64,000 nt of DNA. It comes from Fimbriimonadaceae bacterium. Its GTDB lineage: Bacteria > Armatimonadota > Fimbriimonadia > Fimbriimonadales > Fimbriimonadaceae. Positions 1 to 64,000 of the stretch are shown one piece after another. Within the stretch, counting starts at the first letter, position 1, and the number at the start of each line of letters is the position of its first letter. Below the pieces are notes generated by a model. That model was given only the letters and a program-made list of their open reading frames with translations. It did no database searches and was not told where the DNA came from. The translations under genes were made by a program, and so were the position numbers. The stretch covers positions 1-64,000 of the forward strand of contig JALHNM010000002.1 in the NCBI GenBank assembly GCA_022843485.1. The letters run 5' to 3'.

Positions 1-154
1 GTGCGACGTCCCGGCCTCCTCTGTCGAGCGGCTGCGCTCTGACGGTTTCAATCCTCACCCCCCCGGGTGGGGGGGTGCGACCCCTATGCGCAGGGCCTCC
101 CCTCGCTCGTAGAGGGCGTTTCAATCCTCACCCCCCCGGGTGGGGGGGTGCGAC
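1..154 (-). CRISPR. Type I-C CRISPR array, leader-proximal end (partial)
   Basis: Two identical full 37-bp repeats lie at 45-81 and 118-154, and the last 7 bases of a third at 1-7. They are separated by spacers at 8-44 (37 bp) and 82-117 (36 bp). Read on the minus strand the repeat ends in ATTGAAAC, as type I-C repeats do, and contains a 9-bp stem made of CA plus seven C paired with seven G plus TG, around an ACCC loop. The cas operon runs in the same direction and ends just before the array, so the 118-154 repeat is the leader-proximal one and the array continues off the left edge. No repeat degeneration is visible. Confidence 0.97.
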
Positions 155-309
155 GGCGGGCGGTTCGCGCCCGACAGGTTCGATCTTGCCATATCGGGCT
201 CCGCTCTTGGTCTCACGCAGTTTGCGGTTTTCAACGTGCAGACCCCGAATTCGAGGCCGGACGCCCTCGCGGACCTCGGCTCTGCTGCGTCATCGCCTCC
301 GGTTCGCGG
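155..309 (-). promoter_or_regulatory. Probable CRISPR leader
   Basis: This 155-bp gap lies between the end of cas2 and the first repeat. It has no convincing reading frame and is where the leader, with the array promoter and integration signals, should sit. I see no clear -10 or -35 box, so the call rests on position. Confidence 0.6.
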
Positions 310-612
310 TCAGACGATCAGCGGACCCTCGAAGTCGGTTCCGTGGGCGATCCCATAGACTCGGACGACGGCGGAGAACTCTCCGCCAAGGAAGTAGACC
401 CGGAACGTGTCTTCCGTTTCCTTGATCTGATCGAGCACCCGTTTCAGCATCCGCTCATAGTCGGCTTCGGTCACGGAAACCTCGAAGACGGACTTCTGGA
501 CTCTTGTCCCGAAGGCCTCGCAGGCTTTGGCCACGCGCCGCAGGCGTCGTTCCCCCTCTTTGGTCGATGTGTCCACATCGTAGCAGGCCACCACGTGAAG
601 TCTCTTCGCCAT
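310..612 (-). CDS. cas2: CRISPR-associated endoribonuclease Cas2
   Basis: Cas2 is the dimeric partner of Cas1 in the spacer integration complex. The 100-residue product starts with MAKRLHVVACYDV, which holds the first beta strand and the conserved aspartate, and ends with the usual VVRVYGIAHG-like strand. An upstream in-frame start would add nine residues, but the internal ATG at 612 fits the family start and leaves 4 nt after cas1. It is the last gene of the cas operon, next to the leader. Length is normal for the family. Confidence 0.95.
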   Translation of the reverse strand: MAKRLHVVACYDVDTSTKEGERRLRRVAKACEAFGTRVQKSVFEVSVTEADYERMLKRVLDQIKETEDTFRVYFLGGEFSAVVRVYGIAHGTDFEGPLIV

Positions 613-616
613 CGTC

Positions 617-1687
617 TTACACCGGGCTGTACGGGACATAGTGCGGCACGTCCCCTCGGAAGACGCGTGCCAAGAGCCGAGCTTGGACGTGCGGGAGCAA
701 GCCGATCGGCACCCTCTCCTTGAACAGTGCGTGCCGCACCTCCTGTTGCTTCCGCTTCTGGTAAGCGACGAGCACTTTCTTGCGCCCGTCCTCGGAGAGC
801 ATGACGCTTCCCCCTTCGCGCACGGTGAAGTCCTGGGAGGTCACTTGTCGGAGGTTGATGAGGCTCAGGCACATGCGGTCGAGCACTACGCTCCGGAACT
901 CCTCTACGAGGTCCAGCGCGAGGGCGGGCCGCCCGGGGCGCAGGACGTGGAGGATCCCGAACTGCGGGTCGAGCCCGACCCCTTCAAGCGCGGCCACGCA
1001 GTCGTTCGTCCAGAGGCTGTAGAGGAACGAAAGGAGGGCGTTCGTGCGGTCTCGCGGGGGTCGCCGAGAGCGGCCGTCGAAGCGGAAGTCGGTGCGTTGC
1101 TGAGTGATCATGGCGTCGAACACGCCGAAGTAGCCCTGGGCGGCCAGCCCTTCGGCCCCGCGCTGTTCGTCCATCGTTCGAGCGGACGGCAGCGATTCGA
1201 TCAGCGAGGCGTGGGCGTCCGCCTCTCGAACGAACGGCTCTTTGAGCGGCGACTTGGCCTCGCGAGCGGCCCGAAGCAGGACTTGGCGTGCGTTCTGGAG
1301 CTTCCCGGCCACGATCAGCTGGGCGGTCGCGAACGTCCGGTCGGGGTCGGTGCAGTGGTCGTACTGGGCTTTGCGCAGGAGGACGTTGCCGCTCGTCTTG
1401 CCCTGGATCCGGGCCCGGAAACGTCCGTACTCGGTCATGAGCGTGAAGGCGCGGCCGTCGTCGGCGCACCGGGCCATGAGCGGGAACGACGCGGCCACTC
1501 GACCGAAGACCACGATGCTGCCGAGGTGGTGGAGTGGGACGGCGAGGAGCCTGGGTCTCCGGCCCGTCCCTTCCTCCTCGTCGTTGGTGTCGGGCCGTGG
1601 GCCGAGAACGAACACTTGGTCGTTCTCGAGGTGAAGATAGGCGTCCTGGGTGCCGACGAAGAGGGTGTTGAGGAAGACCTTGGTCAT
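617..1687 (-). CDS. cas1: CRISPR-associated integrase Cas1 (type I-C)
   Basis: Cas1 is the metal-dependent integrase that inserts new spacers, working with Cas2 and here Cas4. The 356-residue protein has an N-terminal beta domain (MTKVFLNTLFVGTQDAYL) and the C-terminal helical catalytic domain. Metal ligands are recognisable as Glu in ALEGVGLDP, His in GILHVLRPG and an acidic residue in LVEEFR. The open frame extends 35 codons further upstream into cas4, but ATG at 1687 overlaps the cas4 stop by 4 nt, as do other junctions of this operon, and gives the normal family N terminus. Confidence 0.96.
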   Translation of the reverse strand: MTKVFLNTLFVGTQDAYLHLENDQVFVLGPRPDTNDEEEGTGRRPRLLAVPLHHLGSIVVFGRVAASFPLMARCADDGRAFTLMTEYGRFRARIQGKTSGNVLLRKAQYDHCTDPDRTFATAQLIVAGKLQNARQVLLRAAREAKSPLKEPFVREADAHASLIESLPSARTMDEQRGAEGLAAQGYFGVFDAMITQQRTDFRFDGRSRRPPRDRTNALLSFLYSLWTNDCVAALEGVGLDPQFGILHVLRPGRPALALDLVEEFRSVVLDRMCLSLINLRQVTSQDFTVREGGSVMLSEDGRKKVLVAYQKRKQQEVRHALFKERVPIGLLPHVQARLLARVFRGDVPHYVPYSPV

Positions 1688-2346
1688 GGCAGCTCCCTCT
1701 CGGCGCGGGGGGCGAAGGGGTCGGGGGTGAAAGCCGCGGCACGGGCGACACACCCAGGCATGCAGGCGTCGATCAACGAGCACCGAGGGCATCGCTTGTC
1801 ATTCGCCGGTGGCGGTAGGGCCGTGGCTAGCAGCATGGCCCGAACATCCTGGACGGCTCGGAGCGTGAGTTCTCGGAGGGCGGCGTTGATCTCCACCGGC
1901 ACCCGCTCCTTGGTCTTCGCGAAGAAGAGCGACCCCTCGGGGACGGGCACCCCGAACATCTCCTCGAGGCAGAGGGCTTGGGCACAGAGCTGGACGGCGG
2001 CGTGGCGAGCGTGGGCGGGCCCGCCCGATTTGTACTCGACGGGGACGATTCGGAGCCCCCTCCCCCGTTCAGGGGGGAGGGGGTTGGGGGTGGGGTTCGT
2101 GACCTCGACCACGTCGCACTTGCCGACGAGGCCGAGTTCCTCGCTCCAGACGGGGAGCGCCCGCTCGACGCGGACGCCCCTCTCGGTGCGGGTCATGGGC
2201 TGGTCAGCCCTCTCGTGAGCCTGGCTCCCCCGGACGGTGAAGACGTTCTCGTCCCACACGCTCTCCAGGTGGATGAGCCCGCACTGCCGCGGGCAGTAGC
2301 TCCAGTGCTCGAGCGCGGAGATCGGGACGAGGACGTCGTGCGTCAC
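1684..2346 (-). CDS. cas4: CRISPR-associated exonuclease Cas4
   Basis: Cas4 is a RecB-like Fe-S nuclease that trims prespacers and checks the PAM before Cas1-Cas2 integration. The 220-residue protein has the N-terminal cysteine pair in WSYCPRQC, the nuclease aspartate in GKCDVVE, the E-Y-K motif in VPVEYKSG, and the C-terminal cysteine cluster in RCPRCSLIDACMPGC, so the 4Fe-4S site is complete. Residues 83-98, between the second and third nuclease motifs, are an extra Pro/Gly/Arg-rich segment encoded by a G/C palindrome (separate entry). The gene overlaps its neighbours by 4 nt on both sides. Confidence 0.95.
   Translation of the reverse strand: MTHDVLVPISALEHWSYCPRQCGLIHLESVWDENVFTVRGSQAHERADQPMTRTERGVRVERALPVWSEELGLVGKCDVVEVTNPTPNPLPPERGRGLRIVPVEYKSGGPAHARHAAVQLCAQALCLEEMFGVPVPEGSLFFAKTKERVPVEINAALRELTLRAVQDVRAMLLATALPPPANDKRCPRCSLIDACMPGCVARAAAFTPDPFAPRAERELP
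2053..2099. repeat. G/C palindromic element inserted in frame in cas4
   Basis: The plus strand reads a run of C with one T (2056-2066), a short loop, then the complementary run of G with one A (2072-2083), followed by GGTTGGGGGTGGGG. It encodes residues 83-98 of Cas4 with the pattern NPTPNPLPPERG. This resembles the known small palindromic elements that insert in frame in bacterial protein genes. I see one copy in this window. Membership of a dispersed family is inferred from the recognisable peptide pattern. Confidence 0.7.
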
Positions 2347-3233
2347 CCCATGAGCCGGACCAGGCTCACCCCTTGGGGCAAGTCGGTTTCGTCCACGCTG
2401 ACTTCGTAGTGCTCGAATGCCCTGGGTGCCTCGACCCCCTCCTTGAGCTTCGCCCTAACTCGGTCGAAGAGCTTCCCCGCGTGGGCGTTGCCGAGCGGGT
2501 CTTCGTGGCGGTAGATGAAGACCTCTCTCAGACGCATGTCTCCCCGAGCTGCGCTCCGGTCGTTCTCGAACATGTCCGCCAGGGCCCGCCAGAAGAGCTC
2601 GAGGTCGGCTTGGTCGAGGCCCGTGTCCTTGGCGAGCATGGGTGAAAAGAAGCCTTTGCCAAGGTAGAGGCCATAAGGGACTTGGGCTTTGCGGCCGATC
2701 TCCGTCTCCTTCTGCTCTCCCTCCTTCGTGATGGCGACGCGAGTGATCGCGACGTCGCCGGGGATGACCGGATCAATGGAACGGGAGAACGTGAGTTGCA
2801 CGGGTCCCCGAACTTGGCCACAGTTGTAGTCGCCGGTGCTGAGGACGCCTCCGAAGAGCCTCACGTCATAGTACCGACGGCACATCTCGCTTCGGGCGTC
2901 CTTGTTCTCCTTCTTCTTGTCGGCTTTCGCGCCGACGGCTTCCGCAGCGGCCTTGAGCTTCGTGTTCAACGCGACGCCGCTGTCGCGGACGAAGATGCCG
3001 AAACGGTCGTTGCGGTCGAGCTCATCGTAGTCCGAACCGTGGATCAGGTCCACGAAGTTACGGATCTTGCGCTTCAGGCAGACGTCAGTGACGATGCCCT
3101 GCATGGTCTCGGGGTCGATGCGGGGCAGGTTGCCCGCGTCCGGGTCACCGTTCGGGTTGCCGTCGGTGACGTCGAAGAGGATGAGGAAGTCGTAGCGCTT
3201 CCCAGGGTCGGTGATGCTGGTTGGGATGGTCAT
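2343..3233 (-). CDS. cas7: Type I-C Cascade backbone protein Cas7c (Csd2)
   Basis: Cas7 subunits polymerise along the crRNA spacer and form the backbone of the type I-C surveillance complex. The 296-residue product has the family's N-terminal signature FDVTDGNPNGDPD followed by NLPRIDPETMQGIVTDVCLK, and the usual length of about 290. The start overlaps the cas8c stop by 4 nt (ATGA), which supports coupled translation. Nothing is missing or unusual. Confidence 0.96.
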   Translation of the reverse strand: MTIPTSITDPGKRYDFLILFDVTDGNPNGDPDAGNLPRIDPETMQGIVTDVCLKRKIRNFVDLIHGSDYDELDRNDRFGIFVRDSGVALNTKLKAAAEAVGAKADKKKENKDARSEMCRRYYDVRLFGGVLSTGDYNCGQVRGPVQLTFSRSIDPVIPGDVAITRVAITKEGEQKETEIGRKAQVPYGLYLGKGFFSPMLAKDTGLDQADLELFWRALADMFENDRSAARGDMRLREVFIYRHEDPLGNAHAGKLFDRVRAKLKEGVEAPRAFEHYEVSVDETDLPQGVSLVRLMG

Positions 3234-3667
3234 TCTGCTTTGTCCTCGGATGTCGAGTCGTCTTCTCTGATGCCGAACTGGCTTCGGGCGGCCCGATCGC
3301 TCGCCACTTGGTGGTAATAGCCCAGTGCGAAGACCCCTTGTCGCCTCACATCCAGGGTCTTGGGGAATTCCGATCCGATGTGTCCGGCGATTTCTTCGAT
3401 TCTGCGTTCGTAGCCGAAATCCTTACTGACTGCACGAAGTTTTGAGAGGTGTGGGCGACTGTTATCGATCAGTCGTCCGAAGACAGAAGCCGGGCTCGCG
3501 CATGCTGCACCGTAGTACCGGGTCGACACGTTTACCTTCGGCCTTTTCCAGGGGGCACCTTTCGGCGTATCGCTGTTGAGGAAGTGGGTGTAGATGCTGT
3601 CAAGCACGGCAAGCAACCGTCCGCACGCGAATGCCTGCCTGTCTTTGGGATCGGATTGTTCGTTCAT
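3230..3667 (-). CDS. Possible internally translated small subunit Cas11c
   Basis: Type I-C systems studied so far make the small subunit Cas11c from an internal start in cas8c. Here an in-frame ATG at 3667 begins MNEQSDPKDRQAFACGR and would give a 145-residue helical protein covering the small-subunit-like C-terminal domain, followed by LLAVLDSIY and SPASVFGRLIDN. Length and position match known Cas11c. The ribosome binding site is weak (AGAAG about 10 nt upstream), so this is an inference from the family. Confidence 0.45.
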   Translation of the reverse strand: MNEQSDPKDRQAFACGRLLAVLDSIYTHFLNSDTPKGAPWKRPKVNVSTRYYGAACASPASVFGRLIDNSRPHLSKLRAVSKDFGYERRIEEIAGHIGSEFPKTLDVRRQGVFALGYYHQVASDRAARSQFGIREDDSTSEDKAE

Positions 3668-4993
3668 GATGTTGTCTTCTGGGGTTTCGGTCAGTACCGC
3701 CTTGATCAAGGCCAGCCTGGTCAGGGAGAGCTCTCGTGTTTTGCCTGCGCCAGAACCGGTTTCATAGAAGGGGCCTTGCATCGCCAGATTGCGTTTGGCT
3801 GCGAGGCCAAGGATGTATCTGGGAATTGGTCGCCCGGAGAGTGCGGCCGCAAGGAGCGCGGTCGGCACGTGGGCCGGCATCTCCTTGTTGGCGTCCCGGT
3901 AGAGCGAAGCGGCCAGGCGGTAGACGCCGACTGGCTTGGCGGGTTGTCCGTCGAGGCCAACGATCTGCAGCCGCTGGAACCAGCGGGCCAAGTTTGCCTT
4001 GACGATGTCCAGCGTCGTCTCGTGGTAGTCGCGGACGACGATGCGCGAGTTTGCGCCGGACAAGCTCAGGACGAAGAAGTCGGCCGAGTTCGGCTGAGGA
4101 GTCGCTCCTCCCTTCACCACTGCCGCGAGGAGATTGCTGACGTGTTCCGGCTGAGGGTCTTCCAGAGCCTTCCAGAAGTCGAACTCTGTGTTCTCGCGGC
4201 ACCACGCAATGTAGATGACCGGCCCTAACCGAATCCGATGCTTCTCGGTGCCAATGAGCTGATTGAGACCGCGGGTGATGCCCTCTGCCGCTTCCGGGGA
4301 AATGGGCGAGTTGAGCGACTGATCGAGCCCGTACGAGCAGAACGCATCGGCGTTGAAGCTGATGAGGTCCGCCCGGCCCTGGTTCGTGTTCGGCACGCCC
4401 ACCACCTTTTGGGCGAAGATGCGTACCGGCTCGCACTCCTCGCCCGTCACCAGACACTGGGCACGGGCGTCGCCTCCCTTGGCCGCGGTCTTCTGTCGCA
4501 CGTACCTGGCCCAGTACCCCTGCACTTCCGGCAGGTCGGCGATGGCCTGGCCGTCGACCTCGATGGCGAGCCGGTGATCCGGTTCGATGCCGTTGAATCG
4601 TTCGTCACCCGGATCCAGTGCTTCGAGAAACCGGAGGGCTACTGAGATCCGCGCGTCGTCTGAGTGCTGGGCACACGCCCGGGCGAGTTCGAGGAACCGA
4701 CTGCGATAGGGCGCGTAGTCCTTCGGATCGTTTTCGGCGCCACGGGCGAGAACGTACTTGGCCAAGTCCACGAACAGCCCCGCCCCAGGGGCAGACCCGG
4801 AACGCTTCAGATCGGGCACGGGCAACAGTCGCCCGACGACCTTTTTCCCGTCCTGCTCCATGGTCGGGATCACGGCTCGAAGCTCGCCCTGGCTGGAAAC
4901 TTGCAGGATATGGTGCACTTGGAGACGCCGGTAGCCAGTCGGCAGGCCCTCTCCGAACTTCCGGTCAAACTCGACGATTCGCTGGAGGATCAT
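3230..4993 (-). CDS. cas8c: Type I-C Cascade large subunit Cas8c (Csd1)
   Basis: Cas8c recognises the PAM and recruits Cas3 after R-loop formation. The true start is ATG 4993, overlapping the cas5 stop by 4 nt and giving 587 residues beginning MILQRIVEFDRKF, the normal Csd1 start; the open frame runs 73 codons further upstream but only inside cas5. The N-terminal half contains VPDLKRSG and the GLFVDLAKYVL segment, and the C-terminal part is the small-subunit-like helical domain. In other type I-C systems that domain is also made separately as Cas11c (next entry). Confidence 0.95.
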   Translation of the reverse strand: MILQRIVEFDRKFGEGLPTGYRRLQVHHILQVSSQGELRAVIPTMEQDGKKVVGRLLPVPDLKRSGSAPGAGLFVDLAKYVLARGAENDPKDYAPYRSRFLELARACAQHSDDARISVALRFLEALDPGDERFNGIEPDHRLAIEVDGQAIADLPEVQGYWARYVRQKTAAKGGDARAQCLVTGEECEPVRIFAQKVVGVPNTNQGRADLISFNADAFCSYGLDQSLNSPISPEAAEGITRGLNQLIGTEKHRIRLGPVIYIAWCRENTEFDFWKALEDPQPEHVSNLLAAVVKGGATPQPNSADFFVLSLSGANSRIVVRDYHETTLDIVKANLARWFQRLQIVGLDGQPAKPVGVYRLAASLYRDANKEMPAHVPTALLAAALSGRPIPRYILGLAAKRNLAMQGPFYETGSGAGKTRELSLTRLALIKAVLTETPEDNIMNEQSDPKDRQAFACGRLLAVLDSIYTHFLNSDTPKGAPWKRPKVNVSTRYYGAACASPASVFGRLIDNSRPHLSKLRAVSKDFGYERRIEEIAGHIGSEFPKTLDVRRQGVFALGYYHQVASDRAARSQFGIREDDSTSEDKAE

Positions 4994-5613
4994 GCCAACA
5001 CCGCCAGCGGCTCGCGGGGGACGCGGAGGACGCCGTTCTCGATCCTCGCTTCGAAGAAGCGGGGCCAGTAGGGGGGCTTGCCAGACGAGTAGTCCATGTC
5101 CCAGAGCATGAGACCGAGGTCTTCCTTCCAATCGACTGGCTCGGGAGCCCCCTCTACCGGGCCGAAATCGGCCGCGAACTCGCGACAGCCGAGGGCGGGG
5201 CGGTGGTAGCACTGGCCCTTCTCGACCCGCCGCCTAAAGATGTCGCGATACTTGGCGTGGTCGCCGCCGTGGGCCTTGGGCTCGGCGTCGGCGAAGATCA
5301 GGTAGTCGACGTTGCGGAGACAGACGCTGTGGCGCTGGCTCCGGTCCTCGTCAGCGTAGTAGGGCTCAGCGCGGCCCGGGGACATCTTCGAGTTGACCTC
5401 GTTGCGGAGGATCCCGAAGGTCCTGACCGGCGCAAGCACGTGGATCTCGCGGATGGCCCAGGTGAACTCCGGGTGCCAGTAGATGGCTTCCAGAACCCCT
5501 CGGGCAGCGCTGGGGGTGGGGAGCGGGTAGCTCACCCGCTCGACTTTGTTCTCTGGTCGGGTGAAGAGGGCGAACTCGCCCTTCACCCGGACGGACACGT
5601 AGCGTTCGTTCAT
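4990..5613 (-). CDS. cas5c: Type I-C Cas5c, pre-crRNA endonuclease
   Basis: In type I-C systems Cas5 takes the place of Cas6: it cuts pre-crRNA in the repeat and stays bound to the 5' handle. The 207-residue product starts MNERYVSVRVKGEFALFTRPENKVERVSY, typical of Cas5d/Cas5c, and continues with PTPSAARGVLEAIYW. No cas6 gene is present, consistent with this role. It begins 9 nt after the cas3 stop and overlaps cas8c by 4 nt. Confidence 0.94.
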   Translation of the reverse strand: MNERYVSVRVKGEFALFTRPENKVERVSYPLPTPSAARGVLEAIYWHPEFTWAIREIHVLAPVRTFGILRNEVNSKMSPGRAEPYYADEDRSQRHSVCLRNVDYLIFADAEPKAHGGDHAKYRDIFRRRVEKGQCYHRPALGCREFAADFGPVEGAPEPVDWKEDLGLMLWDMDYSSGKPPYWPRFFEARIENGVLRVPREPLAVLA

Positions 5614-5622
5614 TGGGTTTGG

Positions 5623-7791
5623 TCAACTGGCGGAGACCACCAAGTCCGCCGGGTCGGTCAGGTCGGGGGTGAGCCCGAAGGTGTCGTCGTAGGGGCCGGA
5701 GTACACCCAGGCTCCGGACTCGTGAGGTCGGACATGGTCGTCTCGCTCGAGGCGTTGGAGCTCGTGTCGGTACACGCTCACGGTGAAGGGGCCGACCCGA
5801 CGGAACCAGCCGCCCGGCCGGTCGTGCCAGGTGGCGACGACCTCCGGGACGTTCTCCCGCTTGTAACGCTCCACAATCACAGGAACCGTGTCCTGGTCGA
5901 TCATCCGGAACGTCTCGGCCACTTTCTTGAACGCCAGCTCCTTGCGGGCTTGCTGGATCGACGCTCGGTTCGCGCCGTCCTCCGTCGAGCCCGTCTCGAT
6001 GAGGGCGTACAGCTCTCTGGTGTAGGTCTTCATCGTCTCCGGGTCGGCGATCGTGCCTGGTCGCTCCCGCAAGAAGGTCTCCGTCTTGGAGGTCGCTGTC
6101 GCGTACTCGCCTTTTGGGGCACGGCCCTCGGCGAGCCGGAAGAGGGTGCAGACCCCAGGTTCAGCAAGCCTCCCTTCGCGGTTGCAGCGCCCGGCCGCCT
6201 GGACGATCCGGTCGAGGGGACCAATCGCCCGGAACACGACCGGGAAGTCCAGGTCCACGCCCGCCTCCACGACCTGGGTCGAGACGAGGCGCACCGGCTC
6301 TTTCGCCTTGAGGCGAGCGACCACGTCTGCGATGACCTGCTTTCGGTGGTGGCCGCACAGGAGCGTGCTGAGGTGGTAGAGGCCTTCCGACTCGCCGACC
6401 TCCCGCGCCAGGGCAAGGGCGTCCTTCCGCGAGTTGAGCACGACGAGGCACTGTGATTCCGAGCGCACCCGTTCGGCGACCTCGGCCAGGCTCCATGGCT
6501 GCTCCACGACCTCATACCGGACGCGCTTCAGGGTCTCGAAGTGCCGGGCGTACTCCGGGACGATCTCGGTCGCTTGGCTCTCGAGGCGCGGTTCCACGGG
6601 GCTGTAGTCGGGCTGGGTCGCCGTCGAGAGGACGACCGAGCACCCGTAGTGCGCCACGAGCTCGTAGAGCACGTCCAAGACGGGGCCCAAGTGCTTGGCG
6701 GGTAGGGCTTGGACCTCATCGACGATGATCACGCTCCCGGCGACGTTGTGGAGCTTTCTGCAGCGGGACGGCTTGTTCGCGAGCAGGCTTTCGAAGAGCT
6801 GGACGGTGGTCGTCACCACCAGGGGGCAGTCCCAGTTCTCCGTCGCGAGCTTCCGCCGCCACGTCGCCCCGTCTTGTCCCTCCCCGACGTCGTCCCAGTC
6901 GACTGCGGAATGGTGCTCGACCAGCGCGTCCGGGCCGAACACACCGCCGTAGACCGAAGCGGTCTGGTCGATGATGCTGGTGTAGGGGATGGCGACTATG
7001 ACCCGGCGGTGGCCGTGGCGGACGGTGTGCTCGAGCGCGAATTCGAGCCCGGAGAGTGTCTTACCGCCACCCGTCGGGACGGTGAGGCGGAAGACGCCTG
7101 GCGGTTGCTCGGCTGCGTCCCGGCATGCGGCGAGGATCTCGGCGCGGGCGAAGTTGACGGGGGTCTCAGGCGCTCGGAACCGGGCGAGTTCTTCGTCCAG
7201 CCTATCCCGGTACCACGAAAGCGGCTGATACGCGCCACGCCGACCGCCGGCACCCGGCTCGAAGTGGGCCTCCGTGTCGAGGTAGTCCGCATCGACCAGG
7301 CAGCTGAAGGCCATGCGCACGAGCATCTCGGCGCTCAGAGGGCTGCTGAAACGCGGATCAACCTCGACGTGGCCCTCTCGGGGCCAGCCGTTCGCGGCTA
7401 ACCAGACTCGGGCCGCTTCGACGGTGTCCGGATCGGCGTTCGCTTTGATCGACGGGTACTCCGTGGCGTTCGGAATACCCGCATGGTGCCCCGCTATGGC
7501 CAGAGAAAGAGGCCCGAGTCGACCATAGGCGGCCACTGCGCCAGCTGGTGCGTGGGGGCACTTCGGCGCACTTCTTCCAGACGCCGATTCCCGCAGGTAG
7601 CGCTGAAACCTTGGGTCTGCCTTTCCCGCGTCGTGGGCCCGTCCGAGCGCTTCTCCGATCGGCTGAGCCCTGAAAACGGAGGCAAACTCGCCCGCTCGCT
7701 CTGCGGTCGCACAGGCGTGGTCTGAGAGGCGATGCCACTCGTTGTGCGAACGAGACGGGGAGTGTGCGAAAAACTCACTAGAAGACGCCAT
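5623..7791 (-). CDS. cas3: CRISPR-associated nuclease-helicase Cas3 (HD + DExH)
   Basis: Cas3 is recruited to the R-loop and unwinds and degrades target DNA. The 722-residue protein has an N-terminal HD nuclease domain (His in LSDHA, HD in RAHDAGK at 52-57, His in CPHAPAG, GHHAG near 101-105), then a superfamily 2 helicase with Walker A PTGGGKT (239-245), motif II DEVQ (358-361) and motif VI region TQVVEAGVDLD. DEVQ rather than DEVH or DECH is a mild variant. It is the first gene of the cas operon; the start has a -10 box 6 nt upstream. Confidence 0.96.
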   Translation of the reverse strand: MASSSEFFAHSPSRSHNEWHRLSDHACATAERAGEFASVFRAQPIGEALGRAHDAGKADPRFQRYLRESASGRSAPKCPHAPAGAVAAYGRLGPLSLAIAGHHAGIPNATEYPSIKANADPDTVEAARVWLAANGWPREGHVEVDPRFSSPLSAEMLVRMAFSCLVDADYLDTEAHFEPGAGGRRGAYQPLSWYRDRLDEELARFRAPETPVNFARAEILAACRDAAEQPPGVFRLTVPTGGGKTLSGLEFALEHTVRHGHRRVIVAIPYTSIIDQTASVYGGVFGPDALVEHHSAVDWDDVGEGQDGATWRRKLATENWDCPLVVTTTVQLFESLLANKPSRCRKLHNVAGSVIIVDEVQALPAKHLGPVLDVLYELVAHYGCSVVLSTATQPDYSPVEPRLESQATEIVPEYARHFETLKRVRYEVVEQPWSLAEVAERVRSESQCLVVLNSRKDALALAREVGESEGLYHLSTLLCGHHRKQVIADVVARLKAKEPVRLVSTQVVEAGVDLDFPVVFRAIGPLDRIVQAAGRCNREGRLAEPGVCTLFRLAEGRAPKGEYATATSKTETFLRERPGTIADPETMKTYTRELYALIETGSTEDGANRASIQQARKELAFKKVAETFRMIDQDTVPVIVERYKRENVPEVVATWHDRPGGWFRRVGPFTVSVYRHELQRLERDDHVRPHESGAWVYSGPYDDTFGLTPDLTDPADLVVSAS

Positions 7792-7797
7792 ACGTCT

Positions 7798-7828
7798 ACG
7801 TTACTCAAGTGAGGGTGGGCCAAGTCAA
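7798..7828 (-). promoter_or_regulatory. Promoter of the cas operon
   Basis: On the minus strand TTGACT (7823-7828) and TAACGT (7798-7803) are separated by 19 nt, and the -10 box ends 6 nt before the cas3 ATG. Initiation would fall at or next to the A of the start codon, so the operon mRNA is probably leaderless. Confidence 0.6.
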
Positions 7829-8012
7829 GGGCGTTCGCCCAACAGGGGTTGTCTCCCGCTCGTCCCTTCAGGCCCGCTCGGCTGCGGGTGGGCCGGGCGG
7901 TCTGGTCCGGCCTCTACAAGGCCCTCAAACCGCCTAGAAACCGCCTAGAAACCCTGTTTCTGGGCCTTTTCTGGGCCTTATGTGGGCGGTTTCGGGGCCC
8001 GACACTAGGGGT

Positions 8013-8738
8013 ATGGCGAAGGCGGCGCCGGGGGCGTTGGTATCGGAGGTCTCGGGCAAGTTCTCGGGGCTGGTGGTCGTGAACGGGAAGGGCGGGCTGG
8101 TCATCCGCCGTCCCCCGCAGTACCGGCGGGTCCTGTCCCCCTCGCAGCGGGCGGCGACGAGCCGGTTGCGCCGGGCTTCGGCCGTCTGGTCCGGGCTCTC
8201 GCCGGCCCAGGCGGCGGCCTGGGACCAGTACGGCCGGACGCTGCCCCGGACGGACCCTCTGACGGGCCGCTCGTACCTCACGGCGGGGTTCAACGCCTTC
8301 TCAGCGCTGGCGACGAAGGTGTTGCAGGTCGATGGGGGGGCGGTCGTGCCGATCGTGCCCCCGGCGACGGACTATTCGGGGGACGCGGTGACGTTCAGTC
8401 TGGTCGGCGGGCAGGGGGGTTGGGACCCGACGCCGGGGCCGGGGGGGCTGCTCGTGCCGACCGTGGCCTCGTCGGAGGCGGGGGCGATCGTCGTCCAGGC
8501 GAGCGGGCCGAACGAGCCGGGGTCGGTGACGGAGCTCATGCTGGAGCGGCTGCCGAACGGGCGCCGGAAGGCGACCGGGCGGATGGCGGCGGCGGCGTTC
8601 CACCGGTTCGTGGCGGGGGGGCTGACCTTCTCGCTGCCGGTGGAGCCGGGCTGGTACGTCGTCGCCGCCCGCTTCGTCCGCGCCGCGACCGGGCAGCAGA
8701 CCGCCCCCCTCCTCCTTGGCCGGGTGCAGGTGGGCTGA
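8013..8738 (+). CDS. Unknown protein, possibly virion- or phage-like
   Basis: The 241-residue product begins MAKAAPGALVSEVSGKFSG and continues with VVVNGKGGLVIRRPP and a Trp-rich stretch (AVWSGLSPAQAAAWDQYGR). An N-terminal SGK..G....R pattern followed by Q and W motifs is seen in some small phage-associated structural proteins, but I cannot name a family with confidence. The second half is rich in Gly, Pro and Val and looks like beta structure. The ATG at 8013 is chosen over an earlier in-frame ATG because a GACACT box ends 6 nt before it. It stands alone, divergent from cas3. Confidence 0.6.
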   Translation: MAKAAPGALVSEVSGKFSGLVVVNGKGGLVIRRPPQYRRVLSPSQRAATSRLRRASAVWSGLSPAQAAAWDQYGRTLPRTDPLTGRSYLTAGFNAFSALATKVLQVDGGAVVPIVPPATDYSGDAVTFSLVGGQGGWDPTPGPGGLLVPTVASSEAGAIVVQASGPNEPGSVTELMLERLPNGRRKATGRMAAAAFHRFVAGGLTFSLPVEPGWYVVAARFVRAATGQQTAPLLLGRVQVG

Positions 8739-8978
8739 AGCGGGCCGCACCCGTAGTCGGAGGTTGTCGCGCGGCGACCCCGCGCCCGAACAGGTCGGTG
8801 CCTCATTGGTGCGACCCCTCCCTTGAGGGCCGGCATCCGCCCCGGCCGGGCCCGTGCCCCCGGCTGCTGGCTTCGGGAATGGCCGGGGCTACCGGGGACT
8901 TGGGCCTCCAAAGGGTCGAAATCGAGATCAAGACCGCCTGATAACCCTGAAAGAGGCATCGCCCGCCACGTGCAAGGC

Positions 8979-9674
8979 TTAGGAGGGTCGTGGGCCGGCT
9001 CCGGTTCTCCAGTCGGAGCGCGGTGTCTGAAGTGCATCCCAGTACTGAAGAGCAAGTTCGACAGCGAATTCTGGGGCATCGAGTTTAGTCGCCGCCCTAC
9101 GGATCGCTTCTGCCCGATAGTCCTCGACAACCTTGACCCAATCTGCCTCCCTGTCTAGGCGGTGTATAACATGGGGGTGGCGAAAGAACGCGTCGGTTGC
9201 AGGTGCGACTGCCGCGATTAGCTCGGCGACAGGCAGCAAGTACATCGCTGCAAAGTGGTTTGCTTCTCGCTCGGCGGCTTCGCGGGTGGTCTTGTGGTAC
9301 CCCAGCACTAGCTCGAGCCGTGGTCTTTCCTCGTTCCCGTCTAAGTCCAGCGAGAACTGCGCTGCATGCCCCTGATGGAGCAGATCGTGGCCGAGTTCGT
9401 GGGCGAGAACGAACCGGTAGAGCGGCTCCTGACCGTGGTCGTCGAGCAAGCTCGAACGAATCAGGAGCTCGCGACTTGCCATGTCGAGTTGAGCAAGGCG
9501 ACCTGGTGGGAGGGCACCGTGTTTGGGATCTGATCCAATGATTCTTATCCCCCGGTGCCGCTCGAGGACGGTATCGATGGACGGGGCACCGAGCTGAACG
9601 AAACCCTGCTGATCGAGGAGGCCGACCAGTCCTTGTAGCTCACGCGCCTTCTGACGGACAGTGTCAAGCCTCAT
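8979..9674 (-). CDS. ImmA/IrrE family metallo-endopeptidase
   Basis: This 231-residue protein has the zinc protease motif HELGH at residues 92-96 and a downstream Glu in the EREANHFAAMYLLP helix, the arrangement of the ImmA/IrrE (DUF955) family. Members cleave a partner XRE repressor, often to switch on mobile elements or damage responses. The gene begins inside the end of the XRE gene (11-nt overlap), so the two are translated together and very likely form a protease-repressor pair. The target is not visible from the sequence. Confidence 0.88.
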   Translation of the reverse strand: MRLDTVRQKARELQGLVGLLDQQGFVQLGAPSIDTVLERHRGIRIIGSDPKHGALPPGRLAQLDMASRELLIRSSLLDDHGQEPLYRFVLAHELGHDLLHQGHAAQFSLDLDGNEERPRLELVLGYHKTTREAAEREANHFAAMYLLPVAELIAAVAPATDAFFRHPHVIHRLDREADWVKVVEDYRAEAIRRAATKLDAPEFAVELALQYWDALQTPRSDWRTGAGPRPS

Positions 9675-10023
9675 GATCCCCCTCCCCGATGCTGAAGTCG
9701 CCCCGCTCGATTCCGTCGATCAGCCGAGCGATTTCCACCTCTTCCATCCCGAAGAGCAGGCGAGCAGCGCGGGATAGCTGCGGGCTCCTTCGGGCCGCTT
9801 CGGCTAGCTCCTCAGGCCAGCGGTCGGCGATGTCGACCAGAGTTAGCGGGTCGAGGCCAAGCGCCCGGGCGTGATCCCTTATCTTGTCGAGGCTCGGTGG
9901 CGGGACGCGGGCTGCTTCGATGTGAGATAGATAGGTTGGTGAAACCTGAACCTGCCTGGCTAACTCCCTCAGGGAGAGCCCCCGGTCGATTCTGGCTTGC
10001 CTGGTCAGTTGTCCGTATGTCAT
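9664..10023 (-). CDS. XRE-family transcriptional regulator
   Basis: The 119-residue protein is a Cro/C1-type helix-turn-helix: residues 1-60 read QLTRQARIDRGLSLRELAR, then VQVSPTYLSHIEAAR, with a C-terminal region (about 60-119) that probably mediates dimerisation and protease recognition. It overlaps the ImmA/IrrE-type gene, a standard pairing in which the protease relieves repression. The pair probably regulates itself or the nearby unknown gene; the operator is not evident. Confidence 0.9.
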   Translation of the reverse strand: MTYGQLTRQARIDRGLSLRELARQVQVSPTYLSHIEAARVPPPSLDKIRDHARALGLDPLTLVDIADRWPEELAEAARRSPQLSRAARLLFGMEEVEIARLIDGIERGDFSIGEGDHEA

Positions 10024-10548
10024 AGGTGTTCGGTGTCAGCGGACGTTCACGCCTCTCATCGACCATGACGGCCTAAGGAGGTGGCGCGCACCCTATGATT
10101 AAGAACTTTTAACATTTTCGTGTCGCCTCCTCAGTCGAACAGCAATCTGGGGAGAGATCGGCGAGGAAGTAGGGGCCCACTAAGAACCGACCCAAGACGA
10201 TGCGAGGTTCCCTTGGCGTCCCCCGGACAGGTTGGTCGAGCGGCCCGGCAAGGATCGACACGCGGATCACGAGGCCGCAGCACGGACAGCCCGCTCCGAC
10301 TTCAAACCTCCCAAGTGGTACGCCGAGCCCCGTGGGCTCCAACTGGTCCTAGGGGCCTAGCGTCGGGGTGGGACGAGGCGACATACTCCGAAGGCTCGGA
10401 TCTGAGCCGAAGCGGCTTTTAGTCGCGACCGTCGGACGGCCCTCGCCTGTGAGCGAGGGGGACGCCACCAAGGACGGTCGCTGGCGGTCGAAGCCGGCGA
10501 GGTTTCGCTTTCGATACTCAAGGACGCCGCAGGCGCCCGGGAGGGTTC
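10024..10548. other. Intergenic region upstream of rplC (525 bp)
   Basis: The left part holds a short AT-richer stretch (10093-10120) that may contain the promoter of the XRE gene. Short open frames on both strands here lack a credible product. No rpsJ, tuf or fusA sequence is present, although these usually precede rplC. The right part (10425-10481) can fold into a nested hairpin (separate entry). I see no tRNA. Confidence 0.6.
10425..10481 (+). promoter_or_regulatory. Candidate structured leader of the ribosomal protein operon
   Basis: GCGACCGTC at 10425-10433 is perfectly complementary to GACGGTCGC at 10473-10481, and between them CCCTCGC (10440-10446) pairs with GCGAGGG (10453-10459) around a 6-nt loop. 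The nested structure ends 67 nt before the rplC start. Ribosomal protein operons are commonly autoregulated through such leaders, with L4 the usual repressor in S10 operons. The role is inferred. Confidence 0.45.
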
Positions 10549-11178
10549 ATGGCACTACCAGGGATTTTAGGGACTAAGGTTGGGATGACGCACGTCTTCG
10601 ACGAGCAGGGGCGGATGGTGCCCGTGACGGTCGTGCAGGCGGGCCCTGTCGTCGTGACCCAGGTCAAGACGAAGGACAAGGACGGGTACACGGCGGTCCA
10701 GGTCGGTTACGGTGAGCAGAGCGACAAGCACCTCACGTTCCCGAAGTTCGGCCACCTCAAGAAGGCGGGCCTGACGCACAACGTGCGGCACATGCGCGAG
10801 TTCCGGGTGGACGACACGGCGGGCTTCGAGCCGGGCCAAGCGATCAAGGTCGACATCTTCAGCGAGGGCGAGGACGTCTCGGTGGTCGGCCAGAGCAAGG
10901 GCCGCGGCTTCCAGGGCGGCGTCAAGCGCTACCACTTCAAGGGCCAGCACATGACGCACGGCTACATGACCCACCGGCGGCCGCTCTCGAGCGGTGCGAC
11001 GGGCCCCCAGCGCGTGTTCAAGGGCACCCGCAAGCCGGGGCACATGGGCGACGAGCGGGTGACGGCCAAGGGCCTCAAGGTCGTGGCGGTGGACGCCGAG
11101 CGCGACCTCATCCTCATCTCGGGCTCGGTGCCGGGGGCGAACGGGACGCTCGTGACGATCCAGAAGGAGGGTAAGTGA
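10549..11178 (+). CDS. rplC: 50S ribosomal protein L3 (uL3)
   Basis: L3 is an early-assembling 23S rRNA binder near the peptidyl transferase centre. The 209-residue product has the family start LPGILGTKVGMTHVFDEQG, the GHxKKAG-like segment and the loop GVKRYHFKGQHMTHGYM followed by HRRPLSSGATGPQRVFKG, which reaches the active centre. Length is normal. It is the first gene of the operon here; rpsJ, which usually precedes it, is absent. It overlaps rplD by 1 nt. Confidence 0.98.
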   Translation: MALPGILGTKVGMTHVFDEQGRMVPVTVVQAGPVVVTQVKTKDKDGYTAVQVGYGEQSDKHLTFPKFGHLKKAGLTHNVRHMREFRVDDTAGFEPGQAIKVDIFSEGEDVSVVGQSKGRGFQGGVKRYHFKGQHMTHGYMTHRRPLSSGATGPQRVFKGTRKPGHMGDERVTAKGLKVVAVDAERDLILISGSVPGANGTLVTIQKEGK

Positions 11179-11801
11179 TGTCGAAGTTCATCGACGGGCT
11201 GAAGTCGCTCTCGGTCGACCGGAACCTGCTCCACCGCGTGGTGGTGGCCGAGGAGGCCAACGCCCGCCAGGGGACGCAGTGCGCCAAGACCCGCAGCGAG
11301 GTCGCGGGCGGCGGCAAGAAGCCTTATAAGCAGAAGAAGACGGGCAACGCCCGCCAGGGTTCGACCCGCTCGCCGCACTACGCCCACGGCTCGATGGCCC
11401 TGGCCGTCAAGCCGCGGAGCTACGACAAGAAGGTCAACAAGAAGGAGCGGCGACTGGCGCTGGTGACGGCGTTCGCCGCCAAGCTCCAGGCGGGCGACGT
11501 GGTCGTGGTGGACAAGGTCCACTTCGCCGAGCCGCGGACGAAGCAGGCGACGGCCCTCCTGGCCGAGAACGGGCTGGCCGGGGTGCGCCGGGTGCTCGTG
11601 GTGCTCGCCGCCCACGACGAGGCGACGCTCAAGAGCTTCCGCAACCTGGAAGGGGTGACGGTCAAGACCGCCCCGAACCGTGAGGGCAAGGGCGAGGCGT
11701 TCTCGACCCGCGACCTCGTGGTGGCGCACAAGGTGCTCATCGGCAAGGACGCGCTGAGCCTGTTCGAGACGACCTACTCCGGCGAGGAGGCCGCGAAGTG
11801 A
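11178..11801 (+). CDS. rplD: 50S ribosomal protein L4 (uL4)
   Basis: L4 binds 23S rRNA and lines the exit tunnel with its extended loop; in many bacteria it also represses its own operon. The loop is visible as GGGKKPYKQKKTGNARQGSTRS, with the conserved basic and glycine residues. The product is 207 residues from ATG 11178 (a GTG lies one codon upstream), with AGGAGGG about 10 nt before the start. Length and sequence are normal. Confidence 0.97.
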   Translation: MSKFIDGLKSLSVDRNLLHRVVVAEEANARQGTQCAKTRSEVAGGGKKPYKQKKTGNARQGSTRSPHYAHGSMALAVKPRSYDKKVNKKERRLALVTAFAAKLQAGDVVVVDKVHFAEPRTKQATALLAENGLAGVRRVLVVLAAHDEATLKSFRNLEGVTVKTAPNREGKGEAFSTRDLVVAHKVLIGKDALSLFETTYSGEEAAK

Positions 11802-12142
11802 AAGACCCGCACGACATCATCATCCGCCCCCGCATCTCGGAGAAGACCGTGGCCCTGAGCTACGGCGACCGGCACCAGCGGGACGAAAAGCTGCTCCAGA
11901 GGCAGTACACCTTCGTCGTGGCCACGACGGCGAACAAGATCGAGATCAAGGGCGCCATCGAGGCGATCTACAACGCGGGCAAGCGGGACAAGGACGAACG
12001 CATCACCGTCGAGAAGGTGCGCACGATCATGGTTCACGGGAAGACCCGCCGCGTGGGCGCCCGCAAGGGGAAGAAGCCCGACTTTAAGAAGGCCGTCGTG
12101 ACCCTCGCGAAAGGCCAGATGCTGGAGGACTACGGAGTCTAA
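11798..12142 (+). CDS. rplW: 50S ribosomal protein L23 (uL23)
   Basis: L23 sits at the tunnel exit and is the docking site for trigger factor and SRP. The 114-residue product begins [16 protein letters not shown], the family signature, and has an insertion-like stretch ([15 protein letters not shown]) before the [19 protein letters not shown] strand-helix unit. It starts with GTG, overlapping the rplD stop by 4 nt. It is slightly longer than typical L23 (about 95-100 residues) because of that stretch. Confidence 0.97.
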
Positions 12143-12144
12143 CG

Positions 12145-12987
12145 ATGCCGACCCGACGAATGAAACCCACCTCGCCCGGCCGGCGGCACATGATCGCCGC
12201 GACCTACAGCGAGGTCACCAAGAAGAAGCCGGAGAAGTCGCTCACCGCGCCGCTCCCCAAGAAGGGCGGCCGTAACCACACCGGCCGCATCACGATGAAG
12301 AACCGGGGCGGCGGCAACAAGCGGCGCTACCGGATCATCGACTTCAAGCGGCAGAAGGACGGCGTGGAGGCCACCGTCATCGCGATCGAGTACGACCCGA
12401 ACCGCACGTGCCGGATCGCGCTGCTCGAGTACGCCGACGGCGAGAAGCGCTACATCCTCGCCCCCCGCAACCTGGCGGTCGGGACGAAGGTGAGCAACGG
12501 GGAAGGGAGCGACATCCTCCCCGGGAACTGCCTCGCGCTGCGGAACATCCCGCTCGGTACGCTGGTCCACAACGTGGAGCTGCAGCCGGGTAAGGGCGGC
12601 CAGATGGTCCGCTCGGCCGGGAACGCCGCCCAGGTCATGGCCAAGGAGGGCGACTACGCCACGCTCCGGCTGCCGAGCGGCGAGATGCGGATGGTCCACC
12701 GGGACTGCCGCGCCACGGTCGGCGAGGTCGGGAACGCCGAGCACGAGAACGAGCAGCTCGGTAAGGCCGGTAAGAACCGCGGCCTCGGCCGCAAGCCGCA
12801 CGTCCGCGGCGTCGTCATGAGCCCGCGCGACCACCCGCACGGCGGCGGTGAGGCGAAATCGCCCATCGGCCGCAAGAAGGGCCCGGTCGACCGCTGGGGC
12901 AACAAGGCGCTGGGCCGGCGCACGCGCAAGAACAAGCGCACCGACGGCTTCATCGTACGGAGGCGCCACGAGGCGAAGAAGAGGTAA
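12145..12987 (+). CDS. rplB: 50S ribosomal protein L2 (uL2)
   Basis: L2 is required for subunit joining and peptidyl transferase structure. The 280-residue product carries the C-terminal signature [16 protein letters not shown], including the essential histidine, and the central [17 protein letters not shown] segment. Length is normal. It follows rplW by 2 nt. Confidence 0.98.
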
Positions 12988-12990
12988 GGA

Positions 12991-13278
12991 ATGGCGAGGA
13001 GTCTTAAGAAGGGCTACTTCATCGACGACCACCTTCTCAAGAAGGTCGACGCGATGAACGCGAGCGGAGAGAAGAAACTCATCAAGACGTGGAGCCGGCG
13101 CTCGACGATCATCCCGGATATGATCGGTCACACGCTCGCCGTCCACGACGGTCGCAAGCACGTGCCTGTGTTCGTGACCGAGAACATGATCGGCCATAAA
13201 CTCGGCGAGTTCGCCCCCACGCGGACCTACCGGGGCCACGCGGGGTCGATCCCCGAGCGGGGGCTGAAACTGCGCTAA
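12991..13278 (+). CDS. rpsS: 30S ribosomal protein S19 (uS19)
   Basis: S19 contacts S13 in the head of the small subunit near the A site. The 95-residue protein starts [15 protein letters not shown] and ends with [17 protein letters not shown], both family signatures. It starts 3 nt after rplB. After its stop there is a 101-nt gap with a hairpin before rplV, the longest gap in the operon. Confidence 0.98.
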
Positions 13279-13292
13279 GTCCCTGGGCGAGC

Positions 13293-13322
13293 GGCGGGAC
13301 GGGGTATCTTCTACCCCCCGCC
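13293..13322 (+). promoter_or_regulatory. Hairpin between rpsS and rplV
   Basis: GGCGG (13293-13297) and GGGGTA (13301-13306) pair with TACCCC (13312-13317) and CCGCC (13318-13322) around a TCTTC loop, with a GAC bulge. There is no T-tract, so it is not a clear terminator. It could be an attenuator, processing site or translational element for rplV. Confidence 0.4.
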
Positions 13323-13379
13323 CACGCCCGTGGCACGCCGGTGCGGGCCCTCGACCGGAACGTCGGGAATAAGAACGAG

Positions 13380-13973
13380 ATGGAAGTCAGAGCAGTCGCG
13401 AAATACATCAAGGTGCAACCCCGTAAGGTGCGCATCGTGGCCGATAAGGTCCGGGGACTCCCGGCCCAACACTCGGTCGACGTCCTGCGCTTCCACCCTA
13501 GTAAGGGAGCGTTCCACCTCCGCAAGGTCATCGCGAGCGCGATGGCGAACGCGGTCGAGAACCATGGGGCCCAACCCGAGAACCTCCGAGTGGCCACGAT
13601 CATGGTCGACGAAGGGCCGAAGCAGAAGCGCATCCAAGCCCGGGCCATGGGCCGGGCGAACCGGATCCTCAAGAAGACCAGCCACATCACGGTCGTCGTC
13701 GAGGACTACGAGGGCGAGCGCAAGGTGAAGCCGCACGGCACCCAGGCCAAGCCGAGGCCGAAGTTCGCGGCCCCGAAGAAGGCGAAGGCCGCCCCGGTCG
13801 AGGAGACCAAGCTGGAGGAGACCCCGGTCGAGGCGCCGGCCGCCGGGGCGGAGACCCCCGTCGAGGCCCCGGCCGAGACTCCGGTCGAGACACCCGCTGA
13901 GACGCCCGCCGAGGAGACCGCGAGCGAGACCCCAGCCAGCGAGGCCCCGGCCGAAGAAGGGGAGGCGAAGTAA
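13380..13973 (+). CDS. rplV: 50S ribosomal protein L22 (uL22) with acidic C-terminal tail
   Basis: L22 binds 23S rRNA and lines the exit tunnel. I place the start at ATG 13380 (MEVRAVAKYIKVQPRKVRIV), the normal family start, rather than a GTG 13 codons upstream. The normal fold ends near residue 110 (HITVVVEDYEGER). Beyond that is an unusual tail of about 75 residues rich in Glu, Pro, Thr and Ala, built from repeats like ETPVEAPAETPVE. L22 is normally about 110-115 residues, so the total of 197 is long. Confidence 0.95.
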   Translation: MEVRAVAKYIKVQPRKVRIVADKVRGLPAQHSVDVLRFHPSKGAFHLRKVIASAMANAVENHGAQPENLRVATIMVDEGPKQKRIQARAMGRANRILKKTSHITVVVEDYEGERKVKPHGTQAKPRPKFAAPKKAKAAPVEETKLEETPVEAPAAGAETPVEAPAETPVETPAETPAEETASETPASEAPAEEGEAK

Positions 13974-14794
13974 TGGGACAGAAGATCCACCCAGTAGGTT
14001 TCCGACTCGGCGTGATCCGTGGCCACGACAGCCACTGGATCTTCCCGAAGCGACAGTACCGCGAGGCCCTGGCGAGCGACCAACGCATCCGCCTCTACCT
14101 GCGGGACAAGATCGGCAAGGGCCTCGTGAGCCGCGTCGAGATCGAGCGGGCCGCCAACCGGGTCAAGGTCACGATCTTCACGAGCCGCCCCGGGGCCGTC
14201 ATCGGCCGCGGCGGTAAGGGCATCGACGAGATCAGCAACGAGCTCAACAAGCGGGTGCGAAGGGAAGACCCGACGGCGCAGGTGCAGGTCAACGTGACCG
14301 AGGTCCGGCAGCCGGAGCTCGACGCCCAGCTCGTCGCCGAGAACATCGCGATCCAGCTCGAGCGCCGTATCAGCCACCGCCGTGCCATGCGCCAGTCGAT
14401 GACGCGCGCCCAGCGCATGAACGCCCGCGGCATCAAGGTCATCGTGAGCGGCCGACTCAACGGGGCGGAGATCGCCCGTGTCGAGCAGGACCGAGTGGGC
14501 AAGGTGCCGCTCCACACGCTCCGGGCCGACATAGACTACGGCTTCTCGGTCGCGAACACGGTCGCCGGATCGGTGGGCGTCCGGGTTTGGATCTACAAGG
14601 GTGAAGTGTTGCCGGAGCGGCAGCTCATGGCCGCGATCGCGGCCGAAGCGGCCAGCGACCAGCGACGCCGCCGACCCGACCGAGGGGACCGCTACGACCG
14701 GGGCGACCGGCCCCCCAGGGGCGACCGACCGCCGCGCCGCGAGGGCGAAACGGCCGGGCCCGACACGGAGGTGACTAAGAATGTTGATGCCTAA
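13973..14794 (+). CDS. rpsC: 30S ribosomal protein S3 (uS3) with charged tail
   Basis: S3 lines the mRNA entry tunnel and takes part in helicase activity. The 273-residue protein starts [13 protein letters not shown], has a KH domain with the motif [12 protein letters not shown] and the C-terminal domain [16 protein letters not shown]. Its tail (about residues 225-260) is a low-complexity run of Arg, Gly, Asp and Pro with repeats of RGDR. Bacterial S3 is usually 210-240 residues. It starts 1 nt inside the rplV stop and overlaps rplP by 14 nt. Confidence 0.97.
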
Positions 14795-15374
14795 GCGGAC
14801 GAAGTTCCGTAAACAGTTCCGAGGCCGCATGAGGGGCCGGGCCAAAGGGGGCGACTATATCGCCTTCGGCGACTACGGGCTCGAGGCCCTCGACCCGGGT
14901 TGGATCACCGCCCGGCAGATCGAGGCCGCCCGTATCTCCATGACCCGACACATCCGGCGTCAGGGTAAGGTCTGGATCCGGATCTTCCCGGACAAGCCCT
15001 TCACCAAGAAGCCGCTCGAGCAGCGCATGGGCAAAGGTAAGGCCGGTGTCGAGGCATGGGTCGCGGTCGTCAAACCGGGCCGGATCATGTTCGAGATGCG
15101 CGGGATGGCCCCGGACGTCGCGAAGGAAGCCATGCGGCTCGCGCAGCACAAGCTGCCGATCCGTACGAAGTTCGTGATCCGAGAAGGGTTCGTCTACGTG
15201 CCGCCGGTGAAGGGCGCTCTCGCCGCTGCCGATGAAGCGAGCACGACCGCCGAGGACGTCGCCGCCGACACCGTCGAAGCGACCAACGAGGCCGTCGATA
15301 CCACCAGCGAGGCCACCGAGACCATCGAGACTACAGAGACCACTGCCACCGAGGACGGCGGCGGAGAGGCCTGA
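14781..15374 (+). CDS. rplP: 50S ribosomal protein L16 (uL16) with acidic tail
   Basis: L16 organises the A-site tRNA-binding region of the large subunit. The family start [15 protein letters not shown] is present after MLM, and [22 protein letters not shown] and [13 protein letters not shown] are intact. The body ends near residue 140; a tail of about 55 residues made of Glu, Thr, Ala and Asp follows, where L16 normally stops. The gene overlaps rpsC by 14 nt. Confidence 0.96.
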
Positions 15375-15391
15375 GGGCCGACGAAGGAAAG

Positions 15392-15407
15392 CCCCGCGGG
15401 AGCGGGG
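15392..15407 (+). promoter_or_regulatory. Small hairpin between rplP and rpmC
   Basis: CCCCGC and GCGGGG pair around a GGGA tetraloop, 21 nt before rpmC, in a 53-nt gap. There is no T-tract. It may be an mRNA stability or translation element. Confidence 0.35.
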
Positions 15408-15427
15408 AAGAGCGTGAGGAAGAAGAG

Positions 15428-15637
15428 ATGAAAGCGTTGAAGACGAACGACCTGCGAGCCAAGAGCGTGCCGGAACTGGAAGAGATGGTGAGGATCGAGC
15501 GTGCGGCCCTTTATAAGGCCCGCCGCGACCTCGTCTTTCGCCAGATGACCGACGTTGCCAGCCTCAAGGTGCGGCGCCACAACATCGCCCGCCTCCTCAC
15601 TATCATCGAAGAGAAGAAGCGAGGGGCAACGAGTTGA
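15428..15637 (+). CDS. rpmC: 50S ribosomal protein L29 (uL29)
   Basis: L29 is a small helical protein next to L23 at the tunnel exit. The 69-residue product starts MKALKTNDLRAKSVPELEEM and has the second-helix motif VRRHNIARLLTIIEEK. Size is normal. Its end overlaps the rpsQ start by 4 nt. Confidence 0.96.
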   Translation: MKALKTNDLRAKSVPELEEMVRIERAALYKARRDLVFRQMTDVASLKVRRHNIARLLTIIEEKKRGATS

Positions 15638-15897
15638 GCGAGACGAACGATAGGAACTTTCGTAAGGTGCGGCGCGGCGTCGTCGCGTCGAACAAGATGG
15701 AGAAGACGGTCACCGTGCTCCTGGAGCGTGCCTACCAGCACGGCCTCTACGGCAAGACGGTCCGGACTTCGAACAAGGTGAAGGCGCACGACGAGATGGG
15801 GTGCGACATCGGCGACACGGTCGAGATCATGGAGACCCGGCCGATCAGTAAGGAAAAGCGTTGGAGGGTGACGAAGATCGTCGAGAAGGTTAAGTAA
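15634..15897 (+). CDS. rpsQ: 30S ribosomal protein S17 (uS17)
   Basis: S17 is a primary 16S rRNA binder. The OB-fold core reads RRGVVASNKMEKTVTVLLER with EIMETRPISKEKRWRV near the end. The start is TTG at 15634, overlapping the rpmC stop (TTGA). Length is 87 residues, normal for the family. Confidence 0.96.
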   Translation: MSETNDRNFRKVRRGVVASNKMEKTVTVLLERAYQHGLYGKTVRTSNKVKAHDEMGCDIGDTVEIMETRPISKEKRWRVTKIVEKVK

Positions 15898-15900
15898 GGT

Positions 15901-15950
15901 TCGGGGCCAAGCTCACGCGACTCGCGTACGCCGGGCCCCAGCTTGACCGA
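15901..15950 (+). promoter_or_regulatory. Folded spacer between rpsQ and rplN
   Basis: TCGG (15901-15904) and CAAGCT (15908-15913) pair with AGCTTG (15940-15945) and CCGA (15947-15950), enclosing a CGCG-ACT-CGCG hairpin. The 79-nt gap marks the classical S10/spc boundary. A regulatory role is inferred only. Confidence 0.35.
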
Positions 15951-15976
15951 ACGATCCGACTCTCAAGGAGCGAGAT

Positions 15977-16348
15977 ATGGTTCAACAGTTTACGAGGTTA
16001 AAGGTCGCGGACAACAGCGGCGCGCGCGAAGTCATGTGCATCCGCGTGCTCAAAGGGTCGCAACCGAAGTACGGTGGGGTGGGAGACGTCATCGTGGCGA
16101 GCGTCAAGAGCGCGACCCCGAACATGCCCGTCAAGAAGGGCGACGTCATTAAGGCCGTCATCGTGAGGACGAAGAAGCCGATCCGCCGCCAGGACGGTAG
16201 CACGCTCCGCTTCGACGATAACGCCTGCGTCGTCATCAACCCGACCAACATGGAGCCGCGCGGCACCCGGATCTTCGGGCCGGTCGCCCGCGAACTGCGC
16301 GACAGCAACTTCATGAAGATCGTCTCGCTCGCCCCGGAGGTGCTCTGA
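15977..16348 (+). CDS. rplN: 50S ribosomal protein L14 (uL14)
   Basis: L14 sits at the subunit interface. The 123-residue protein starts [27 protein letters not shown] and has [29 protein letters not shown], all family signatures. It begins the spc-type half of the cluster and follows a structured 79-nt spacer. Confidence 0.98.
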
Positions 16349-16351
16349 ACC

Positions 16352-16765
16352 ATGCCGACCAAAGCCGAACTCAAGCTCAAAGGGAAGAAGGTCAAACTTA
16401 AAGTGAGGACGGGCGACAAGGTCGTCGTCATCGCCGGAAAGGACAAAGGCCAGATCGGGTTCATCGCCGCGGTCTCGCCGGAGGACATGAAGGCGATCGT
16501 GCTCCAGGAGAACCCCGAAAACCCCGAGCAGCCGCAACCGCTCAACGCCGCCACGAAGCACTTCAAGGCGAAGTTCCAAGGGCAGAAGTCGGCGCGGATC
16601 CGGATCCCGGTGCCGATCCACGTGAGCAACCTCATGGTCATCGACCCGAACACCGACGAACCGACTCGGATCGGCCGGCGCAAAGAGGGGGACAAGATCG
16701 TGCGCTACGCCAAGAAGAGCGGGAAGACGCTCGACGACAAGCCGAACATCAGCGCCAAGGACTGA
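16352..16765 (+). CDS. rplX: 50S ribosomal protein L24 (uL24)
   Basis: L24 nucleates large-subunit assembly. The KOW motif is visible as [16 protein letters not shown], and [21 protein letters not shown] is the conserved core. Between them lies an extra stretch of about 20 residues rich in Asn, Pro and Gln ([18 protein letters not shown]), and the total of 137 is longer than the usual 100-110. It starts 3 nt after rplN. Confidence 0.96.
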
Positions 16766-16797
16766 ACCGGCACGACGGAGACTGAAGAGGAAGAGAG

Positions 16798-17382
16798 ATG
16801 GCAAGGAAAGGAAAGGACGAGCCGAAGGGCACACAAGGGAAACTCCCGCCCGCCCGTCTGCGGAAGATCTATAAGGAAACGGTCGTGCCGAAGCTGATGG
16901 AGCAGTTCAAGTTCTCCTCCGTCATGCAGGTGCCCAAACTCGTCAAGGTCACAGTCAACATGGGGACCGGGGCCGAGGAGAAGGAACTCGATAAGTCGAT
17001 GCTGGACATGCAGATCATCACGGGTCAAAAGCCCGTGAGCTGCGCCGCGCGAAAGTCGGTCTCGAACTTCAAGGTCCGTGAGGGCATGAAGGTAGGCTGC
17101 CGCGTCACGCTCCGTGGTGACCGGGCCTACCACTTCCTCGACAAGCTCTGCACCGTCGCCCTCCCGCGAATCCGCGACTTCCAGGGCCTCTCGCCGAAGA
17201 GCTTCGACGGACGAGGAAACTACTCCCTCGGTCTTAAGGAGCAGCTGGTCTTCCCCGAGATCGATTACGACTCGTTCGACAAGATCCGAGGGATGGACAT
17301 CACCATCGTCACCACGGCGAAGACGGACGAGGAAGGCCGGGCGTTCCTCAAGCTCCTGGGCCTCCCGCTCCGCGACAAGTAA
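16798..17382 (+). CDS. rplE: 50S ribosomal protein L5 (uL5)
   Basis: L5 forms the 5S RNP and contacts P-site tRNA. The 194-residue protein has the L5 signatures [19 protein letters not shown] and the loop [20 protein letters not shown], then [16 protein letters not shown]. Length is slightly above the usual 179 because of the N-terminal residues. It is the last gene of the operon: a strong terminator follows 21 nt later, so rpsN, rpsH and the rest of spc lie elsewhere. Confidence 0.97.
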
Positions 17383-17403
17383 GCAAGGTAACGCGCCACA
17401 ACC

Positions 17404-17439
17404 AGAGAGGGGCAAGCCACCAAGGGCTTGCCCCTCTCT
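17404..17439 (+). terminator. Terminator of the ribosomal protein operon
   Basis: A perfect 15-bp stem (17404-17418 with 17425-17439) encloses a 6-nt loop, 21 nt after rplE. There is no long T-run on either strand, but the stem's length and position between convergent genes make it a likely bidirectional terminator, also serving the hydrolase at 17443. Confidence 0.85.
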
Positions 17440-17442
17440 GCG

Positions 17443-18258
17443 TTAGCGCGGCCGCAGGTGTCGCTTCAAGAACGCGACCCCGTCCGCCATCCCTTTCGCC
17501 ACTGTCTGGTTCGACATGTCTACGTCGTGCTCCATGCCGAGCACGATCCGAAGTTGGTGCTCCACCCCCGCCTTCGTCAACGCCTCGTCCAACCGGTACG
17601 CCTGCCGCACAGGCACGGTCGTGTCCGCGGTCCCGTGGATCGTGAACACCGGCGCCGAAGTCCGATCGACGTAGCGGATGGGGCTGAACAGCTCGATCTC
17701 CGTCATCGCGTCCTTGTAAGGCTTCCCCAACACCGCCTGCGACACGAAGTTGGCCGCCTCCACGGGGAAGTCCTTCGAAAGGTCCGTCGGCCCAAAGATG
17801 TTGAACACCACCGAGACCCGCGAGGAGGGCAACGACATCGGCCCGTCGGCGAAGCCGAGCATCAGGGCGAGGTGCCCCCCAGCGCTCCCGCCCGTGGCAC
17901 CGAACCGCTTCGGGTCGAGCCCCCATTGGCCCGCCCCAGCCCGCAGGAACCGCACCGCGTCCTGGCAGTCCTCCAGCATCGCCGGCCACTTGTCCCGCGG
18001 GGCCAGGCGGTACTGCACCGACGCCGCCGCCATCCCCTGTTGGGCGATCGCCGTGGCGAGGCTCGCCATGTCCTGCCGCTTGCCCCCCATCCAAGCCCCG
18101 CCGTGGATCACGACGACCGTCGGCACGGGCCGGGCAAGCGGCTCCTTCGGGAGGTACAGGTCGAGCCGCAGCTCCTGCGAGGCGACCCGCTTGTAGACGA
18201 TGTCCGCTTTGACGTCGACGGCCAGACTGCCGGCGAGCACGAGGGCGAGCGAGAGCAT
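17443..18258 (-). CDS. Secreted alpha/beta hydrolase (esterase/lipase-like)
   Basis: The 271-residue protein has an N-terminal signal-like segment (MLSLALVLAGSLAVDV), an oxyanion-hole motif HGGAWMGG, the nucleophile elbow GGSAGGH, an acid in HGTADTTVPV and a C-terminal His in GMEHDVD. That is a complete catalytic triad of the carboxylesterase/BD-FAE-like group. Substrate is unknown. A TAGAAT box ends 5 nt before the ATG and a GAGGG lies directly before it, so the mRNA may be leaderless. Confidence 0.88.
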   Translation of the reverse strand: MLSLALVLAGSLAVDVKADIVYKRVASQELRLDLYLPKEPLARPVPTVVVIHGGAWMGGKRQDMASLATAIAQQGMAAASVQYRLAPRDKWPAMLEDCQDAVRFLRAGAGQWGLDPKRFGATGGSAGGHLALMLGFADGPMSLPSSRVSVVFNIFGPTDLSKDFPVEAANFVSQAVLGKPYKDAMTEIELFSPIRYVDRTSAPVFTIHGTADTTVPVRQAYRLDEALTKAGVEHQLRIVLGMEHDVDMSNQTVAKGMADGVAFLKRHLRPR

Positions 18259-18342
18259 CCCTCATTCTAGCGAGCCGGTTCTGCTCCGCGAAACGTCTCT
18301 AGGGCCGCTCGCGTGTTACGTGACAAGATCGGGAAGACTCCG

Positions 18343-19578
18343 ATGACAACCGTCCCTGCCCCGACCCAGAACCGCCTCGCCTCGCTCGACGTCCTGCGGG
18401 GGGTCGCCGTCCTTGGCATCCTCCTCGCGAACCTCGCCTACTTCGGCGGGCCGTTCAACAAGTTCCTTTCCGGCCTCACGCCGGACGCGAGCACTCTGGA
18501 GCGTTGGGTGGATGCGCTCAGCGTCACGTTCGTCAACAGCAAGTTCAGGGGCATGCTCGCGATCCTCTTCGGGGCGGGGCTGTACATGCAGTTCCGCAGA
18601 CTCGAGGCCTCTGGCCAGTGGCCCGGTACCTACGCCAAACGGATGCTTTGGCTGGCCGCGCTCGGTGCCGTCCACGGAGTGTTCATCTGGCTCGGGGACA
18701 TCCTTTTCATGTACGCCCTCGCGGGTCTGGTCACGATCCCGTTCGTCAAGCTTCGAGGGAAGGTCCTGGTCGTGACAGGCGTGGGCCTTGCCGCCGTGTT
18801 GTTCCTTGTCTGTGCCCTCCTTGCTGCCTTCGTCGCCTTCCAGGGAGCAGGGGCCATCAGCGGTGGGGGCAGCGGGCTCGGTGCCATCGACTGGCTCTTC
18901 TCAGCGGCCTACGAGACGCGGGTCTTCCAGAACGGCACGTATCTCCAGCAGCTCGGCTTCCGGGCCGCGTTCTGGGCCTTGCAGCTGACCGGGATCCTCT
19001 TCTACCTCCCGCTCGTGCTCCCGCTCTTCTTCGCCGGGGTGCTGATGGCCCGCCGAGGGGTGTTCGACCTCTCGCGCCCCGACGACGGCACCCGGCGTCG
19101 CCTCATGCTTTGGGGCCTGGGCCTCGGACTGCCACTCAACGCGCTGTGCGCCCTCGGGGCGTTCGCGCCGGTCCCCCTCGACCTCAGCCTTCTCGTCGAA
19201 GGGGGCCTCGGCATGATCCTCGCCGTCGGCTATATCGGGCTCGGCCTCTGGCTGGTCCAGAGCCGCCCCGGCACCGTGCTGCGCGAGTCGCTGTCGCGGG
19301 TCGGCCAGGTCTCGCTGTCCAGCTACCTCCTCCAGTCCTTGCTGGGGACGTTCGTGTTCTATTCCTGGGGGCTCGGATGGTTCGGGCGCCTCTCGCAGCC
19401 AGAGATGCTGCTGGTCGCGCTGCCGATCTGGGCCGTCGTGGTCGCGTTCGCCTGGTTCTGGACGGCCCGGTTCGATATCGGACCCTTCGAGTGGGCGTGG
19501 CGTTCGCTCGCGGCCGGTCGAAAGCTCCCGTGGCGACGGGCCGCGATCCCCGAGGCCCCACCGTCGCCGACGGTCTAG
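18343..19578 (+). CDS. DUF418 family integral membrane protein
   Basis: The protein (411 residues from ATG 18343) begins RLASLDVLRGVAVLGILLANL, the DUF418 N-terminal signature, and contains many hydrophobic helices, with the conserved C-terminal domain near GQVSLSSYLLQSLLG. Function is unknown in general; members are often listed as putative transporters. A GTG 10 codons upstream is the other possible start. The TAG overlaps the hspR stop by 4 nt (CTAG). Confidence 0.85.
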   Translation: MTTVPAPTQNRLASLDVLRGVAVLGILLANLAYFGGPFNKFLSGLTPDASTLERWVDALSVTFVNSKFRGMLAILFGAGLYMQFRRLEASGQWPGTYAKRMLWLAALGAVHGVFIWLGDILFMYALAGLVTIPFVKLRGKVLVVTGVGLAAVLFLVCALLAAFVAFQGAGAISGGGSGLGAIDWLFSAAYETRVFQNGTYLQQLGFRAAFWALQLTGILFYLPLVLPLFFAGVLMARRGVFDLSRPDDGTRRRLMLWGLGLGLPLNALCALGAFAPVPLDLSLLVEGGLGMILAVGYIGLGLWLVQSRPGTVLRESLSRVGQVSLSSYLLQSLLGTFVFYSWGLGWFGRLSQPEMLLVALPIWAVVVAFAWFWTARFDIGPFEWAWRSLAAGRKLPWRRAAIPEAPPSPTV

Positions 19579-19979
19579 AGCTCCGGCTTCCGGGGGGTGC
19601 GGTGCCGGGGTACGGGCAGCAACGAACCGTCCGCCCGGATCGGGGCCGTGGAGTTGGAGAGCAGCTGCTGCACCCGGGCCTCGACCTCGACCACGTACTC
19701 GTCCATTGCCCGGTCGAACTCCTGGCGCTGCTCCTCCATGTCGTCGAGCAGCCGGAGGATGATCTCGACCCCCGCCAGGTTCACGCCCATATCCTGGGTC
19801 AGCCGCTGGATCTGCCTCACTCGTTGGATGTCCTCGTCGCTGTAGAGCCGGTTCTTCGTCCCCACCCGGGCCGGATTGACGAGGCCGATCCGCTCGTACT
19901 GGCGGAGTGTCTGCGGGTGGACGCCGCACAGCTCAGCGGCGACCCCGATCATGTAGACAGGTCGGTCGGTCTTCTTCAT
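19575..19979 (-). CDS. hspR: MerR-type heat shock repressor HspR
   Basis: HspR is a MerR-family repressor of chaperone genes that senses DnaK. The 134-residue protein starts [34 protein letters not shown], matching the HspR winged-helix signature; [28 protein letters not shown] follows, then a coiled region. The open frame runs upstream into dnaJ, but ATG 19979 overlaps the dnaJ stop by 4 nt and gives the family start. The dnaJ-hspR order and a HAIR-like site upstream of dnaJ support self-regulation. Confidence 0.93.
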
Positions 19980-20929
19980 GCGTCCTCTCGGTGGAGTCGG
20001 GCGAGTTGCTGGAGCAGGTCCCGTTCGGCGTCGGTGAGGCTCTTCGGGACGGTCACCTTCACCCGGGCGATGAGGTCGCCTCGTCCTCCGCCCAGCCGGC
20101 TCAGCCCCTGGCCCTTCAGCCGGAACGCCTGCCCGGTCTGGGTGCCCGGGGGCACGCTGATCGTGCCGCTGGATCGAGGCGTGGGCACACGGACCTCGCC
20201 CCCGAGGGCCGCGGTGGTGTAGGGCACCGAGACCTCGATCTCCGTGTCCTCGCCCCGCCTGACGAACGGTCCTCCCGCCACCACCCGCACCACGACGAAG
20301 AGGTCCCCCGGCCGACCGTTCGACCCCTGGCCCCCGCCCCCCGGAACCCGCAGCTTCTGCCCGTCTGCCGCCCCGGGGGGCACGGTCACTGAGATCCGTC
20401 GCGGCTTGGCGACCACCCCGGCGCCCCGGCAGGTCGGGCATGCCGCCCGGCGAAGGGTGTCGCCCTGGAGCCGGACCTGGCCCGTCCCGCCGCAGGTCTC
20501 GCACGCGTCCTCGACCTGGTACGCGAGCGTGCGCTGAGTCCCCTTATCCACTTCCTCGAGGGTGATCTGCACGGTCTGCTCGACGTCCCGAGGGGGAAGG
20601 CCCCGCGTCCGTGTGAACGCGTCCCCGCCACCGAAGAAACTGCCGAACAGGTCGCCGAGGTCGAAGTCGACCCCCCCAGTTGGGGCCGGCCCTCCGAAGC
20701 CGCCCGCCTGCTCCCAGTCCGACCCGAACCGGTCGTACTTCTCCCGTTTCTCCGGGTCGCTGAGCACTGAGTAGGCCTCCCCCACCTCCTTGAACTTCGC
20801 CTCGGCCTGGGCGTCGTTCGGGTTGACGTCTGGGTGGTACTTGCGGGCCAGGCGGCGGTATGCCGTGCGGATGGCCTTCTCGTCCGCGTCCCGAGGGACG
20901 CCCAGCGTCGCGTAATAGTCCTTCGGCAT
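19976..20929 (-). CDS. dnaJ: Chaperone DnaJ (Hsp40), reduced zinc domain
   Basis: DnaJ delivers substrates to DnaK and stimulates its ATPase. The 317-residue protein has a J domain (residues 1-65) with the HPD motif in YHPDVN, a Gly/Phe-rich linker, and C-terminal substrate domains. The zinc region holds only two Cys motifs (CETCGGTG and CPTCRGAG) instead of four, so probably one zinc site. It is between full DnaJ (about 375 residues) and CbpA. It is translated in overlap with hspR; the HAIR-like site sits 21-41 nt upstream of the start. Confidence 0.92.
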
Positions 20930-20940
20930 GAGGGTCAGAG

Positions 20941-20970
20941 ACTCAAGGGCATGAGTGTACTACACTCAGA
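20941..20970 (-). promoter_or_regulatory. HAIR-like HspR operator upstream of dnaJ
   Basis: The HAIR consensus is CTTGAGT-N7-ACTCAAG. Here 20950-20970 reads CATGAGT, 7 nt, ACTCAGA, matching 6 and 5 of 7 positions. An exact half-site ACTCAAG lies beside it at 20941-20947. The site is 12-41 nt upstream of the dnaJ ATG and overlaps the expected promoter, so HspR bound here would repress dnaJ-hspR. Confidence 0.7.
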
Positions 20971-21038
20971 GAACCGAGACGTCCGGGCCCTCGGTGCCGC
21001 TTCGGGACTTCGGTCCTGACCGAGTCCCCCAGTCGAAA

Positions 21039-21959
21039 ATGCGACCGAAAGAGGGAAGGCCAGGGGTTAGGCCGCGACCCGCAACGACCGAGAATCTTGC
21101 TGCGGTGGAACTGGCAAGTCTTGAGATTCGCATGTCGCGCAGTGAGAACCTGCCCGTGTTGCCGCAAGCGGCGAGCACGGTCCTCAAGCTCGCCGATGAC
21201 CCGGACGCGAGTACCCGGGACATGGAGCGGGCGATCGAGCGCGACCCCGCGATCACGGCCAAGATCCTGAAGGTCGCCAACTCCGCCTACTACGGCTCCC
21301 CCAAAGTCCCCACCCTTGGGCGGGCCATCAGCTTCCTCGGCCTGACGACCGTACGATCCCTGGTTGTGAGCGTCGCCATGCAGGCGATGGCGAGCGGCAA
21401 GAGCAGTTCCGCCAGCTTCTCGAAGATCGAGTACTGGCGCCACTGCCTCGCCGTCGGGACGACCGCCCGCATCCTCGGCAAGCTCGTCGCCCCCATGAAG
21501 GCCGAAGAGCTCTATTGCGCCGGGATGATGCACGACATCGGGCTCCTCGTGATGGAGAAGTTCATGTCCACCGAGCTCAACATCGCGATCAAGAAGTCCT
21601 GTGAGACCGCGACGCCGCTCGCCGAGACCGAGCGTGCCGTCTGCGGCTTCACCCATGCCGAGGCAGGGGCCCTTCTGGCCCGGCACTGGGGCCTGAGCCC
21701 CCTCATCACCTGCGGCATCCGCTACATCGACGACCCCCTCGCCGACGAGGAGTACTTTGAGTCGACCTGCATCGTCAATCTGGCGGAGTGCCTCGCGAAC
21801 CGCAGCGGGTTCGGACACAGCGGGATCCGGCTCCCGGTCGATGTGGACCCTGCCGTCGTCCAGACGGTCGGCCTGCCGGAAGAGCAGTACGAGGTCGTGT
21901 CCGAGGTCACCCGACAAGAGATCGCCCGAGCCCAAGAGGCCTTCCGGATCGCGGCCTAG
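21039..21959 (+). CDS. HDOD domain protein
   Basis: HDOD proteins carry a non-catalytic relative of the HD phosphohydrolase domain and usually act in signalling, chemotaxis or stress regulation. The domain is clear in SENLPVLPQAASTVLKLADDPD, ERDPAITAKILKVANSAYYG and GLTTVRSLVVSVAMQ. The C-terminal part includes AGMMHDIGLLVMEKF, and the family usually lacks full metal ligands. The start is uncertain: ATG 21039 is used, but an earlier GTG (20955) or later ATG (21132) is possible. It is divergent from dnaJ. Confidence 0.85.
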   Translation: MRPKEGRPGVRPRPATTENLAAVELASLEIRMSRSENLPVLPQAASTVLKLADDPDASTRDMERAIERDPAITAKILKVANSAYYGSPKVPTLGRAISFLGLTTVRSLVVSVAMQAMASGKSSSASFSKIEYWRHCLAVGTTARILGKLVAPMKAEELYCAGMMHDIGLLVMEKFMSTELNIAIKKSCETATPLAETERAVCGFTHAEAGALLARHWGLSPLITCGIRYIDDPLADEEYFESTCIVNLAECLANRSGFGHSGIRLPVDVDPAVVQTVGLPEEQYEVVSEVTRQEIARAQEAFRIAA

Positions 21960-21999
21960 GCCCCCAAGCCCCCTCGCCCAGGGGTATGCTTCCTTGAAC

Positions 22000-22075
22000 G
22001 CGCTCGTAGCTCAGTGGATAGAGCATCAGCTTGCGGAGCTGAGGGTCGGAGGTTCGAGTCCTCTCGAGCGCGCCA
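22000..22075 (+). tRNA. tRNA-Arg (anticodon GCG)
   Basis: A full cloverleaf: acceptor GCGCTCG with CGAGCGC, D arm GCTC-GAGC, anticodon stem TCAGC-GCTGA around loop TTGCGGA, T arm GGAGG-TTCGAGT-CCTCT, and an encoded CCA. The anticodon GCG reads CGC and CGU. Most bacteria instead use an ACG anticodon converted to ICG, so GCG is unusual. Confidence 0.95.
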
Positions 22076-22163
22076 ATCCACCCCCCAAGGAGACCCTTCC
22101 TCCAGCGGTACTGCCCCGGTCCTGCCCCGGTCTTTCCAAGGCTGTCATACTGTGACACTAAGC

Positions 22164-22649
22164 ATGAATGGCATCACGAGGCATATCGATAAGTTCGGGG
22201 CCTTTGCGAGCGCTCTGTGCGCCGTCCATTGCGCCGCGGTCGGCCTCGCCATGGCGGTGCTCCCGGTGCTCGGGCTCACCTTCCTCGCCGACCCTCGCAC
22301 CGAGGCCGTGTTCATCGGGACCGCCGTCGTGCTCGGGGTCTGGGCGATCGTCGCCGGCTACCGGCGGCACCGGAACCGCTGGCCCGCCGTCCTGTTCCTG
22401 GCTGGGCTCGTCCTCGTCGCCGCGAGCCACCTCGGTCACGGGCACGCCCACGGTGTCGCCTCTGCCGCCCATGTCCACGGACCGGGTTGCGTGCACCGGG
22501 AACCCTGGGCCGCCGCACTCGCCGTCCTTGGCGGTCTAACGTTGGTCGCCTTCCACGTCGTCAACCACCGTCTCGGCCACCATGCCTGCGCCTGCATCGT
22601 CTGCACGGCCTCCGAGCCGGACGCGACCCCCGCACCCCGGCGGGGGTAA
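22164..22649 (+). CDS. MerC-like membrane protein
   Basis: The 161-residue protein has a MerC-type N-terminal signature: DKFGAFASALCAVHCAAVG with the paired cysteines of the CxxHC motif in the first helix, and four hydrophobic helices. A His-rich loop (HLGHGHAHGVASAAHVHG) and a C-terminal HHACACIVC cluster point to metal binding. MerC proteins transport mercury or related ions; no other mer genes are present, so the metal is unknown. ATG 22164 is chosen over an upstream frame opening that lies inside the tRNA. Confidence 0.75.
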   Translation: MNGITRHIDKFGAFASALCAVHCAAVGLAMAVLPVLGLTFLADPRTEAVFIGTAVVLGVWAIVAGYRRHRNRWPAVLFLAGLVLVAASHLGHGHAHGVASAAHVHGPGCVHREPWAAALAVLGGLTLVAFHVVNHRLGHHACACIVCTASEPDATPAPRRG

Positions 22650-22652
22650 AGT
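22647..22652 (+). promoter_or_regulatory. -10 box for leaderless tkt mRNA
   Basis: TAAAGT ends 6 nt before the GTG start of tkt. It lies at the very end of the merC-like gene. Confidence 0.5.
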
Positions 22653-22658
22653 CCCCGG

Positions 22659-24647
22659 GTGCCCGCCCCTACGGCCGCCCTCGAAACGACCTGCGTCAAC
22701 GTCGTCCGCGGACTCGCCATGGACGCAGTCCAGAGGGCCGAGTCCGGCCATCCCGGGATGCCGATGGGGGCCGCCCCCATGGCCCACGCGCTCTGGACCC
22801 GCCACCTCCGCCACGACCCCTCCGACCCCCAATGGCCGGACCGCGACCGGTTCGTCCTCTCGGCGGGGCACGGGTCGATGCTCCTTTACGCCTTGCTCCA
22901 CCTCACCGGTTACGACCTCGGGCTCGAAGACCTCAAGGCCTTCCGGCAGTGGGGCAGCCGCACCCCCGGGCACCCCGAGAACCACCTCACCCCCGGCGTA
23001 GAGATGGCCACCGGGCCCCTAGGGCAGGGCTTGGCGACCGCGGTGGGTATGGCGCTCGCCGAACGCTCTCTCGCCGCCCGCTTCAACCGGCCCGGCCACA
23101 CCGTCGTCGACCACCGCACGTTCGTGATCTGCTCCGACGGCGACCTCATGGAAGGGGTGACGAACGAGGCTTGCTCGTTCGCCGGACACCAACGCCTCGG
23201 CAAGCTCATCGCCCTCTACGACGCGAACCGCATCACGATCGATGGCTCCACCGACCTGGCCTTCACAGAGGACGTCGGTGCCCGCTTCCGGGCCCTCGGA
23301 TGGGCGACCTGGGAGTGCGACGGCATGGACGTGGACGCGGTGGACGCCTGCCTCCAGGCTGCGGTCGCCGACCCGACCGCCCCCAGCCTCATCGTCTGCC
23401 GCACGACCATCGGCTACGGGAGCCCGAACAAGGCCGGCTCCGAGAAGAGCCACGGCGCCCCCCTCGGCCGCGACGAGGTGCTCGCGACCAAGCGAGCCCT
23501 CGGCATGCCCGAGGAGGAGTTCGCCGTCGACTCCGACGCCCTCGCCTTCTACCGTCGTGCCCTGGAGGTCGGGAGGGAAGCCTCGCGGGCCTGGGGGGCC
23601 CGGCTCTCCGACTACCGCGCGGCCTTTCCGGCTGAAGCCCGGGAACTGGAGGCGTCCCTCGCCCACGACCTTGGTCGCGACTGGTACGGGGCCCTGCCGA
23701 CCTTCCCGGAGGCCGTCGCCACCCGGGACGCGAGCGGGGCCGTGATCAACGCCCTCGCCCCCCACCTTCCTGGCCTCATCGGGGGCTGCGCCGACCTCGC
23801 TGAGAGCGTCAAGACCGTGATCAAGGGCGGCGGCGACGTCCAACCGGACACCCCGGCGGGCCGGAACGTCAACTACGGCGTCCGCGAGCACGCCATGGCC
23901 GCGATCGTGAACGGGATGACCCTCCACGGCGGCCTGTTGCCGTTCGGGGGCACGTTCCTGATCTTCAGCGATTACTGTCGCCCCTCGCTACGCCTCGCCG
24001 CCCTCATGGGGGTGCCCGCAGTCCACTGCTTCTCCCACGACTCCATCGGCCTCGGCGAGGACGGCCCGACCCACCAGCCCGTGGAGCACCTCATGAGCCT
24101 GCGGGCGATCCCCAATTTCAACGTGCTCCGGCCCGCCGACGGGAACGAGACGGCCGCCTGCTGGAAGCTGGCCCTCGAGTCGAAGTCGACCCCCTGCGCC
24201 CTGATCCTCACCCGCCAGAAGGTGCCGGCCCTCAGCCCCGCCCTCCCGACCAAGCACCCGGCCGAGCGGGGCGCCTACGTGCTCCGCGAGGCCTCGGGCG
24301 GTCGTCCGTCCGTCGTCCTCGTCGCGACCGGGAGCGAGGTCGGGCTCGCCGTCCAGGCCGGGGAGCGACTCGATGCGGAGGGCACCCCGACTCGCGTCGT
24401 CTCGATGCCTTCGTGGTTCCTCTTCGAGCGTCAAGACGCCGGTTACCGGAGCGAGACGCTACCCCCCGGCGTACCGACGGTCTCGGTCGAGGCGGGGACG
24501 ACTCTGGGCTGGGCCCGCTATGCCCAGGCGCACGTGGGGCTCGACCGCTTCGGAGCCAGTGCCCCTGGCCCCACGCTCTACCAGGAGCTCGGCTTGACCG
24601 TGGACGCCGTCGTGGCCGCCGCCCGCTGGCTTCTCGACCGCGGCTAG
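22659..24647 (+). CDS. tkt: Transketolase
   Basis: Transketolase moves two-carbon ketol units between pentose and triose phosphates with thiamine diphosphate. The 662-residue protein has the N-terminal [19 protein letters not shown], the TPP site GDGDLMEG region ([14 protein letters not shown]) with the metal-binding Asn at [12 protein letters not shown], the central pyrimidine domain [14 protein letters not shown], and the C-terminal domain. Length is normal. The start is GTG, with a -10 box 6 nt before it. Its TAG overlaps the next gene's stop by 4 nt. Confidence 0.97.
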
Positions 24648-25120
24648 TCCCCGGAGCCGCAGCAGGACTTCGTGAGGAAGTGCGTGAGGGCCTTCTCGCG
24701 TTGGAGCGAGAGGGCGGCGAGGTTGGCCATCAGAGCGGCGTTGTCGGGGTCGGCCTTCGCCAGCCCGTCATAGGTCGATGCCGCGCGAGCCTCGAACTTC
24801 GCGGCGAGTTCGGCCGCCTCGAACAGGGTCTTCGGGACACCGAGCCGGTCGGCCCAAGTCTTCGACGACTCGGTCTTCTGGCGGGCGTACGGATTGGCCG
24901 GAGCACCGCCGCCGATCTTCGAGAAGGCCACCGTGAGCGCCTTCTCACCGTCCTGACCGGCCCGGTAGGCCTTCAAAGGGGCCACGTTGCCGAACTTGAC
25001 GACCGCCGCGGCCCGAAAGGCATCGCCCTGGCGCTCGAGGTCAAGGGCGCTCAGCAGGGTCGATTCAGGCTGAGGGTGAGTCGCCCCGGCGAACAGCAAG
25101 AGCGTGGCGGCGAAGACCAT
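24644..25120 (-). CDS. Unknown secreted protein, ferritin-like helices possible
   Basis: The 158-residue product has a signal-like start ([16 protein letters not shown]). The second half reads [17 protein letters not shown], then [21 protein letters not shown], with E, Y and H spacings faintly like rubrerythrin helices, and ends in SCCGSGD. I cannot assign a family. A CACACT box ends 7 nt before the ATG. Its stop overlaps that of tkt. Confidence 0.6.
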
Positions 25121-25159
25121 AGGCCCTAGTGTGGCCGGTCCCGCCGCCGGAATGCCTCT

Positions 25160-25726
25160 TTACGCCCCCGATTTCTTCGAGACTTTGCGCTTTCCGCCCG
25201 GGCCGAGCTCGACCGCGACCGCCGAACCGTCGAAGGTCGGCCGGAACTTGACCCGCCGCTTGAGGTCGCCCCCGGAGAGCGTGGCCCAGTTCACCCGCTC
25301 GAGCGTCCAGTGCCACCCGATGTCCGTCGGCGAGAACAGGAACTCGACCCCCTCCTGGATGATGTCGGCGACGAGGGTCTTGAGGTCCTCCCGCCCGACA
25401 AGGATCCGTTCGCCCGCGGTGAGGCTCGGCTTGAGGTGGACGCTCAGCGTCACCGGCTCCTCTTCCGGCGCCTTGGCCGAGACTTTCTTCTTCTCGTCGA
25501 CGGTCTCTTGCACCTGCGCCACTTCTGCGAAGAGCGACTTGGTCATCGGGGCGTAGTCCTCCGAGTTCCAGGCGAAATCGACGTCGTCGTGGACGGCGGT
25601 GGCGAAGCGGCCCGTCTCGACGAGGGCCGTGGCGACGAGCGCCACGTCCGTCGGCTTGAGGTCGGGGTAGGCCTTTCGAATCTGATCGAACGTGAGTTCG
25701 GGTTTAGTGAGGTTGATCGTGGTCAA
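25160..25726 (-). CDS. Unknown conserved-looking protein
   Basis: The 188-residue product starts with TTG (MTTINLTKPELTFDQIRKAYPDLKPTD by usual reading). It has no signal peptide or membrane helix. The middle is rich in Lys and Glu (VDEKKKVSAKAPEEEPVT), and the last third is Trp-rich (SPTDIGWHWTLERVNWATL). A short tail KRKVSKKSGA is basic. It lies between the gene at 24644 and the divergent lipoprotein gene. I recognise no motif. Confidence 0.6.
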   Translation of the reverse strand: MTTINLTKPELTFDQIRKAYPDLKPTDVALVATALVETGRFATAVHDDVDFAWNSEDYAPMTKSLFAEVAQVQETVDEKKKVSAKAPEEEPVTLSVHLKPSLTAGERILVGREDLKTLVADIIQEGVEFLFSPTDIGWHWTLERVNWATLSGGDLKRRVKFRPTFDGSAVAVELGPGGKRKVSKKSGA

Positions 25727-25766
25727 CGGCAGGGGAACCTCGCGACGCCGGGGAGAGCCCCCGCGT

Positions 25767-25772
25767 CATAAT
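25767..25772 (+). promoter_or_regulatory. -10 box for leaderless lipoprotein mRNA
   Basis: CATAAT ends 6 nt before the GTG at 25779, which starts the lipoprotein signal peptide. The spacing supports this start over the earlier in-frame ATG. Confidence 0.5.
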
Positions 25773-25778
25773 CGCCCA

Positions 25779-26831
25779 GTGTACCGCACCCAGCGATCGC
25801 TCCTAAGCCGCTTCCTCCCCTTGGCCCTCCTGGCCGCGACCTTCGTCCTGTCCGGGTGTGGAGCCCCGACCGAGGGCGGAGGCACCGGCACCGCCCAAAC
25901 GAACGCCGCCCTCAAGGTCGGCATCGTGTTCGATACCGGTGGCCTCGGGGACAAGAGTTTCAACGACAGCGCCTGGCGGGGGGTTCAGAGGGCCGAGAAG
26001 GAGCTGGGCGTCGGTGTGACGAAGGTCGAGAGCACCAAGGAGAGTGACTACCCCACGAACCTGAGGGCCCTCGCCGACCAAGGGGCCAACGTCGTCGTCG
26101 CGGTGGGGATCAACATGCGGGTGGCCGTCGAGCAAGTGGCCCCCGACTACCCGGACGTCAAGTTCGTCAGCATCGACGGCGAGCCGCTCGCCAAGCCGAA
26201 CGTCCGCACGATCCAGTTCAAAGAGGAGGAAGGGAGCTTCCTGGTCGGCTACCTTGCCGGGCTCATGACGAAGACGAACAAGATCGGCTTCGTTGGGGGG
26301 ATGGAGCTCCCGCTGATCAAGAAGTTCCAGTACGGCTATGCGGCCGGGGCCAAGCGGGCGAACCCGAACGTCGTCCTTCTTCCGCCCAAGTACACGCAAG
26401 GCTGGGACAACCAGGACACAGCCCGGGTCGCCGCCAACCTGCTCTTCGGTCAGGGGGCGGACGTGGTCTACCACGCGGCCGGCCGGGCGGGCCTAGGCGT
26501 CATCGCCGCCGCCAAGGAGAAAGGGAAGTTCGCGATCGGGGTCGACTCCGACCAGGACGATATCGCCCCCGGCACCGTCCTCACGTCGATGATCAAGCGG
26601 GTGGACGAGGGGGTCTTCCTGACGATTCGGGACGTGAAGGACGGAAAGTGGAGCCCGGGCGCGGTCGTCTACGACCTCAAGGCGGGCGGTGTCGGCACCT
26701 CCGACTTCCGGCACACCCGGGAGATGATCGGCGACCTCAACGTCGAGCGCATCGACCGGGTGCGGCAACAGATCGTCGAAGGAAAACTCCAAGTCCCTTC
26801 GGATGAGGCCTCCTTCGCCGCGTTCAAGTAG
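25779..26831 (+). CDS. BMP family substrate-binding lipoprotein (PnrA-like)
   Basis: BMP proteins are the extracytoplasmic ligand binders of nucleoside ABC importers. The 350-residue protein has a lipobox (VLSGC) after a hydrophobic start, then VGIVFDTGGLGDKSFNDSAWRG, the family signature, and later FAIGVDSDQDD. The core begins at about residue 45. No permease or ATPase genes are adjacent. The GTG start has a CATAAT box 6 nt before it. Confidence 0.9.
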   Translation: MYRTQRSLLSRFLPLALLAATFVLSGCGAPTEGGGTGTAQTNAALKVGIVFDTGGLGDKSFNDSAWRGVQRAEKELGVGVTKVESTKESDYPTNLRALADQGANVVVAVGINMRVAVEQVAPDYPDVKFVSIDGEPLAKPNVRTIQFKEEEGSFLVGYLAGLMTKTNKIGFVGGMELPLIKKFQYGYAAGAKRANPNVVLLPPKYTQGWDNQDTARVAANLLFGQGADVVYHAAGRAGLGVIAAAKEKGKFAIGVDSDQDDIAPGTVLTSMIKRVDEGVFLTIRDVKDGKWSPGAVVYDLKAGGVGTSDFRHTREMIGDLNVERIDRVRQQIVEGKLQVPSDEASFAAFK

Positions 26832-26854
26832 CCAAGGGCCGAAGTCCGTGAGGT

Positions 26855-26882
26855 GCCCAGACGGTCAGGCGACCGTCTGGGC
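26855..26882. terminator. Bidirectional terminator between the lipoprotein and dihydroorotase-like genes
   Basis: A perfect 12-bp stem (26855-26866 with 26871-26882) with an AGGC loop follows the lipoprotein gene by 23 nt, and lies 12 nt beyond the pyrC-like stop. The plus-strand tail TCCTCGATTCCTT is T-containing, not a pure T-run. Confidence 0.8.
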
Positions 26883-26893
26883 TCCTCGATTCC

Positions 26894-28225
26894 TTAGGCT
26901 AGCGCGAACTCGACGACCCTGCCCTTGGGGCTCCCCGCAAGTCCGCCCTCACGAACCGCGAACTCCCCGCCGACGAGCGTGTGGACCACCCGGCCTGTCA
27001 GCCACCGGCCCTCATAGGGCGACCAGCCGCACTTCGACTGGAGCCATTCGGCCGTCACCTCGAACCGTCCGTCGAGGTCGACGAGCGCAAGGTCTGCGTC
27101 GTACCCGGGCCACACGCGGCCTTTGTTGCGGACGCCGAACAGTTCGGCTGGAGTCTCGGACGTCATCCGCACGACCTGCTCGAGCCCGATCTCACCCCGG
27201 TGGCGCCAGTCGAGCATCACCGGCAGGAGCGTCTGTACCCCTGGCATCCCGCTCGGCGAACTTGGGTAGGGCCGGGTCTTTTCCTCCCGCGTGTGCGGAG
27301 CGTGGTCGCTCCCGATCACGTCGAACAGCCCGTCCTTCACCGCCCGCCACAGCGCCGACCGGTGCTCTTCAGACCGGATCGGGGTGTTCATCTGGATCAG
27401 GGCCCCGAGTCGTTCGTAGTCCTCATCGTTGAAGGTGAGGTGCTGCGGGGTGACCTCACACGACGCCCCGAGCCCATTCCGCTTGGCCTGCGCCAAGAGC
27501 GGGAGTTCCGGGGCGGACGAGACATGGAGGACGTGCACGGGCCGACCCGTCTCGGTGCTCAGGCGTAAGACCCTTTCGGTGGCCAAACGAGAAGACTCGA
27601 CGTCCCGAAGGTTCGGGTGCTCCCGGGCGTGGGGGGAGTGGCTCAGCAGACCCTTGCGGCCGATGAGCCGTTCCTCGTCCTCGGCGTGGATCGATACTCG
27701 CCGCCGCCCGTTCTCGAGCACCCTCCGGAGCGAGGCGTCGTCCGCCACCAGCAACGGCCCCGTCGAGCTGCCCATGAACACCTCGCCGATACCGGGAGTC
27801 CCGGGCAACAGCTCAAGTCGCCCCAACTCGTCAAGGTTGTCCATCGACGCCCCCACCCAGAACGCGAAGTGGCACCACGCCCGCCCCTCCGCCCGTCGGA
27901 GCTTGTCCTCGAGCGCGGCCTGGGTCGTGGTGGTCGGGTCTGTGTTGGGCTCGTCGAAGACGGTCGTCACCCCACCCATGACAGCCGCCCGAGTCCCCGA
28001 CTCGAGGTCCTCCTTATGGGTGAGCCCAGGCTCTCGAAAATGAACCTGCGTATCGATCACCCCCGGGAGGATGTGAAGCCCAGAAACGTCCACCCACTCT
28101 TTGGCCGACGAACGGTCACACTCCCCGACGGTCACGATCCGTCCCCCCGCGATCCCGACGTCGGCGACCCTCCGCCCCGCCCCCGAGACCACCGTCCCCC
28201 CCGTCAGAACCAGGTCGAGTCCCAT
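26894..28225 (-). CDS. Dihydroorotase-like amidohydrolase with altered metal ligands
   Basis: Dihydroorotase closes carbamoyl-aspartate in pyrimidine synthesis. The 443-residue protein has the class I frame DTQVHFREPGLTHKEDLESGT, GGVTTVF, IHAEDE, HVLHVSS and GSDHAPHT. In the first motif the His of HxH is Gln (DTQVH), as in a known subgroup. The carbamylated Lys, expected in a G-x-K-x-F pattern, is replaced: here it reads GIGEVFMGSSTG. Other His and Asp ligands remain. It may be a mononuclear or changed-specificity enzyme. No other pyrimidine genes are adjacent. Confidence 0.85.
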   Translation of the reverse strand: MGLDLVLTGGTVVSGAGRRVADVGIAGGRIVTVGECDRSSAKEWVDVSGLHILPGVIDTQVHFREPGLTHKEDLESGTRAAVMGGVTTVFDEPNTDPTTTTQAALEDKLRRAEGRAWCHFAFWVGASMDNLDELGRLELLPGTPGIGEVFMGSSTGPLLVADDASLRRVLENGRRRVSIHAEDEERLIGRKGLLSHSPHAREHPNLRDVESSRLATERVLRLSTETGRPVHVLHVSSAPELPLLAQAKRNGLGASCEVTPQHLTFNDEDYERLGALIQMNTPIRSEEHRSALWRAVKDGLFDVIGSDHAPHTREEKTRPYPSSPSGMPGVQTLLPVMLDWRHRGEIGLEQVVRMTSETPAELFGVRNKGRVWPGYDADLALVDLDGRFEVTAEWLQSKCGWSPYEGRWLTGRVVHTLVGGEFAVREGGLAGSPKGRVVEFALA

Positions 28226-28314
28226 AGCCTAGTTTGGCCCGCCCCGGGCTAGGTCCGCCAAGACGCTTGGGCGCATTCCGGGTCGCACCCGCGTCATAGT
28301 CACTGAGGCCGACG

Positions 28315-29022
28315 ATGCACACCGACGAGCGACCGGACGTGACCGTGATCGTGCCCGTCCTCAACGAGGAAGGCACGATCGCCGAGGTACTCGACCGTGT
28401 CCTCGCCGTCCCGATCCGGGCACAGGTCATCGTGGTCGACGACGGGAGCACCGACCGCACCGGCTCGATCCTCGACGTCTACCGCGACCGGGTCGTCGTC
28501 CTGACCAACCCCGTGCGAGGGGGGAAGGGGGCCGCCATCCGGCAGGCCCTCCCTTACGCCCAGGGCCGGGTCGTGGTCATCCAGGACGCCGACCTCGAGT
28601 ACGACCCCGAGGACATCCCCCGCCTCGTCGGGCCGATCCTGGACGGCCGGTACGGAGTCGTCTACGGCACCCGATTCCAGGAAGGGTTCCCGCCCGGAAT
28701 GGCCCTCCCGAACCGGATCGTCAACGTCCTCCTCGTCCTCGCCGTCCGGATCCTCTTCGGGCGCCGAATCACCGACGAGGCGACATGCTACAAGGCCGTC
28801 CGTACAGACCTGCTCACGAGCATGGAACTCGAGTGCCAACGCTTCGAGTTCTGCCCGGAAGTCACTGCGAAGGCCATCCGGTTCGGAGAACCGATCCATG
28901 AGGTGGCCGTAAAGTACGTGCCACGTACGAAAGAGGCAGGGAAGAAGATTAGGTGGACCGACGCCCCCGAGGCGTTCTGGACTCTGTGGCGACATCGGAT
29001 CTGGCTGCCCCCTCGAGACTGA
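28315..29022 (+). CDS. Glycosyltransferase family 2 (DPM1-like)
   Basis: The 235-residue protein has the GT-A motif VTVIVPVLNEEGTIAEV, nucleotide-binding VIVVDDGSTDRTG, the metal motif QDADLEYDPED (DxD-like) and the TRFQEGF segment. Length and lack of membrane helices are typical of dolichyl-phosphate mannose synthase-like GT2 enzymes. Acceptor and sugar are unknown. A CATAGT box lies 14 nt before the start, with a GAGG in between, so this one looks leadered. Confidence 0.88.
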   Translation: MHTDERPDVTVIVPVLNEEGTIAEVLDRVLAVPIRAQVIVVDDGSTDRTGSILDVYRDRVVVLTNPVRGGKGAAIRQALPYAQGRVVVIQDADLEYDPEDIPRLVGPILDGRYGVVYGTRFQEGFPPGMALPNRIVNVLLVLAVRILFGRRITDEATCYKAVRTDLLTSMELECQRFEFCPEVTAKAIRFGEPIHEVAVKYVPRTKEAGKKIRWTDAPEAFWTLWRHRIWLPPRD

Positions 29023-29132
29023 GCGGAAGGGCCAATAGGCCCGGTTCTCCCCGGCACGCTTACTTGCCGCCGCGGCGCCGCCGACGATCCCCTTAGGCCC
29101 CTCGGCAGCCGCGCGAGGGCCCAGTGACACCC

Positions 29133-30362
29133 ATGAAGCGTTTCCTCTTCTCCACGGCCGCCCTCGCCGGCGTGCTAGTCCTCGTCGGGTGCGGTGGATC
29201 GGGCTCGTCCGTCGGTGGTGGCGGCGGGACCGCCTTCCTCTCCGGCACCGTTACCCAGCCTGGTGGCAGCCGCCCGGCCGGCCGCGAACTGCGCCCCACG
29301 TTCGTTCCCCTGGCGAACGCCCCGGTCTCGGTGATCGACCTTGAGACCGACCTCGTCGCCGCCAGCGCCACGACCGGCACCGACGGCACCTACTCCGTGA
29401 GCACGGTCTTGGCGGACGGCAACTACCTCATCCGAGCCGTCGGCCCGAACAACCTCACCATCGAAAACGTCGTGACCGTCGACGCCGGCGAGACCGGGAT
29501 CGACCGCGACCTCGACCCGCTTACGACCCTCGGCGCCCAGGCCACGACCAGGCAGTTCCGCCGCCTCCTCGAAGCTGCCGGCGACGACGGCCTCGCCGAC
29601 ACGATCGACCTCGAGGACCTCGTCGAGGACTTCGTCGCCGAGTTCGAGGACGAAGCCTTCGAGCTGCCCGACTTTGAGGACGAGGCCGCCATCGAGGCCC
29701 TCATCGACCAGCTCCTGACCGCCTCGACCCCCGTCGGCGTCTACGGCGGCACGATCACCGGCCCGACTCCGGGACGACTCGCCATTGGTGTCTTCAACGG
29801 TGACGAGGCCAAGATCCTCGTCGTCCCGCCGACCACCGGCACCGCCGCGCCGATGTTCCACTCGTTCCTGACCGACGTGACCGACCAAGGCAACGTCGTC
29901 GTGAGCAGCGAGACGTTCAAGCTCAACGGGATCATCGCCAAGGGCACAGGGACGGGCGTCTGGAAGGCCCTGAACGCCCAGACCGGCGCTTGGGAGAGCG
30001 GCACCTGGGAGATCGCGCTCCAGAACGGCGCCAACTCGGGCGTGTTCGAAGTCCAGAGCGTCAACGCCTTCGAGCCGTTCCGCCCGCTCACGAGCGAGGT
30101 CGAACTCGACCTGGCCTTCGTGCTCGACGACAACACGGTCCTGTTCCAGGCCACGTCATTCGACGACGTCGTCGTCATGGGCATCGGCACCGTGGACGCG
30201 AACGGCGATGCGGCCGTGACCGTCCGGGGCGAGACCGGGACCGGCGTGGAAGGCACGGGCACCCTCGCGGGCGACGACCTGAACTTCACGTTCAGCTTCG
30301 ACGGCCTCGACTGGGAGATCGGCGCTTTCCGCTACACCGACTTCGGCCTCGACGAAGACTGA
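29133..30362 (+). CDS. Secreted lipoprotein with carboxypeptidase-regulatory-like domain
   Basis: The product (409 residues from ATG 29133, GTG 29124 also possible) has a lipobox VLVGC after a short signal, followed by a Gly/Ser-rich linker. Residues about 45-120 look like a Cna-B or carboxypeptidase-regulatory beta sandwich (NAPVSVIDLETDLVAAS, DGTYSVSTVLADGNYLI). The middle is an acidic helical stretch (DLEDLVEDFVAEFEDE). The remainder resembles a beta-rich domain. Partner and ligand are unknown. Confidence 0.65.
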   Translation: MKRFLFSTAALAGVLVLVGCGGSGSSVGGGGGTAFLSGTVTQPGGSRPAGRELRPTFVPLANAPVSVIDLETDLVAASATTGTDGTYSVSTVLADGNYLIRAVGPNNLTIENVVTVDAGETGIDRDLDPLTTLGAQATTRQFRRLLEAAGDDGLADTIDLEDLVEDFVAEFEDEAFELPDFEDEAAIEALIDQLLTASTPVGVYGGTITGPTPGRLAIGVFNGDEAKILVVPPTTGTAAPMFHSFLTDVTDQGNVVVSSETFKLNGIIAKGTGTGVWKALNAQTGAWESGTWEIALQNGANSGVFEVQSVNAFEPFRPLTSEVELDLAFVLDDNTVLFQATSFDDVVVMGIGTVDANGDAAVTVRGETGTGVEGTGTLAGDDLNFTFSFDGLDWEIGAFRYTDFGLDED

Positions 30363-30479
30363 AGCCGTTCCTTTGGCCCCGTTTCCTTGGCCATTGCGGG
30401 GACCGTCCCTTCGGGGGCGGTCTCCCGTTCGTGCCGGCCCTGGGCCGGACTCCCCTCCCTTGGAGCAGCGCGAGAGGGT

Positions 30480-30556
<77 letters not shown>

Positions 30557-30656
30557 CTGGGAACTATCCCATCACCGGGGCCCCCCCGTCAACCCCGCTG
30601 GGCCCCGTGGCCGGGAAAGGGGCCTGATGGCACCCTAGCGAGTAAAGTAGCGCGAC

Positions 30657-31259
30657 ATGGGCAAGGGCTCAACGAACGTGCGCTATGCCGAGGTCGATCG
30701 GGAAGTGCCGGGCGCACGCGTCCACGTCGTCCTCGACCTCGACAGCGGCCACCGGTGCGACGCCAATACCGGCGTCCCGTTCTTCGACGAGCTCCTCGCC
30801 CACCTCGCCCGCTACGCCGGCATCGGCCTTGGGGTGTCGCTCGAGCCCGACGGCCCCGTCGGCCACCACCGAGTCATCGAGACTGTCGGCCTGTGCTTCG
30901 GCCTCGCGATCCAACGGGCCCTCGAGGACTCCGAGGCTGTTGTCGGGACCGGGGACGCCCAGATCCCCGCCGGAGACGCGCTCGTGTCCTGTGCCCTCGA
31001 CCTCGACGGCCGTCCGTTCCTCGGCTGGCACGTCGAGCTCCAGCAAACCCTCGTCGCCGGGCTCGAGAGCGAGAACGTCCGCCAGTTCTTCGAGTCGTGC
31101 GCCCTGTTCGCCGGGGCCTCGCTCCACCTGCGGCGCGAAGCGGGCTATAGCGACCAGCACGTCTGCGAGGCCCTGTTCAAGGCGTTCGGCAAGACCCTCC
31201 GCGAGGCCACGAGGCGGGCCGACCCCGGCCACGGCGTGCCGCTCAAGGGCCGGGGCTGA
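30657..31259 (+). CDS. hisB: Imidazoleglycerol-phosphate dehydratase homologue with altered active site
   Basis: HisB removes water from imidazoleglycerol phosphate in histidine synthesis using Mn ligands. The fold of both repeated halves is clear (ARVHVVLDLDSGHRCDANTGV; then LDGRPFLGWHVELQQTL). However, the FLDHML His is Glu (FFDELL, residue 45), and DHHIIE is SDQHVCE (Gln 167). HHTVED reads HHRVIET with a one-residue shift. So several metal or catalytic ligands are changed. It is either a divergent HisB or an inactive or repurposed relative. Length (200) is normal, and no his operon is nearby. Confidence 0.8.
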   Translation: MGKGSTNVRYAEVDREVPGARVHVVLDLDSGHRCDANTGVPFFDELLAHLARYAGIGLGVSLEPDGPVGHHRVIETVGLCFGLAIQRALEDSEAVVGTGDAQIPAGDALVSCALDLDGRPFLGWHVELQQTLVAGLESENVRQFFESCALFAGASLHLRREAGYSDQHVCEALFKAFGKTLREATRRADPGHGVPLKGRG

Positions 31260-31261
31260 GG

Positions 31262-31267
31262 TACCCT
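31262..31267 (+). promoter_or_regulatory. Possible -10 box for the selenoprotein gene
   Basis: TACCCT ends 9 nt before the ATG at 31277, with no good Shine-Dalgarno sequence in between. The gene could also be read through from hisB-like, 17 nt upstream. Confidence 0.35.
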
Positions 31268-31276
31268 GGGCAGCCC

Positions 31277-31534
31277 ATGGTCGTCACCGTCACGTTCTGC
31301 ATGGCGTGAAACTACGCCCCTCGCGCCGCCGGTCTGGCGGAGCAACTGTTCACCGCCTTCCAATCCCCCGTGGGGCAGCAGGGCCAACTGGAGTCCGTCA
31401 CGCTCGTCCCCGGCGGCGGCGGGGTGTTCGACGTCCGGGTCGACGGGGACTTGGTCTATTCGAAACACCAAACCGGCCGCCACGCCGAGCCAGGCGAAGT
31501 CCTCGCCCTCATCAAGGACCGACTCCACCCCTAG
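31277..31534 (+). CDS. SelW/Rdx-family selenoprotein with in-frame TGA (Sec)
   Basis: Read with TGA at 31307-31309 as selenocysteine, this is an 85-residue protein. It begins MVVTVTFCMAUNYAPRAAGL and continues with VTLVPGGGGVFDVRVDGDLVYSK. The CxxU motif (C8, U11) plus a Tyr-x-Pro stretch matches the SelW/SelT/SelH thioredoxin-like (Rdx) family, as does the GVFDVRVDG strand pair and the C-terminal helix EVLALIKDRL. Directly after the TGA lies a hairpin with a GGTCT loop, like the E. coli fdhF SECIS. Reading TGA as stop leaves a ten-residue peptide. It lies 17 nt after hisB-like. A redox role is inferred from the family. Confidence 0.9.
31323..31343 (+). promoter_or_regulatory. Bacterial SECIS element
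   Basis: CCGCC (31326-31330) pairs with GGCGG (31336-31340), extended by CG-CG pairs after one G-A mismatch, and closes a GGTCT loop (31331-31335) 21 nt after the TGA. SelB-binding hairpins in bacteria lie within this distance, and the E. coli fdhF loop also contains GGUCU. Confidence 0.75.
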
Positions 31535-31540
31535 ACTCCC

Positions 31541-31612
31541 TTGGAGTGCGTGAGCTCGCTAACGACGGACTGCGTGAGCTCGCTCACGCTCTGGAGTAGT
31601 GTGCTCGCACAC
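31541..31612. repeat. Two-hairpin intergenic repeat, copy A
   Basis: A first hairpin GCGTGAG-CTCG-CTCACGC (31572-31589) is followed by TCTGGAGTA and a second hairpin GTGTGC-TC-GCACAC (31599-31612). A degenerate extra first hairpin precedes it (31548-31563). Copies B (59561) and C (61864) share the layout, but with paired differences in the stems. Confidence 0.8.
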
Positions 31613-31684
31613 CCCGCGAGCGAAGCGAGCCCCGCCGCTAGGTCCCGGCCGAGCCCCGGGCCCCGATGACCGTAGGAGAGCGGT

Positions 31685-32329
31685 GTGGAGCAGGTCATCG
31701 CTTTCGTCCGCGACCTCGACCGGCACATCGGCGAACTCGCGGCTCAGACCGGGCCCCTGTTCCCACTCCTCCTCTTCGCCTATGGCTTCTTCCAGACCGG
31801 CCTCGTCATCGGCCCTCTGATCCCCGGCAACGCCGTTGTCTTCGCGGTCGGAGTGCTCGCCTCGGGTGCGAAGCTCATCGACCCCTGGCTCGCCTTCTCC
31901 ACCATGGCCCTCGGCGCTGCCCTCGGCAACGTCGCGAACTATGGCCAGGGCGTCGCCTTTGGACGCCACCTCTTCGACCTCGAGAAGGGCTTCCTGACCG
32001 CGAAGAACCTGGCCAAGACCGAAGAGTTCTTCGCCCGGTACGGCGGCCGGGCCATGCTCCTCTCCCCGTTCCTCCCGTTCGTCCGGTCGTTCGCCCCGTT
32101 CGTGGCCGGCCTTGCCCGCATGCCCCTCGGTCCGTTCACCGTGAGCGGCACGGTCGGCGCCGTCGTCTGGATCGGTGCCCTCGTGGCGGCGGGAGCCGTC
32201 TTCGGAAAGGTCCCTGGGGTCCGCGAGAACATCGGCCTCGCCGTCGTCGGGTTCTCACTCCTGGTCGTGGCGAAAATCGTGTTCGACGCCCTCCGGAGGC
32301 GTGCCCGACGCCCCGCCCCTCTCGGGTAA
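31685..32329 (+). CDS. DedA family membrane protein
   Basis: DedA proteins are inner-membrane flippase-like proteins needed for membrane homeostasis. The 214-residue protein has the conserved GLVIGPLIPGNAVVFAVG, FEGFGVPLPGE-equivalent region, RYGGRAMLLSPFLPFVRSFAPFVAG with the key Arg, and several membrane helices. The start is GTG 31685 after GGAG. It shows no truncation. It follows the repeat at 31541 and is followed by a small lipoprotein. Confidence 0.88.
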   Translation: MEQVIAFVRDLDRHIGELAAQTGPLFPLLLFAYGFFQTGLVIGPLIPGNAVVFAVGVLASGAKLIDPWLAFSTMALGAALGNVANYGQGVAFGRHLFDLEKGFLTAKNLAKTEEFFARYGGRAMLLSPFLPFVRSFAPFVAGLARMPLGPFTVSGTVGAVVWIGALVAAGAVFGKVPGVRENIGLAVVGFSLLVVAKIVFDALRRRARRPAPLG

Positions 32330-32339
32330 ATTCTGCTCG

Positions 32340-32462
32340 ATGGCACGTTGGATCATGGCCCTCCTCGCGCTTGGCGTCCTCGCTTACGGCTGCGCCCCCG
32401 AAGGGGGCGACGACGAGGACTCCGAGAAGCCCGCCGCCGCGAAGGAAGAGGACTCGGACTAA
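32340..32462 (+). CDS. Small acidic lipoprotein
   Basis: The 40-residue product begins MARWIMALLALGVLAYGCAP, with a lipobox (LAYGC), followed by a short acidic tail (EGGDDEDSEKPAAAKEEDSD). It starts 10 nt after the DedA gene. The stop shares CTAA with the next gene's TAG. Function is unknown; it is small enough that chance is possible, but the lipobox and neat stop overlap argue for a real gene. Confidence 0.6.
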   Translation: MARWIMALLALGVLAYGCAPEGGDDEDSEKPAAAKEEDSD

Positions 32463-33919
32463 GCCAGCCCGAGCAGCGGGAGGATGACCCGCAGGCACCC
32501 GAGCGTCACCAAGAACCCGAGGACGTCGAACACGAACCCGCGGCGGAACATCACGCCCGGCGGGATCAGCCCCGTGCTGTAGACGATGGCGTTCGGCGCC
32601 GTGCTGATCGGGAGCATGAACCCGAGGCTCGCCCCCACCGTCGCCCCCAGGGCCGCCGGAACCGGCGACACCCCCGCCGCGTTCGAGAGGGCGATCGCCA
32701 CGGGCACCACCGTGGTGGCTGAGGCCGTATTGCTCGCGAGCTCGCTCAGCGCGATCGCCAGGGCGATCGAAAGGGCGGTGATCGCCCAGACGTCCCGCGC
32801 CCCCGTCGCCGCCGCGAGACCCTCCCCGATCACCTGAGCCAAACCCGAGTCGAACGTCGCCTTCCCCAGGGCCAGGCCCCCCGCGAAGAGCAGGATCGTC
32901 CCCCACTCGATCCTCGTCGCCCGGGCCCAGGTCATCACCCGACCCCCTTCTAACCCCTTGGCCGGCCACACGAAGAGCACGGTGGCCCCGAGCAGGGCCG
33001 CCACCGCCTCCGGCACCCGGGCCGTGAGGGCCTTCGCCACCGGCGACTCCGATCCTAGTGCGTACTCCACGAGCCCCGGCGCCACCCAGAACGTGAGGGC
33101 CACGAGGAAGGCTCCCAGGGCCCCCTTCTCGGCGTCGCTGAAGCGCCCGACCTTGGCGTACTCCTCCTTCGCGTGCTCGTGGGCTCGGGCGGTCTCCGGC
33201 TGGGCTCCCCGCAGCGGTCGCCGTAGCTGGAGCCAGGCCAGGAGCAGCATCACCGCCGTCACCGGCATCGCGAAGACAGCCCACTCGACGAAGTTCACCG
33301 AGACCCCGGTCGCCTCCCTGACGAGCGCGACGCCGATCACGTTCGGCGGCGTCCCGATGATCGTCCCGACCGCGATGCTCGAGCCCCACGTGAGCATCAG
33401 GAGCACCGAGGTCGAGACCGGGTCCCCCCGCCCTTCGTGGCCGACCTCCTTCAAGATCGTCCGCCCGATCGGGAGCAGCATCGCCGTTGTGGCGGTGTTG
33501 CTCACGAAGAGGCTCAGCACGCACGCGATGGCCCCCAGCGAAAGGAGCGTGGAGGAGAGGCTCCGGGTCGCCCAGGGCTTGCTCATGAGCCAGTACGCCG
33601 CCCGCCGGTCGAGCCCTGAGTCCTCCATCGCCTTCGCGATGATGAAACTCCCGATGAAAAGGACGATGATCTGGTCGCCGTAGGCCCCGAACGCCTCGCG
33701 GCCCGGCAGGCCCCCGAGCAGGACGAGCAGCGTGGTCGAGAGCAGGGCTGTGACGGCGAGCGGAAGGGCCTCGGTGACCCAGAGCGCCACCGTCGCCGCG
33801 AAAACGGACGCTACGACCTGCTGCTGGTCGGTCAGCCCCCCGGTCAAGAGCCAGACGACCCCGAACGCCCCGACGCCCCAGAGGAGCTTCAGCCAGCCAC
33901 CGGACTCGGTCTTGCTCAC
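32459..33919 (-). CDS. DASS/SLC13-type sodium-anion symporter
   Basis: DASS transporters move di- or tricarboxylates, sulfate or related anions with sodium. The 486-residue protein has about 12 hydrophobic segments, the N-terminal QQQVVASVFAATVALWVTEALP and the SNT sodium/substrate motifs (FVSNTATTAMLLPIG; ELASNTASATTVVPV) that occur twice in the family. No periplasmic binding protein is adjacent. Substrate is unknown. Its start overlaps the cutC stop by 4 nt. Confidence 0.88.
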   Translation of the reverse strand: MSKTESGGWLKLLWGVGAFGVVWLLTGGLTDQQQVVASVFAATVALWVTEALPLAVTALLSTTLLVLLGGLPGREAFGAYGDQIIVLFIGSFIIAKAMEDSGLDRRAAYWLMSKPWATRSLSSTLLSLGAIACVLSLFVSNTATTAMLLPIGRTILKEVGHEGRGDPVSTSVLLMLTWGSSIAVGTIIGTPPNVIGVALVREATGVSVNFVEWAVFAMPVTAVMLLLAWLQLRRPLRGAQPETARAHEHAKEEYAKVGRFSDAEKGALGAFLVALTFWVAPGLVEYALGSESPVAKALTARVPEAVAALLGATVLFVWPAKGLEGGRVMTWARATRIEWGTILLFAGGLALGKATFDSGLAQVIGEGLAAATGARDVWAITALSIALAIALSELASNTASATTVVPVAIALSNAAGVSPVPAALGATVGASLGFMLPISTAPNAIVYSTGLIPPGVMFRRGFVFDVLGFLVTLGCLRVILPLLGLA

Positions 33920-34632
33920 TGGGGCCCAGTTTGCCCGAGACCGAGCGCCAAGCGCATCGCCGCGATCCGTGCGGGTAAGGGAGCAAAGTCCTCAGCCCCG
34001 CCATACCCGGGTCGCCCGCTCGCCTCTCGCATCGAGAAGTGCAGCTCACGGCACCCGGCGTCCACGAGAAGGCGCGCGTTCTCCGGCCGCACGCCCCCGC
34101 CGGCCAGGATCGTCAGCCGACCCGCCGACCGCTGGACCAGTCGCCGCAACCCGCTGAGCCCAGTGACGACGTCGGCCTCGCCCCCGCTCGTCAGCACCCG
34201 TGCGAACCCCGTCTCGACCAACGCCTCGAGCGCCTCGTCCAGGTCCGGTGTCATGTCGAACACCCGGTGGAAGGCGACCGGCTTCCCCTCGGCGGCTTCG
34301 ACCAATTCCCGGTTCCGCGCCCGGTCGACCCGCCCGTCCGCCGCGAGCACCCCGCACACGATCTCGTCCGCCCCCGCCCGGACGAGCGATCGCACGTCCC
34401 GCACCGCGGCCCGGAAGTCCGGCTCTGGCGGATCGGCCCGGCCTTCGCGGGTTCGAACCATCGCGACGACCGGCACCTTCACCCGCGCTTTGACCTCCTC
34501 GAGCATCCCGATCGACGGCGTGACACCCCCGGTCGGGAGCGCCGCACACAGCTCGATGCGGTCGATCCCCGCCTCGTCGGCCGCGAAGGCCTCCTCGACC
34601 GACGCGCAGCACGCTTCGAGCAGAACCTCCAT
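33916..34632 (-). CDS. cutC: CutC family protein (copper homeostasis)
   Basis: CutC proteins are TIM-barrel proteins linked to copper handling, though the exact role is unsettled. The 238-residue protein starts MEVLLEACCASVEEAFAADEAGIDRIELC, includes PVVAMVRTR and GADEIVCGVLAADGRVD, then FHRVFDMTPD and VLTSGG, which are family signatures. Length matches (about 240). It is co-oriented and translationally coupled with the DASS gene. Confidence 0.9.
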   Translation of the reverse strand: MEVLLEACCASVEEAFAADEAGIDRIELCAALPTGGVTPSIGMLEEVKARVKVPVVAMVRTREGRADPPEPDFRAAVRDVRSLVRAGADEIVCGVLAADGRVDRARNRELVEAAEGKPVAFHRVFDMTPDLDEALEALVETGFARVLTSGGEADVVTGLSGLRRLVQRSAGRLTILAGGGVRPENARLLVDAGCRELHFSMREASGRPGYGGAEDFAPLPARIAAMRLALGLGQTGPQ

Positions 34633-34680
34633 CCCGGGCCGAGCCTACGCGCCCTCCTCGCGTGGGGCCTGGGCCCCCGG

Positions 34681-34707
34681 GCACCGTTAAGGCGACCTTA
34701 ACGGTGC
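34681..34707. repeat. Perfect inverted repeat upstream of the Tat phosphoesterase gene
   Basis: GCACCGTTAAGG (34681-34692) and CCTTAACGGTGC (34696-34707) pair around CGA. It lies 22 nt before the ATG at 34730 and about 50 bp from cutC. It could be an operator, a terminator or a transcript hairpin. A T-tract is lacking. Confidence 0.5.
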
Positions 34708-34729
34708 GCAGGGTAGTTTCTGCACACTC

Positions 34730-35746
34730 ATGGACACGAAGATCTCGCGCCGCGGGCTATTGAAGGGGGTCGGGTCCGCCGCTGCCGTCGCCGGTCTCGC
34801 CGGGGCCCTCCCGCGACTCGCCGAGGGCCAGCCCGCCCGCCGCCGCGCACTCCGGGTAGCCCACCTCACGGACATGCACGTCTTCGCCGACCGGCCCGAG
34901 TCGGATCAGGGGATCGAGTTCACCGTCGACCACCTGCTCTCCCTCTCCGACGGCCCCGGCTTGGTCCTCACCGGCGGCGACAACCTCACTGGCACGATGT
35001 CCCAGCCGCTCGAGGCCGCCGTCTCGATGCGCGACCGCTGGAAGAAGGCCTTCCTCAACCGGGTGAAGCTCCCCATGCTCCACTGCACGGGCAACCACGA
35101 CGTCTGGGGATGGAACAAGCAGCGCAGCGGCTCCACGGGCGAGGAGCCCCTTTGGGGCAAGGCCTGGGCCCGCGACCAGTTCGAGCTCGACCGCCTCAGC
35201 TACGCCCACGAGCAGGCCGGGTGGAAGTTCATCGTACTCGACTCGGTCCAGCCCGCCGGCGACCGGTACGAGGGCGGCATCGACCCCGAGCAGTTCGAGT
35301 GGCTCCAGGGTGAACTCAAGGCCACACCGGCCTCGACGCCAGTGCTCGTGCTGTCGCACATCCCCGTGACCGGGATCAGCCCGCTGATCGTCGATGCGAG
35401 CCCGGCCGAGAACGGGCACCTCGTTCCCTACGGCTCGATCCTGCGCAACCAGTACGAGGTCGTGCGACTCTTCGCCGACCACCCCCAGGTCAAGCTCGTC
35501 CTCGCTGGGCACATCCACTTTCGCGAAGAGGTCAAGGTGGCCGGGTGTACCTACCTCAACGGCGGCGCGGTGAGCGGCGCCTGGTGGCGCGACCCGGTGG
35601 CCGACAACCGGTCTAGGGCCGAGCGCCAACCGGATTCCCCCCCGCGCCTCGAGCGCGCCCGGCCCGGCTACACCCTTATCGACCTGATGACGGACGGGAC
35701 CTTCACCCTCGAGACCGTCGATACAGGGTTCAAAGCCAGCCCCTAG
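34730..35746 (+). CDS. Tat-exported metallophosphoesterase
   Basis: The 338-residue protein has a Tat signal (SRRGLLKG at residues 6-13). The calcineurin-like motifs follow: HLTDMHVF (D-x-H), LTGGDN, CTGNHDVWG (GNHD), VLSHIPV and LAGHIHFRE (GHxH). So a two-metal phosphatase is expected, exported fully folded. Substrate is unknown. A TAGTTT box lies 10 nt before the ATG. Confidence 0.9.
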   Translation: MDTKISRRGLLKGVGSAAAVAGLAGALPRLAEGQPARRRALRVAHLTDMHVFADRPESDQGIEFTVDHLLSLSDGPGLVLTGGDNLTGTMSQPLEAAVSMRDRWKKAFLNRVKLPMLHCTGNHDVWGWNKQRSGSTGEEPLWGKAWARDQFELDRLSYAHEQAGWKFIVLDSVQPAGDRYEGGIDPEQFEWLQGELKATPASTPVLVLSHIPVTGISPLIVDASPAENGHLVPYGSILRNQYEVVRLFADHPQVKLVLAGHIHFREEVKVAGCTYLNGGAVSGAWWRDPVADNRSRAERQPDSPPRLERARPGYTLIDLMTDGTFTLETVDTGFKASP

Positions 35747-35877
35747 CAGCCCCCGCCAGAGGAGCGGGCCACTTTTTTCTCACTTTCTCGCGGGGCCGTG
35801 TCACAGAACGGCCCTGCGCTGCGAACGTGAGGGTAAGGGTCGACCAGCGGTTACGACGGTCGCCCGGAGTGATTGCA

Positions 35878-36480
35878 ATGAACAAGAAGGTCCTCATCAC
35901 CGCCCTCCTCGTCGCTTCGGCGGCCGCTTCGCAGGCCAGCTTCACCGTCGCCAACTTTTTCGACCCGACCACCAGCGGATCGCAGGTCATGTTCACGTTC
36001 GACATGGACACCATGACCCTGTTCGGCGAGTGGCAGGTCGACGGTCTGACCGTCGAGACCCCGGGCTTCGTCGGTGGGGGTCAGGTGCAGAACGCCCGCT
36101 TCACGATGGGCCCGGTCGGTGTGACCGAGGTCATCGCCGGCACGCTCTACACGATCAACGCCGGTGAAGTCAAGTTCTGGACGAGCGACCCGTCGACCCC
36201 GTTCTTCACGATCGACTTCGGGTCGGGCCAGTTCCTCAACCCGTTCGTCGCCGGGGCGAGCGAGCTTCGAGGCGACGTCGTCGACTTCAGCGGCCCGAAC
36301 GTCCCCGGTGGGCTGAGCCAGGAGCAGTTCGCGTTCAACTTCGCGAACACGAACCGGGTCGGCAACAAGTTCACCTACACCGCCGCCTTCACTTCGAGCG
36401 CAGTGCCGGAGCCGGCCACGCTCCTCGTGCTCGGCAGCGCCATCGGGATGCTCGCCGCACGCCGCCGCGCCGCTCGCTGA
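35878..36480 (+). CDS. PEP-CTERM sorted secreted protein
   Basis: The 200-residue protein has a signal peptide (NKKVLITALLVASAAASQA) and a C-terminal sorting signal VPEPATLLVLGSAIGML followed by Arg residues. PEP-CTERM proteins are processed by exosortase, usually in exopolysaccharide-producing bacteria. The mature part is beta-rich with no known catalytic motif. ATG 35878 is chosen because the open frame upstream (from 35827) lacks a signal. Confidence 0.9.
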   Translation: MNKKVLITALLVASAAASQASFTVANFFDPTTSGSQVMFTFDMDTMTLFGEWQVDGLTVETPGFVGGGQVQNARFTMGPVGVTEVIAGTLYTINAGEVKFWTSDPSTPFFTIDFGSGQFLNPFVAGASELRGDVVDFSGPNVPGGLSQEQFAFNFANTNRVGNKFTYTAAFTSSAVPEPATLLVLGSAIGMLAARRRAAR

Positions 36481-36519
36481 GCCCCGACCGACACCGCACA
36501 AACGAAAGGTATCTCACTT

Positions 36520-36553
36520 GCGCCCTCGGCCCTCGGCCGTGGGCGCCTTTTTT
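36520..36553 (+). terminator. Terminator after the PEP-CTERM gene
   Basis: GCGCCC-T-CGGCC (36520-36531) pairs with GGCCG-T-GGGCGC (36535-36546) with one T-T mismatch, followed by C and a six-T run (36548-36553). This is the clearest Rho-independent terminator in the window. Confidence 0.9.
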
Positions 36554-36562
36554 CGTAGGGGA

Positions 36563-36568
36563 TAGACT
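36563..36568 (+). promoter_or_regulatory. -10 box for leaderless gene at 36575
   Basis: TAGACT ends 6 nt before the GTG at 36575, within 10 nt of the terminator. Confidence 0.5.
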
Positions 36569-36574
36569 CGGGTC

Positions 36575-37261
36575 GTGTACGCCGCTGTGCTCTTCGCCCT
36601 CGTCGCCGCCTTCAGCCCGAACCCGGCCCAACAAGACCGAGACCCCAAGCTCGGGAAGTCCGACGCCGAGATCGTCGCCCTCGGCCGCGAAGCGTGGGGT
36701 GACCTCTACGCCCGGGAGGTCGGAGGGAGCACGGCTGCCATGGCCCAAGCCGAGGACGTCTTCGGCGAGGCGCACACGCGGGTCAACGACCTCGCCCTCG
36801 CCAAGCTCCCGGCGGCTCGCCAGGCGTCGGTCAAGGCTGTCCGCGCAGCCGGCCGAGACGTCGGGAACGGGCTCGTCTCGCTCGGCGCCGCGTTCTCAGG
36901 CGGCGGGACAATGTGGATCCCCGTCGAAGCCGCCGTCCCCGCGACCGTCGAGGCCCTCGTCGCCCGGCTCGCCAAGACCCCCGGCGCGGCAAACGCCAAG
37001 AAGGCTGACCAAGGTTGGGCCTCCGCCCGGAACGTGCTCGACCGCCTCGCAAAGAAGATCGAGGCCGACCGCAAAGACCTCGAGGAGATGAGCCTCGGCG
37101 ACCAGACGTCCTACGCCCGGGCCCGCGCGGCTCACCGGACGACCTCCCAGGCCGTGGCGAAGCTCCGGGCGGCCGCGGCGAAGCTTCCTGGCGACGGCCC
37201 GATGCTGGTTGCGGCCTGGTGTACCGCTCGCCTCCGCGTCACGCTCGAAGAGGCCCCCTAG
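36575..37261 (+). CDS. Unknown secreted helical protein
   Basis: The 228-residue product has a short signal-like N terminus (MYAAVLFALVAAFSP), then mostly Ala-rich helices (AAMAQAEDVFGEAHTRVNDLALAKLPAAR; ARARAAHRTTSQAVAKLRAAAAKLPG). A Gly-rich segment AAFSGGGTMW breaks the middle. No motif is recognised. It starts with GTG and ends sharing CTAG with corA. Confidence 0.7.
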   Translation: MYAAVLFALVAAFSPNPAQQDRDPKLGKSDAEIVALGREAWGDLYAREVGGSTAAMAQAEDVFGEAHTRVNDLALAKLPAARQASVKAVRAAGRDVGNGLVSLGAAFSGGGTMWIPVEAAVPATVEALVARLAKTPGAANAKKADQGWASARNVLDRLAKKIEADRKDLEEMSLGDQTSYARARAAHRTTSQAVAKLRAAAAKLPGDGPMLVAAWCTARLRVTLEEAP

Positions 37262-38235
37262 AGCCAGCCCTTCCGGCGGAACAGCCACACCTCGACCGCC
37301 GCGATCAGCAGCATCAGCCCGATCGCCAGCGGGTAGCCGAACGGCCACGCCAACTCGGGCATCAGCCGAAAGTTCATCCCGTACACCCCGGAGACGAGAG
37401 CCATAGACATGAGAACCGTCGATATGACCGTCATGAACCGCATGACCTCGTTGAGTCGGTTCGACGTCACGTTCAACTGGGCGTCGAGGATCGTGGTCAG
37501 GATGTCCCGGTTGAGGTCGAGGTCCTCGACCACACGCAAGGCGTGGTCGTAGACGTCCTGGTAGTACGCCCGGCAGCCTTCGGGCACGAACGAGACGTCG
37601 CGCCGCAGGAGGCTGTTCAGGGCGTCCCGGATCGGGATCACACGGCGCCGCATCTCGACGATCGCTCGCTTGGCCTGGATCGCGTCCACCGCGTCCCCTC
37701 GCTCGCCCCGGTAGACGGCGTCCTCTTGCTCGGCGATGGCCGTCTGGACGCGGTCAAGGGCAGGGAAGAAGTCGTCGACGATCGCGTCCAACAGGGTGTG
37801 GAGCAGGTACGGGGGCGTCTGCCCGACCTCCTGAGGCTTCCGTGCCCACCGGTCAAACCAGAGCGAGAGCAACGCGATGGGCTCCCGCTCCACCGTCACG
37901 AGGAACCGCTCGCCGGCGAACATGCCCACCGGTCGGTACTGGTCGTGCCGCCCGTCCTCTTCGATGACGCTCGCCGAGAGGTAGACCCAGTCCTCGCCCG
38001 TGTGCACGCCCGGGCGGGCCACCGGCTCGAGAGCATCGTCCACCGCGACCGGGTGGACGCCGAGCCCGTCCTGCAGGATCCGCCGCAGGGCCTGCGGGTC
38101 GTCGAGGGTCAGACGGATCCACGCCACCCCCGCTCCCCGCTGGACGGTGCGGAGGGCCTCTTCAAGGGCGCAAGCATGCACCCGTTCTCCATCGACCCAG
38201 ACTGCGGCCGCCGGTGCCCCTGGCTCGATCTCCAT
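37258..38235 (-). CDS. corA: CorA family divalent cation transporter
   Basis: CorA forms pentameric Mg channels. The 325-residue protein has a long cytoplasmic helical domain and two C-terminal membrane helices with the family's signature YGMNF (Y-G-M-N) in VSGVYGMNFRL. A TAAGGT box ends 9 nt before the ATG. The stop overlaps that of the gene at 36575. Length is normal. Confidence 0.95.
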   Translation of the reverse strand: MEIEPGAPAAAVWVDGERVHACALEEALRTVQRGAGVAWIRLTLDDPQALRRILQDGLGVHPVAVDDALEPVARPGVHTGEDWVYLSASVIEEDGRHDQYRPVGMFAGERFLVTVEREPIALLSLWFDRWARKPQEVGQTPPYLLHTLLDAIVDDFFPALDRVQTAIAEQEDAVYRGERGDAVDAIQAKRAIVEMRRRVIPIRDALNSLLRRDVSFVPEGCRAYYQDVYDHALRVVEDLDLNRDILTTILDAQLNVTSNRLNEVMRFMTVISTVLMSMALVSGVYGMNFRLMPELAWPFGYPLAIGLMLLIAAVEVWLFRRKGWL

Positions 38236-38295
38236 CCCGTCCGCACCTTACCTCTGCCGGTTGGGGTGGACGATGTTGTATCCTTCCTGCCGTCC

Positions 38296-38372
38296 GGGCG
38301 ATTAGCTCAGTTGGTTAGAGCACCTCGTTTACACCGAGGGTGTCGGGGGTTCGAGTCCCTCATCGCCCACCA
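38296..38372 (+). tRNA. tRNA-Val (anticodon TAC)
   Basis: Acceptor GGGCGAT with ATCGCCC, D arm GCTC-GAGC, anticodon stem CCTCG-CGAGG around TTTACAC, T arm GGGGG-TTCGAGT-CCCTC (one G-T pair), discriminator A and encoded CCA. The anticodon TAC reads GTA and GTG valine codons. Confidence 0.96.
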
Positions 38373-38381
38373 CTCACCCCG

Positions 38382-38387
38382 TAAGAT
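38382..38387 (+). promoter_or_regulatory. -10 box for the S10 peptidase gene
   Basis: TAAGAT ends 7 nt before the ATG at 38395 and 10 nt after the tRNA-Val. Confidence 0.45.
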
Positions 38388-38394
38388 AGCCCCC

Positions 38395-39846
38395 ATGCCC
38401 GAGAACGAGAGCACCGAGGCCAAGACCGAAGCCAAGACCGACGCCAAGCCGGAGCCTCTTGTCGACGAGACACCGGTCGTGACCCAGCACGAGGCGAACG
38501 GAGTCGCCTACACCGTCACGACGGGCCGCATGCCCCTCCGCGACGAGGAGGGCCAGATCGTCGCCCAAGTCTTCTACATCGCCTACACCAAGGACGGGGC
38601 CGATGCCGACCGTCCGCTCATGTTCTCGTTCAACGGCGGCCCTGGTTCCCCTTCGATCTGGCTCCACCTCGGCGCGCTTGCCCCGAAGCGCGTCCCCATG
38701 AACGAGGACGGCAGCCTGCCCCCCCCGCCGTACCGGCTCGTCGATAACGAGGCGTCCTGGTTCGAGTTCACCGACCTCGTCTTCATCGACCCCGTCGGCA
38801 CCGGCTACAGCCGCGCCAAGACCGCGAAGGACGCCGAACCCTACTGGTCGGTCAAGGGGGACATCGAGAGCGTCGGCGAGTTCATCCGGCTCTACCTCAC
38901 CCGCAACTCCCGCTGGTCTTCGCCCCTCTACATGGTGGGAGAGAGCTACGGCACCACCCGCGCCGCCGGGCTCGCCGGGCACCTCGTGGACCGTGGGGTG
39001 GCGTTCTCGGGGATCGTCCTCGTCTCCTCGATCCTCAACTTCCAGACCGCTCGTTTCAACAAGGGCAACGACCTGCCTTACGTCCTCTTCCTGCCCACCT
39101 ATACCGCTACCGCCTGGTACCACGGCCGGCTCCATGGGGGCCAGCGCGAGCCCCTCAAGGACTGGCTCGTCCAGGCCGAGGCGTTCGCGGGCGGGCGCTA
39201 CCCCTCCGCCCTCGCGGCGGGCGACCGGCTCGACACCGAGGAGCGCAAGCAAGTCGCCGACGAGCTCGTCCGCCTCACCGGACTCTCCCACAAGTACGTC
39301 GAAGAGGTCGATCTGCGGGTCAACATCCACGGCTTCTGCAAGGAGCTGCTCCGCGACCAGCGCCGGACTGTGGGCCGCCTCGACTCCCGGGTCAAGGGGT
39401 TCGAGGACACCCAGAAGTGGCACACCGAGACCCCCGACCACGACCCGAGCATGAGTGCGCTCATGCCCCCGTACACGGCCGCGTTCTCGCAGTACGTCCG
39501 CCAGAGCCTAGGCTACGAGACCGACCTGAGGTACGAAATCTTCGGAGGGATCAAGAAGCCCTGGGACTGGGGGTCGGCCGGTGACGGCCACCCGGACACG
39601 AGCGAAGCCCTCCGGGCTGCCCTCGCCAAGAACCCGCACATGAAGGTCTACATCGCGAGCGGCTTTTACGACCTCGCGACCCCTTACTTCGCCACCGAGT
39701 ACACGCTCGCCCACCTGGGTCTCGACCCGAGCCTGCGGGCCAACGTCCGCACGAGTGAGTTCGAGGGCGGCCACATGATGTACACCCACGTACCCAGCCT
39801 CGTCCGCCTCCGCGACGAGGTGGCCGAGTTCGTACGGGGTCGGTAA
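38395..39846 (+). CDS. Serine carboxypeptidase-like peptidase (S10)
   Basis: The protein (483 residues from ATG 38395) has the family's oxyanion motif SFNGGPGSPSIW, the nucleophile in VGESYGTTRA, an Asp in SGFYDLATPYF and a His in FEGGHMMYTHV, a complete triad. It is S10 family, found in few bacteria. A signal peptide is lacking: the N terminus is a charged low-complexity run of Glu, Ala, Lys and Thr. The role is unknown. Confidence 0.9.
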   Translation: MPENESTEAKTEAKTDAKPEPLVDETPVVTQHEANGVAYTVTTGRMPLRDEEGQIVAQVFYIAYTKDGADADRPLMFSFNGGPGSPSIWLHLGALAPKRVPMNEDGSLPPPPYRLVDNEASWFEFTDLVFIDPVGTGYSRAKTAKDAEPYWSVKGDIESVGEFIRLYLTRNSRWSSPLYMVGESYGTTRAAGLAGHLVDRGVAFSGIVLVSSILNFQTARFNKGNDLPYVLFLPTYTATAWYHGRLHGGQREPLKDWLVQAEAFAGGRYPSALAAGDRLDTEERKQVADELVRLTGLSHKYVEEVDLRVNIHGFCKELLRDQRRTVGRLDSRVKGFEDTQKWHTETPDHDPSMSALMPPYTAAFSQYVRQSLGYETDLRYEIFGGIKKPWDWGSAGDGHPDTSEALRAALAKNPHMKVYIASGFYDLATPYFATEYTLAHLGLDPSLRANVRTSEFEGGHMMYTHVPSLVRLRDEVAEFVRGR

Positions 39847-39859
39847 AGGCCGGATCCGG

Positions 39860-39865
39860 TATGCT
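39860..39865 (+). promoter_or_regulatory. -10 box for leaderless purF mRNA
   Basis: TATGCT ends 6 nt before the GTG start of purF. It sits in the 25-nt gap after the S10 peptidase gene. Confidence 0.5.
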
Positions 39866-39871
39866 CCCCAA

Positions 39872-41329
39872 GTGACCCGCCCCGACGATTGGCTGGACGA
39901 CTCCCCGAAGGAGGAGTGCGGGGTACTGGGCGTCTACGTCCCCGGGGCCGAGGCCGCTCGGGTCGCGTTCTTTGCGCTCTACGCCCTTCAGCACCGCGGG
40001 CAGGAGTCCGCCGGGCTCGCCGTCAGCGACGGCCGCCAGGTTCGGATGCACAAGGACATGGGCCTCGTCAGCCAGGTCTTCGACGAGGACGTCCTCGCCA
40101 CCCTCCCCGGTGAGATGGCGGTCGGCCACACCCGGTACAGCACGACCGGCGCGAGCGTGCTACACAACGCCCAGCCCATCTTCTGCCAGAGCGTCGTCGG
40201 CGAGATCGGGGTGGCGCACAACGGCAACCTCATCAACGCCCGCGAGCTACGTGCCGAACTCACCGCCGAGGGCGAGGCCTTCGACGGCACCGCGGACAGC
40301 GAGATCATCGCCCGCCTCCTCGTGCGGCACATGCACCTCGGCCCCGAGAACGCCGTCGCCGCCACGATGAAGCGCCTCGAAGGGGCCTTCAGCGTCTGCG
40401 TCCTGACCCCGGGCATGATCCTGGCGTTCCGAGACCCCCACGGCGTGCGGCCCCTCATGGCCGGGTCGGTGGGCGACGGGTGGATGGTTGCGAGCGAGAG
40501 CTGCGCATTCTTCCCGGTCGGGGGCGTCGCCACCCACGAGGTCCGACCCGGCGAACTCGTGATCATCGACCGCGACGGCATGCGTTTCGCCCAGGCCGCC
40601 CCTCCCCGCAAGGAGGCCAAGTGCCTGTTCGAGTTCATCTACTTCGCCCGTCCCGACAGCAAGATGTTCGAGACGACGATCAACGCCGCCCGGCGTCGGA
40701 TGGGGATGGAGCTCGCCCGCGAGCAGCCCGCCTCGGCCGATATCGTCGTCCCCGTGCCCGATAGCGGCATCCCCGCCGCCCGGGGCTTCGCCGAGGTGAG
40801 CGGGCTCCCGTTCGTGGACGGCATGATCAAGAACCGCTACATCCACCGAACGTTCATCCAGCCGGACCAGCGGATGCGCGAGCTCGGGGTCCGGATGAAG
40901 CTCGCGCCTATGGTCGACGAGCTGGCCGGCAAGCGGGTCGTCCTCGTCGACGACTCCATCGTCCGCGCCACCACGACACGCCAGATCGTCCGGATGCTGC
41001 TCGACTCCGGCGCCCGCGAGGTCCATGTCCGGATCACCGCGCCCCCGATCAAGTGGCCGTGCTTCTACGGCATCGACATGAGCAGCCGCGGCGAACTGGC
41101 CGCCGCCCACATGACCGTCGAGGAGATCCGAGCCCACATCGGGGCCGACAGCCTCGGTTACCTCTCCGTCGAAGCCGCGACGAGGGCCGTCGGTAAGCCC
41201 AGCGAACGCTTCTGCCTCGCCTGCTTCACCGGGGACTACCCGATCCCCGTGCCGGACGGCCTCAGTAAAGACGCCCTCGCCCACCCGCCCGACGTCGGCC
41301 AGCTCGCGACCGTCGTCGTCAAACCCTAG
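39872..41329 (+). CDS. purF: Amidophosphoribosyltransferase
   Basis: PurF makes phosphoribosylamine from PRPP and glutamine, the first step of purine synthesis. The 485-residue protein has a 15-residue propeptide, then Cys16 of EECGVLG as glutaminase nucleophile, YSTTG and the PRPP motif VVLVDDSIVRATTT. The cysteines CLFEF, CFYGIDM and CLACFTGDYP match the 4Fe-4S ligands of the B. subtilis enzyme. The start is GTG with a -10 box 6 nt before it. Confidence 0.96.
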   Translation: MTRPDDWLDDSPKEECGVLGVYVPGAEAARVAFFALYALQHRGQESAGLAVSDGRQVRMHKDMGLVSQVFDEDVLATLPGEMAVGHTRYSTTGASVLHNAQPIFCQSVVGEIGVAHNGNLINARELRAELTAEGEAFDGTADSEIIARLLVRHMHLGPENAVAATMKRLEGAFSVCVLTPGMILAFRDPHGVRPLMAGSVGDGWMVASESCAFFPVGGVATHEVRPGELVIIDRDGMRFAQAAPPRKEAKCLFEFIYFARPDSKMFETTINAARRRMGMELAREQPASADIVVPVPDSGIPAARGFAEVSGLPFVDGMIKNRYIHRTFIQPDQRMRELGVRMKLAPMVDELAGKRVVLVDDSIVRATTTRQIVRMLLDSGAREVHVRITAPPIKWPCFYGIDMSSRGELAAAHMTVEEIRAHIGADSLGYLSVEAATRAVGKPSERFCLACFTGDYPIPVPDGLSKDALAHPPDVGQLATVVVKP

Positions 41330-41835
41330 CCGGTCTTCGGGTCCGTCTTGTTGATCGAGCCGATGATCTGGGCGTGTCGGCGCAAGACCTCCCTCGAATA
41401 GGCGAACACCGCCTCCGTGAGCGGGTTCCACAGGTGGTACACCCCCGGGAGCTCCTCGGGCTTGACGTACATGCGACCCGTCGATTCGAACTCCTCCGGG
41501 ATATCGACCAAGTCCTGGACCCGGGCTGTGTAAACGTCCGCCCACCGCACCTCGTTTCGCTCCGAGATCCGGTAGCAGCCGATGTAGAGGACGTCTTGCA
41601 GCACAGCCCCCGCCTCTTCCCGGGCCTCGCGGGCCGCCGCCTCCAGGCTCGTCTCGTCTGGCTCGACCCGGCCGCTCGGGATGCACCACCCCCGGTTCTC
41701 GATGTTGCAGATGAGCACGTCGTCGTCGTTCCATGGGAACACCAGCGCCGCGAACGCCCGAAGGGGTGCCCGGAACGGGGCCGGGTGGAACTCGAGGAGC
41801 TGCCGTCCGTAGCGGCCGGAAGGGAACCGGCTCAT
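41326..41835 (-). CDS. NUDIX hydrolase
   Basis: NUDIX enzymes cut nucleoside diphosphate-linked compounds. The 169-residue protein has the NUDIX box GRVEPDETSLEAAAREAREEAGA (in the order G-x5-E-x7-REAREEAG). ATG 41835 is used, overlapping the lepB stop by 4 nt; the open frame runs further upstream into lepB. Substrate is unknown. The stop overlaps that of purF (CTAG). Confidence 0.88.
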   Translation of the reverse strand: MSRFPSGRYGRQLLEFHPAPFRAPLRAFAALVFPWNDDDVLICNIENRGWCIPSGRVEPDETSLEAAAREAREEAGAVLQDVLYIGCYRISERNEVRWADVYTARVQDLVDIPEEFESTGRMYVKPEELPGVYHLWNPLTEAVFAYSREVLRRHAQIIGSINKTDPKTG

Positions 41836-42371
41836 GCCGTGCCCCGGCTGCGCCGACCCATCGCCCCCGCCGCGAGCGAGGCGACGATCGACACCGCCCC
41901 GAGCGCCAAGAGCGCCCCGAGCCACTGCTCCGTGCCGAACACCACCACTTTGCCCATCACCGCCGATTCCTCGAACGCCCCAAACTCCCGACTGTCCTGC
42001 GAGACCGCCCGGTTGTCCCCGAGCACGTAGACTGAGTCCGGTGGGACCCGGTACTCACCCATCGCCAGCCGCCACGACCGTGGGGCCAGCCAAAAGTCCA
42101 TGATGTCCCCGGGCAGCCCCTTCACCCGCTTGATGATGACCTCGTCCGTCTGGGGGTTCCGCAAGACCACGAAGTCGTCCATCCGGATCCGCCCGACCAA
42201 CCAGTAGGCACGACTCACTAAGAGCCGCTGCCCCGAGTTAAAGGTCGGCACCATCGAGTCCCCCTTGACCTCGATCGTCTGGAACTGCGCCCAGAAGAAG
42301 ACGGAGAACGCCAGGACGCCGATGAGGAAGACCCCAAAGCCGGTGACTAAGACTCGTTTCCTGCTGCGCAT
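41832..42371 (-). CDS. lepB: Signal peptidase I
   Basis: Signal peptidase I cuts signal peptides of exported proteins. The 179-residue protein has an N-terminal membrane helix, the catalytic Ser in KGDSMVPTF, the Lys in VIIKRVKGLPGD, and the C-terminal motif LGDNRAVSQDSREFG. A second C-terminal helix (LGALLALGAVSIVASLAAG) is present. Length is normal for the shorter Gram-positive-like type. Confidence 0.94.
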   Translation of the reverse strand: MRSRKRVLVTGFGVFLIGVLAFSVFFWAQFQTIEVKGDSMVPTFNSGQRLLVSRAYWLVGRIRMDDFVVLRNPQTDEVIIKRVKGLPGDIMDFWLAPRSWRLAMGEYRVPPDSVYVLGDNRAVSQDSREFGAFEESAVMGKVVVFGTEQWLGALLALGAVSIVASLAAGAMGRRSRGTA

Positions 42372-42435
42372 GGTGCGGCCGCCACCCAGCCCCGGGGGAG
42401 GTTATACTTCAAGTGTCGGGTGCCACGGGCAGACC

Positions 42436-42957
42436 ATGGAACGACTCTTGACCCTGCTTGACCGATCGCCCGGGGTGGCGCTGCTGGCCCTGGCCGTGCT
42501 GGTGGTTCTGCTGGGCCTGGGGCTGCTGCTGCAGTGGCGGCGGGCCGAACGGTTCCGGCGTCGCTGGGACACCCTCCTGGAAGGGGCAGGCGAGGCCCCG
42601 CTGGCGACGATGCTCGAAGAGCACCTCCGTGAGCGCACCGCCGTTGCCGGGCGCCTCGACGACGCCGAGCGCCGTCTCGACGTCCTCGACACGAAGATGC
42701 GGTCCGCCAAACGCTACGTCGGCCTTGTCCGCTACGACGCCTTTCCCGACATCGGGGGGCACCAAAGCTTCGCCCTGGCCGTCTACGATGAGGAAGGCAA
42801 CGGCGTCGTCGTCACGAGCCAGGTGGGCCGGGAGGGCTGCCGCGTCTATGGCAAGCCGCTGCACCAAGGCAAGCCCGACCGACACGTGAGCGCCGAGGAG
42901 GAACAGGCGATCGAACTCGCTGGCCACCTCCGGGCCCGCCCTAGGATCACGTCATGA
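42436..42957 (+). CDS. DUF4446 family protein
   Basis: The product has one N-terminal membrane helix (GVALLALAVLVVLLGLGLLL) followed by a coiled-coil stretch and the DUF4446 core KRYVGLVRYDAFPDIGGHQSFALAVYDEEGNGVVVTS. Function is unknown; members are often near cell-division or sporulation genes in Gram-positives. It is 173 residues from ATG 42436, and its last base overlaps the sigma factor gene by 4 nt. Confidence 0.88.
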   Translation: MERLLTLLDRSPGVALLALAVLVVLLGLGLLLQWRRAERFRRRWDTLLEGAGEAPLATMLEEHLRERTAVAGRLDDAERRLDVLDTKMRSAKRYVGLVRYDAFPDIGGHQSFALAVYDEEGNGVVVTSQVGREGCRVYGKPLHQGKPDRHVSAEEEQAIELAGHLRARPRITS

Positions 42958-43547
42958 GCACCGGCGCCGACGACTCCGTGCTCATCCGCCAGAGCCAGAA
43001 GGGCGACCGCTCGGCCTTCGACCGGCTCGTCCGGATGTACGAGGAAAAGGCCTACCAGTACGCCTACCGGCTCACCCACGACCCCGACGAGGCGGCCGAC
43101 GTCGTCGCCGACGCCTTCGTCCGGGTCTACAACGCCATCGGGAACTTCCGCAGCCAGTCCGCCTTTGGCACCTGGCTCTACCGGATCATCACGAACTGCT
43201 ACCTCGACCACAAGAAGAAGGACAAGAGCCGCTACACCACCAGCCTCGACACGGCCCAGACCCCGGACGGCCAGGAGTACGAACGCCAGGTCGTCGACCC
43301 TGGCGATGGGCCCGACGTCGAGGCCGAGCGGTCCGCCCGCGAGTCCGCCGTCCAAACCGCCCTCGAACAGCTCCCCGAGTACCAGCGGGCGATGCTCGTC
43401 ATGTACCACGTCGAGAACCTCGCCTACGAGGAGATCGCTGAGGCGCTCGACCTACCTATTGGGACCGTCAAGAGCCGGTTGAACCGGGCTCGACTCGCCC
43501 TGCGTGAGGCCCTTCGCGAGGACGCGGAACTTTTCAAGATCGGCTGA
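42954..43547 (+). CDS. ECF-type RNA polymerase sigma factor
   Basis: The 197-residue protein has region 2 (QKGDRSAFDRLVRMYEEKAYQYAYRLTHDPDEAADVVADAFVRVY in pattern; Trp in GTWLYRI) and region 4 (ALEQLPEYQRAMLVMYHVENLAYEEIAEAL with GTVKSRLNRAR). It is followed 23 nt later by a membrane protein that looks like its anti-sigma factor. It overlaps the upstream DUF4446 gene by 4 nt, so these may be one unit. Confidence 0.92.
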   Translation: MSTGADDSVLIRQSQKGDRSAFDRLVRMYEEKAYQYAYRLTHDPDEAADVVADAFVRVYNAIGNFRSQSAFGTWLYRIITNCYLDHKKKDKSRYTTSLDTAQTPDGQEYERQVVDPGDGPDVEAERSARESAVQTALEQLPEYQRAMLVMYHVENLAYEEIAEALDLPIGTVKSRLNRARLALREALREDAELFKIG

Positions 43548-43570
43548 AGTCTCAGCCCTCAGAACACCTT

Positions 43571-44404
43571 ATGAACTCGAACAAGGCACGAGACCTGTTC
43601 TCCGAATACTCAGAAGGCACCCTCAACCCCGGCCTCAAGGCGGGGTTCGAGCGTTGCCTGGAGCAAGACCCGGCCCTCCGGGAGGAGTATCGGCAGTACC
43701 TCGTCGTCGTCCAGGCCCTCGAGGCCAGGCGAGACGAACCGGTGGAGGCCCCCTTCGACCTCCATGATCGCATCATGGCCCGGATCGATAAGTCGATCTT
43801 CGACTCCCGGCGGGCCCCCAGCGTCGGGCTGTTCGAGCGCTGGCGACTCGCGATGTTCGGCGGTCTCGGGACCGTCGCCGTCGCCGCAACCGTCATCGCG
43901 CTCGTCAACGCCCAGCGCCCAGGGGTCGAAACCTCCGAGGCCAATCTCCTTTCGGGCGGCCGCGAAGCCGCCGTGAGCTTCGCCTGGCGCGAGGGCCAGC
44001 TCTTCGTTGTCCACCCCGGCGAATCGGTGGGAGTGGTCGAGGTGCTGAACCCCGAGGACAAGAGGGTCGTCGGCAGCATCCCCTACACGTCTGAAGGCCT
44101 CAACCGAGCGCTCGAGAACAAGGCTCCCCGCTCTGTCGTCCGCGAGATCAAGACCGGGAAGCAAACGCTCCTTGTCGCCATCCCCGGCACCGAGCGAGAA
44201 CGGCGGGAGACCGGTGAAGGCACGGCCGCCGACGTCGCCCGGGCTCTTGCCGACGGCCTCGGTGTCGCCGTCCAACTTGACGTCAAGGATCCCGGCGCCG
44301 TCCGGACCTGGAGGCTCAAGGGCGATGACCCTGTCGCGACAGAAGTGGACGGCAAGACCGTCGTCTCTCGCCTCCCGAACGGCCTCTACTTGCTCAAGGA
44401 CTAA
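43571..44404 (+). CDS. Probable membrane anti-sigma factor
   Basis: The 277-residue product has a N-terminal cytoplasmic part (NSNKARDLFSEYSEGTLNPGLKAG) with the typical ECF-partner helical start but without the HxxxCxxC zinc motif, then one membrane helix near residues 92-116 (AMFGGLGTVAVAATVIALV) and an extracytoplasmic domain. Its place just after an ECF gene supports the assignment. The stop shares CTAA with the next gene. Confidence 0.75.
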   Translation: MNSNKARDLFSEYSEGTLNPGLKAGFERCLEQDPALREEYRQYLVVVQALEARRDEPVEAPFDLHDRIMARIDKSIFDSRRAPSVGLFERWRLAMFGGLGTVAVAATVIALVNAQRPGVETSEANLLSGGREAAVSFAWREGQLFVVHPGESVGVVEVLNPEDKRVVGSIPYTSEGLNRALENKAPRSVVREIKTGKQTLLVAIPGTERERRETGEGTAADVARALADGLGVAVQLDVKDPGAVRTWRLKGDDPVATEVDGKTVVSRLPNGLYLLKD

Positions 44405-45279
44405 GACCGCAAGGCCCGGGTCGCGGCGGCCAGGCTCTGCTGGAACTCCTGGTTCGCCGAGACAGCGAGGCGTACGAGGGTCGCGCTCGTCACGATCTGC
44501 GGGCCGACCGGACTGTCCGGTGAGGCGAGGTCACGGGCCGCCGAAGCACGGGCCTCGGAAGGCTCGCGTGCGAGCTGGGCCAGGAGCTCGTACCCCCTCG
44601 TGAGTTCGATGCTCTGCGCCCGCTCCCCTTGCTCGGCCAAGGTCCGAACGTGGATCTGGCGGATGTGTCGGATGGAGCACTCAAGGCCCTGGCTCGAACC
44701 GTCCACCGCAGACAACCCGGCGAGCGCCCTGCTCCGGGTCGCGGGATCCAGGCGAGGCGAGATCGAGGCAAGCTGCCGGAGTAACCGCGACTGCCGCAGG
44801 CTGAGGGCGCGGCCCGTGCCGAGGTCGGCGGTCTTGTTCGCCTCGCCGACCACGATCCCATCGACCAGCCACCGGGCGGCCTCGTCGGCCTTGCCCGCCG
44901 CGATCAGGGTCTGGGCCCGGGCCGAACAGGCCGTCATCAGCGCTTCCTGGGCCTCCTTGATCTGGTGGAGGACGGTCTCCGAGAACGGCACCTCAAGACT
45001 CGCGCGGCGGACGACGCCGAGACTTTCCGACTGCACTGCCTCCGTCCAGAGGTCGGTCACCCGCCGGAGATCACCGACCATGCTATCCGGAACAGGCGCC
45101 GGCAGGCTCTCGGCGGCCCCGACCAGGGGAGAGTAAGCGAGGAGCCGCTGGTGTGAGTCCGGCCCGAACTGCGGGTTGTCGTCGGGCACGACCCGAGTCT
45201 GGGCCACGAACCCGATCGTGCCCAAGAACGCCACCGGCATCAAGACCATCGTGCCGAGGAGGAGCGGGGACGATCGCAT
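44401..45279 (-). CDS. Unknown membrane-anchored protein
   Basis: The 292-residue product has one N-terminal hydrophobic helix (SSPLLLGTMVLMPVAFLGTIGFVAQ) and a helical, presumably extracytoplasmic remainder with few charged clusters. TPR-like helix spacing is suggested by repeated Ala and Leu patterns (AAGKADEAARWLVDGIVVGEA). I recognise no family. It lies between the two ECF sigma genes, divergent from the second. Confidence 0.65.
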   Translation of the reverse strand: MRSSPLLLGTMVLMPVAFLGTIGFVAQTRVVPDDNPQFGPDSHQRLLAYSPLVGAAESLPAPVPDSMVGDLRRVTDLWTEAVQSESLGVVRRASLEVPFSETVLHQIKEAQEALMTACSARAQTLIAAGKADEAARWLVDGIVVGEANKTADLGTGRALSLRQSRLLRQLASISPRLDPATRSRALAGLSAVDGSSQGLECSIRHIRQIHVRTLAEQGERAQSIELTRGYELLAQLAREPSEARASAARDLASPDSPVGPQIVTSATLVRLAVSANQEFQQSLAAATRALRS

Positions 45280-45350
45280 GTCCTATTAGGATCGGTCGCC
45301 TTTGAGCCGCCCTCAGGGGTCAATTGCCAGGTTCAAAATCTCTGAGACTA

Positions 45351-45372
45351 GGACTTCAGAATCATGAAGTCC
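45351..45372. repeat. Inverted repeat between the two divergent genes
   Basis: GGACTTCA (45351-45358) and TGAAGTCC (45365-45372) are perfect complements around a 6-nt gap, in the 139-bp region between the 44401 gene and the second ECF gene. It could be an operator. It lies 47 nt upstream of the GTG. Confidence 0.45.
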
Positions 45373-45406
45373 CAGGCCGAGTCCCTGTGATATCCGAAGT
45401 CTCGCC

Positions 45407-45412
45407 TATAGT
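45407..45412 (+). promoter_or_regulatory. -10 box for leaderless ECF mRNA
   Basis: TATAGT ends 6 nt before the GTG at 45419. A weak TGTGAT lies 15 nt upstream at 45386-45391. Confidence 0.5.
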
Positions 45413-45418
45413 AGAGAC

Positions 45419-45994
45419 GTGGAACGCACTCAGCGACACCAGCGGGACACGGAACGGGAAGCGAGCCTGGTCTACCGGGCCCAGCACGGGGAGAGGGACG
45501 CCTTCGAGAACCTGACCGATCGTTATCGAGACGCAATCCGGGCCCATGCCCGGCGGATCCTTCGCGATGCCGAAGACGCCGAGGACGCGACCCAGGAGAC
45601 CTTCGTGAAGGCCCTCCGGGCGATCGGCTCGTTCGACCCGGGACGGCCGCTCTTGCCTTGGCTCATGCGGATCTGCACGAACTGCTGCATGGACGCCTTG
45701 CGCGACCGACGCCGGGGCCCGGCCAGCCTCGACCGGCACGAATACTCACTCTGCGACGAGACCCTCGACGTCGAGGCCGGCGTCGAAGCCCGCGAGGAGA
45801 GCGAGACCGTCCAGCAAGCCATCACCCGACTGCCGGACCGCTACCGCGAGATCATCGTCATGCGCCACTACCGGCACATGGAAGTCAACGAGATCGCCGA
45901 CGCGCTCCGCAGGCCCGAAGGCACGATCAAGAGTTGGCTCTTCCGCGCCCGGGCCCTGCTCAGGAAGGACCTGACGGTGGCGCTCTCCGCCTAG
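45419..45994 (+). CDS. Second ECF-type sigma factor
   Basis: The 191-residue protein has region 2 (RDAFENLTDRYRDAIRAHARRI; DAEDATQETFVKALRAIGSF) and region 4 (AITRLPDRYREIIVMRHYRHMEVNEIADAL; EGTIKSWLFRARALL). The Cys pair CTNCCMDALRD lies between. No anti-sigma gene follows: the convergent trmFO gene overlaps its stop. Regulation may be through the inverted repeat upstream. The start is GTG. Confidence 0.9.
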   Translation: MERTQRHQRDTEREASLVYRAQHGERDAFENLTDRYRDAIRAHARRILRDAEDAEDATQETFVKALRAIGSFDPGRPLLPWLMRICTNCCMDALRDRRRGPASLDRHEYSLCDETLDVEAGVEAREESETVQQAITRLPDRYREIIVMRHYRHMEVNEIADALRRPEGTIKSWLFRARALLRKDLTVALSA

Positions 45995-47397
45995 ACGCCC
46001 AGGGTGCCCTTAGGGGCGGGGATCGCGCTGGAGTCGAGGGCCTCCAGCCAAGCCTCGAGCCCTGCAACCGCCGCCGCGAGCTTCCGCTCGCGGCGGACCC
46101 CTTTGTCCCGGCTCGGTTCGGCCGGCTCGGGGAAGAGGCCCCAGTTCACGTTCATCGGGGCGAACGGGCGGTCGGTGGGGTCCTGCAGGTGGCTCAGCAG
46201 CGAGCCGTAGGCGGTCTCACGGGGAGGCAACGGGGCCTTGCCGCCACCGACCCGGGCCGCGGTCACGATGCCGCTCCAGATCCCCATGGCTGCGCTCTCC
46301 ACATACCCCTCGACCCCGGTGAGCTGCCCCGAGACGAACACCCCGGCGAGCTCCCGGAGTTCGAGCCAAGGGGTCAGGGCCTTTGGGGCCTCCAGGTACG
46401 TGTTCCGGTGGATCACCCCGTACCGCACGAACTCGGCCCGCTCGAGCCCGGGCACCATCCGGAAGACCCGGCGCTGTTCTCCGAAGCGCAGCCGGTTCTG
46501 GCAGGCGACCAGCGAGTACAGCGTCTTCTCCCGGTTCTCCGGGCGCAACTGCAGGGCGGCATAAGGCCGTCGCCCTGTCCGTGGGTCGGTCAGCCCCACC
46601 GGTTTGAAGTTCCCGAACGCGAGCGACCGGGCCCCCCGCTCCGCGATCACCTCGATCGGCATGCACCCCGAGAAGTACTGCACCTTCGCCAAGAACTCTT
46701 CTTCCTTTTGGGGCGGAGAAAGGGGCGCGTCCCGCTTGCCCCCGGCCTCGAACGCGTGGAGTGGGACCCGCTCCGCCGTCACCAAAGCCTCGACGAAGGC
46801 TAGGTACGAGTCCTTCTCGAACGGGCAGTTCAAGTAGTCGTCCCCCCCCTTGTCGTACCGGCTCTGGGCGAACGCCACGCTCAGATCGACCGTCGACGCG
46901 TCCACCGTCGGGCTGACGGCATCGTAGAAGTAGAGGTGCTGCCGCCCCGTGACCTGAGCCAGCCACTCGGAGACCGGGTCGGTCGAGAGCGGACCCGTCG
47001 CGACGATGACCGTGTCCCCTGGACTCGACGCCGCGGGAGTCCACTCCTCCCGCCGTACCTCGATGAGCGGGTGACGGACCACCGCCGCGGTGACCGCCTC
47101 ACCGAACCGCTCCCGGTCCACCGCCAGGGCCTCGCCCCCGGGTACCGCGTGCTCCTCGGCGAGCCGGATCACGAGCGAGCCTAGAGCCCGCATCTCCTCC
47201 TTCAGTCTGCCAGCGGGCGAGGTGGGGAGCTTCGACTTGAGGCTGTTCGAGCAGACGAGCTCGGCGAACCACCCGGTCTCGTGGGCCGGGGTCGTCGTCA
47301 AGGGCCGCATCTCGTAGAGCCGGACCGGCACCCCCCGCTCGGCCAGGGCCCATGCCGCCTCGACCCCCGCGAAGCCCGCTCCGACTACGGTGACCAC
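45991..47397 (-). CDS. trmFO: Methylenetetrahydrofolate-tRNA uracil-5 methyltransferase TrmFO
   Basis: TrmFO makes m5U54 in the T loop of tRNA with methylene-THF and FAD. The 468-residue protein has the FAD motif VVGAGFAGVEAAWALAERG, LVCSNSLKS with a catalytic-type Cys and CPFEKDSYLAFVEALVTAE, family signatures. Length is normal. The start is GTG, with a CAGAAT box 6 nt before it, divergent from the LtrA promoter 12 bp away. Confidence 0.95.
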   Translation of the reverse strand: MVTVVGAGFAGVEAAWALAERGVPVRLYEMRPLTTTPAHETGWFAELVCSNSLKSKLPTSPAGRLKEEMRALGSLVIRLAEEHAVPGGEALAVDRERFGEAVTAAVVRHPLIEVRREEWTPAASSPGDTVIVATGPLSTDPVSEWLAQVTGRQHLYFYDAVSPTVDASTVDLSVAFAQSRYDKGGDDYLNCPFEKDSYLAFVEALVTAERVPLHAFEAGGKRDAPLSPPQKEEEFLAKVQYFSGCMPIEVIAERGARSLAFGNFKPVGLTDPRTGRRPYAALQLRPENREKTLYSLVACQNRLRFGEQRRVFRMVPGLERAEFVRYGVIHRNTYLEAPKALTPWLELRELAGVFVSGQLTGVEGYVESAAMGIWSGIVTAARVGGGKAPLPPRETAYGSLLSHLQDPTDRPFAPMNVNWGLFPEPAEPSRDKGVRRERKLAAAVAGLEAWLEALDSSAIPAPKGTLGV

Positions 47398-47416
47398 CTT
47401 TCGATTCTGGAGTCTG

Positions 47417-47422
47417 TAGAAT
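47417..47422 (+). promoter_or_regulatory. -10 box for leaderless LtrA mRNA
   Basis: TAGAAT ends 7 nt before the GTG at 47430. Divergently, on the minus strand, CAGAAT (47404-47409) ends 6 nt before the trmFO GTG. Confidence 0.5.
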
Positions 47423-47429
47423 GCCGGTC

Positions 47430-48623
47430 GTGAGGCTGAAGGCGGACTTAGTCCGAAGGGTGGTGCTCCGCGCTGAGCCCGGGGTCGTCGAGGAACGCCA
47501 CGCGACGTGGCTCGAGCTGTTCTTCGACCTCGCGTTCGTCGCCTGTGTCGGCGTCTTGGGCACCTTGCTGGCGCAGAAGCCCACCTGGGCGGGATTCAGC
47601 TCGTTCGCCGTGCTGTTCGTCCCGGTGTGGTGGGGCTGGGTCGGGCACACGTACTACCTCAGCCGGTTCGACGCCGACGATCTCGTCCACCGAGTCGCCG
47701 GCCTCATCCAGATCGGGCTGGTCGTCGGGCTCGCCGTCTCGGCTCCGGCCGCCTTCGAGGGGTCGCCTGCCGCGTTCGCGCTGGTCTTCGCCGGGCTCCG
47801 GGCCGTGCTGCTCGTGCTGTACGGCATCGCCTATGCCCATGTCCCCCGGGCCCGCCCGCTCGTGCGGAGGCTCCTCGCTGGGTTCTCCTTAGCGATGCTC
47901 CTCTGGGTGGCCAGCGCGTTCGTCCCGGACCCCTTCCTGGCCGGCTGTGTATGGGCCGTCGCGCTCGTGATCGACCTCGTCACCCCGTTCACCTGCCCCG
48001 AACTCCAACGCCAGGTGCCACCGGACTTCGGCCACATCCCGGAGCGCTTCGGGTTGTTCACGATCATCGTGCTCGGCGAGACGATCATCGCGGCCGTGGC
48101 GGGAGCGTCCGGTGGGCCGATCGAGGGGCGCCATATCGCCCTCATCGCCCTTGGCCTGGGGATCGCCTTCAGCTTCTGGTGGGTCTATTTCGAAGGCGTG
48201 CGAGGGGCCCAGGCGAACCCGCAGCGCCCCTCGCTCGGCCTTCGGAAGAACCTCACCTGGCTCTTCGCGCACCTGCCCCTAGCGATGGGCGTCGTCGTCA
48301 CGGCCGTCGGGCTCAAGAAGGTGCTCGCCATGGCCCCGGGGGAGGTGATGGGTTCCGAAAAGGCCTTGCTCGTAGGCGGCGGCGTGTTCATGGCGCTCGT
48401 CGCCCTCCACGCCATCTTCTTTTCGGGGCTGGAGCCGGGGAAGGGGCGGTCCCTCTGGACAGTGACCGCGGCCCACGCGGCGGCGACGCTCCTCGTCGTC
48501 CCGGTCGCGCTTTTCGGCGGCGGGCTCGAGGCCGTCCCGTTCTACGGCCTCCTTGCCGTCCCCGGGTTGGTCCACGTCGTCTTGACCTGGCGCGACCTCT
48601 CGGGGTTGATGCCCGAGGGCTAG
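47430..48623 (+). CDS. LtrA family membrane protein
   Basis: LtrA was named for low-temperature growth of Listeria; its molecular function is unknown. The product has about 12 hydrophobic helices, with the signatures [16 protein letters not shown] and [20 protein letters not shown] 47430 (397 residues) is chosen because the TAGAAT box covers the ATG at 47421, the other possible start. The stop shares CTAG with leuB. Confidence 0.85.
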
Positions 48624-49690
48624 ACCATCTTCGCCACGACCGCGTCTCCCATCTCGCTCGTGCTCACCAGGCGGGTGTCCTTCTCGAAGATGTCGGCCGT
48701 CCTAAGCCCTTCAGAAAGGGCCGCCTCGACCGCAGCCTCGACGCGGTCCGCGGTCTCGCCGTCGCCGAAGGAGTACCGCATCATCATCGCCGCGCTCAGG
48801 ATGGCGGCGAGCGGGTTCGCCCGCCCCTGCCCCGCGATGTCCGGGGCCGAGCCGTGGACCGGTTCGTAGAGCCCGAAGACCGCGTCCCCTTTCGCGTCGC
48901 TCAAGCTCGCGCTCGGCAGCAGCCCGAGCGACCCGGTGATCATCGACGCCTCGTCGCTCAGGATGTCCCCGAACATGTTCTCGGTGAGGATCACGTCGAA
49001 CTGCCCGGGGTCGCGGATGAGCTGCATCGCGCAGTTGTCCACGAGCATATGGCTCGTGCTCACGCCTGGGTTCTTGGCGGCGACCTCGTCGACCACTTCG
49101 CGCCACAGCCGACTCGTCTCAAGCACATTCGCCTTATCGACGCTCACGAGCTTGTGGCCCCTGGCCTTGGCGATCGCGAAGGCGCGCTCCGCGATCCGCT
49201 CGACCTCGTACCGGTGGTAGACGCAGCTGTCCACCGCGGAAGACCCGTCGGCGGCCCGGTGGCGAGGCTGGCCAAAGTAGATGCCCCCGGTCAGCTCGCG
49301 CACGACGACCAGGTCCATCATGTTCCGCCCCTCTTTGAGCGGTGAGGCGTGGACGAGGGCACGAAGGGTCTTGGCCGGGCGCAAGTTAGCGTAGAGGTTG
49401 AGCTCGCGCCGCAAAGGCAGCAGGGCCCCGATCTCCGGCCGGAGCGTGACCGGTTCGATCCGATCCCACTTCGGGCCCCCGACCGCGCCCATCAGGATCG
49501 CGTCGCTCGCCTTGCAGAGGTCGAGCGTGGCGGCGGGCAGCGGGTGCCCGGTCTCGTCGTACGCTGCCCCCCCGAGCAGGGCGTACTCGAACTCGAACGC
49601 GCCGCCGCTCGCGCGGAGGACCTTCACCGCTTCGTCTATGACTTCCGGGCCGATTCCGTCGCCCGGCAGGACCGCCACCTTGTGAGGCAT
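48620..49690 (-). CDS. leuB: 3-isopropylmalate dehydrogenase
   Basis: LeuB oxidises and decarboxylates 3-isopropylmalate in leucine synthesis. The 356-residue protein has [29 protein letters not shown] (substrate Arg), the metal Asp in [15 protein letters not shown], and the NAD-binding [17 protein letters not shown]. The open frame extends 19 codons upstream, but ATG 49690 fits the family and has a CATAAT box 7 nt before it. No other leu genes are nearby. Confidence 0.96.
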
Positions 49691-49731
49691 CGGGCGGATT
49701 ATGGCAGGGAAGGGGTCTCGCCGCCCGGGCG

Positions 49732-51054
49732 TCACTTCCCGATGCAAAAGTCTCGGAAGACCCGCTCGATCACGTCGGGCGGAGTGGTCTCTCCGGTGAC
49801 CTCTCCAAGGAGCCGCACGGCCTGGCGCAGCTCGACCGCAGCGAGGTCGTCCGGGACCGGCTGGCTCAGGGTCTCTTCGGCACCGGCCAACGCCCGGTCG
49901 GCCTCGGCCAGGACGGGGCTATGGCGGGGGGCGACGGTCGGGCCTGCCGAAGCCGCGTGGTCGAACTTCCTCGCCGTCTCGCGGAGCAAGTCTTCGATTC
50001 CGCCCCCGGTCAACGCCGAGACCGACAGGGCACCCTCCGGCAAGAGTCCGGCCGCCGCGGGGAGGTCGGCCTTGTTCCCGATACACAGGGTAGGCCGGTC
50101 CGTCGTCAGGGCTTGGTCCTCTGCGGTCCACCCTTGGCCGAGGTCGAACACGTGCCAGACGAGGTCCGCCGAGGCGAGGGCTTGGACCGACCGGGCCACG
50201 CCGAGGCGCTCGACCTCGTCGTCCGTCTCGCGAAGCCCGGCCGTGTCGATGAGGCGGCAAGGGAGCCCGCCGATCTCGACGACCTCCTCGACCGTGTCAC
50301 GGGTCGTGCCGGGGATCGGGGTGACGATGGCCCGCTCGGCCCCGACGACCGCGTTCAGCAGGGACGACTTGCCCGCGTTCGGGAGCCCGACGATCGCGAT
50401 CGTCGCGCCCTGGCGCAGCAGACGCCCCGCATCGGCCGTCGCGAGCAGCTCGGCGAGCCGCGTCCGTGCTCGGGCGAGTCGGGCGCGGGCGGCGGGCCGG
50501 TCGAGGTCACCGACCTCCTCGCTAAAGTCCGTCGAGGCCTCGACGGCAGCGAGCACACCCACTGCCTCGTCACGGACGGCGCGAACCCGATCGCGCAGCG
50601 CCCCCTCGCGCAGGAGGTTGGCGTGGCGAAGTTGGGCGTCGGTCTGGGCTTCGACCGTGTCGCGGACTGCCTCGGCTTGGGTGAGGTCCATCCGGCCGTT
50701 CATGAAGGCGCGAAGGGTGAACTCGCCGGGTTCGGCAGGTCGGGCCCCAGCGGCGCGACACGCTTCGAGCAGCGCCCGAACCGAGGCGGGGCTTCCGTGG
50801 ACGCTGAGCTCGACCGCCTCCTCGCCCGTGTAGCTCTGGCCCTCGGCGAAGGGAAGGGCCAACCCGTCGTCGCCGTGGACAAACCGCCCGTACAGGGCCC
50901 GCCGCGCGACGACCGGGTCCGGCCATGGCGCGAAGACCCCGCTCGCGACCCGCCAGGCCCCCCGTCCCGACACCCGAACCACCGCGACCGCGCCGCCTAC
51001 CGCAGTGATCGGGGCGACGATGGCTTCGTCGACTGAAAGGGGGCGGGGGGCCAT
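49732..51054 (-). CDS. mnmE: tRNA modification GTPase MnmE
   Basis: MnmE with MnmG adds the carboxymethylaminomethyl group at U34 of some tRNAs. The product (440 residues from ATG 51054) has the N-terminal tetrahydrofolate-binding region, the G1 motif [13 protein letters not shown]3 DTAGLRET, the G4-like GNKADLP, and the C-terminal FCIGK with the conserved Cys. Length is normal. A TAGGGT box ends 10 nt before the ATG. Confidence 0.96.
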
Positions 51055-51084
51055 CGGTGGGATCACCCTACCTTGCCCCCGTGA

Positions 51085-51124
51085 CACGAAGACGGGGCCC
51101 GGCGAGCGGGCCCCGTCCTTCGTG
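51085..51124 (-). terminator. Terminator of the PhoX-like gene
   Basis: A long stem (CACGAAG plus ACGGGGCCCG, paired with CGGGCCCCGT and CTTCGTG, one bulge) with a GCGAG loop lies 17 nt past the PhoX-like stop, in the mnmE promoter region. A T-run is not evident. Confidence 0.7.
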
Positions 51125-51141
51125 GTCAGTTGGGTCTAGCT

Positions 51142-52599
51142 TTACGGCTGCGACGGGGTCGCGGCGGCCGGGATGAAGATCGCGTTGATCTGTCCGCCCT
51201 CGACGAGTTCGGGGTCGCCGATGTTGTAGTGCGCCTGGACGTCCAGGAGGAACCAGCCCGGGCCGAGGATCGCGCTGGCGTCGATGACGCCCGACGACTC
51301 CTCGTCGGCGGTGAACGGCGCCGTCGGCGGGACACCGAGGTCGCCGAAGCGGGCCGGGTCGTGCTGAGCGACCAGCGTCAGCGTGTCCGTAACCGGCTCG
51401 TAGTACCAGATCTTGCTGCTGTGCGACTGGTTACCGACGTCCTCCTGGATGACGAGGTTGCCCTTGCGGTCGATGCAAAGGTTGTCCATCATCTGCATCG
51501 CCTCGGTCCCGTCGAGCAGGAGCTCGACCGTGCCGCCGGTCGGGTTGGTCAGGCTGTCGAACGTGAGCCTCCACAGGCGCGACCGACCGATCTGGGCGCC
51601 GGTGCCGTTCTTGGTCTGGTCGAAGCGGTCCGTCGTCACGAAGTAGAAGCGGTTCGGGTTGATCGTGTCCCAAGCCCCGTCCTCCGGTCGCAGCCACTCG
51701 GTGACGCCCTGCGCCACGCTCTCGGCCTGGAGCTGAGCACCGGACTTGCCGGCCTGGTCGCCCATCGGCTCGAGCGTGAAGGTCGTCGCGCCCCCGATCC
51801 CCGTCGTGCGGCTCTCGAGCGCCGCGCCCGGAACCTTGATCCCGTACAGCAGGCCGTTCGCGAGGCCGGCGCGCTGGTGCGGGCCGCCCCGGTCGGTCTT
51901 GCGACCGAGGTAGACGTAGACCTGGCCCGGGGTCGTGTCGTCAAGGCCGACGACGAACGTCGTGTCGCCGCTGCTCGGCGAGGCCAGGCTGTTCTCCCAG
52001 CTGAACCGACCGAGCTTGGGCAGGTAGTAGCTGAACCCGTTGGCCGGGCCGCCCACAACGTGGGCGAACGCGCGGCCCTCAGCGCCGATCTCCTCACCGT
52101 TCATGAAGATCGGGAACTGAGTTCCGAGACCAGTGGCCGCGTTGAAGAAGGCCTCGGTTGGAGGGAGGTCGGCCGAGCAGAGGCGACCGAAGTTCTTCGC
52201 ACCGGCGGACGGGGCGAAGAAGAACTTGACCTGGTCCTCACCGTTCAGGACCGTGAAGTCGTCCTTGCGGACTTTCCAGCGCGAGACGAACGCGCCTGTC
52301 CCACCGTGGCGGCGGGTGAAGCCCTGGGTCGCGCTGATCTCGTGGTTCACGAAGAACGAGAAGGTGCCGTCCCCGTTGTCGAGGGCGCCGGTCCCGTCAG
52401 GGATGCCGACGAGCCGGTAGGGGTCGTTCGAACCCGGCTTGTTGTTCACGCTGTCGCCGACCGTGAGGATGGCGACCGTCTTCACGCCGGCTGCGCTCGG
52501 GACGAGGTAGGGGGTCTGACTACTGCTCGGGCCCTGAATCTGGGCGAGAGCCATGCCAGCAAGAGAAGCCGTGCAGGCCAAAAGGAGTGTGCGTTTCAT
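51142..52599 (-). CDS. Secreted PhoX/DUF839-like protein
   Basis: PhoX is a calcium/iron-dependent alkaline phosphatase exported by Tat; DUF839 proteins are related. The 485-residue protein has a Sec-type signal (RTLLLACTASLAGMALA), and RPEDGAWDTINPNRFYFVTT matches the family's region. Whether the full set of PhoX metal ligands is present cannot be judged here. NHEISATQG is another conserved stretch. It has a perfect inverted repeat just upstream of the start. Confidence 0.8.
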   Translation of the reverse strand: MKRTLLLACTASLAGMALAQIQGPSSSQTPYLVPSAAGVKTVAILTVGDSVNNKPGSNDPYRLVGIPDGTGALDNGDGTFSFFVNHEISATQGFTRRHGGTGAFVSRWKVRKDDFTVLNGEDQVKFFFAPSAGAKNFGRLCSADLPPTEAFFNAATGLGTQFPIFMNGEEIGAEGRAFAHVVGGPANGFSYYLPKLGRFSWENSLASPSSGDTTFVVGLDDTTPGQVYVYLGRKTDRGGPHQRAGLANGLLYGIKVPGAALESRTTGIGGATTFTLEPMGDQAGKSGAQLQAESVAQGVTEWLRPEDGAWDTINPNRFYFVTTDRFDQTKNGTGAQIGRSRLWRLTFDSLTNPTGGTVELLLDGTEAMQMMDNLCIDRKGNLVIQEDVGNQSHSSKIWYYEPVTDTLTLVAQHDPARFGDLGVPPTAPFTADEESSGVIDASAILGPGWFLLDVQAHYNIGDPELVEGGQINAIFIPAAATPSQP

Positions 52600-52606
52600 C
52601 TCGGGT

Positions 52607-52634
52607 CTCTGCGCCAGAACACTCCGGCGCAGAG
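52607..52634 (-). promoter_or_regulatory. Inverted repeat at the PhoX-like ribosome binding region
   Basis: CTCTGCGCC and GGCGCAGAG are perfect complements 8-35 nt before the start codon, around a 10-nt loop. A hairpin in the mRNA leader could restrict translation or serve as an operator. Confidence 0.45.
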
Positions 52635-52686
52635 TGATGCTGAGCCATCAGTATTATCACTGTGTTATGGCTGGGCATTATCGGGA

Positions 52687-53304
52687 CTATCCGAGGCCCA
52701 ACAGCCGTTCGAGCAGGGTCGGGGCCCCTTCGCTCCGGACGTTGTCGAGACCGATCGAACCGGCGATCGGGGTGCCGCCGGCCGAAGGCGGTTCGTCGTC
52801 GTGCCGGATCATGATTTGCGTCACGTTCTGGAGGGCTTGCTCGTAGGTGAGGTTCCCCTGCACGCGGACGAGGTCGGTCGGCCCGAGGCGCCACTCGGCG
52901 ACGCGCCACGTTTGGAACGGGGTAAGGACGACGGGCACGCGCGAGGTCCAGCGCTGGGAGCTCGTCGAGAAGACCACGATCCGCATCAGCAGGGTGGTGT
53001 TGCCGAGGTTTTGGATCGAGGTCACGATCCGCCTCCGCCCGAGCGCGAGGTAGTTGCCTTGCCAGCGGAGGCCGTCCGAGAAGGTCGCGAGCCGACCCCC
53101 GGCGCCACCCGTGCCGGTCGAGGTGATGCGGAGCCAGGCGTCGCCTTGTCCGCCCGGGCCTCCATCGGGGAGGTACGTCGGATTCGCCCCACCGCCCCAG
53201 TCACGGCTGTCGAGGGTCTGGAACGTGTCGAGCGGACGGTTGGCCTGCCCAAAGGCGGCGGGCGCGAGGACGAAGAGAAGCAGGGGGCTAAGGGTGCGGC
53301 CCAT
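52687..53304 (-). CDS. Unknown secreted beta-rich protein
   Basis: The 205-residue product has a signal peptide (SPLLLFVLAPAAFGQA). The rest looks like a single jelly-roll domain: TFQTLDSRDWGGGANP, DAWLRITSTGTGGAGG, WRVAEWRLGPTDLV and IAGSIGLDNVR, resembling carbohydrate-binding or CIA30-like domains. No catalytic residue is evident. The TAGGAT box ends 6 nt before the ATG. It lies 87 bp from the PhoX-like gene, same direction. Confidence 0.65.
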   Translation of the reverse strand: MGRTLSPLLLFVLAPAAFGQANRPLDTFQTLDSRDWGGGANPTYLPDGGPGGQGDAWLRITSTGTGGAGGRLATFSDGLRWQGNYLALGRRRIVTSIQNLGNTTLLMRIVVFSTSSQRWTSRVPVVLTPFQTWRVAEWRLGPTDLVRVQGNLTYEQALQNVTQIMIRHDDEPPSAGGTPIAGSIGLDNVRSEGAPTLLERLLGLG

Positions 53305-53518
53305 ACCCTCATCCTACGGTAGGTAGGTTAAGGATCGTGAGAGGGGCCCACCGGTTCGTGTCCGAGCCATCTGGCCCTCACATCTCGCCCCCTGGAGTGC
53401 TGGTCCGCGACCCGCTCCCCGGATCCGCGGTCCGTCACCGTGCCGCAAGCCCCTCGAGGACCCTGCCTCTGTGCCCTGCGGAAACCCGAGGCAGGGAAGG
53501 CAAGGGCGTACAGAGAAA

Positions 53519-53544
53519 CCCCTCTCGGTACTGACCGAGAGGGG
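53519..53544 (-). terminator. Terminator of rpoD
   Basis: CCCCTCTCGGT (53519-53529) pairs with ACCGAGAGGGG (53534-53544) around ACTG. On the minus strand the stem is followed by TTTCTCTG, so it is a good Rho-independent terminator 10 nt after the rpoD stop. A second 9-bp inverted repeat lies beyond it (53461-53469 with 53488-53496). Confidence 0.85.
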
Positions 53545-53553
53545 CGACGCGCC

Positions 53554-54687
53554 TCAGTTCGGGTTCGGCGTGATCGTGAACCCTTGCGCGGCGAGCTCTT
53601 GGCCGATGTGGCGGAGCTTCTTCATTGCGCGGAGTTCGATCTGGCGGACCCGTTCTCGGGTGACGTTGAGCGCCGTGCCGACTTCCTCGAGCGTCCTCGC
53701 CCGGCCGTCGTCCAGCCCGAAGCGAAGCCGCACGACGTCACGTTCGCGGGAGGTCAGCCGGCCGAGGATGCCGTCGATCTCTTCGCGCCGGATGAGCGAC
53801 CAGGTCACGTCCGACGGGGTCGGCATGTTCGTCGAGGGGATGAAGTCCCCGATCGAGCTGTTGTCCTTCTCGCCCACCGGCGTCTCGAGCGAGAGCGGTT
53901 CGACCGCCACCCGCAGCATCTCCTGCACGCGGTCCGGCGACATCCCGACCTTCTCGGCTACCTCTTCCGGCGTCGGCTCGCGATGGAGCTCCTGCTGGAG
54001 GGCGTTCGCCGTCTTCATGACCTTGTTGATGAGCTCGGCCACGTAGACCGGGATCCGGATCGTGCGGCCCTGGTTGATGATCGCCCGGGCGATGGCCCGG
54101 CGGATCCACCACGTCGCGTAGGTCGAGAACCGGAAGCCCTTGCGCCAGTCGAACTTCTCGACGGCCCGGATGAGCCCCAGGTTGCCCTCTTGGATGAGGT
54201 CGGCCAACGGGATGCCGCGGGCGTTGTACTTCTTCGCGATCGAGACCACGAGCCGCAGGTTGCTCTCGATGAGCTGCTGCTTGGCCTGCGTCCCCATCTT
54301 GAGCACGTCCTTGCGCTCCCAGTCGGTCCACTCGTGGTCCCGCGGCAGGTTCATCAGCTCCGCGACCTTCGACCACTTGTCCCCTTCGGCCAGGTCCTTG
54401 GCTTGGACTCGCTTGGCCAGGTGCTCCTCCTGGGCAGGGGTGAGCAGGTGGGCGCGCCGCGTCTGGCGCATCCACATCTCGAGCTCTTCGGAGTCGTCGG
54501 GCTGCGGTGGAGTCTCCTCCTCCTCTTCCTCGACCTCCTCGAGTTCCAGCAACTCTTCGGCGTTCGGCTCCTGGTCGTCCAAGAGCATATGCTTATTGGC
54601 GTCCACATAGCTGTGCCGGCTATGCGTCCGAACGGTTATGGCTTTTCCGCGTCTCACTTGTGTCGGTGTATCGCTATCGACCGTCAT
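53554..54687 (-). CDS. rpoD: Primary RNA polymerase sigma factor
   Basis: The 377-residue protein carries sigma-70 regions 1.2 ([16 protein letters not shown]), 2 ([57 protein letters not shown] in order), 3 and 4 ([36 protein letters not shown]). The N terminus is short and acidic (a Glu-rich run near 45-57), with no large region 1.1. That and its position suggest the housekeeping factor. A GGAGA lies before the ATG. Confidence 0.94.
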
Positions 54688-54905
54688 TCACGTCTCCAGC
54701 GCCCTCCATTCCCCCTCTCCACACCCGGCGGGGGCCGGTGCGGTCCGAGAGGGACGCTTCTCTTGCTAACAGACCCTTAACAGACTACAGCATTGTACGG
54801 CTGAGCGTGCCTGTTCGTCGCCCAAATCGTCCCATTTTCAGCAACGGGGGCGCGGTCTGTCGGCTTGTCCTTGTTGTCAACGACGCTTGGGTCGCCGAGG
54901 TCGTG

Positions 54906-56006
54906 TCACGTCCTGGGTCGCTTCGCCATCGTCCGGAGCCTTTCGACGGTCTCGCGAAGGGCGCGAGCGAGACCGGCGGTCGAGTCCAGCGTGTTCCCCC
55001 GACCGAAGCTCACCCTTACCGTCCCGCGCCGCCATTCAGGCTCGAGGCCAAGGGCGGTAAGGACGTGACTGGGCTCGGTCGAGCGAGAGCTACACGCAGC
55101 GCCACTGCTGACCGCATAACCCTGGACGTCGAGATCGACCACGAGAGTCTCACCCTCCACGTCCTGGAAACTGACCGACATTATAGAGGGAGAGTTCGCC
55201 TCTGCGCCGTTCGACCGCCAATCCGGGACCTTCGCGAGCTCGAACAGGAAGGCTTGCCTGAGCCTTTGGGCGTGTTCCAGGTCTTCCGGCAGCCGATCGT
55301 GGGCCAAAGAGGCCGCCGCCCCCATCCCCACGATGCCCGCTACGTTGAGCGTCCCCGCCCGCTGACCCGACTCCTGCTCGCCGCCCCGCAACAGCGGCTC
55401 CAGGGGGTCGGCGTCCTGTACGTACAGCGCCCCGACCCCCTTCGGCCCGTAGAACTTGTGCGCCGAGACCGACGCCGAGAACCATTCCCGGACCTCCAGC
55501 GGGACCTTGCCCGCCGACTGGGTCGCGTCACGGTGGAGCCGCCATGGACCCATCGGGGCCTTCAACCGCGCCCCCGTCTCGTTGTTCACCGTCATCACGC
55601 TCACGAGGTCGACGACCCCCTCCGGCGCGGCGATCTGGTAGCCGTCGTTGGCGAGCGTCGCGTGCCCGAGGGCTTCGGCCGGCTCTTTGGCCGAGCTGTG
55701 CTCGAACGGGCTCACCGCCACCCGCGAGAACGCCCGAAGCACCCAGTTGTTCGATTCCGTGGCCCCGCTCGTAAAGACGACCTCCTCCGGCTCGCACCCG
55801 AGTAGGGCCGCCACCCGGATCCGCGCCCGGTCGACCCCCGCCGCGGCCGCCCGGCCCCAGGAGTGCAGCGAGTTCGGGTTGCCGAACCCGCCCTCGAGCC
55901 AGGGCCGCATCTCCTCGAGCACGAGCGGGTCGAGCGGCGTGGTCGAAGCGTGGTCGAAGTACCGGGAAGGGTCGTTCACGGTGGGGCCGGACTCAGTATG
56001 GCTCAC
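54906..56006 (-). CDS. Cysteine desulfurase (IscS/NifS type)
   Basis: Cysteine desulfurase takes sulfur from cysteine with PLP for Fe-S clusters and tRNA thiolation. The 366-residue protein has RYFDHASTTP at the start, SVSAHKFYGPKG with the PLP lysine, and SSGAACSS with the active Cys. It is slightly shorter than typical IscS. The start (GTG 56006) is uncertain: GTG 15 codons later is possible. No iscU or other partner is adjacent. Confidence 0.92.
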   Translation of the reverse strand: MSHTESGPTVNDPSRYFDHASTTPLDPLVLEEMRPWLEGGFGNPNSLHSWGRAAAAGVDRARIRVAALLGCEPEEVVFTSGATESNNWVLRAFSRVAVSPFEHSSAKEPAEALGHATLANDGYQIAAPEGVVDLVSVMTVNNETGARLKAPMGPWRLHRDATQSAGKVPLEVREWFSASVSAHKFYGPKGVGALYVQDADPLEPLLRGGEQESGQRAGTLNVAGIVGMGAAASLAHDRLPEDLEHAQRLRQAFLFELAKVPDWRSNGAEANSPSIMSVSFQDVEGETLVVDLDVQGYAVSSGAACSSRSTEPSHVLTALGLEPEWRRGTVRVSFGRGNTLDSTAGLARALRETVERLRTMAKRPRT

Positions 56007-56092
56007 TAAACGGGGGATCCCAGCGCGATCCGCAGCTGCTCCGTACCCAAGCCGCGTTGGACTTTCGGAGGGGCGGGTGAGGGCCGGGGAGT

Positions 56093-56098
56093 CACAAT
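56093..56098 (+). promoter_or_regulatory. -10 box for leaderless cystathionine enzyme mRNA
   Basis: CACAAT ends 6 nt before the ATG at 56105. The gap is all C, so no ribosome binding site is present. Confidence 0.5.
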
Positions 56099-56104
56099 CC
56101 CCCC

Positions 56105-57268
56105 ATGGCCAAGGGATTCAGCACCCGAGCCGTCCACCAGCGCGGGCACAAGGACGCCGCGAGCCAGGCGGTCACGTTCCCGATCTTCCAGACCTCCACG
56201 TTCGGCCAAGCCACCCCCGGCCAGCCGACTGAGTACATGGGGCGGAAGTTGAGCTACGCCCGGAGCGAGAACCCCACCCGCACGGCCCTCGAGGACGCCC
56301 TGGCCGAGGTCGAGGACGCCCAGCACGGTCTCGCCTTCGCGAGCGGCCTCGCCGCCGTCGCCTGCGTGATGAACACGCTGAAGACCGGCGACCGGGTCGT
56401 TGCCTGCGCGGACCTCTACGGCGGGAGCTACCGCATGTTCACGCGGGTCTACGCCAAGCTCGGTCTCGAATTCGACTTCGTCGAGACCACGAACCTCGAT
56501 TGCCTCCGCGCCGCCGTGGAGAAGCCGACCACCCTCGTGTGGCTCGAGACCCCCTCGAACCCGCTGCTCAACGTCACCGACATCGCCGGGGCCACCGAGA
56601 TCGCCCGTCAGGCGGGGGCGTGGTCGATCGTCGACAACACCTTCGCCAGCCCCTACCTCCAGCAGCCGCTCAAGCTCGGGGCCGACGTCGTGCTCCACTC
56701 GACCACGAAGTACCTCAACGGCCACTCCGACGTGATCGGCGGCGCCCTGCTCACCGACTCCCGGGAGAAGTGGGACGAGCTGAAGTTCGTCCAGAACGCC
56801 TGTGGCCTCATCCCCGGCCCCCAGGACTGCTACCTCGTTGTGCGCGGGCTCAAGACCCTCGCCCTGCGCATGGAGCGGCACTGCGACAACGCGGAGGCCG
56901 TCGCCGCGTTCCTGGAGTCGCACCCGAAGGTCAGCCGCGTCTACTTCCCGGGCGACGCCGCCCACCCGGGCCACGCCGTCGCCGCCCGGCAGATGAGGCG
57001 ATTCGGGGCGATGCTCTCGTTCGAGGTCCACGGCGGGCTCGACTCCGCTCGCAGGGTCATGGAGAACCTGCGGCTCTTCACCCTCGCCGAGTCGCTCGGG
57101 TGCGTCGTCAGCCTTGTGAACCACCCGGCCTCCATGACCCACGCGAGCGTGCCCCGCGACGTTCGGCTGAGCGTCGGGATCGCGGACGGGCTCGTACGAC
57201 TCTCGATCGGGATCGAAGACGCCGAAGACCTCATCGACGACCTCGCCCAGGCCCTGGAGACCGCCTAG
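56105..57268 (+). CDS. Cystathionine gamma-synthase/lyase family PLP enzyme
   Basis: These enzymes act in transsulfuration (making or cutting cystathionine) or as methionine gamma-lyase. The 387-residue protein has the N-terminal FSTRAVHQRG, LSYARSENPTRTALE, the PLP motif HSTTKYLNGHSD with its Lys, and SLGCVVSLVNHPASMTHASV. MetB, MetC, MetZ and MdeA share these motifs, so the exact reaction is not fixed. Next to homoserine dehydrogenase (2 nt after), methionine synthesis is likely. No ribosome binding site is seen; a -10 box 6 nt before suggests a leaderless mRNA. Confidence 0.9.
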   Translation: MAKGFSTRAVHQRGHKDAASQAVTFPIFQTSTFGQATPGQPTEYMGRKLSYARSENPTRTALEDALAEVEDAQHGLAFASGLAAVACVMNTLKTGDRVVACADLYGGSYRMFTRVYAKLGLEFDFVETTNLDCLRAAVEKPTTLVWLETPSNPLLNVTDIAGATEIARQAGAWSIVDNTFASPYLQQPLKLGADVVLHSTTKYLNGHSDVIGGALLTDSREKWDELKFVQNACGLIPGPQDCYLVVRGLKTLALRMERHCDNAEAVAAFLESHPKVSRVYFPGDAAHPGHAVAARQMRRFGAMLSFEVHGGLDSARRVMENLRLFTLAESLGCVVSLVNHPASMTHASVPRDVRLSVGIADGLVRLSIGIEDAEDLIDDLAQALETA

Positions 57269-57270
57269 CC

Positions 57271-58539
57271 TTGGCCGACACGGTCCGGCTCGGCCTGATG
57301 GGGTTGGGGACGGTCGGGTCCGGGCTCGTCGAGCTCGTCAACCGCAACGCCGCCGCCATCGAGCAAAAGTCCGGCGTCCGGCTCGAGATCGCCAAAGCCC
57401 TCGTCAAGACCCCGGGCAAGCCCCGGCCGCTCCCGCCCGAGCGCCTCTGCTACGACCCGGCCGAACTCGTCGAGGACCCCGAAGTGGACCTCGTCGTCGA
57501 GGTCATCGGGGGCATCGAGCCCGCAAAGTCGCTCATGCTCCGGGCCCTTGAAGCGGGCAAGGACGTCGTCACCGCGAACAAGGCCGTCCTCGCCCGACAC
57601 GGCGCGGAGATCTTCACCGCCGCCGCCCGCGCCGGTCGCCAGGTCGGGTTCGAGGCGAGCGTCTGTGGTGGCATCCCCATCGTCCGCGCGATCAGCAGCG
57701 GGCTGATCGCCAACGACATCGACGAGTTCGTCGGCATCCTCAACGGGACCTCCAACTACGTCCTCACCCGGATGTACAAGGACAAGCTCCCGTACCCCGA
57801 GGCCGTCCGGCTGGCCCAAGAGAAGGGCCTCGCCGAAGCCGACCCCAGCTTCGACGTCGGTGGCCTCGACGCCGCCCACAAACTCATCGTCCTCACCGAG
57901 CTCACGTTCCAGGTCAAAGCGACCGTCGATGAGATCGAGCTCGAAGGGATCGAACAGATCGAGCCGGTCGACATCGAGATCGCCGACCAGTTCGGTTTCG
58001 TGATCAAGCCGCTCGCCGTCGCCCGGCGCCAGGGTGAGCTGCTCGACCTGCGCGTCCACCCGGCGCTCGTGCCCTTCGAGCACCCGCTCGGCGCGGTGAG
58101 CGACGAGTTCAACGCCGTCCTCGTGAAGGGCGACGCCATCGGCGAGATGATCTTCCTCGGCAAGGGGGCCGGGTCGCTCCCGACCGCGAGCGCCGTGCTC
58201 TCGGACATCGTCGAGATCGCCCGGAACTCCGGGAACGGGGTCATGTGGAACCCGCTCGCCAGCCGGCGCCTGGCCCACGTCGAAGCCACGAGCCGGTACT
58301 ACCTCCGGCTCCCGATCTACGACCGGCCGGGCCTGATCGGCAAGATCGGCACCGCCCTCGGCGACGAGGGCATCTCCGTGACCCACGTCCAAGCCCGGGT
58401 CGCAGGACGGGCCGACGAGGGCCAGATGATGATCATCACCCACCCCACCGCCGAGAGCGTCGTCAACCGTGCCCTCGAGCGGATCCACGCCGCCTGCGCC
58501 CTCCGCGGCGCCCCCGTCACCTTGCGCATCGTCGACTGA
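57271..58539 (+). CDS. hom: Homoserine dehydrogenase
   Basis: Homoserine dehydrogenase reduces aspartate semialdehyde to homoserine for Met and Thr. The 422-residue product has the NAD(P)-binding GLGTVGSGLVELV, VTANKAVLARHG with the catalytic region, NGTSNYVLTRMY, and the substrate motif GLDAAHKL. A C-terminal ACT-like domain (YYLRLPIYDRPGLIGKIG) suggests feedback control. The start is TTG 57271, 2 nt after the upstream stop, so the two are co-translated. Confidence 0.95.
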   Translation: MADTVRLGLMGLGTVGSGLVELVNRNAAAIEQKSGVRLEIAKALVKTPGKPRPLPPERLCYDPAELVEDPEVDLVVEVIGGIEPAKSLMLRALEAGKDVVTANKAVLARHGAEIFTAAARAGRQVGFEASVCGGIPIVRAISSGLIANDIDEFVGILNGTSNYVLTRMYKDKLPYPEAVRLAQEKGLAEADPSFDVGGLDAAHKLIVLTELTFQVKATVDEIELEGIEQIEPVDIEIADQFGFVIKPLAVARRQGELLDLRVHPALVPFEHPLGAVSDEFNAVLVKGDAIGEMIFLGKGAGSLPTASAVLSDIVEIARNSGNGVMWNPLASRRLAHVEATSRYYLRLPIYDRPGLIGKIGTALGDEGISVTHVQARVAGRADEGQMMIITHPTAESVVNRALERIHAACALRGAPVTLRIVD

Positions 58540-58693
58540 CCCCCTCGCGGAGCGTGGAGCTCCCGCTCCGCCCCCCGGTCCCCGGAGATCCGGCTCCGGA
58601 CGACCCGCTCACCGCCCCCAACCGAACGCCCTCGACCGGACTTAAGTCCGGGCTCCGGGCCTTCGGGCCGACCCCCATCGTTAAAGACCCTGG
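58540..58693. repeat. Palindrome-rich intergenic stretch
   Basis: GCGGAGC (58548-58554) pairs with GCTCCGC (58565-58571), and further short inverted repeats follow (CCGGAGATCCGG; CCGGACTTAAGTCCGG). The first part resembles the two-hairpin repeats in layout, but does not share the TCTGGA-TAGT linker, so I do not class it with them. Confidence 0.4.
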
Positions 58694-59548
58694 ATGGAGA
58701 GCGAAGGACGGAGGCGCGTCTCCCGGCGCGATGTGCTCGGGCTCGGCGTCGTCGCGGCCACGGCGGCGACGTTCGGCTACGCCTTCCTCGAACCCCGACG
58801 CCTCACGCTCGAGCGGGTGGCCATTACGCTAGACCATCTACCGAAAGCCTTCGACGGCTACCGGATCGCGGTCCTCGCCGACCTCCACTACCCGATGCGT
58901 ATCGCCCCCGAGTTCATCCAAAGGGCGTGCCGTCTCGCCATGTCCGCCCAGCCAGACCTGGTCCTCATGCCCGGCGACTTCGTCCACGGCCACTCCCGGC
59001 CGCTGACGATGCCCCCGTTCGACGGGCTCCTCGACGAGCTCCAACCCCCCGACGGCGTCTGGGGGTCGATCGGGAACCACGACGTCACCATCGGCACCGA
59101 GATCGTGACCCGCGAGCTCCACCGGTCCACTCCGGTGAAGGTGCTGCACAACGCGCACACCCTGATCGAGCGGGGAGGGGAAGCGCTCTGCGTCGCCGCG
59201 GTGGGCGACATGTGGTACGGCACCGTAGACCCGGAGACGGCCCTTGAGGGGGTCGACCCGTCGATCCCGCGGGTGCTCATGTCCCACAACCCCGACTTCG
59301 CCCACGACATGCCCGCCCACTACCGCGTCGACCTCCAAGTCTCCGGCCACACCCACGGGGGGGAAGTCTGGTTCCCGTTCTTCGGCGACCGGGTCGTGCC
59401 GAGCCAGTACGGCGGCACGTTCCGGCAGGGGCTCGTCCAAGGGCGCAGGAACCTCGTCTACGTGACCCGCGGCCTCGGCAGCCCCCGCGGCGTCCGCTTC
59501 CTCGAACCCCCCGAAGTCACCCTCCTCACCCTCCGCCGACCCACCTAA
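58694..59548 (+). CDS. Tat-exported metallophosphoesterase (YkuE/YaeI-like)
   Basis: The 284-residue protein has a Tat signal (SRRDVLGLG). Two-metal motifs follow: VLADLHYP (D-x-H), LMPGDFVHG, SIGNHDVT (GNHD), LMSHNPD and VSGHTHGGEV (GHTHGG). YkuE/YaeI-type enzymes hydrolyse lipid-linked or UDP-lipid A precursors; here the target is unknown. It is a different subfamily from the protein at 34730. Confidence 0.9.
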   Translation: MESEGRRRVSRRDVLGLGVVAATAATFGYAFLEPRRLTLERVAITLDHLPKAFDGYRIAVLADLHYPMRIAPEFIQRACRLAMSAQPDLVLMPGDFVHGHSRPLTMPPFDGLLDELQPPDGVWGSIGNHDVTIGTEIVTRELHRSTPVKVLHNAHTLIERGGEALCVAAVGDMWYGTVDPETALEGVDPSIPRVLMSHNPDFAHDMPAHYRVDLQVSGHTHGGEVWFPFFGDRVVPSQYGGTFRQGLVQGRRNLVYVTRGLGSPRGVRFLEPPEVTLLTLRRPT

Positions 59549-59555
59549 CCCTCCC

Positions 59556-59602
59556 GGAGTGCGAGACCCCAGTCTCGCTCTGGACTAGTCTGCTCGCAGA
59601 CT
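59556..59602. repeat. Two-hairpin intergenic repeat, copy B
   Basis: GCGAGAC-CCCA-GTCTCGC (59561-59578), the linker TCTGGACT, and AGTCTGC-TC-GCAGACT (59587-59602). It begins 7 nt after the stop of the 58694 gene and lies in the convergent gap before the glycosylase. Confidence 0.85.
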
Positions 59603-59620
59603 TCCGGAAAGCACCCAGGC

Positions 59621-60277
59621 CTAGAGCGTCCGCGCGAACCGACCGACCACGTCCGCCAACATCTCCCGCGTCAACCGCCCGGTGAACGTGTTCTGCTGGG
59701 AAGGGTGGTAGCTCCCGATCATGAGCGGCCCGCCCGGCCACGAGGCCTCCACCCCGTGCCCGAACTTAGGCCGACCCGGAGCACCGAGGACCGCCAGCGC
59801 CCTCCCCCAAGCAACCCCTCCGAGGCACAACACCGCCCGCCAGGGCCGCAGCGCCACCGTGTCCACCAAGTGCCCCTCGCACTCCGCGATCTCGGACGGC
59901 AGGGGCTTGTTGGCGGGCGGGGCACAGTGGCACGTCGCCGTGATCAGCACCCCCCGCAGGGCCAGCCCGTCCCCCGCCGCGACCGCCTCCGCCTGCGACG
60001 CTAGCCCCGCCTCGAAGAGCGCCCGGTAGAGCCAGTCCCCACTCCGGTCGCCGGTGAACATCCGCCCGGTCCGGTTCGCCCCGTGGGCGGCCGGGGCCAG
60101 GCCCACGATCAGCCCCGTCGCCGCCGGGTCGCCGAAGTTCGGCACCGGCCTGCCCCAGTACTCTTCCGACGCGAAAGACTTCCGCTTGACCTGGGCGACC
60201 TCCGAGCACCATTCGCGCAACCTCAGGCACCGCTCGCATGCGACGATCCGGGAGTTCAGCGCCTCGAACGCCGTCAC
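59621..60277 (-). CDS. Uracil-DNA glycosylase family 5 (UDGb)
   Basis: Family 5 enzymes remove uracil (and some also hypoxanthine) from DNA and carry a 4Fe-4S cluster. The 218-residue protein starts with VACERCLRLREWC (cluster Cys), followed by GLIVGLAPAAHGANRTGRMFTGDRSGDWL, the family signature, and CHCAPPANKP with a further Cys pair, and SYHPSQQNT (the HPS motif). The stop lies in the gap after copy B; it starts 4 nt inside the end of the next gene upstream. Confidence 0.92.
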   Translation of the reverse strand: MTAFEALNSRIVACERCLRLREWCSEVAQVKRKSFASEEYWGRPVPNFGDPAATGLIVGLAPAAHGANRTGRMFTGDRSGDWLYRALFEAGLASQAEAVAAGDGLALRGVLITATCHCAPPANKPLPSEIAECEGHLVDTVALRPWRAVLCLGGVAWGRALAVLGAPGRPKFGHGVEASWPGGPLMIGSYHPSQQNTFTGRLTREMLADVVGRFARTL

Positions 60278-61503
60278 TGGAGGACCGTCGTCAAGGTCGC
60301 GAATGCCCGGGTCAACCCGTCCCGGTCAGAGCGCAGACTCAGCGTGGTCGTGTCCGAGTTGGCCCCACTCCCGGGCGTAAAGCCGGTGAACGCGACCCGC
60401 ACTGTCGCCTCCCCGCCGGGCGGCAACACCGGGGTCACCGGGTTCAGCAGGAGCATCGGCCACCGGTTGTCCGAGACGAGCACCGTGAACGAGGTCGAGA
60501 CCGAGGTCGTGTTCCGTACGACGACCTCGTAGGTCGTCCGCTGGCCGCGGGGGATCGTCCGCGTGACCCGGTCCGGTGTCACCGTCGCGCCTGGGTCGAA
60601 GGTCGTCCGGGTGAGCGGGTTGTCCCGCATGAGCGGCCCCCAGACTAAGCTCCAGTCGGATTGATCCGCCTTCAGGAAGAGGTTGAAGAACGACGTGAGC
60701 AGTCGCCGCGTCTCGGCGAGCTGGTTCGGGCGGCTGAGGCTTCCCGAGTCGCACCCGAACACCGAGACGTCCTGGAACCCGCAGTGCCAGCCCCCCTGGA
60801 TGATCGGCAGGACGCGGGGCGCGCGGGCGTTGTCGTACATCCGCTGCCCGTTGGTGCCTGGCGGGACGATCGTGTCTTGGCTCCCGGACACGAGCGAGAC
60901 GGGGACGTTCACCCGGGTCATCGCCGTGATCGAACTTGGGTTGGTGTCGGCGGCGGCGAGGTTCGCTAGGGCCTTGATCCGCGGGTCGTCGGCCGCGGCG
61001 AGGATGCTCGCCCCACCCCCCATCGAGTGCCCGCTCGCGCCGAACCGGTCCGTCCGCACGAGGCCCTGGAGGAATCCGCCCGGGGTGGTGCTCTGCTCCT
61101 CAAGCCAGGTCAGGCAGAGTCGCATGTCCCGGGCGAAGTTCGCGTGGTTCGGGAAGAGCCCGCCCTCGCTGGTCGTGGCGATGACCAGGTACCCGTGGGT
61201 GGCGAGGTGGCGGAGGGTGCTCTGGTACCGGTCGACCGGTTGGAGGAACCCATGGCCGAACGTGATGGCCGGGTACGGCCCCCGCGGGTCGACGGGGGTG
61301 TTCGCACCCGCCGCCGTGGCGGGGTAGTAAAGGACGGCGGTGAACGTGGAGTTGTCCTGCCTCCGAACCGTCACTGACCGCTCGCCCGCGAAGAACGGGC
61401 CGGGCTGGGAGAGATCGGCCCGAGCCTGGGCGAAAGCGACCACCGCCACCCACACGGCGAGCGTGGCCACCACGAAAAGGAGCACCGTCCGCGCCTTGAT
61501 CAC
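60274..61503 (-). CDS. Secreted alpha/beta hydrolase (cutinase/PET hydrolase-like)
   Basis: The product (409 residues from GTG 61503) has a signal anchor (RTVLLFVVATLAVWVAVVAFAQA). The core has GHGF (oxyanion), the nucleophile GHSMGGGAS, Asp in SGSQDTIVPP and a His (GGWHCGFQD), a complete triad in the order typical of polyester hydrolases and dienelactone-like hydrolases. A beta domain (about 290-400) follows. GTG is supported by a CATAAT box 6 nt before it. Activity on polymers is only an inference. Confidence 0.85.
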   Translation of the reverse strand: MIKARTVLLFVVATLAVWVAVVAFAQARADLSQPGPFFAGERSVTVRRQDNSTFTAVLYYPATAAGANTPVDPRGPYPAITFGHGFLQPVDRYQSTLRHLATHGYLVIATTSEGGLFPNHANFARDMRLCLTWLEEQSTTPGGFLQGLVRTDRFGASGHSMGGGASILAAADDPRIKALANLAAADTNPSSITAMTRVNVPVSLVSGSQDTIVPPGTNGQRMYDNARAPRVLPIIQGGWHCGFQDVSVFGCDSGSLSRPNQLAETRRLLTSFFNLFLKADQSDWSLVWGPLMRDNPLTRTTFDPGATVTPDRVTRTIPRGQRTTYEVVVRNTTSVSTSFTVLVSDNRWPMLLLNPVTPVLPPGGEATVRVAFTGFTPGSGANSDTTTLSLRSDRDGLTRAFATLTTVLQ

Positions 61504-61509
61504 AGCTGG

Positions 61510-61515
61510 ATTATG
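61510..61515 (-). promoter_or_regulatory. -10 box for leaderless hydrolase mRNA
   Basis: On the minus strand CATAAT ends 6 nt before the GTG at 61503. It supports this start over the ATG 12 codons upstream. Confidence 0.5.
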
Positions 61516-61565
61516 CCCGGGGGCCCTCGCGAGGCGCAAAGGTCAGGCAACAATAGCGGGAGAAG

Positions 61566-61853
61566 ATGCCGGTCTACGAGTACGAGCACGTCTTCGACGA
61601 GTGCGAGATCGCGGGCACGACCTTCGCAGTCGTCCAGGGCATCGGCGAGGCCCCCCTCGAGTTCTGTCCGGGTTGCGGCCTCGAGGTGCGGAGGGTCGTG
61701 AGCCAGGTCTCCGTCCAGGTCCGCCGCAGCACCGATCCCGAGAAGGCCGCCGCACGGGGCTTCACGACCTGGAAGCGCTCGGAGCAGGGTGTCTGGGAGA
61801 AACTCGCCGGAAGCGGCGTCGATGTCATCCTCGACCCCGACAAAGCCCCCTAA
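61566..61853 (+). CDS. FmdB-like zinc ribbon protein
   Basis: The 95-residue protein starts MPVYEYEHVFDECEIAG and has CPGCGLEVRRVVSQV. FmdB-type proteins have two Cys pairs; here the first half retains one Cys (DEC) with the first position replaced, so zinc binding may be incomplete. Function is unknown (a regulatory role was proposed). GGGAGAAG lies before the ATG. It is 7 nt from the next repeat copy. Confidence 0.8.
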   Translation: MPVYEYEHVFDECEIAGTTFAVVQGIGEAPLEFCPGCGLEVRRVVSQVSVQVRRSTDPEKAAARGFTTWKRSEQGVWEKLAGSGVDVILDPDKAP

Positions 61854-61857
61854 CCCC

Positions 61858-61905
61858 CGGAGTGCGAGACCCCAGTCTCGCTCTGGATTAGTCTGCTTGC
61901 AGACT
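61858..61905. repeat. Two-hairpin intergenic repeat, copy C
   Basis: GCGAGAC-CCCA-GTCTCGC (61864-61881), linker TCTGGATT, and AGTCTGC-TT-GCAGACT (61890-61905). It starts 4 nt after the FmdB-like stop and is near-identical to copy B; the second loop changes TC to TT. Confidence 0.85.
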
Positions 61906-61947
61906 CCGCACCTCGACCGAACCACCCCGGAAGCCACACACAAGAAC

Positions 61948-61970
61948 GGCCCCGCTCGATCTGCGGGGCC
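61948..61970. terminator. Terminator between convergent genes
   Basis: GGCCCCGC (61948-61955) pairs with GCGGGGCC (61963-61970) around a 7-nt loop. It lies 43 nt after copy C and 129 nt before the end of the repeat protein gene. T-runs are short on both strands. Confidence 0.6.
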
Positions 61971-62099
61971 GACTTGCTTGGAGAGGATCAGGATCTGCTT
62001 CTGCTTGTGTCGTCGCCTGGCTTCAGGCCTTACGACGAGTGCAACAGCCCGCCGCCCCCGGGCGTTCCCAGACCCGGCCGGCGGCCGAAGAAGTCCCGG

Positions 62100-64000
62100 T
62101 CAGCGCCGGGACCCCACCCGCACGGCCACCGCCCGCACCACTGCCACCGGGTCCTGCTTGAGGCTCTCGACCACCGGCAGCGACCCCGCCGGTACCCGCC
62201 CTTCAAGCTGGAGCAAGGCCTCGACCCGCACCCCTGGCCGGGGGTCCAACAGCACCCCCGCCACCGTCGCCAGGGCCTCGGCCGTCCCCAGCCGCCCGAG
62301 GATTTGCAGACCCAGCCGCGCCCGGAACTCATCGGCGTCCGCCGCCCATCGGGTTCCCAACGGTGCCGCGACCTCCGGGAAACGACCCAAGAGCTGCTGC
62401 GCCGCCATCCGCGTCAGATAGTCCGGGTGGTCCGCCATGGCCTGGGGGGTGGTCGAACTCGCCGGGTCGCCGATCTGGGCCAGCGACGCCATCGCGGCCC
62501 GCACCAGGAACCGATCGTCGTCCAGCAACACCCGCATCAACCCGGGCACCGCCGCCATCGCCTTGAGCGGGCCCGCCGCCCGCGCCGCCGGGAGTTGGAG
62601 ATCCGGGTCGTCGAGCCAGTTCGGGATAAGGGCCCCGAAGTCCGTCACCCCCGCCTCGCTCGCGATGGCGATGAGGTTGCGGACCTCGCCCTTCGTCCCG
62701 GACAGCGCCTTTGCCCCCAATGGCGCGGCCGCCGCGGGCCCGATCCCCCGCACCACTGTCACGAACGCCCGTATCTGGAGCCGGTTCGCCCCGGCGAGGC
62801 GCCTTTCCAGCATCCACTCGAGGGCGGGCACACCGATCTCGGTCAGCTCCCGCACCGAGGCCTCCACCTCCGTCTGGGCCGATCCGACGCCCCACTGGGT
62901 GGCTTTGCGGTAAAGCTCCGCCATCCCCGCCTCGTCCTGGATCGGTCGGGACCCCGGGGTGGCGGTGGCGGCCTGGGGCGCGGGGCTCGGGGCCGCCACC
63001 ACCGCCGCCTGCGTCGCCGCGTCGTAAGCGGCCGACCAGGTCGGCGACACTCGGGCCTGCCCGTCTTCCAGCCCCCTCCGGTACTTGTCCTCCCCGGTGA
63101 GGTCCACAAATAGCCCCAACGACCCAGTGCCCCGGGCGGCGTTGCCCTGGGCCGGTGGGCCGTCGTACCGGTCGTCACCCGCCGAGTCCACGAACACCCC
63201 AAGGCCGTTGGCGATCCCGATCCCTGGCGTGCTGTCACGAGCGGTGTAGAGGTCGTTCCCGGCCCGGTCGAGCAAGAAGGCCACGCCGTAGTCGTGCCCG
63301 ATCGCGAGCGAGGCCCCCACCTTCGTGACGTAGGCGTCGTCCCCGGCGAGGTCGAACAGGTAGGCAGAGCAGCAGTGCATCGCGCTGGACTGGGCGTAGT
63401 GGTGCGCGGTGTAGGTGTCGTTGCCCGCCAGATCCGCCAGCGACCCGAGCGCGAACCAATAGCTCGCCGCCTGGGCGTAGGTGTCGGCTACGTAGGCGTC
63501 CGAACCCCGAGCGTCGGTGAGAAGCCCGACCCCGCCCGAGACCCCGCCCGCGTCCTCTCGGAAACCGCTCGCGAACCCCTGCGCGAACGAGTAGGAGACC
63601 CCGGTGAAGAGCGGCTCGTTCATCGAGAGCCCCCCCGCCCGGTAGACGTCGTCGCCGGCGCGATCGATGAGCCAGCCGACCCCCTGCGTCCTCGCCGCCC
63701 CTTGGCCGAAGAGCGCGACGTCGTACGTATCGTTACCCCCAGTATCGATCAGAAGACCCGTCCCAAAGGCCCCGAAGCCTTGGGCCATGGCGCCGCTCCG
63801 GTAGTGGTCGTCGCCCCCGATCTTCACGAACACCCCCACCCCCGCCACGCCGGCCCCAAAGGCGAGCGACCCGCTCCGGAACGAGTCGTGCCCGCCCAAG
63901 TCCAGCGAGACGCCGATCCCCGCGACTCCCGCCCCGACACTCAGGTCCGGCACGTCGTAGCGGTCGTCGCCGGCGCAGTCGATCTGGACCGCCGCGTAGC
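62100..64000 (-). CDS. Large GDDxY-repeat protein with C-terminal HEAT-like repeats (5' end missing)
   Basis: The gene runs off the right edge: the frame is open to 64000. The visible 633 residues hold at least ten imperfect repeats of about 38-45 residues with a G-x-D-x-Y core (GGDDHYRSGAMAQGF, GGNDTYDVALFGQGA, AGDDVYRAGGLSM), each with a QG..GVG or D.AGNDxY turn. This looks like a beta-solenoid. From about residue 350, Ala/Leu-rich helical repeats resemble HEAT (ASLAQIGDPAS; LGLQILGRLGTAEALATVAGVL). The function is unknown; Planctomycetes and relatives have such proteins. Confidence 0.8.
   Translation of the reverse strand, partial: YAAVQIDCAGDDRYDVPDLSVGAGVAGIGVSLDLGGHDSFRSGSLAFGAGVAGVGVFVKIGGDDHYRSGAMAQGFGAFGTGLLIDTGGNDTYDVALFGQGAARTQGVGWLIDRAGDDVYRAGGLSMNEPLFTGVSYSFAQGFASGFREDAGGVSGGVGLLTDARGSDAYVADTYAQAASYWFALGSLADLAGNDTYTAHHYAQSSAMHCCSAYLFDLAGDDAYVTKVGASLAIGHDYGVAFLLDRAGNDLYTARDSTPGIGIANGLGVFVDSAGDDRYDGPPAQGNAARGTGSLGLFVDLTGEDKYRRGLEDGQARVSPTWSAAYDAATQAAVVAAPSPAPQAATATPGSRPIQDEAGMAELYRKATQWGVGSAQTEVEASVRELTEIGVPALEWMLERRLAGANRLQIRAFVTVVRGIGPAAAAPLGAKALSGTKGEVRNLIAIASEAGVTDFGALIPNWLDDPDLQLPAARAAGPLKAMAAVPGLMRVLLDDDRFLVRAAMASLAQIGDPASSTTPQAMADHPDYLTRMAAQQLLGRFPEVAAPLGTRWAADADEFRARLGLQILGRLGTAEALATVAGVLLDPRPGVRVEALLQLEGRVPAGSLPVVESLKQDPVAVVRAVAVRVGSRR

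Follow-up and report, generated by a model that had tools for sequence, protein, structure and literature searches.

SelW-like selenoproteins with a CxxU motif are an established bacterial family (PF10262), described since 2005 and among the commonest selenoproteins of marine bacteria (PMC1088965, PMC1794560, PMC2398784, PMC13188914). The family is noted for having few Cys homologues in selenocysteine (Sec) users (PMC1794560), and a 2026 review lists it as SelW-like, PF10262, CxxU, "predicted with high confidence" (PMC13188914). Prx/SelW gene pairs are known from marine metagenomes. Insertion of Sec is well established in E. coli, where the pathway comprises SelD, SelA, SelB and an mRNA hairpin, the SECIS element; that of fdhF is a small hairpin downstream of the UGA, with a GGUCU loop about 18 nt from it.

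The locus described here lies in a 64,000-nucleotide stretch of a Fimbriimonadaceae genome (phylum Armatimonadota), referred to below as the window. Comparison with its relatives makes it almost certain that the product is a selenoprotein belonging to the SelW-like (SELENOW-like, Rdx, PF10262) family of bacteria, with a probable SelB-dependent insertion of Sec and a probable redox role. The domain, the CxxU motif, the position of Sec, the SECIS within the coding region directly downstream and the rarity of Cys versions are the same as in the known family; only the host differs, the gene here being a stand-alone one behind a putative hisB with no Prx/SelW pair seen around it. An earlier note on this DNA, made from the letters alone, was right that SelW-type proteins are often selenoproteins and overrated the novelty of this one, CxxU SelW-like selenoproteins being already known from the four sources cited first above. 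What is new is only a member of this known family in the little-studied Armatimonadota, and the understanding of Sec coding and of SelW function is unchanged by it. Among titles and abstracts of open-licence papers, no earlier report on selenoproteins of Armatimonadota or Fimbriimonad- taxa was found.

The coordinates of the gene, its elements and the Sec machinery of the host are collected in Table 1. The TGA at codon 11 is the sole internal stop of the frame, and with TGA read as Sec (U) the product has 85 residues (MVVTVTFCMAUNYAPRAAGLAEQLFTAFQSPVGQQGQLESVTLVPGGGGVFDVRVDGDLVYSKHQTGRHAEPGEVLALIKDRLHP); the frame, the codon and the CxxU motif had been given exactly in the earlier note. The Rdx profile PF10262 matches the whole protein on both sides of the TGA (68.2 bits against a cut-off of 22.6; residues 3-81 on profile positions 2-74 of 74), and NCBIfam TIGR02174 (CXXU_selWTH) is passed with 50.9 against a cut-off of 34.2. 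The full-length match to NF041051 (SelTWH_Campy), at 82 bits, falls just short of the cut-off of 88, so by that rule the protein is not an equivalog, the cut-off being a curated naming threshold for one subgroup and not defining for the wider family.

Table 1. Positions of the SelW-like gene, its elements and neighbour in the window, and of the Sec machinery in the host assembly (C, contig).
Feature	Position	Strand	Basis
SelW-like (Rdx family) selenoprotein gene	31277..31534	+	ATG at 31277, 85 codons, TAG stop at 31532-31534; translation with TGA=U, Pfam Rdx E = 7.4e-19, AlphaFold model
CxxU active-site motif C8-M-A-U11	31298..31309	+	sequence; no variation at C8 or at the residue-11 position among 17 relatives
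In-frame TGA predicted to be read as Sec, codon 11	31307..31309	+	same codon TGA in 38/39 phylum homologues and 79/80 best-matching genome homologues
Predicted bacterial SECIS hairpin	31323..31343	+	fold -13.2 kcal/mol; spacing conserved, stem covarying; lost in both Cys homologues
Upstream gene, putatively imidazoleglycerol-phosphate dehydratase-like (hisB)	30657..31259	+	ORF list; neighbour, not part of the mechanism
selA	C16:10715-11935		profile match, 468 bits
selB	C1:276997-278826		profile match over cut-off
tRNA-Sec (selC)	C1:351703-351792		72.3 bits, cut-off 47; ARAGORN tRNA-SeC, anticodon TCA
selD	C1, around 550240-551208		profile match, 306 bits; frame read through TGA

The AlphaFold model (pLDDT 91.7) gives the protein a SelW/thioredoxin-like fold, in which strand 2-8 leads through the CxxU loop into helix 14-28. 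Bacterial SelW-family chains fill the first 21 places among the PDB matches of the model (E = 6.5e-8 to 1.6e-5), ahead of mouse SelW and, after it, thioredoxins, and a sequence-profile search retrieves the same PDB set. The predicted fold is the same as in the Rdx/SelW structures 2fa8, 3dex, 2obk, 2ojl, 2oka and 2p0g and mouse SelW 2npb; the best bacterial chains superpose with rmsd values of 1.0-1.4 A across some 80 columns, and identity to the bacterial chains is 27-40%. The Rdx/SelW identity proposed in the earlier note is thus borne out by profile matches that run across the TGA and by a predicted fold that agrees with SelW-family crystal structures.

The further claim that standard annotation easily misses this gene is fair, because a plain ORF listing (table 11, at least 60 aa) shows no forward-strand ORF for the frame and gives at this locus only a spurious 304-aa frame across the gene and one antisense ORF. 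The antisense ORF (31145-31528, minus strand) was rejected as a gene; its likeness to antisense ORFs of the relatives mirrors the coding strand. Ordinary gene finders take TGA as a stop, and the locus is an example of a gene dropped by plain ORF calling.

The gene is present in 17 of 61 near genomes, all 17 with TGA at the same codon, frames otherwise open to the end without frequent frameshifts, and a conserved protein sequence after the TGA. An extra TGA counted in one of them (G016), considered as a second Sec codon, is the terminal stop. Across Armatimonadota the gene was found in 39 of 291 genomes; G122 has Cys at this codon, and the other 38 carry a single TGA. When bacterial and archaeal genome contigs were scanned with search patterns that omitted the TGA position and so gave Sec no advantage over Cys, though with query rows that were all Sec forms, 177 relatives were returned; the best 80 of these comprise 79 TGA forms and one Cys form, and their records bear the names Armatimonadetes, Chloroflexi, Gemmatimonadetes, Planctomycetota, Actinomycetota, Acidobacteria, Deltaproteobacteria and others. 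Homologues with Sec or Cys at codon 11, whose absence would have refuted the reading of the earlier note, are therefore at hand.

The gene also keeps company with selA, which is present in 35 of the 39 phylum genomes with the gene vs 107 of 252 without it (Fisher p = 2e-8) and, among 50 near genomes of good quality, in 15 of 15 with the gene vs 15 of 35 without (p = 8e-5); shared ancestry inflates these p-values, and the direction is as expected. The four gene-bearing phylum genomes with no selA match (two of them 72-73% complete, one 88% and one 92%) are likely explained by assembly gaps. The Cys form in the phylum (L064, G122:C22:51749-51976) reads CVPC, has lost the hairpin and sits in a genome that still holds selA; it is a natural Sec/Cys exchange.

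The hairpin after the TGA, GC-G-CCGCC[GGUCU]GGCGG-A-GC, has a core stem at 31326-31330/31336-31340, the loop at 31331-31335 and two outer G-C pairs at 31323-31324/31342-31343. A hairpin with a GGTCT loop had been proposed just after the TGA; hairpin and loop are real, but the location was wrong, as the loop begins 21 nt downstream. The loop is like that of fdhF, whereas the distance is 21 nt instead of about 18 nt and the stem sequence is different. It falls within the four limits that the published model of bacterial SECIS elements sets: a loop of 5 nt and stem of 5 bp (apical loop 3-9 nt, upper stem 4-16 bp), the loop GGUCU (G in the first two loop positions), 21 nt (16-37 nt from UGA to apical loop) and -13.2 kcal/mol (MFE of -7.5 kcal/mol or lower) (PMC13188914). 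On both strands of the window, the codon 11 TGA is the only TGA with a 5-bp GGTCT hairpin at SECIS distance. In this GC-rich sequence the MFE does not stand out from shuffled versions (z = -0.9; 34/200 shuffles fold as well), and a 70-nt fold around the hairpin favours another pairing. Thermodynamic folding was dropped as proof of a SECIS, and comparative evidence was relied on because the folding energy is not beyond chance.

Among the 17 near relatives, the spacing from TGA to loop is identical in all, loop position 2 is G in all and all five core pairs are present in 16. The pair TGA+20/+32 connects wobble bases that belong to different codons, so the protein hardly constrains it; the two bases are paired in 74 of the 86 distinct sequences vs 52.6 after shuffling (p = 0.0002) and in 17/17 near relatives vs 12.7 shuffled (p = 0.0014), by shuffles that ignore kinship among the sequences. 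Despite this, the occurrence of several pair types (CG, TA, GC, GT, TG) on different branches would be hard to explain without selection on the stem. The loop codon specifies Gly or Ser in 13 near relatives, always as GGT for Gly (7/7) and AGT for Ser (6/6), codons that are rare in the genes of the window (28 of 345 Gly codons and 5 of 152 Ser codons, respectively). In both Cys homologues examined the hairpin is lost, with two of the five pairs left. Conserved spacing, a covarying stem, the choice of loop codon and loss in the Cys forms together make a strong comparative case for a putative SECIS, and the covarying hairpins collected are a usable test set for selenoprotein finders. Six homologues, mostly Acidimicrobiia-type records (L073, L077, L084, L090, L099, L124), have another sequence after the TGA (GCCGTG AGCGC ...), without the five-pair hairpin in this register, and may use a shifted or different SECIS form.

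The host assembly (2.96 Mb, 98.8% complete, 20 contigs) holds selA, selB, tRNA-Sec and selD, as had been expected in the earlier note, all above curated cut-offs. The profile match to selD starts only at position 56, missing the first 55 positions; the frame runs upstream through a TGA at about C1:550276 (L147, G000:C1:549500-552000; MRLTHLVACAGUASKLGP...) and supplies the missing part, and a truncated N-terminus was rejected. With this in-frame TGA in CAGUASK, the host SelD is a second predicted selenoprotein. Armatimonadota, through Fimbriimonadaceae, thus joins the groups in which the Sec system is complete and two or more selenoproteins, here SelW-like and SelD, are predicted. In one genome (G008) the SelW-like gene has selA close by, and in another (G003) the two share a contig. 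The machinery is patchy in the order: nine sampled genomes of one genus, g37 (G041, G043, G053, G055-G060), gave no selA, selB, selD or tRNA-Sec match at the thresholds used, which suggests lineage-wide absence or loss in this genus.

Other readings of the UGA were weighed against these data. Since TGA is one base away from TGC and TGT and the assembly is a draft, a Cys codon of a CxxC Rdx protein could have become TGA, leaving a pseudogene, or have been misread in sequencing or assembly. Independent genomes already refute this by sharing the TGA, which stands at this codon in all but one of the phylum homologues and all but one of the best-matching 80 from many phyla; the downstream frame is moreover conserved at the protein level and the hairpin appears to be under selection, and the chance that this reading is right is negligible. 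A general or leaky change of the code, with UGA decoded as another amino acid (e.g. Trp or Cys) and without Sec, is very improbable: UGA is a stop elsewhere in the genome (in the neighbour ending at 31259), the full Sec system is present, this UGA stands at the redox position and its SECIS hairpin is conserved, even if the frame would be equally open were UGA simply a sense codon.

It is likewise extremely improbable that the UGA is a true stop that ends a 10-residue leader peptide, the similarity downstream being a relic or the product of an internal start. The short peptide MVVTVTFCMA would indeed precede the TGA, and the folding energy of the hairpin is not significant; against this, conservation of Cys8, upstream of the TGA, goes hand in hand with that of the residues downstream, all within a single Rdx domain, which would lose its first strand and active site if translation ended there, and the stem covaries at wobble positions.

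For the preferred reading, a SelW-like selenoprotein, a SelB-dependent insertion of Sec at the UGA modelled on the E. coli pathway is very well supported by the anatomy of the locus. SelD would make selenophosphate, SelA would convert Ser-tRNA-Sec to Sec-tRNA-Sec, and SelB-GTP carrying Sec-tRNA-Sec would bind the hairpin loop and deliver Sec at the UGA on the ribosome. The product would be a stand-alone thioredoxin-like redox protein, and its fold and motif make a selenol/thiol redox cycle of U11 with C8 likely. The Sec11 selenolate would attack an oxidised or disulfide substrate, with Cys8 then resolving the intermediate as a selenenylsulfide; the thiol reductant that recycles the protein would be, at a guess, thioredoxin or a low-molecular-weight thiol.

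Two overlapping searches together gave 117 TGA and 2 Cys forms in the hairpin-bearing SelW branch, from many bacterial phyla. Because this branch almost always has Sec, and one Cys form sits in a selA-bearing genome, it is possible, though rather unlikely, that the reaction of the SelW-like protein requires selenium, as opposed to using it as an adjustable improvement on sulfur, and that Armatimonadota is one more lineage of this sort. An earlier proposal made the point less strongly, in a form in which Sec is the original form and Sec users have few Cys homologues (PMC1794560).

The upstream gene, which we take to be hisB-like from its sequence, ends 17 nt before the selenoprotein start, with TGA as its stop; the gene downstream is presumably DedA-like, by the same kind of recognition. 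No conserved neighbourhood was found among six Armatimonadota loci, a same-genus relative and the window, the neighbours differing every time, and gene neighbourhood was dropped as a guide to what the protein does. Direct and inverted repeats (GCGTGAGCTCGCT twice, GTGTGCTCGCACAC and GCGAGCGAAGCGAGC) crowd the spacer that separates the selenoprotein gene from the DedA-like gene (31545-31640). Full matches to GCGTGAGCTCGCTMACG occur in the host genome only in this spacer, and looser palindromes (GCGAGAGCTCGCTCTCG) are found three times at 26-bp spacing on contig C13.
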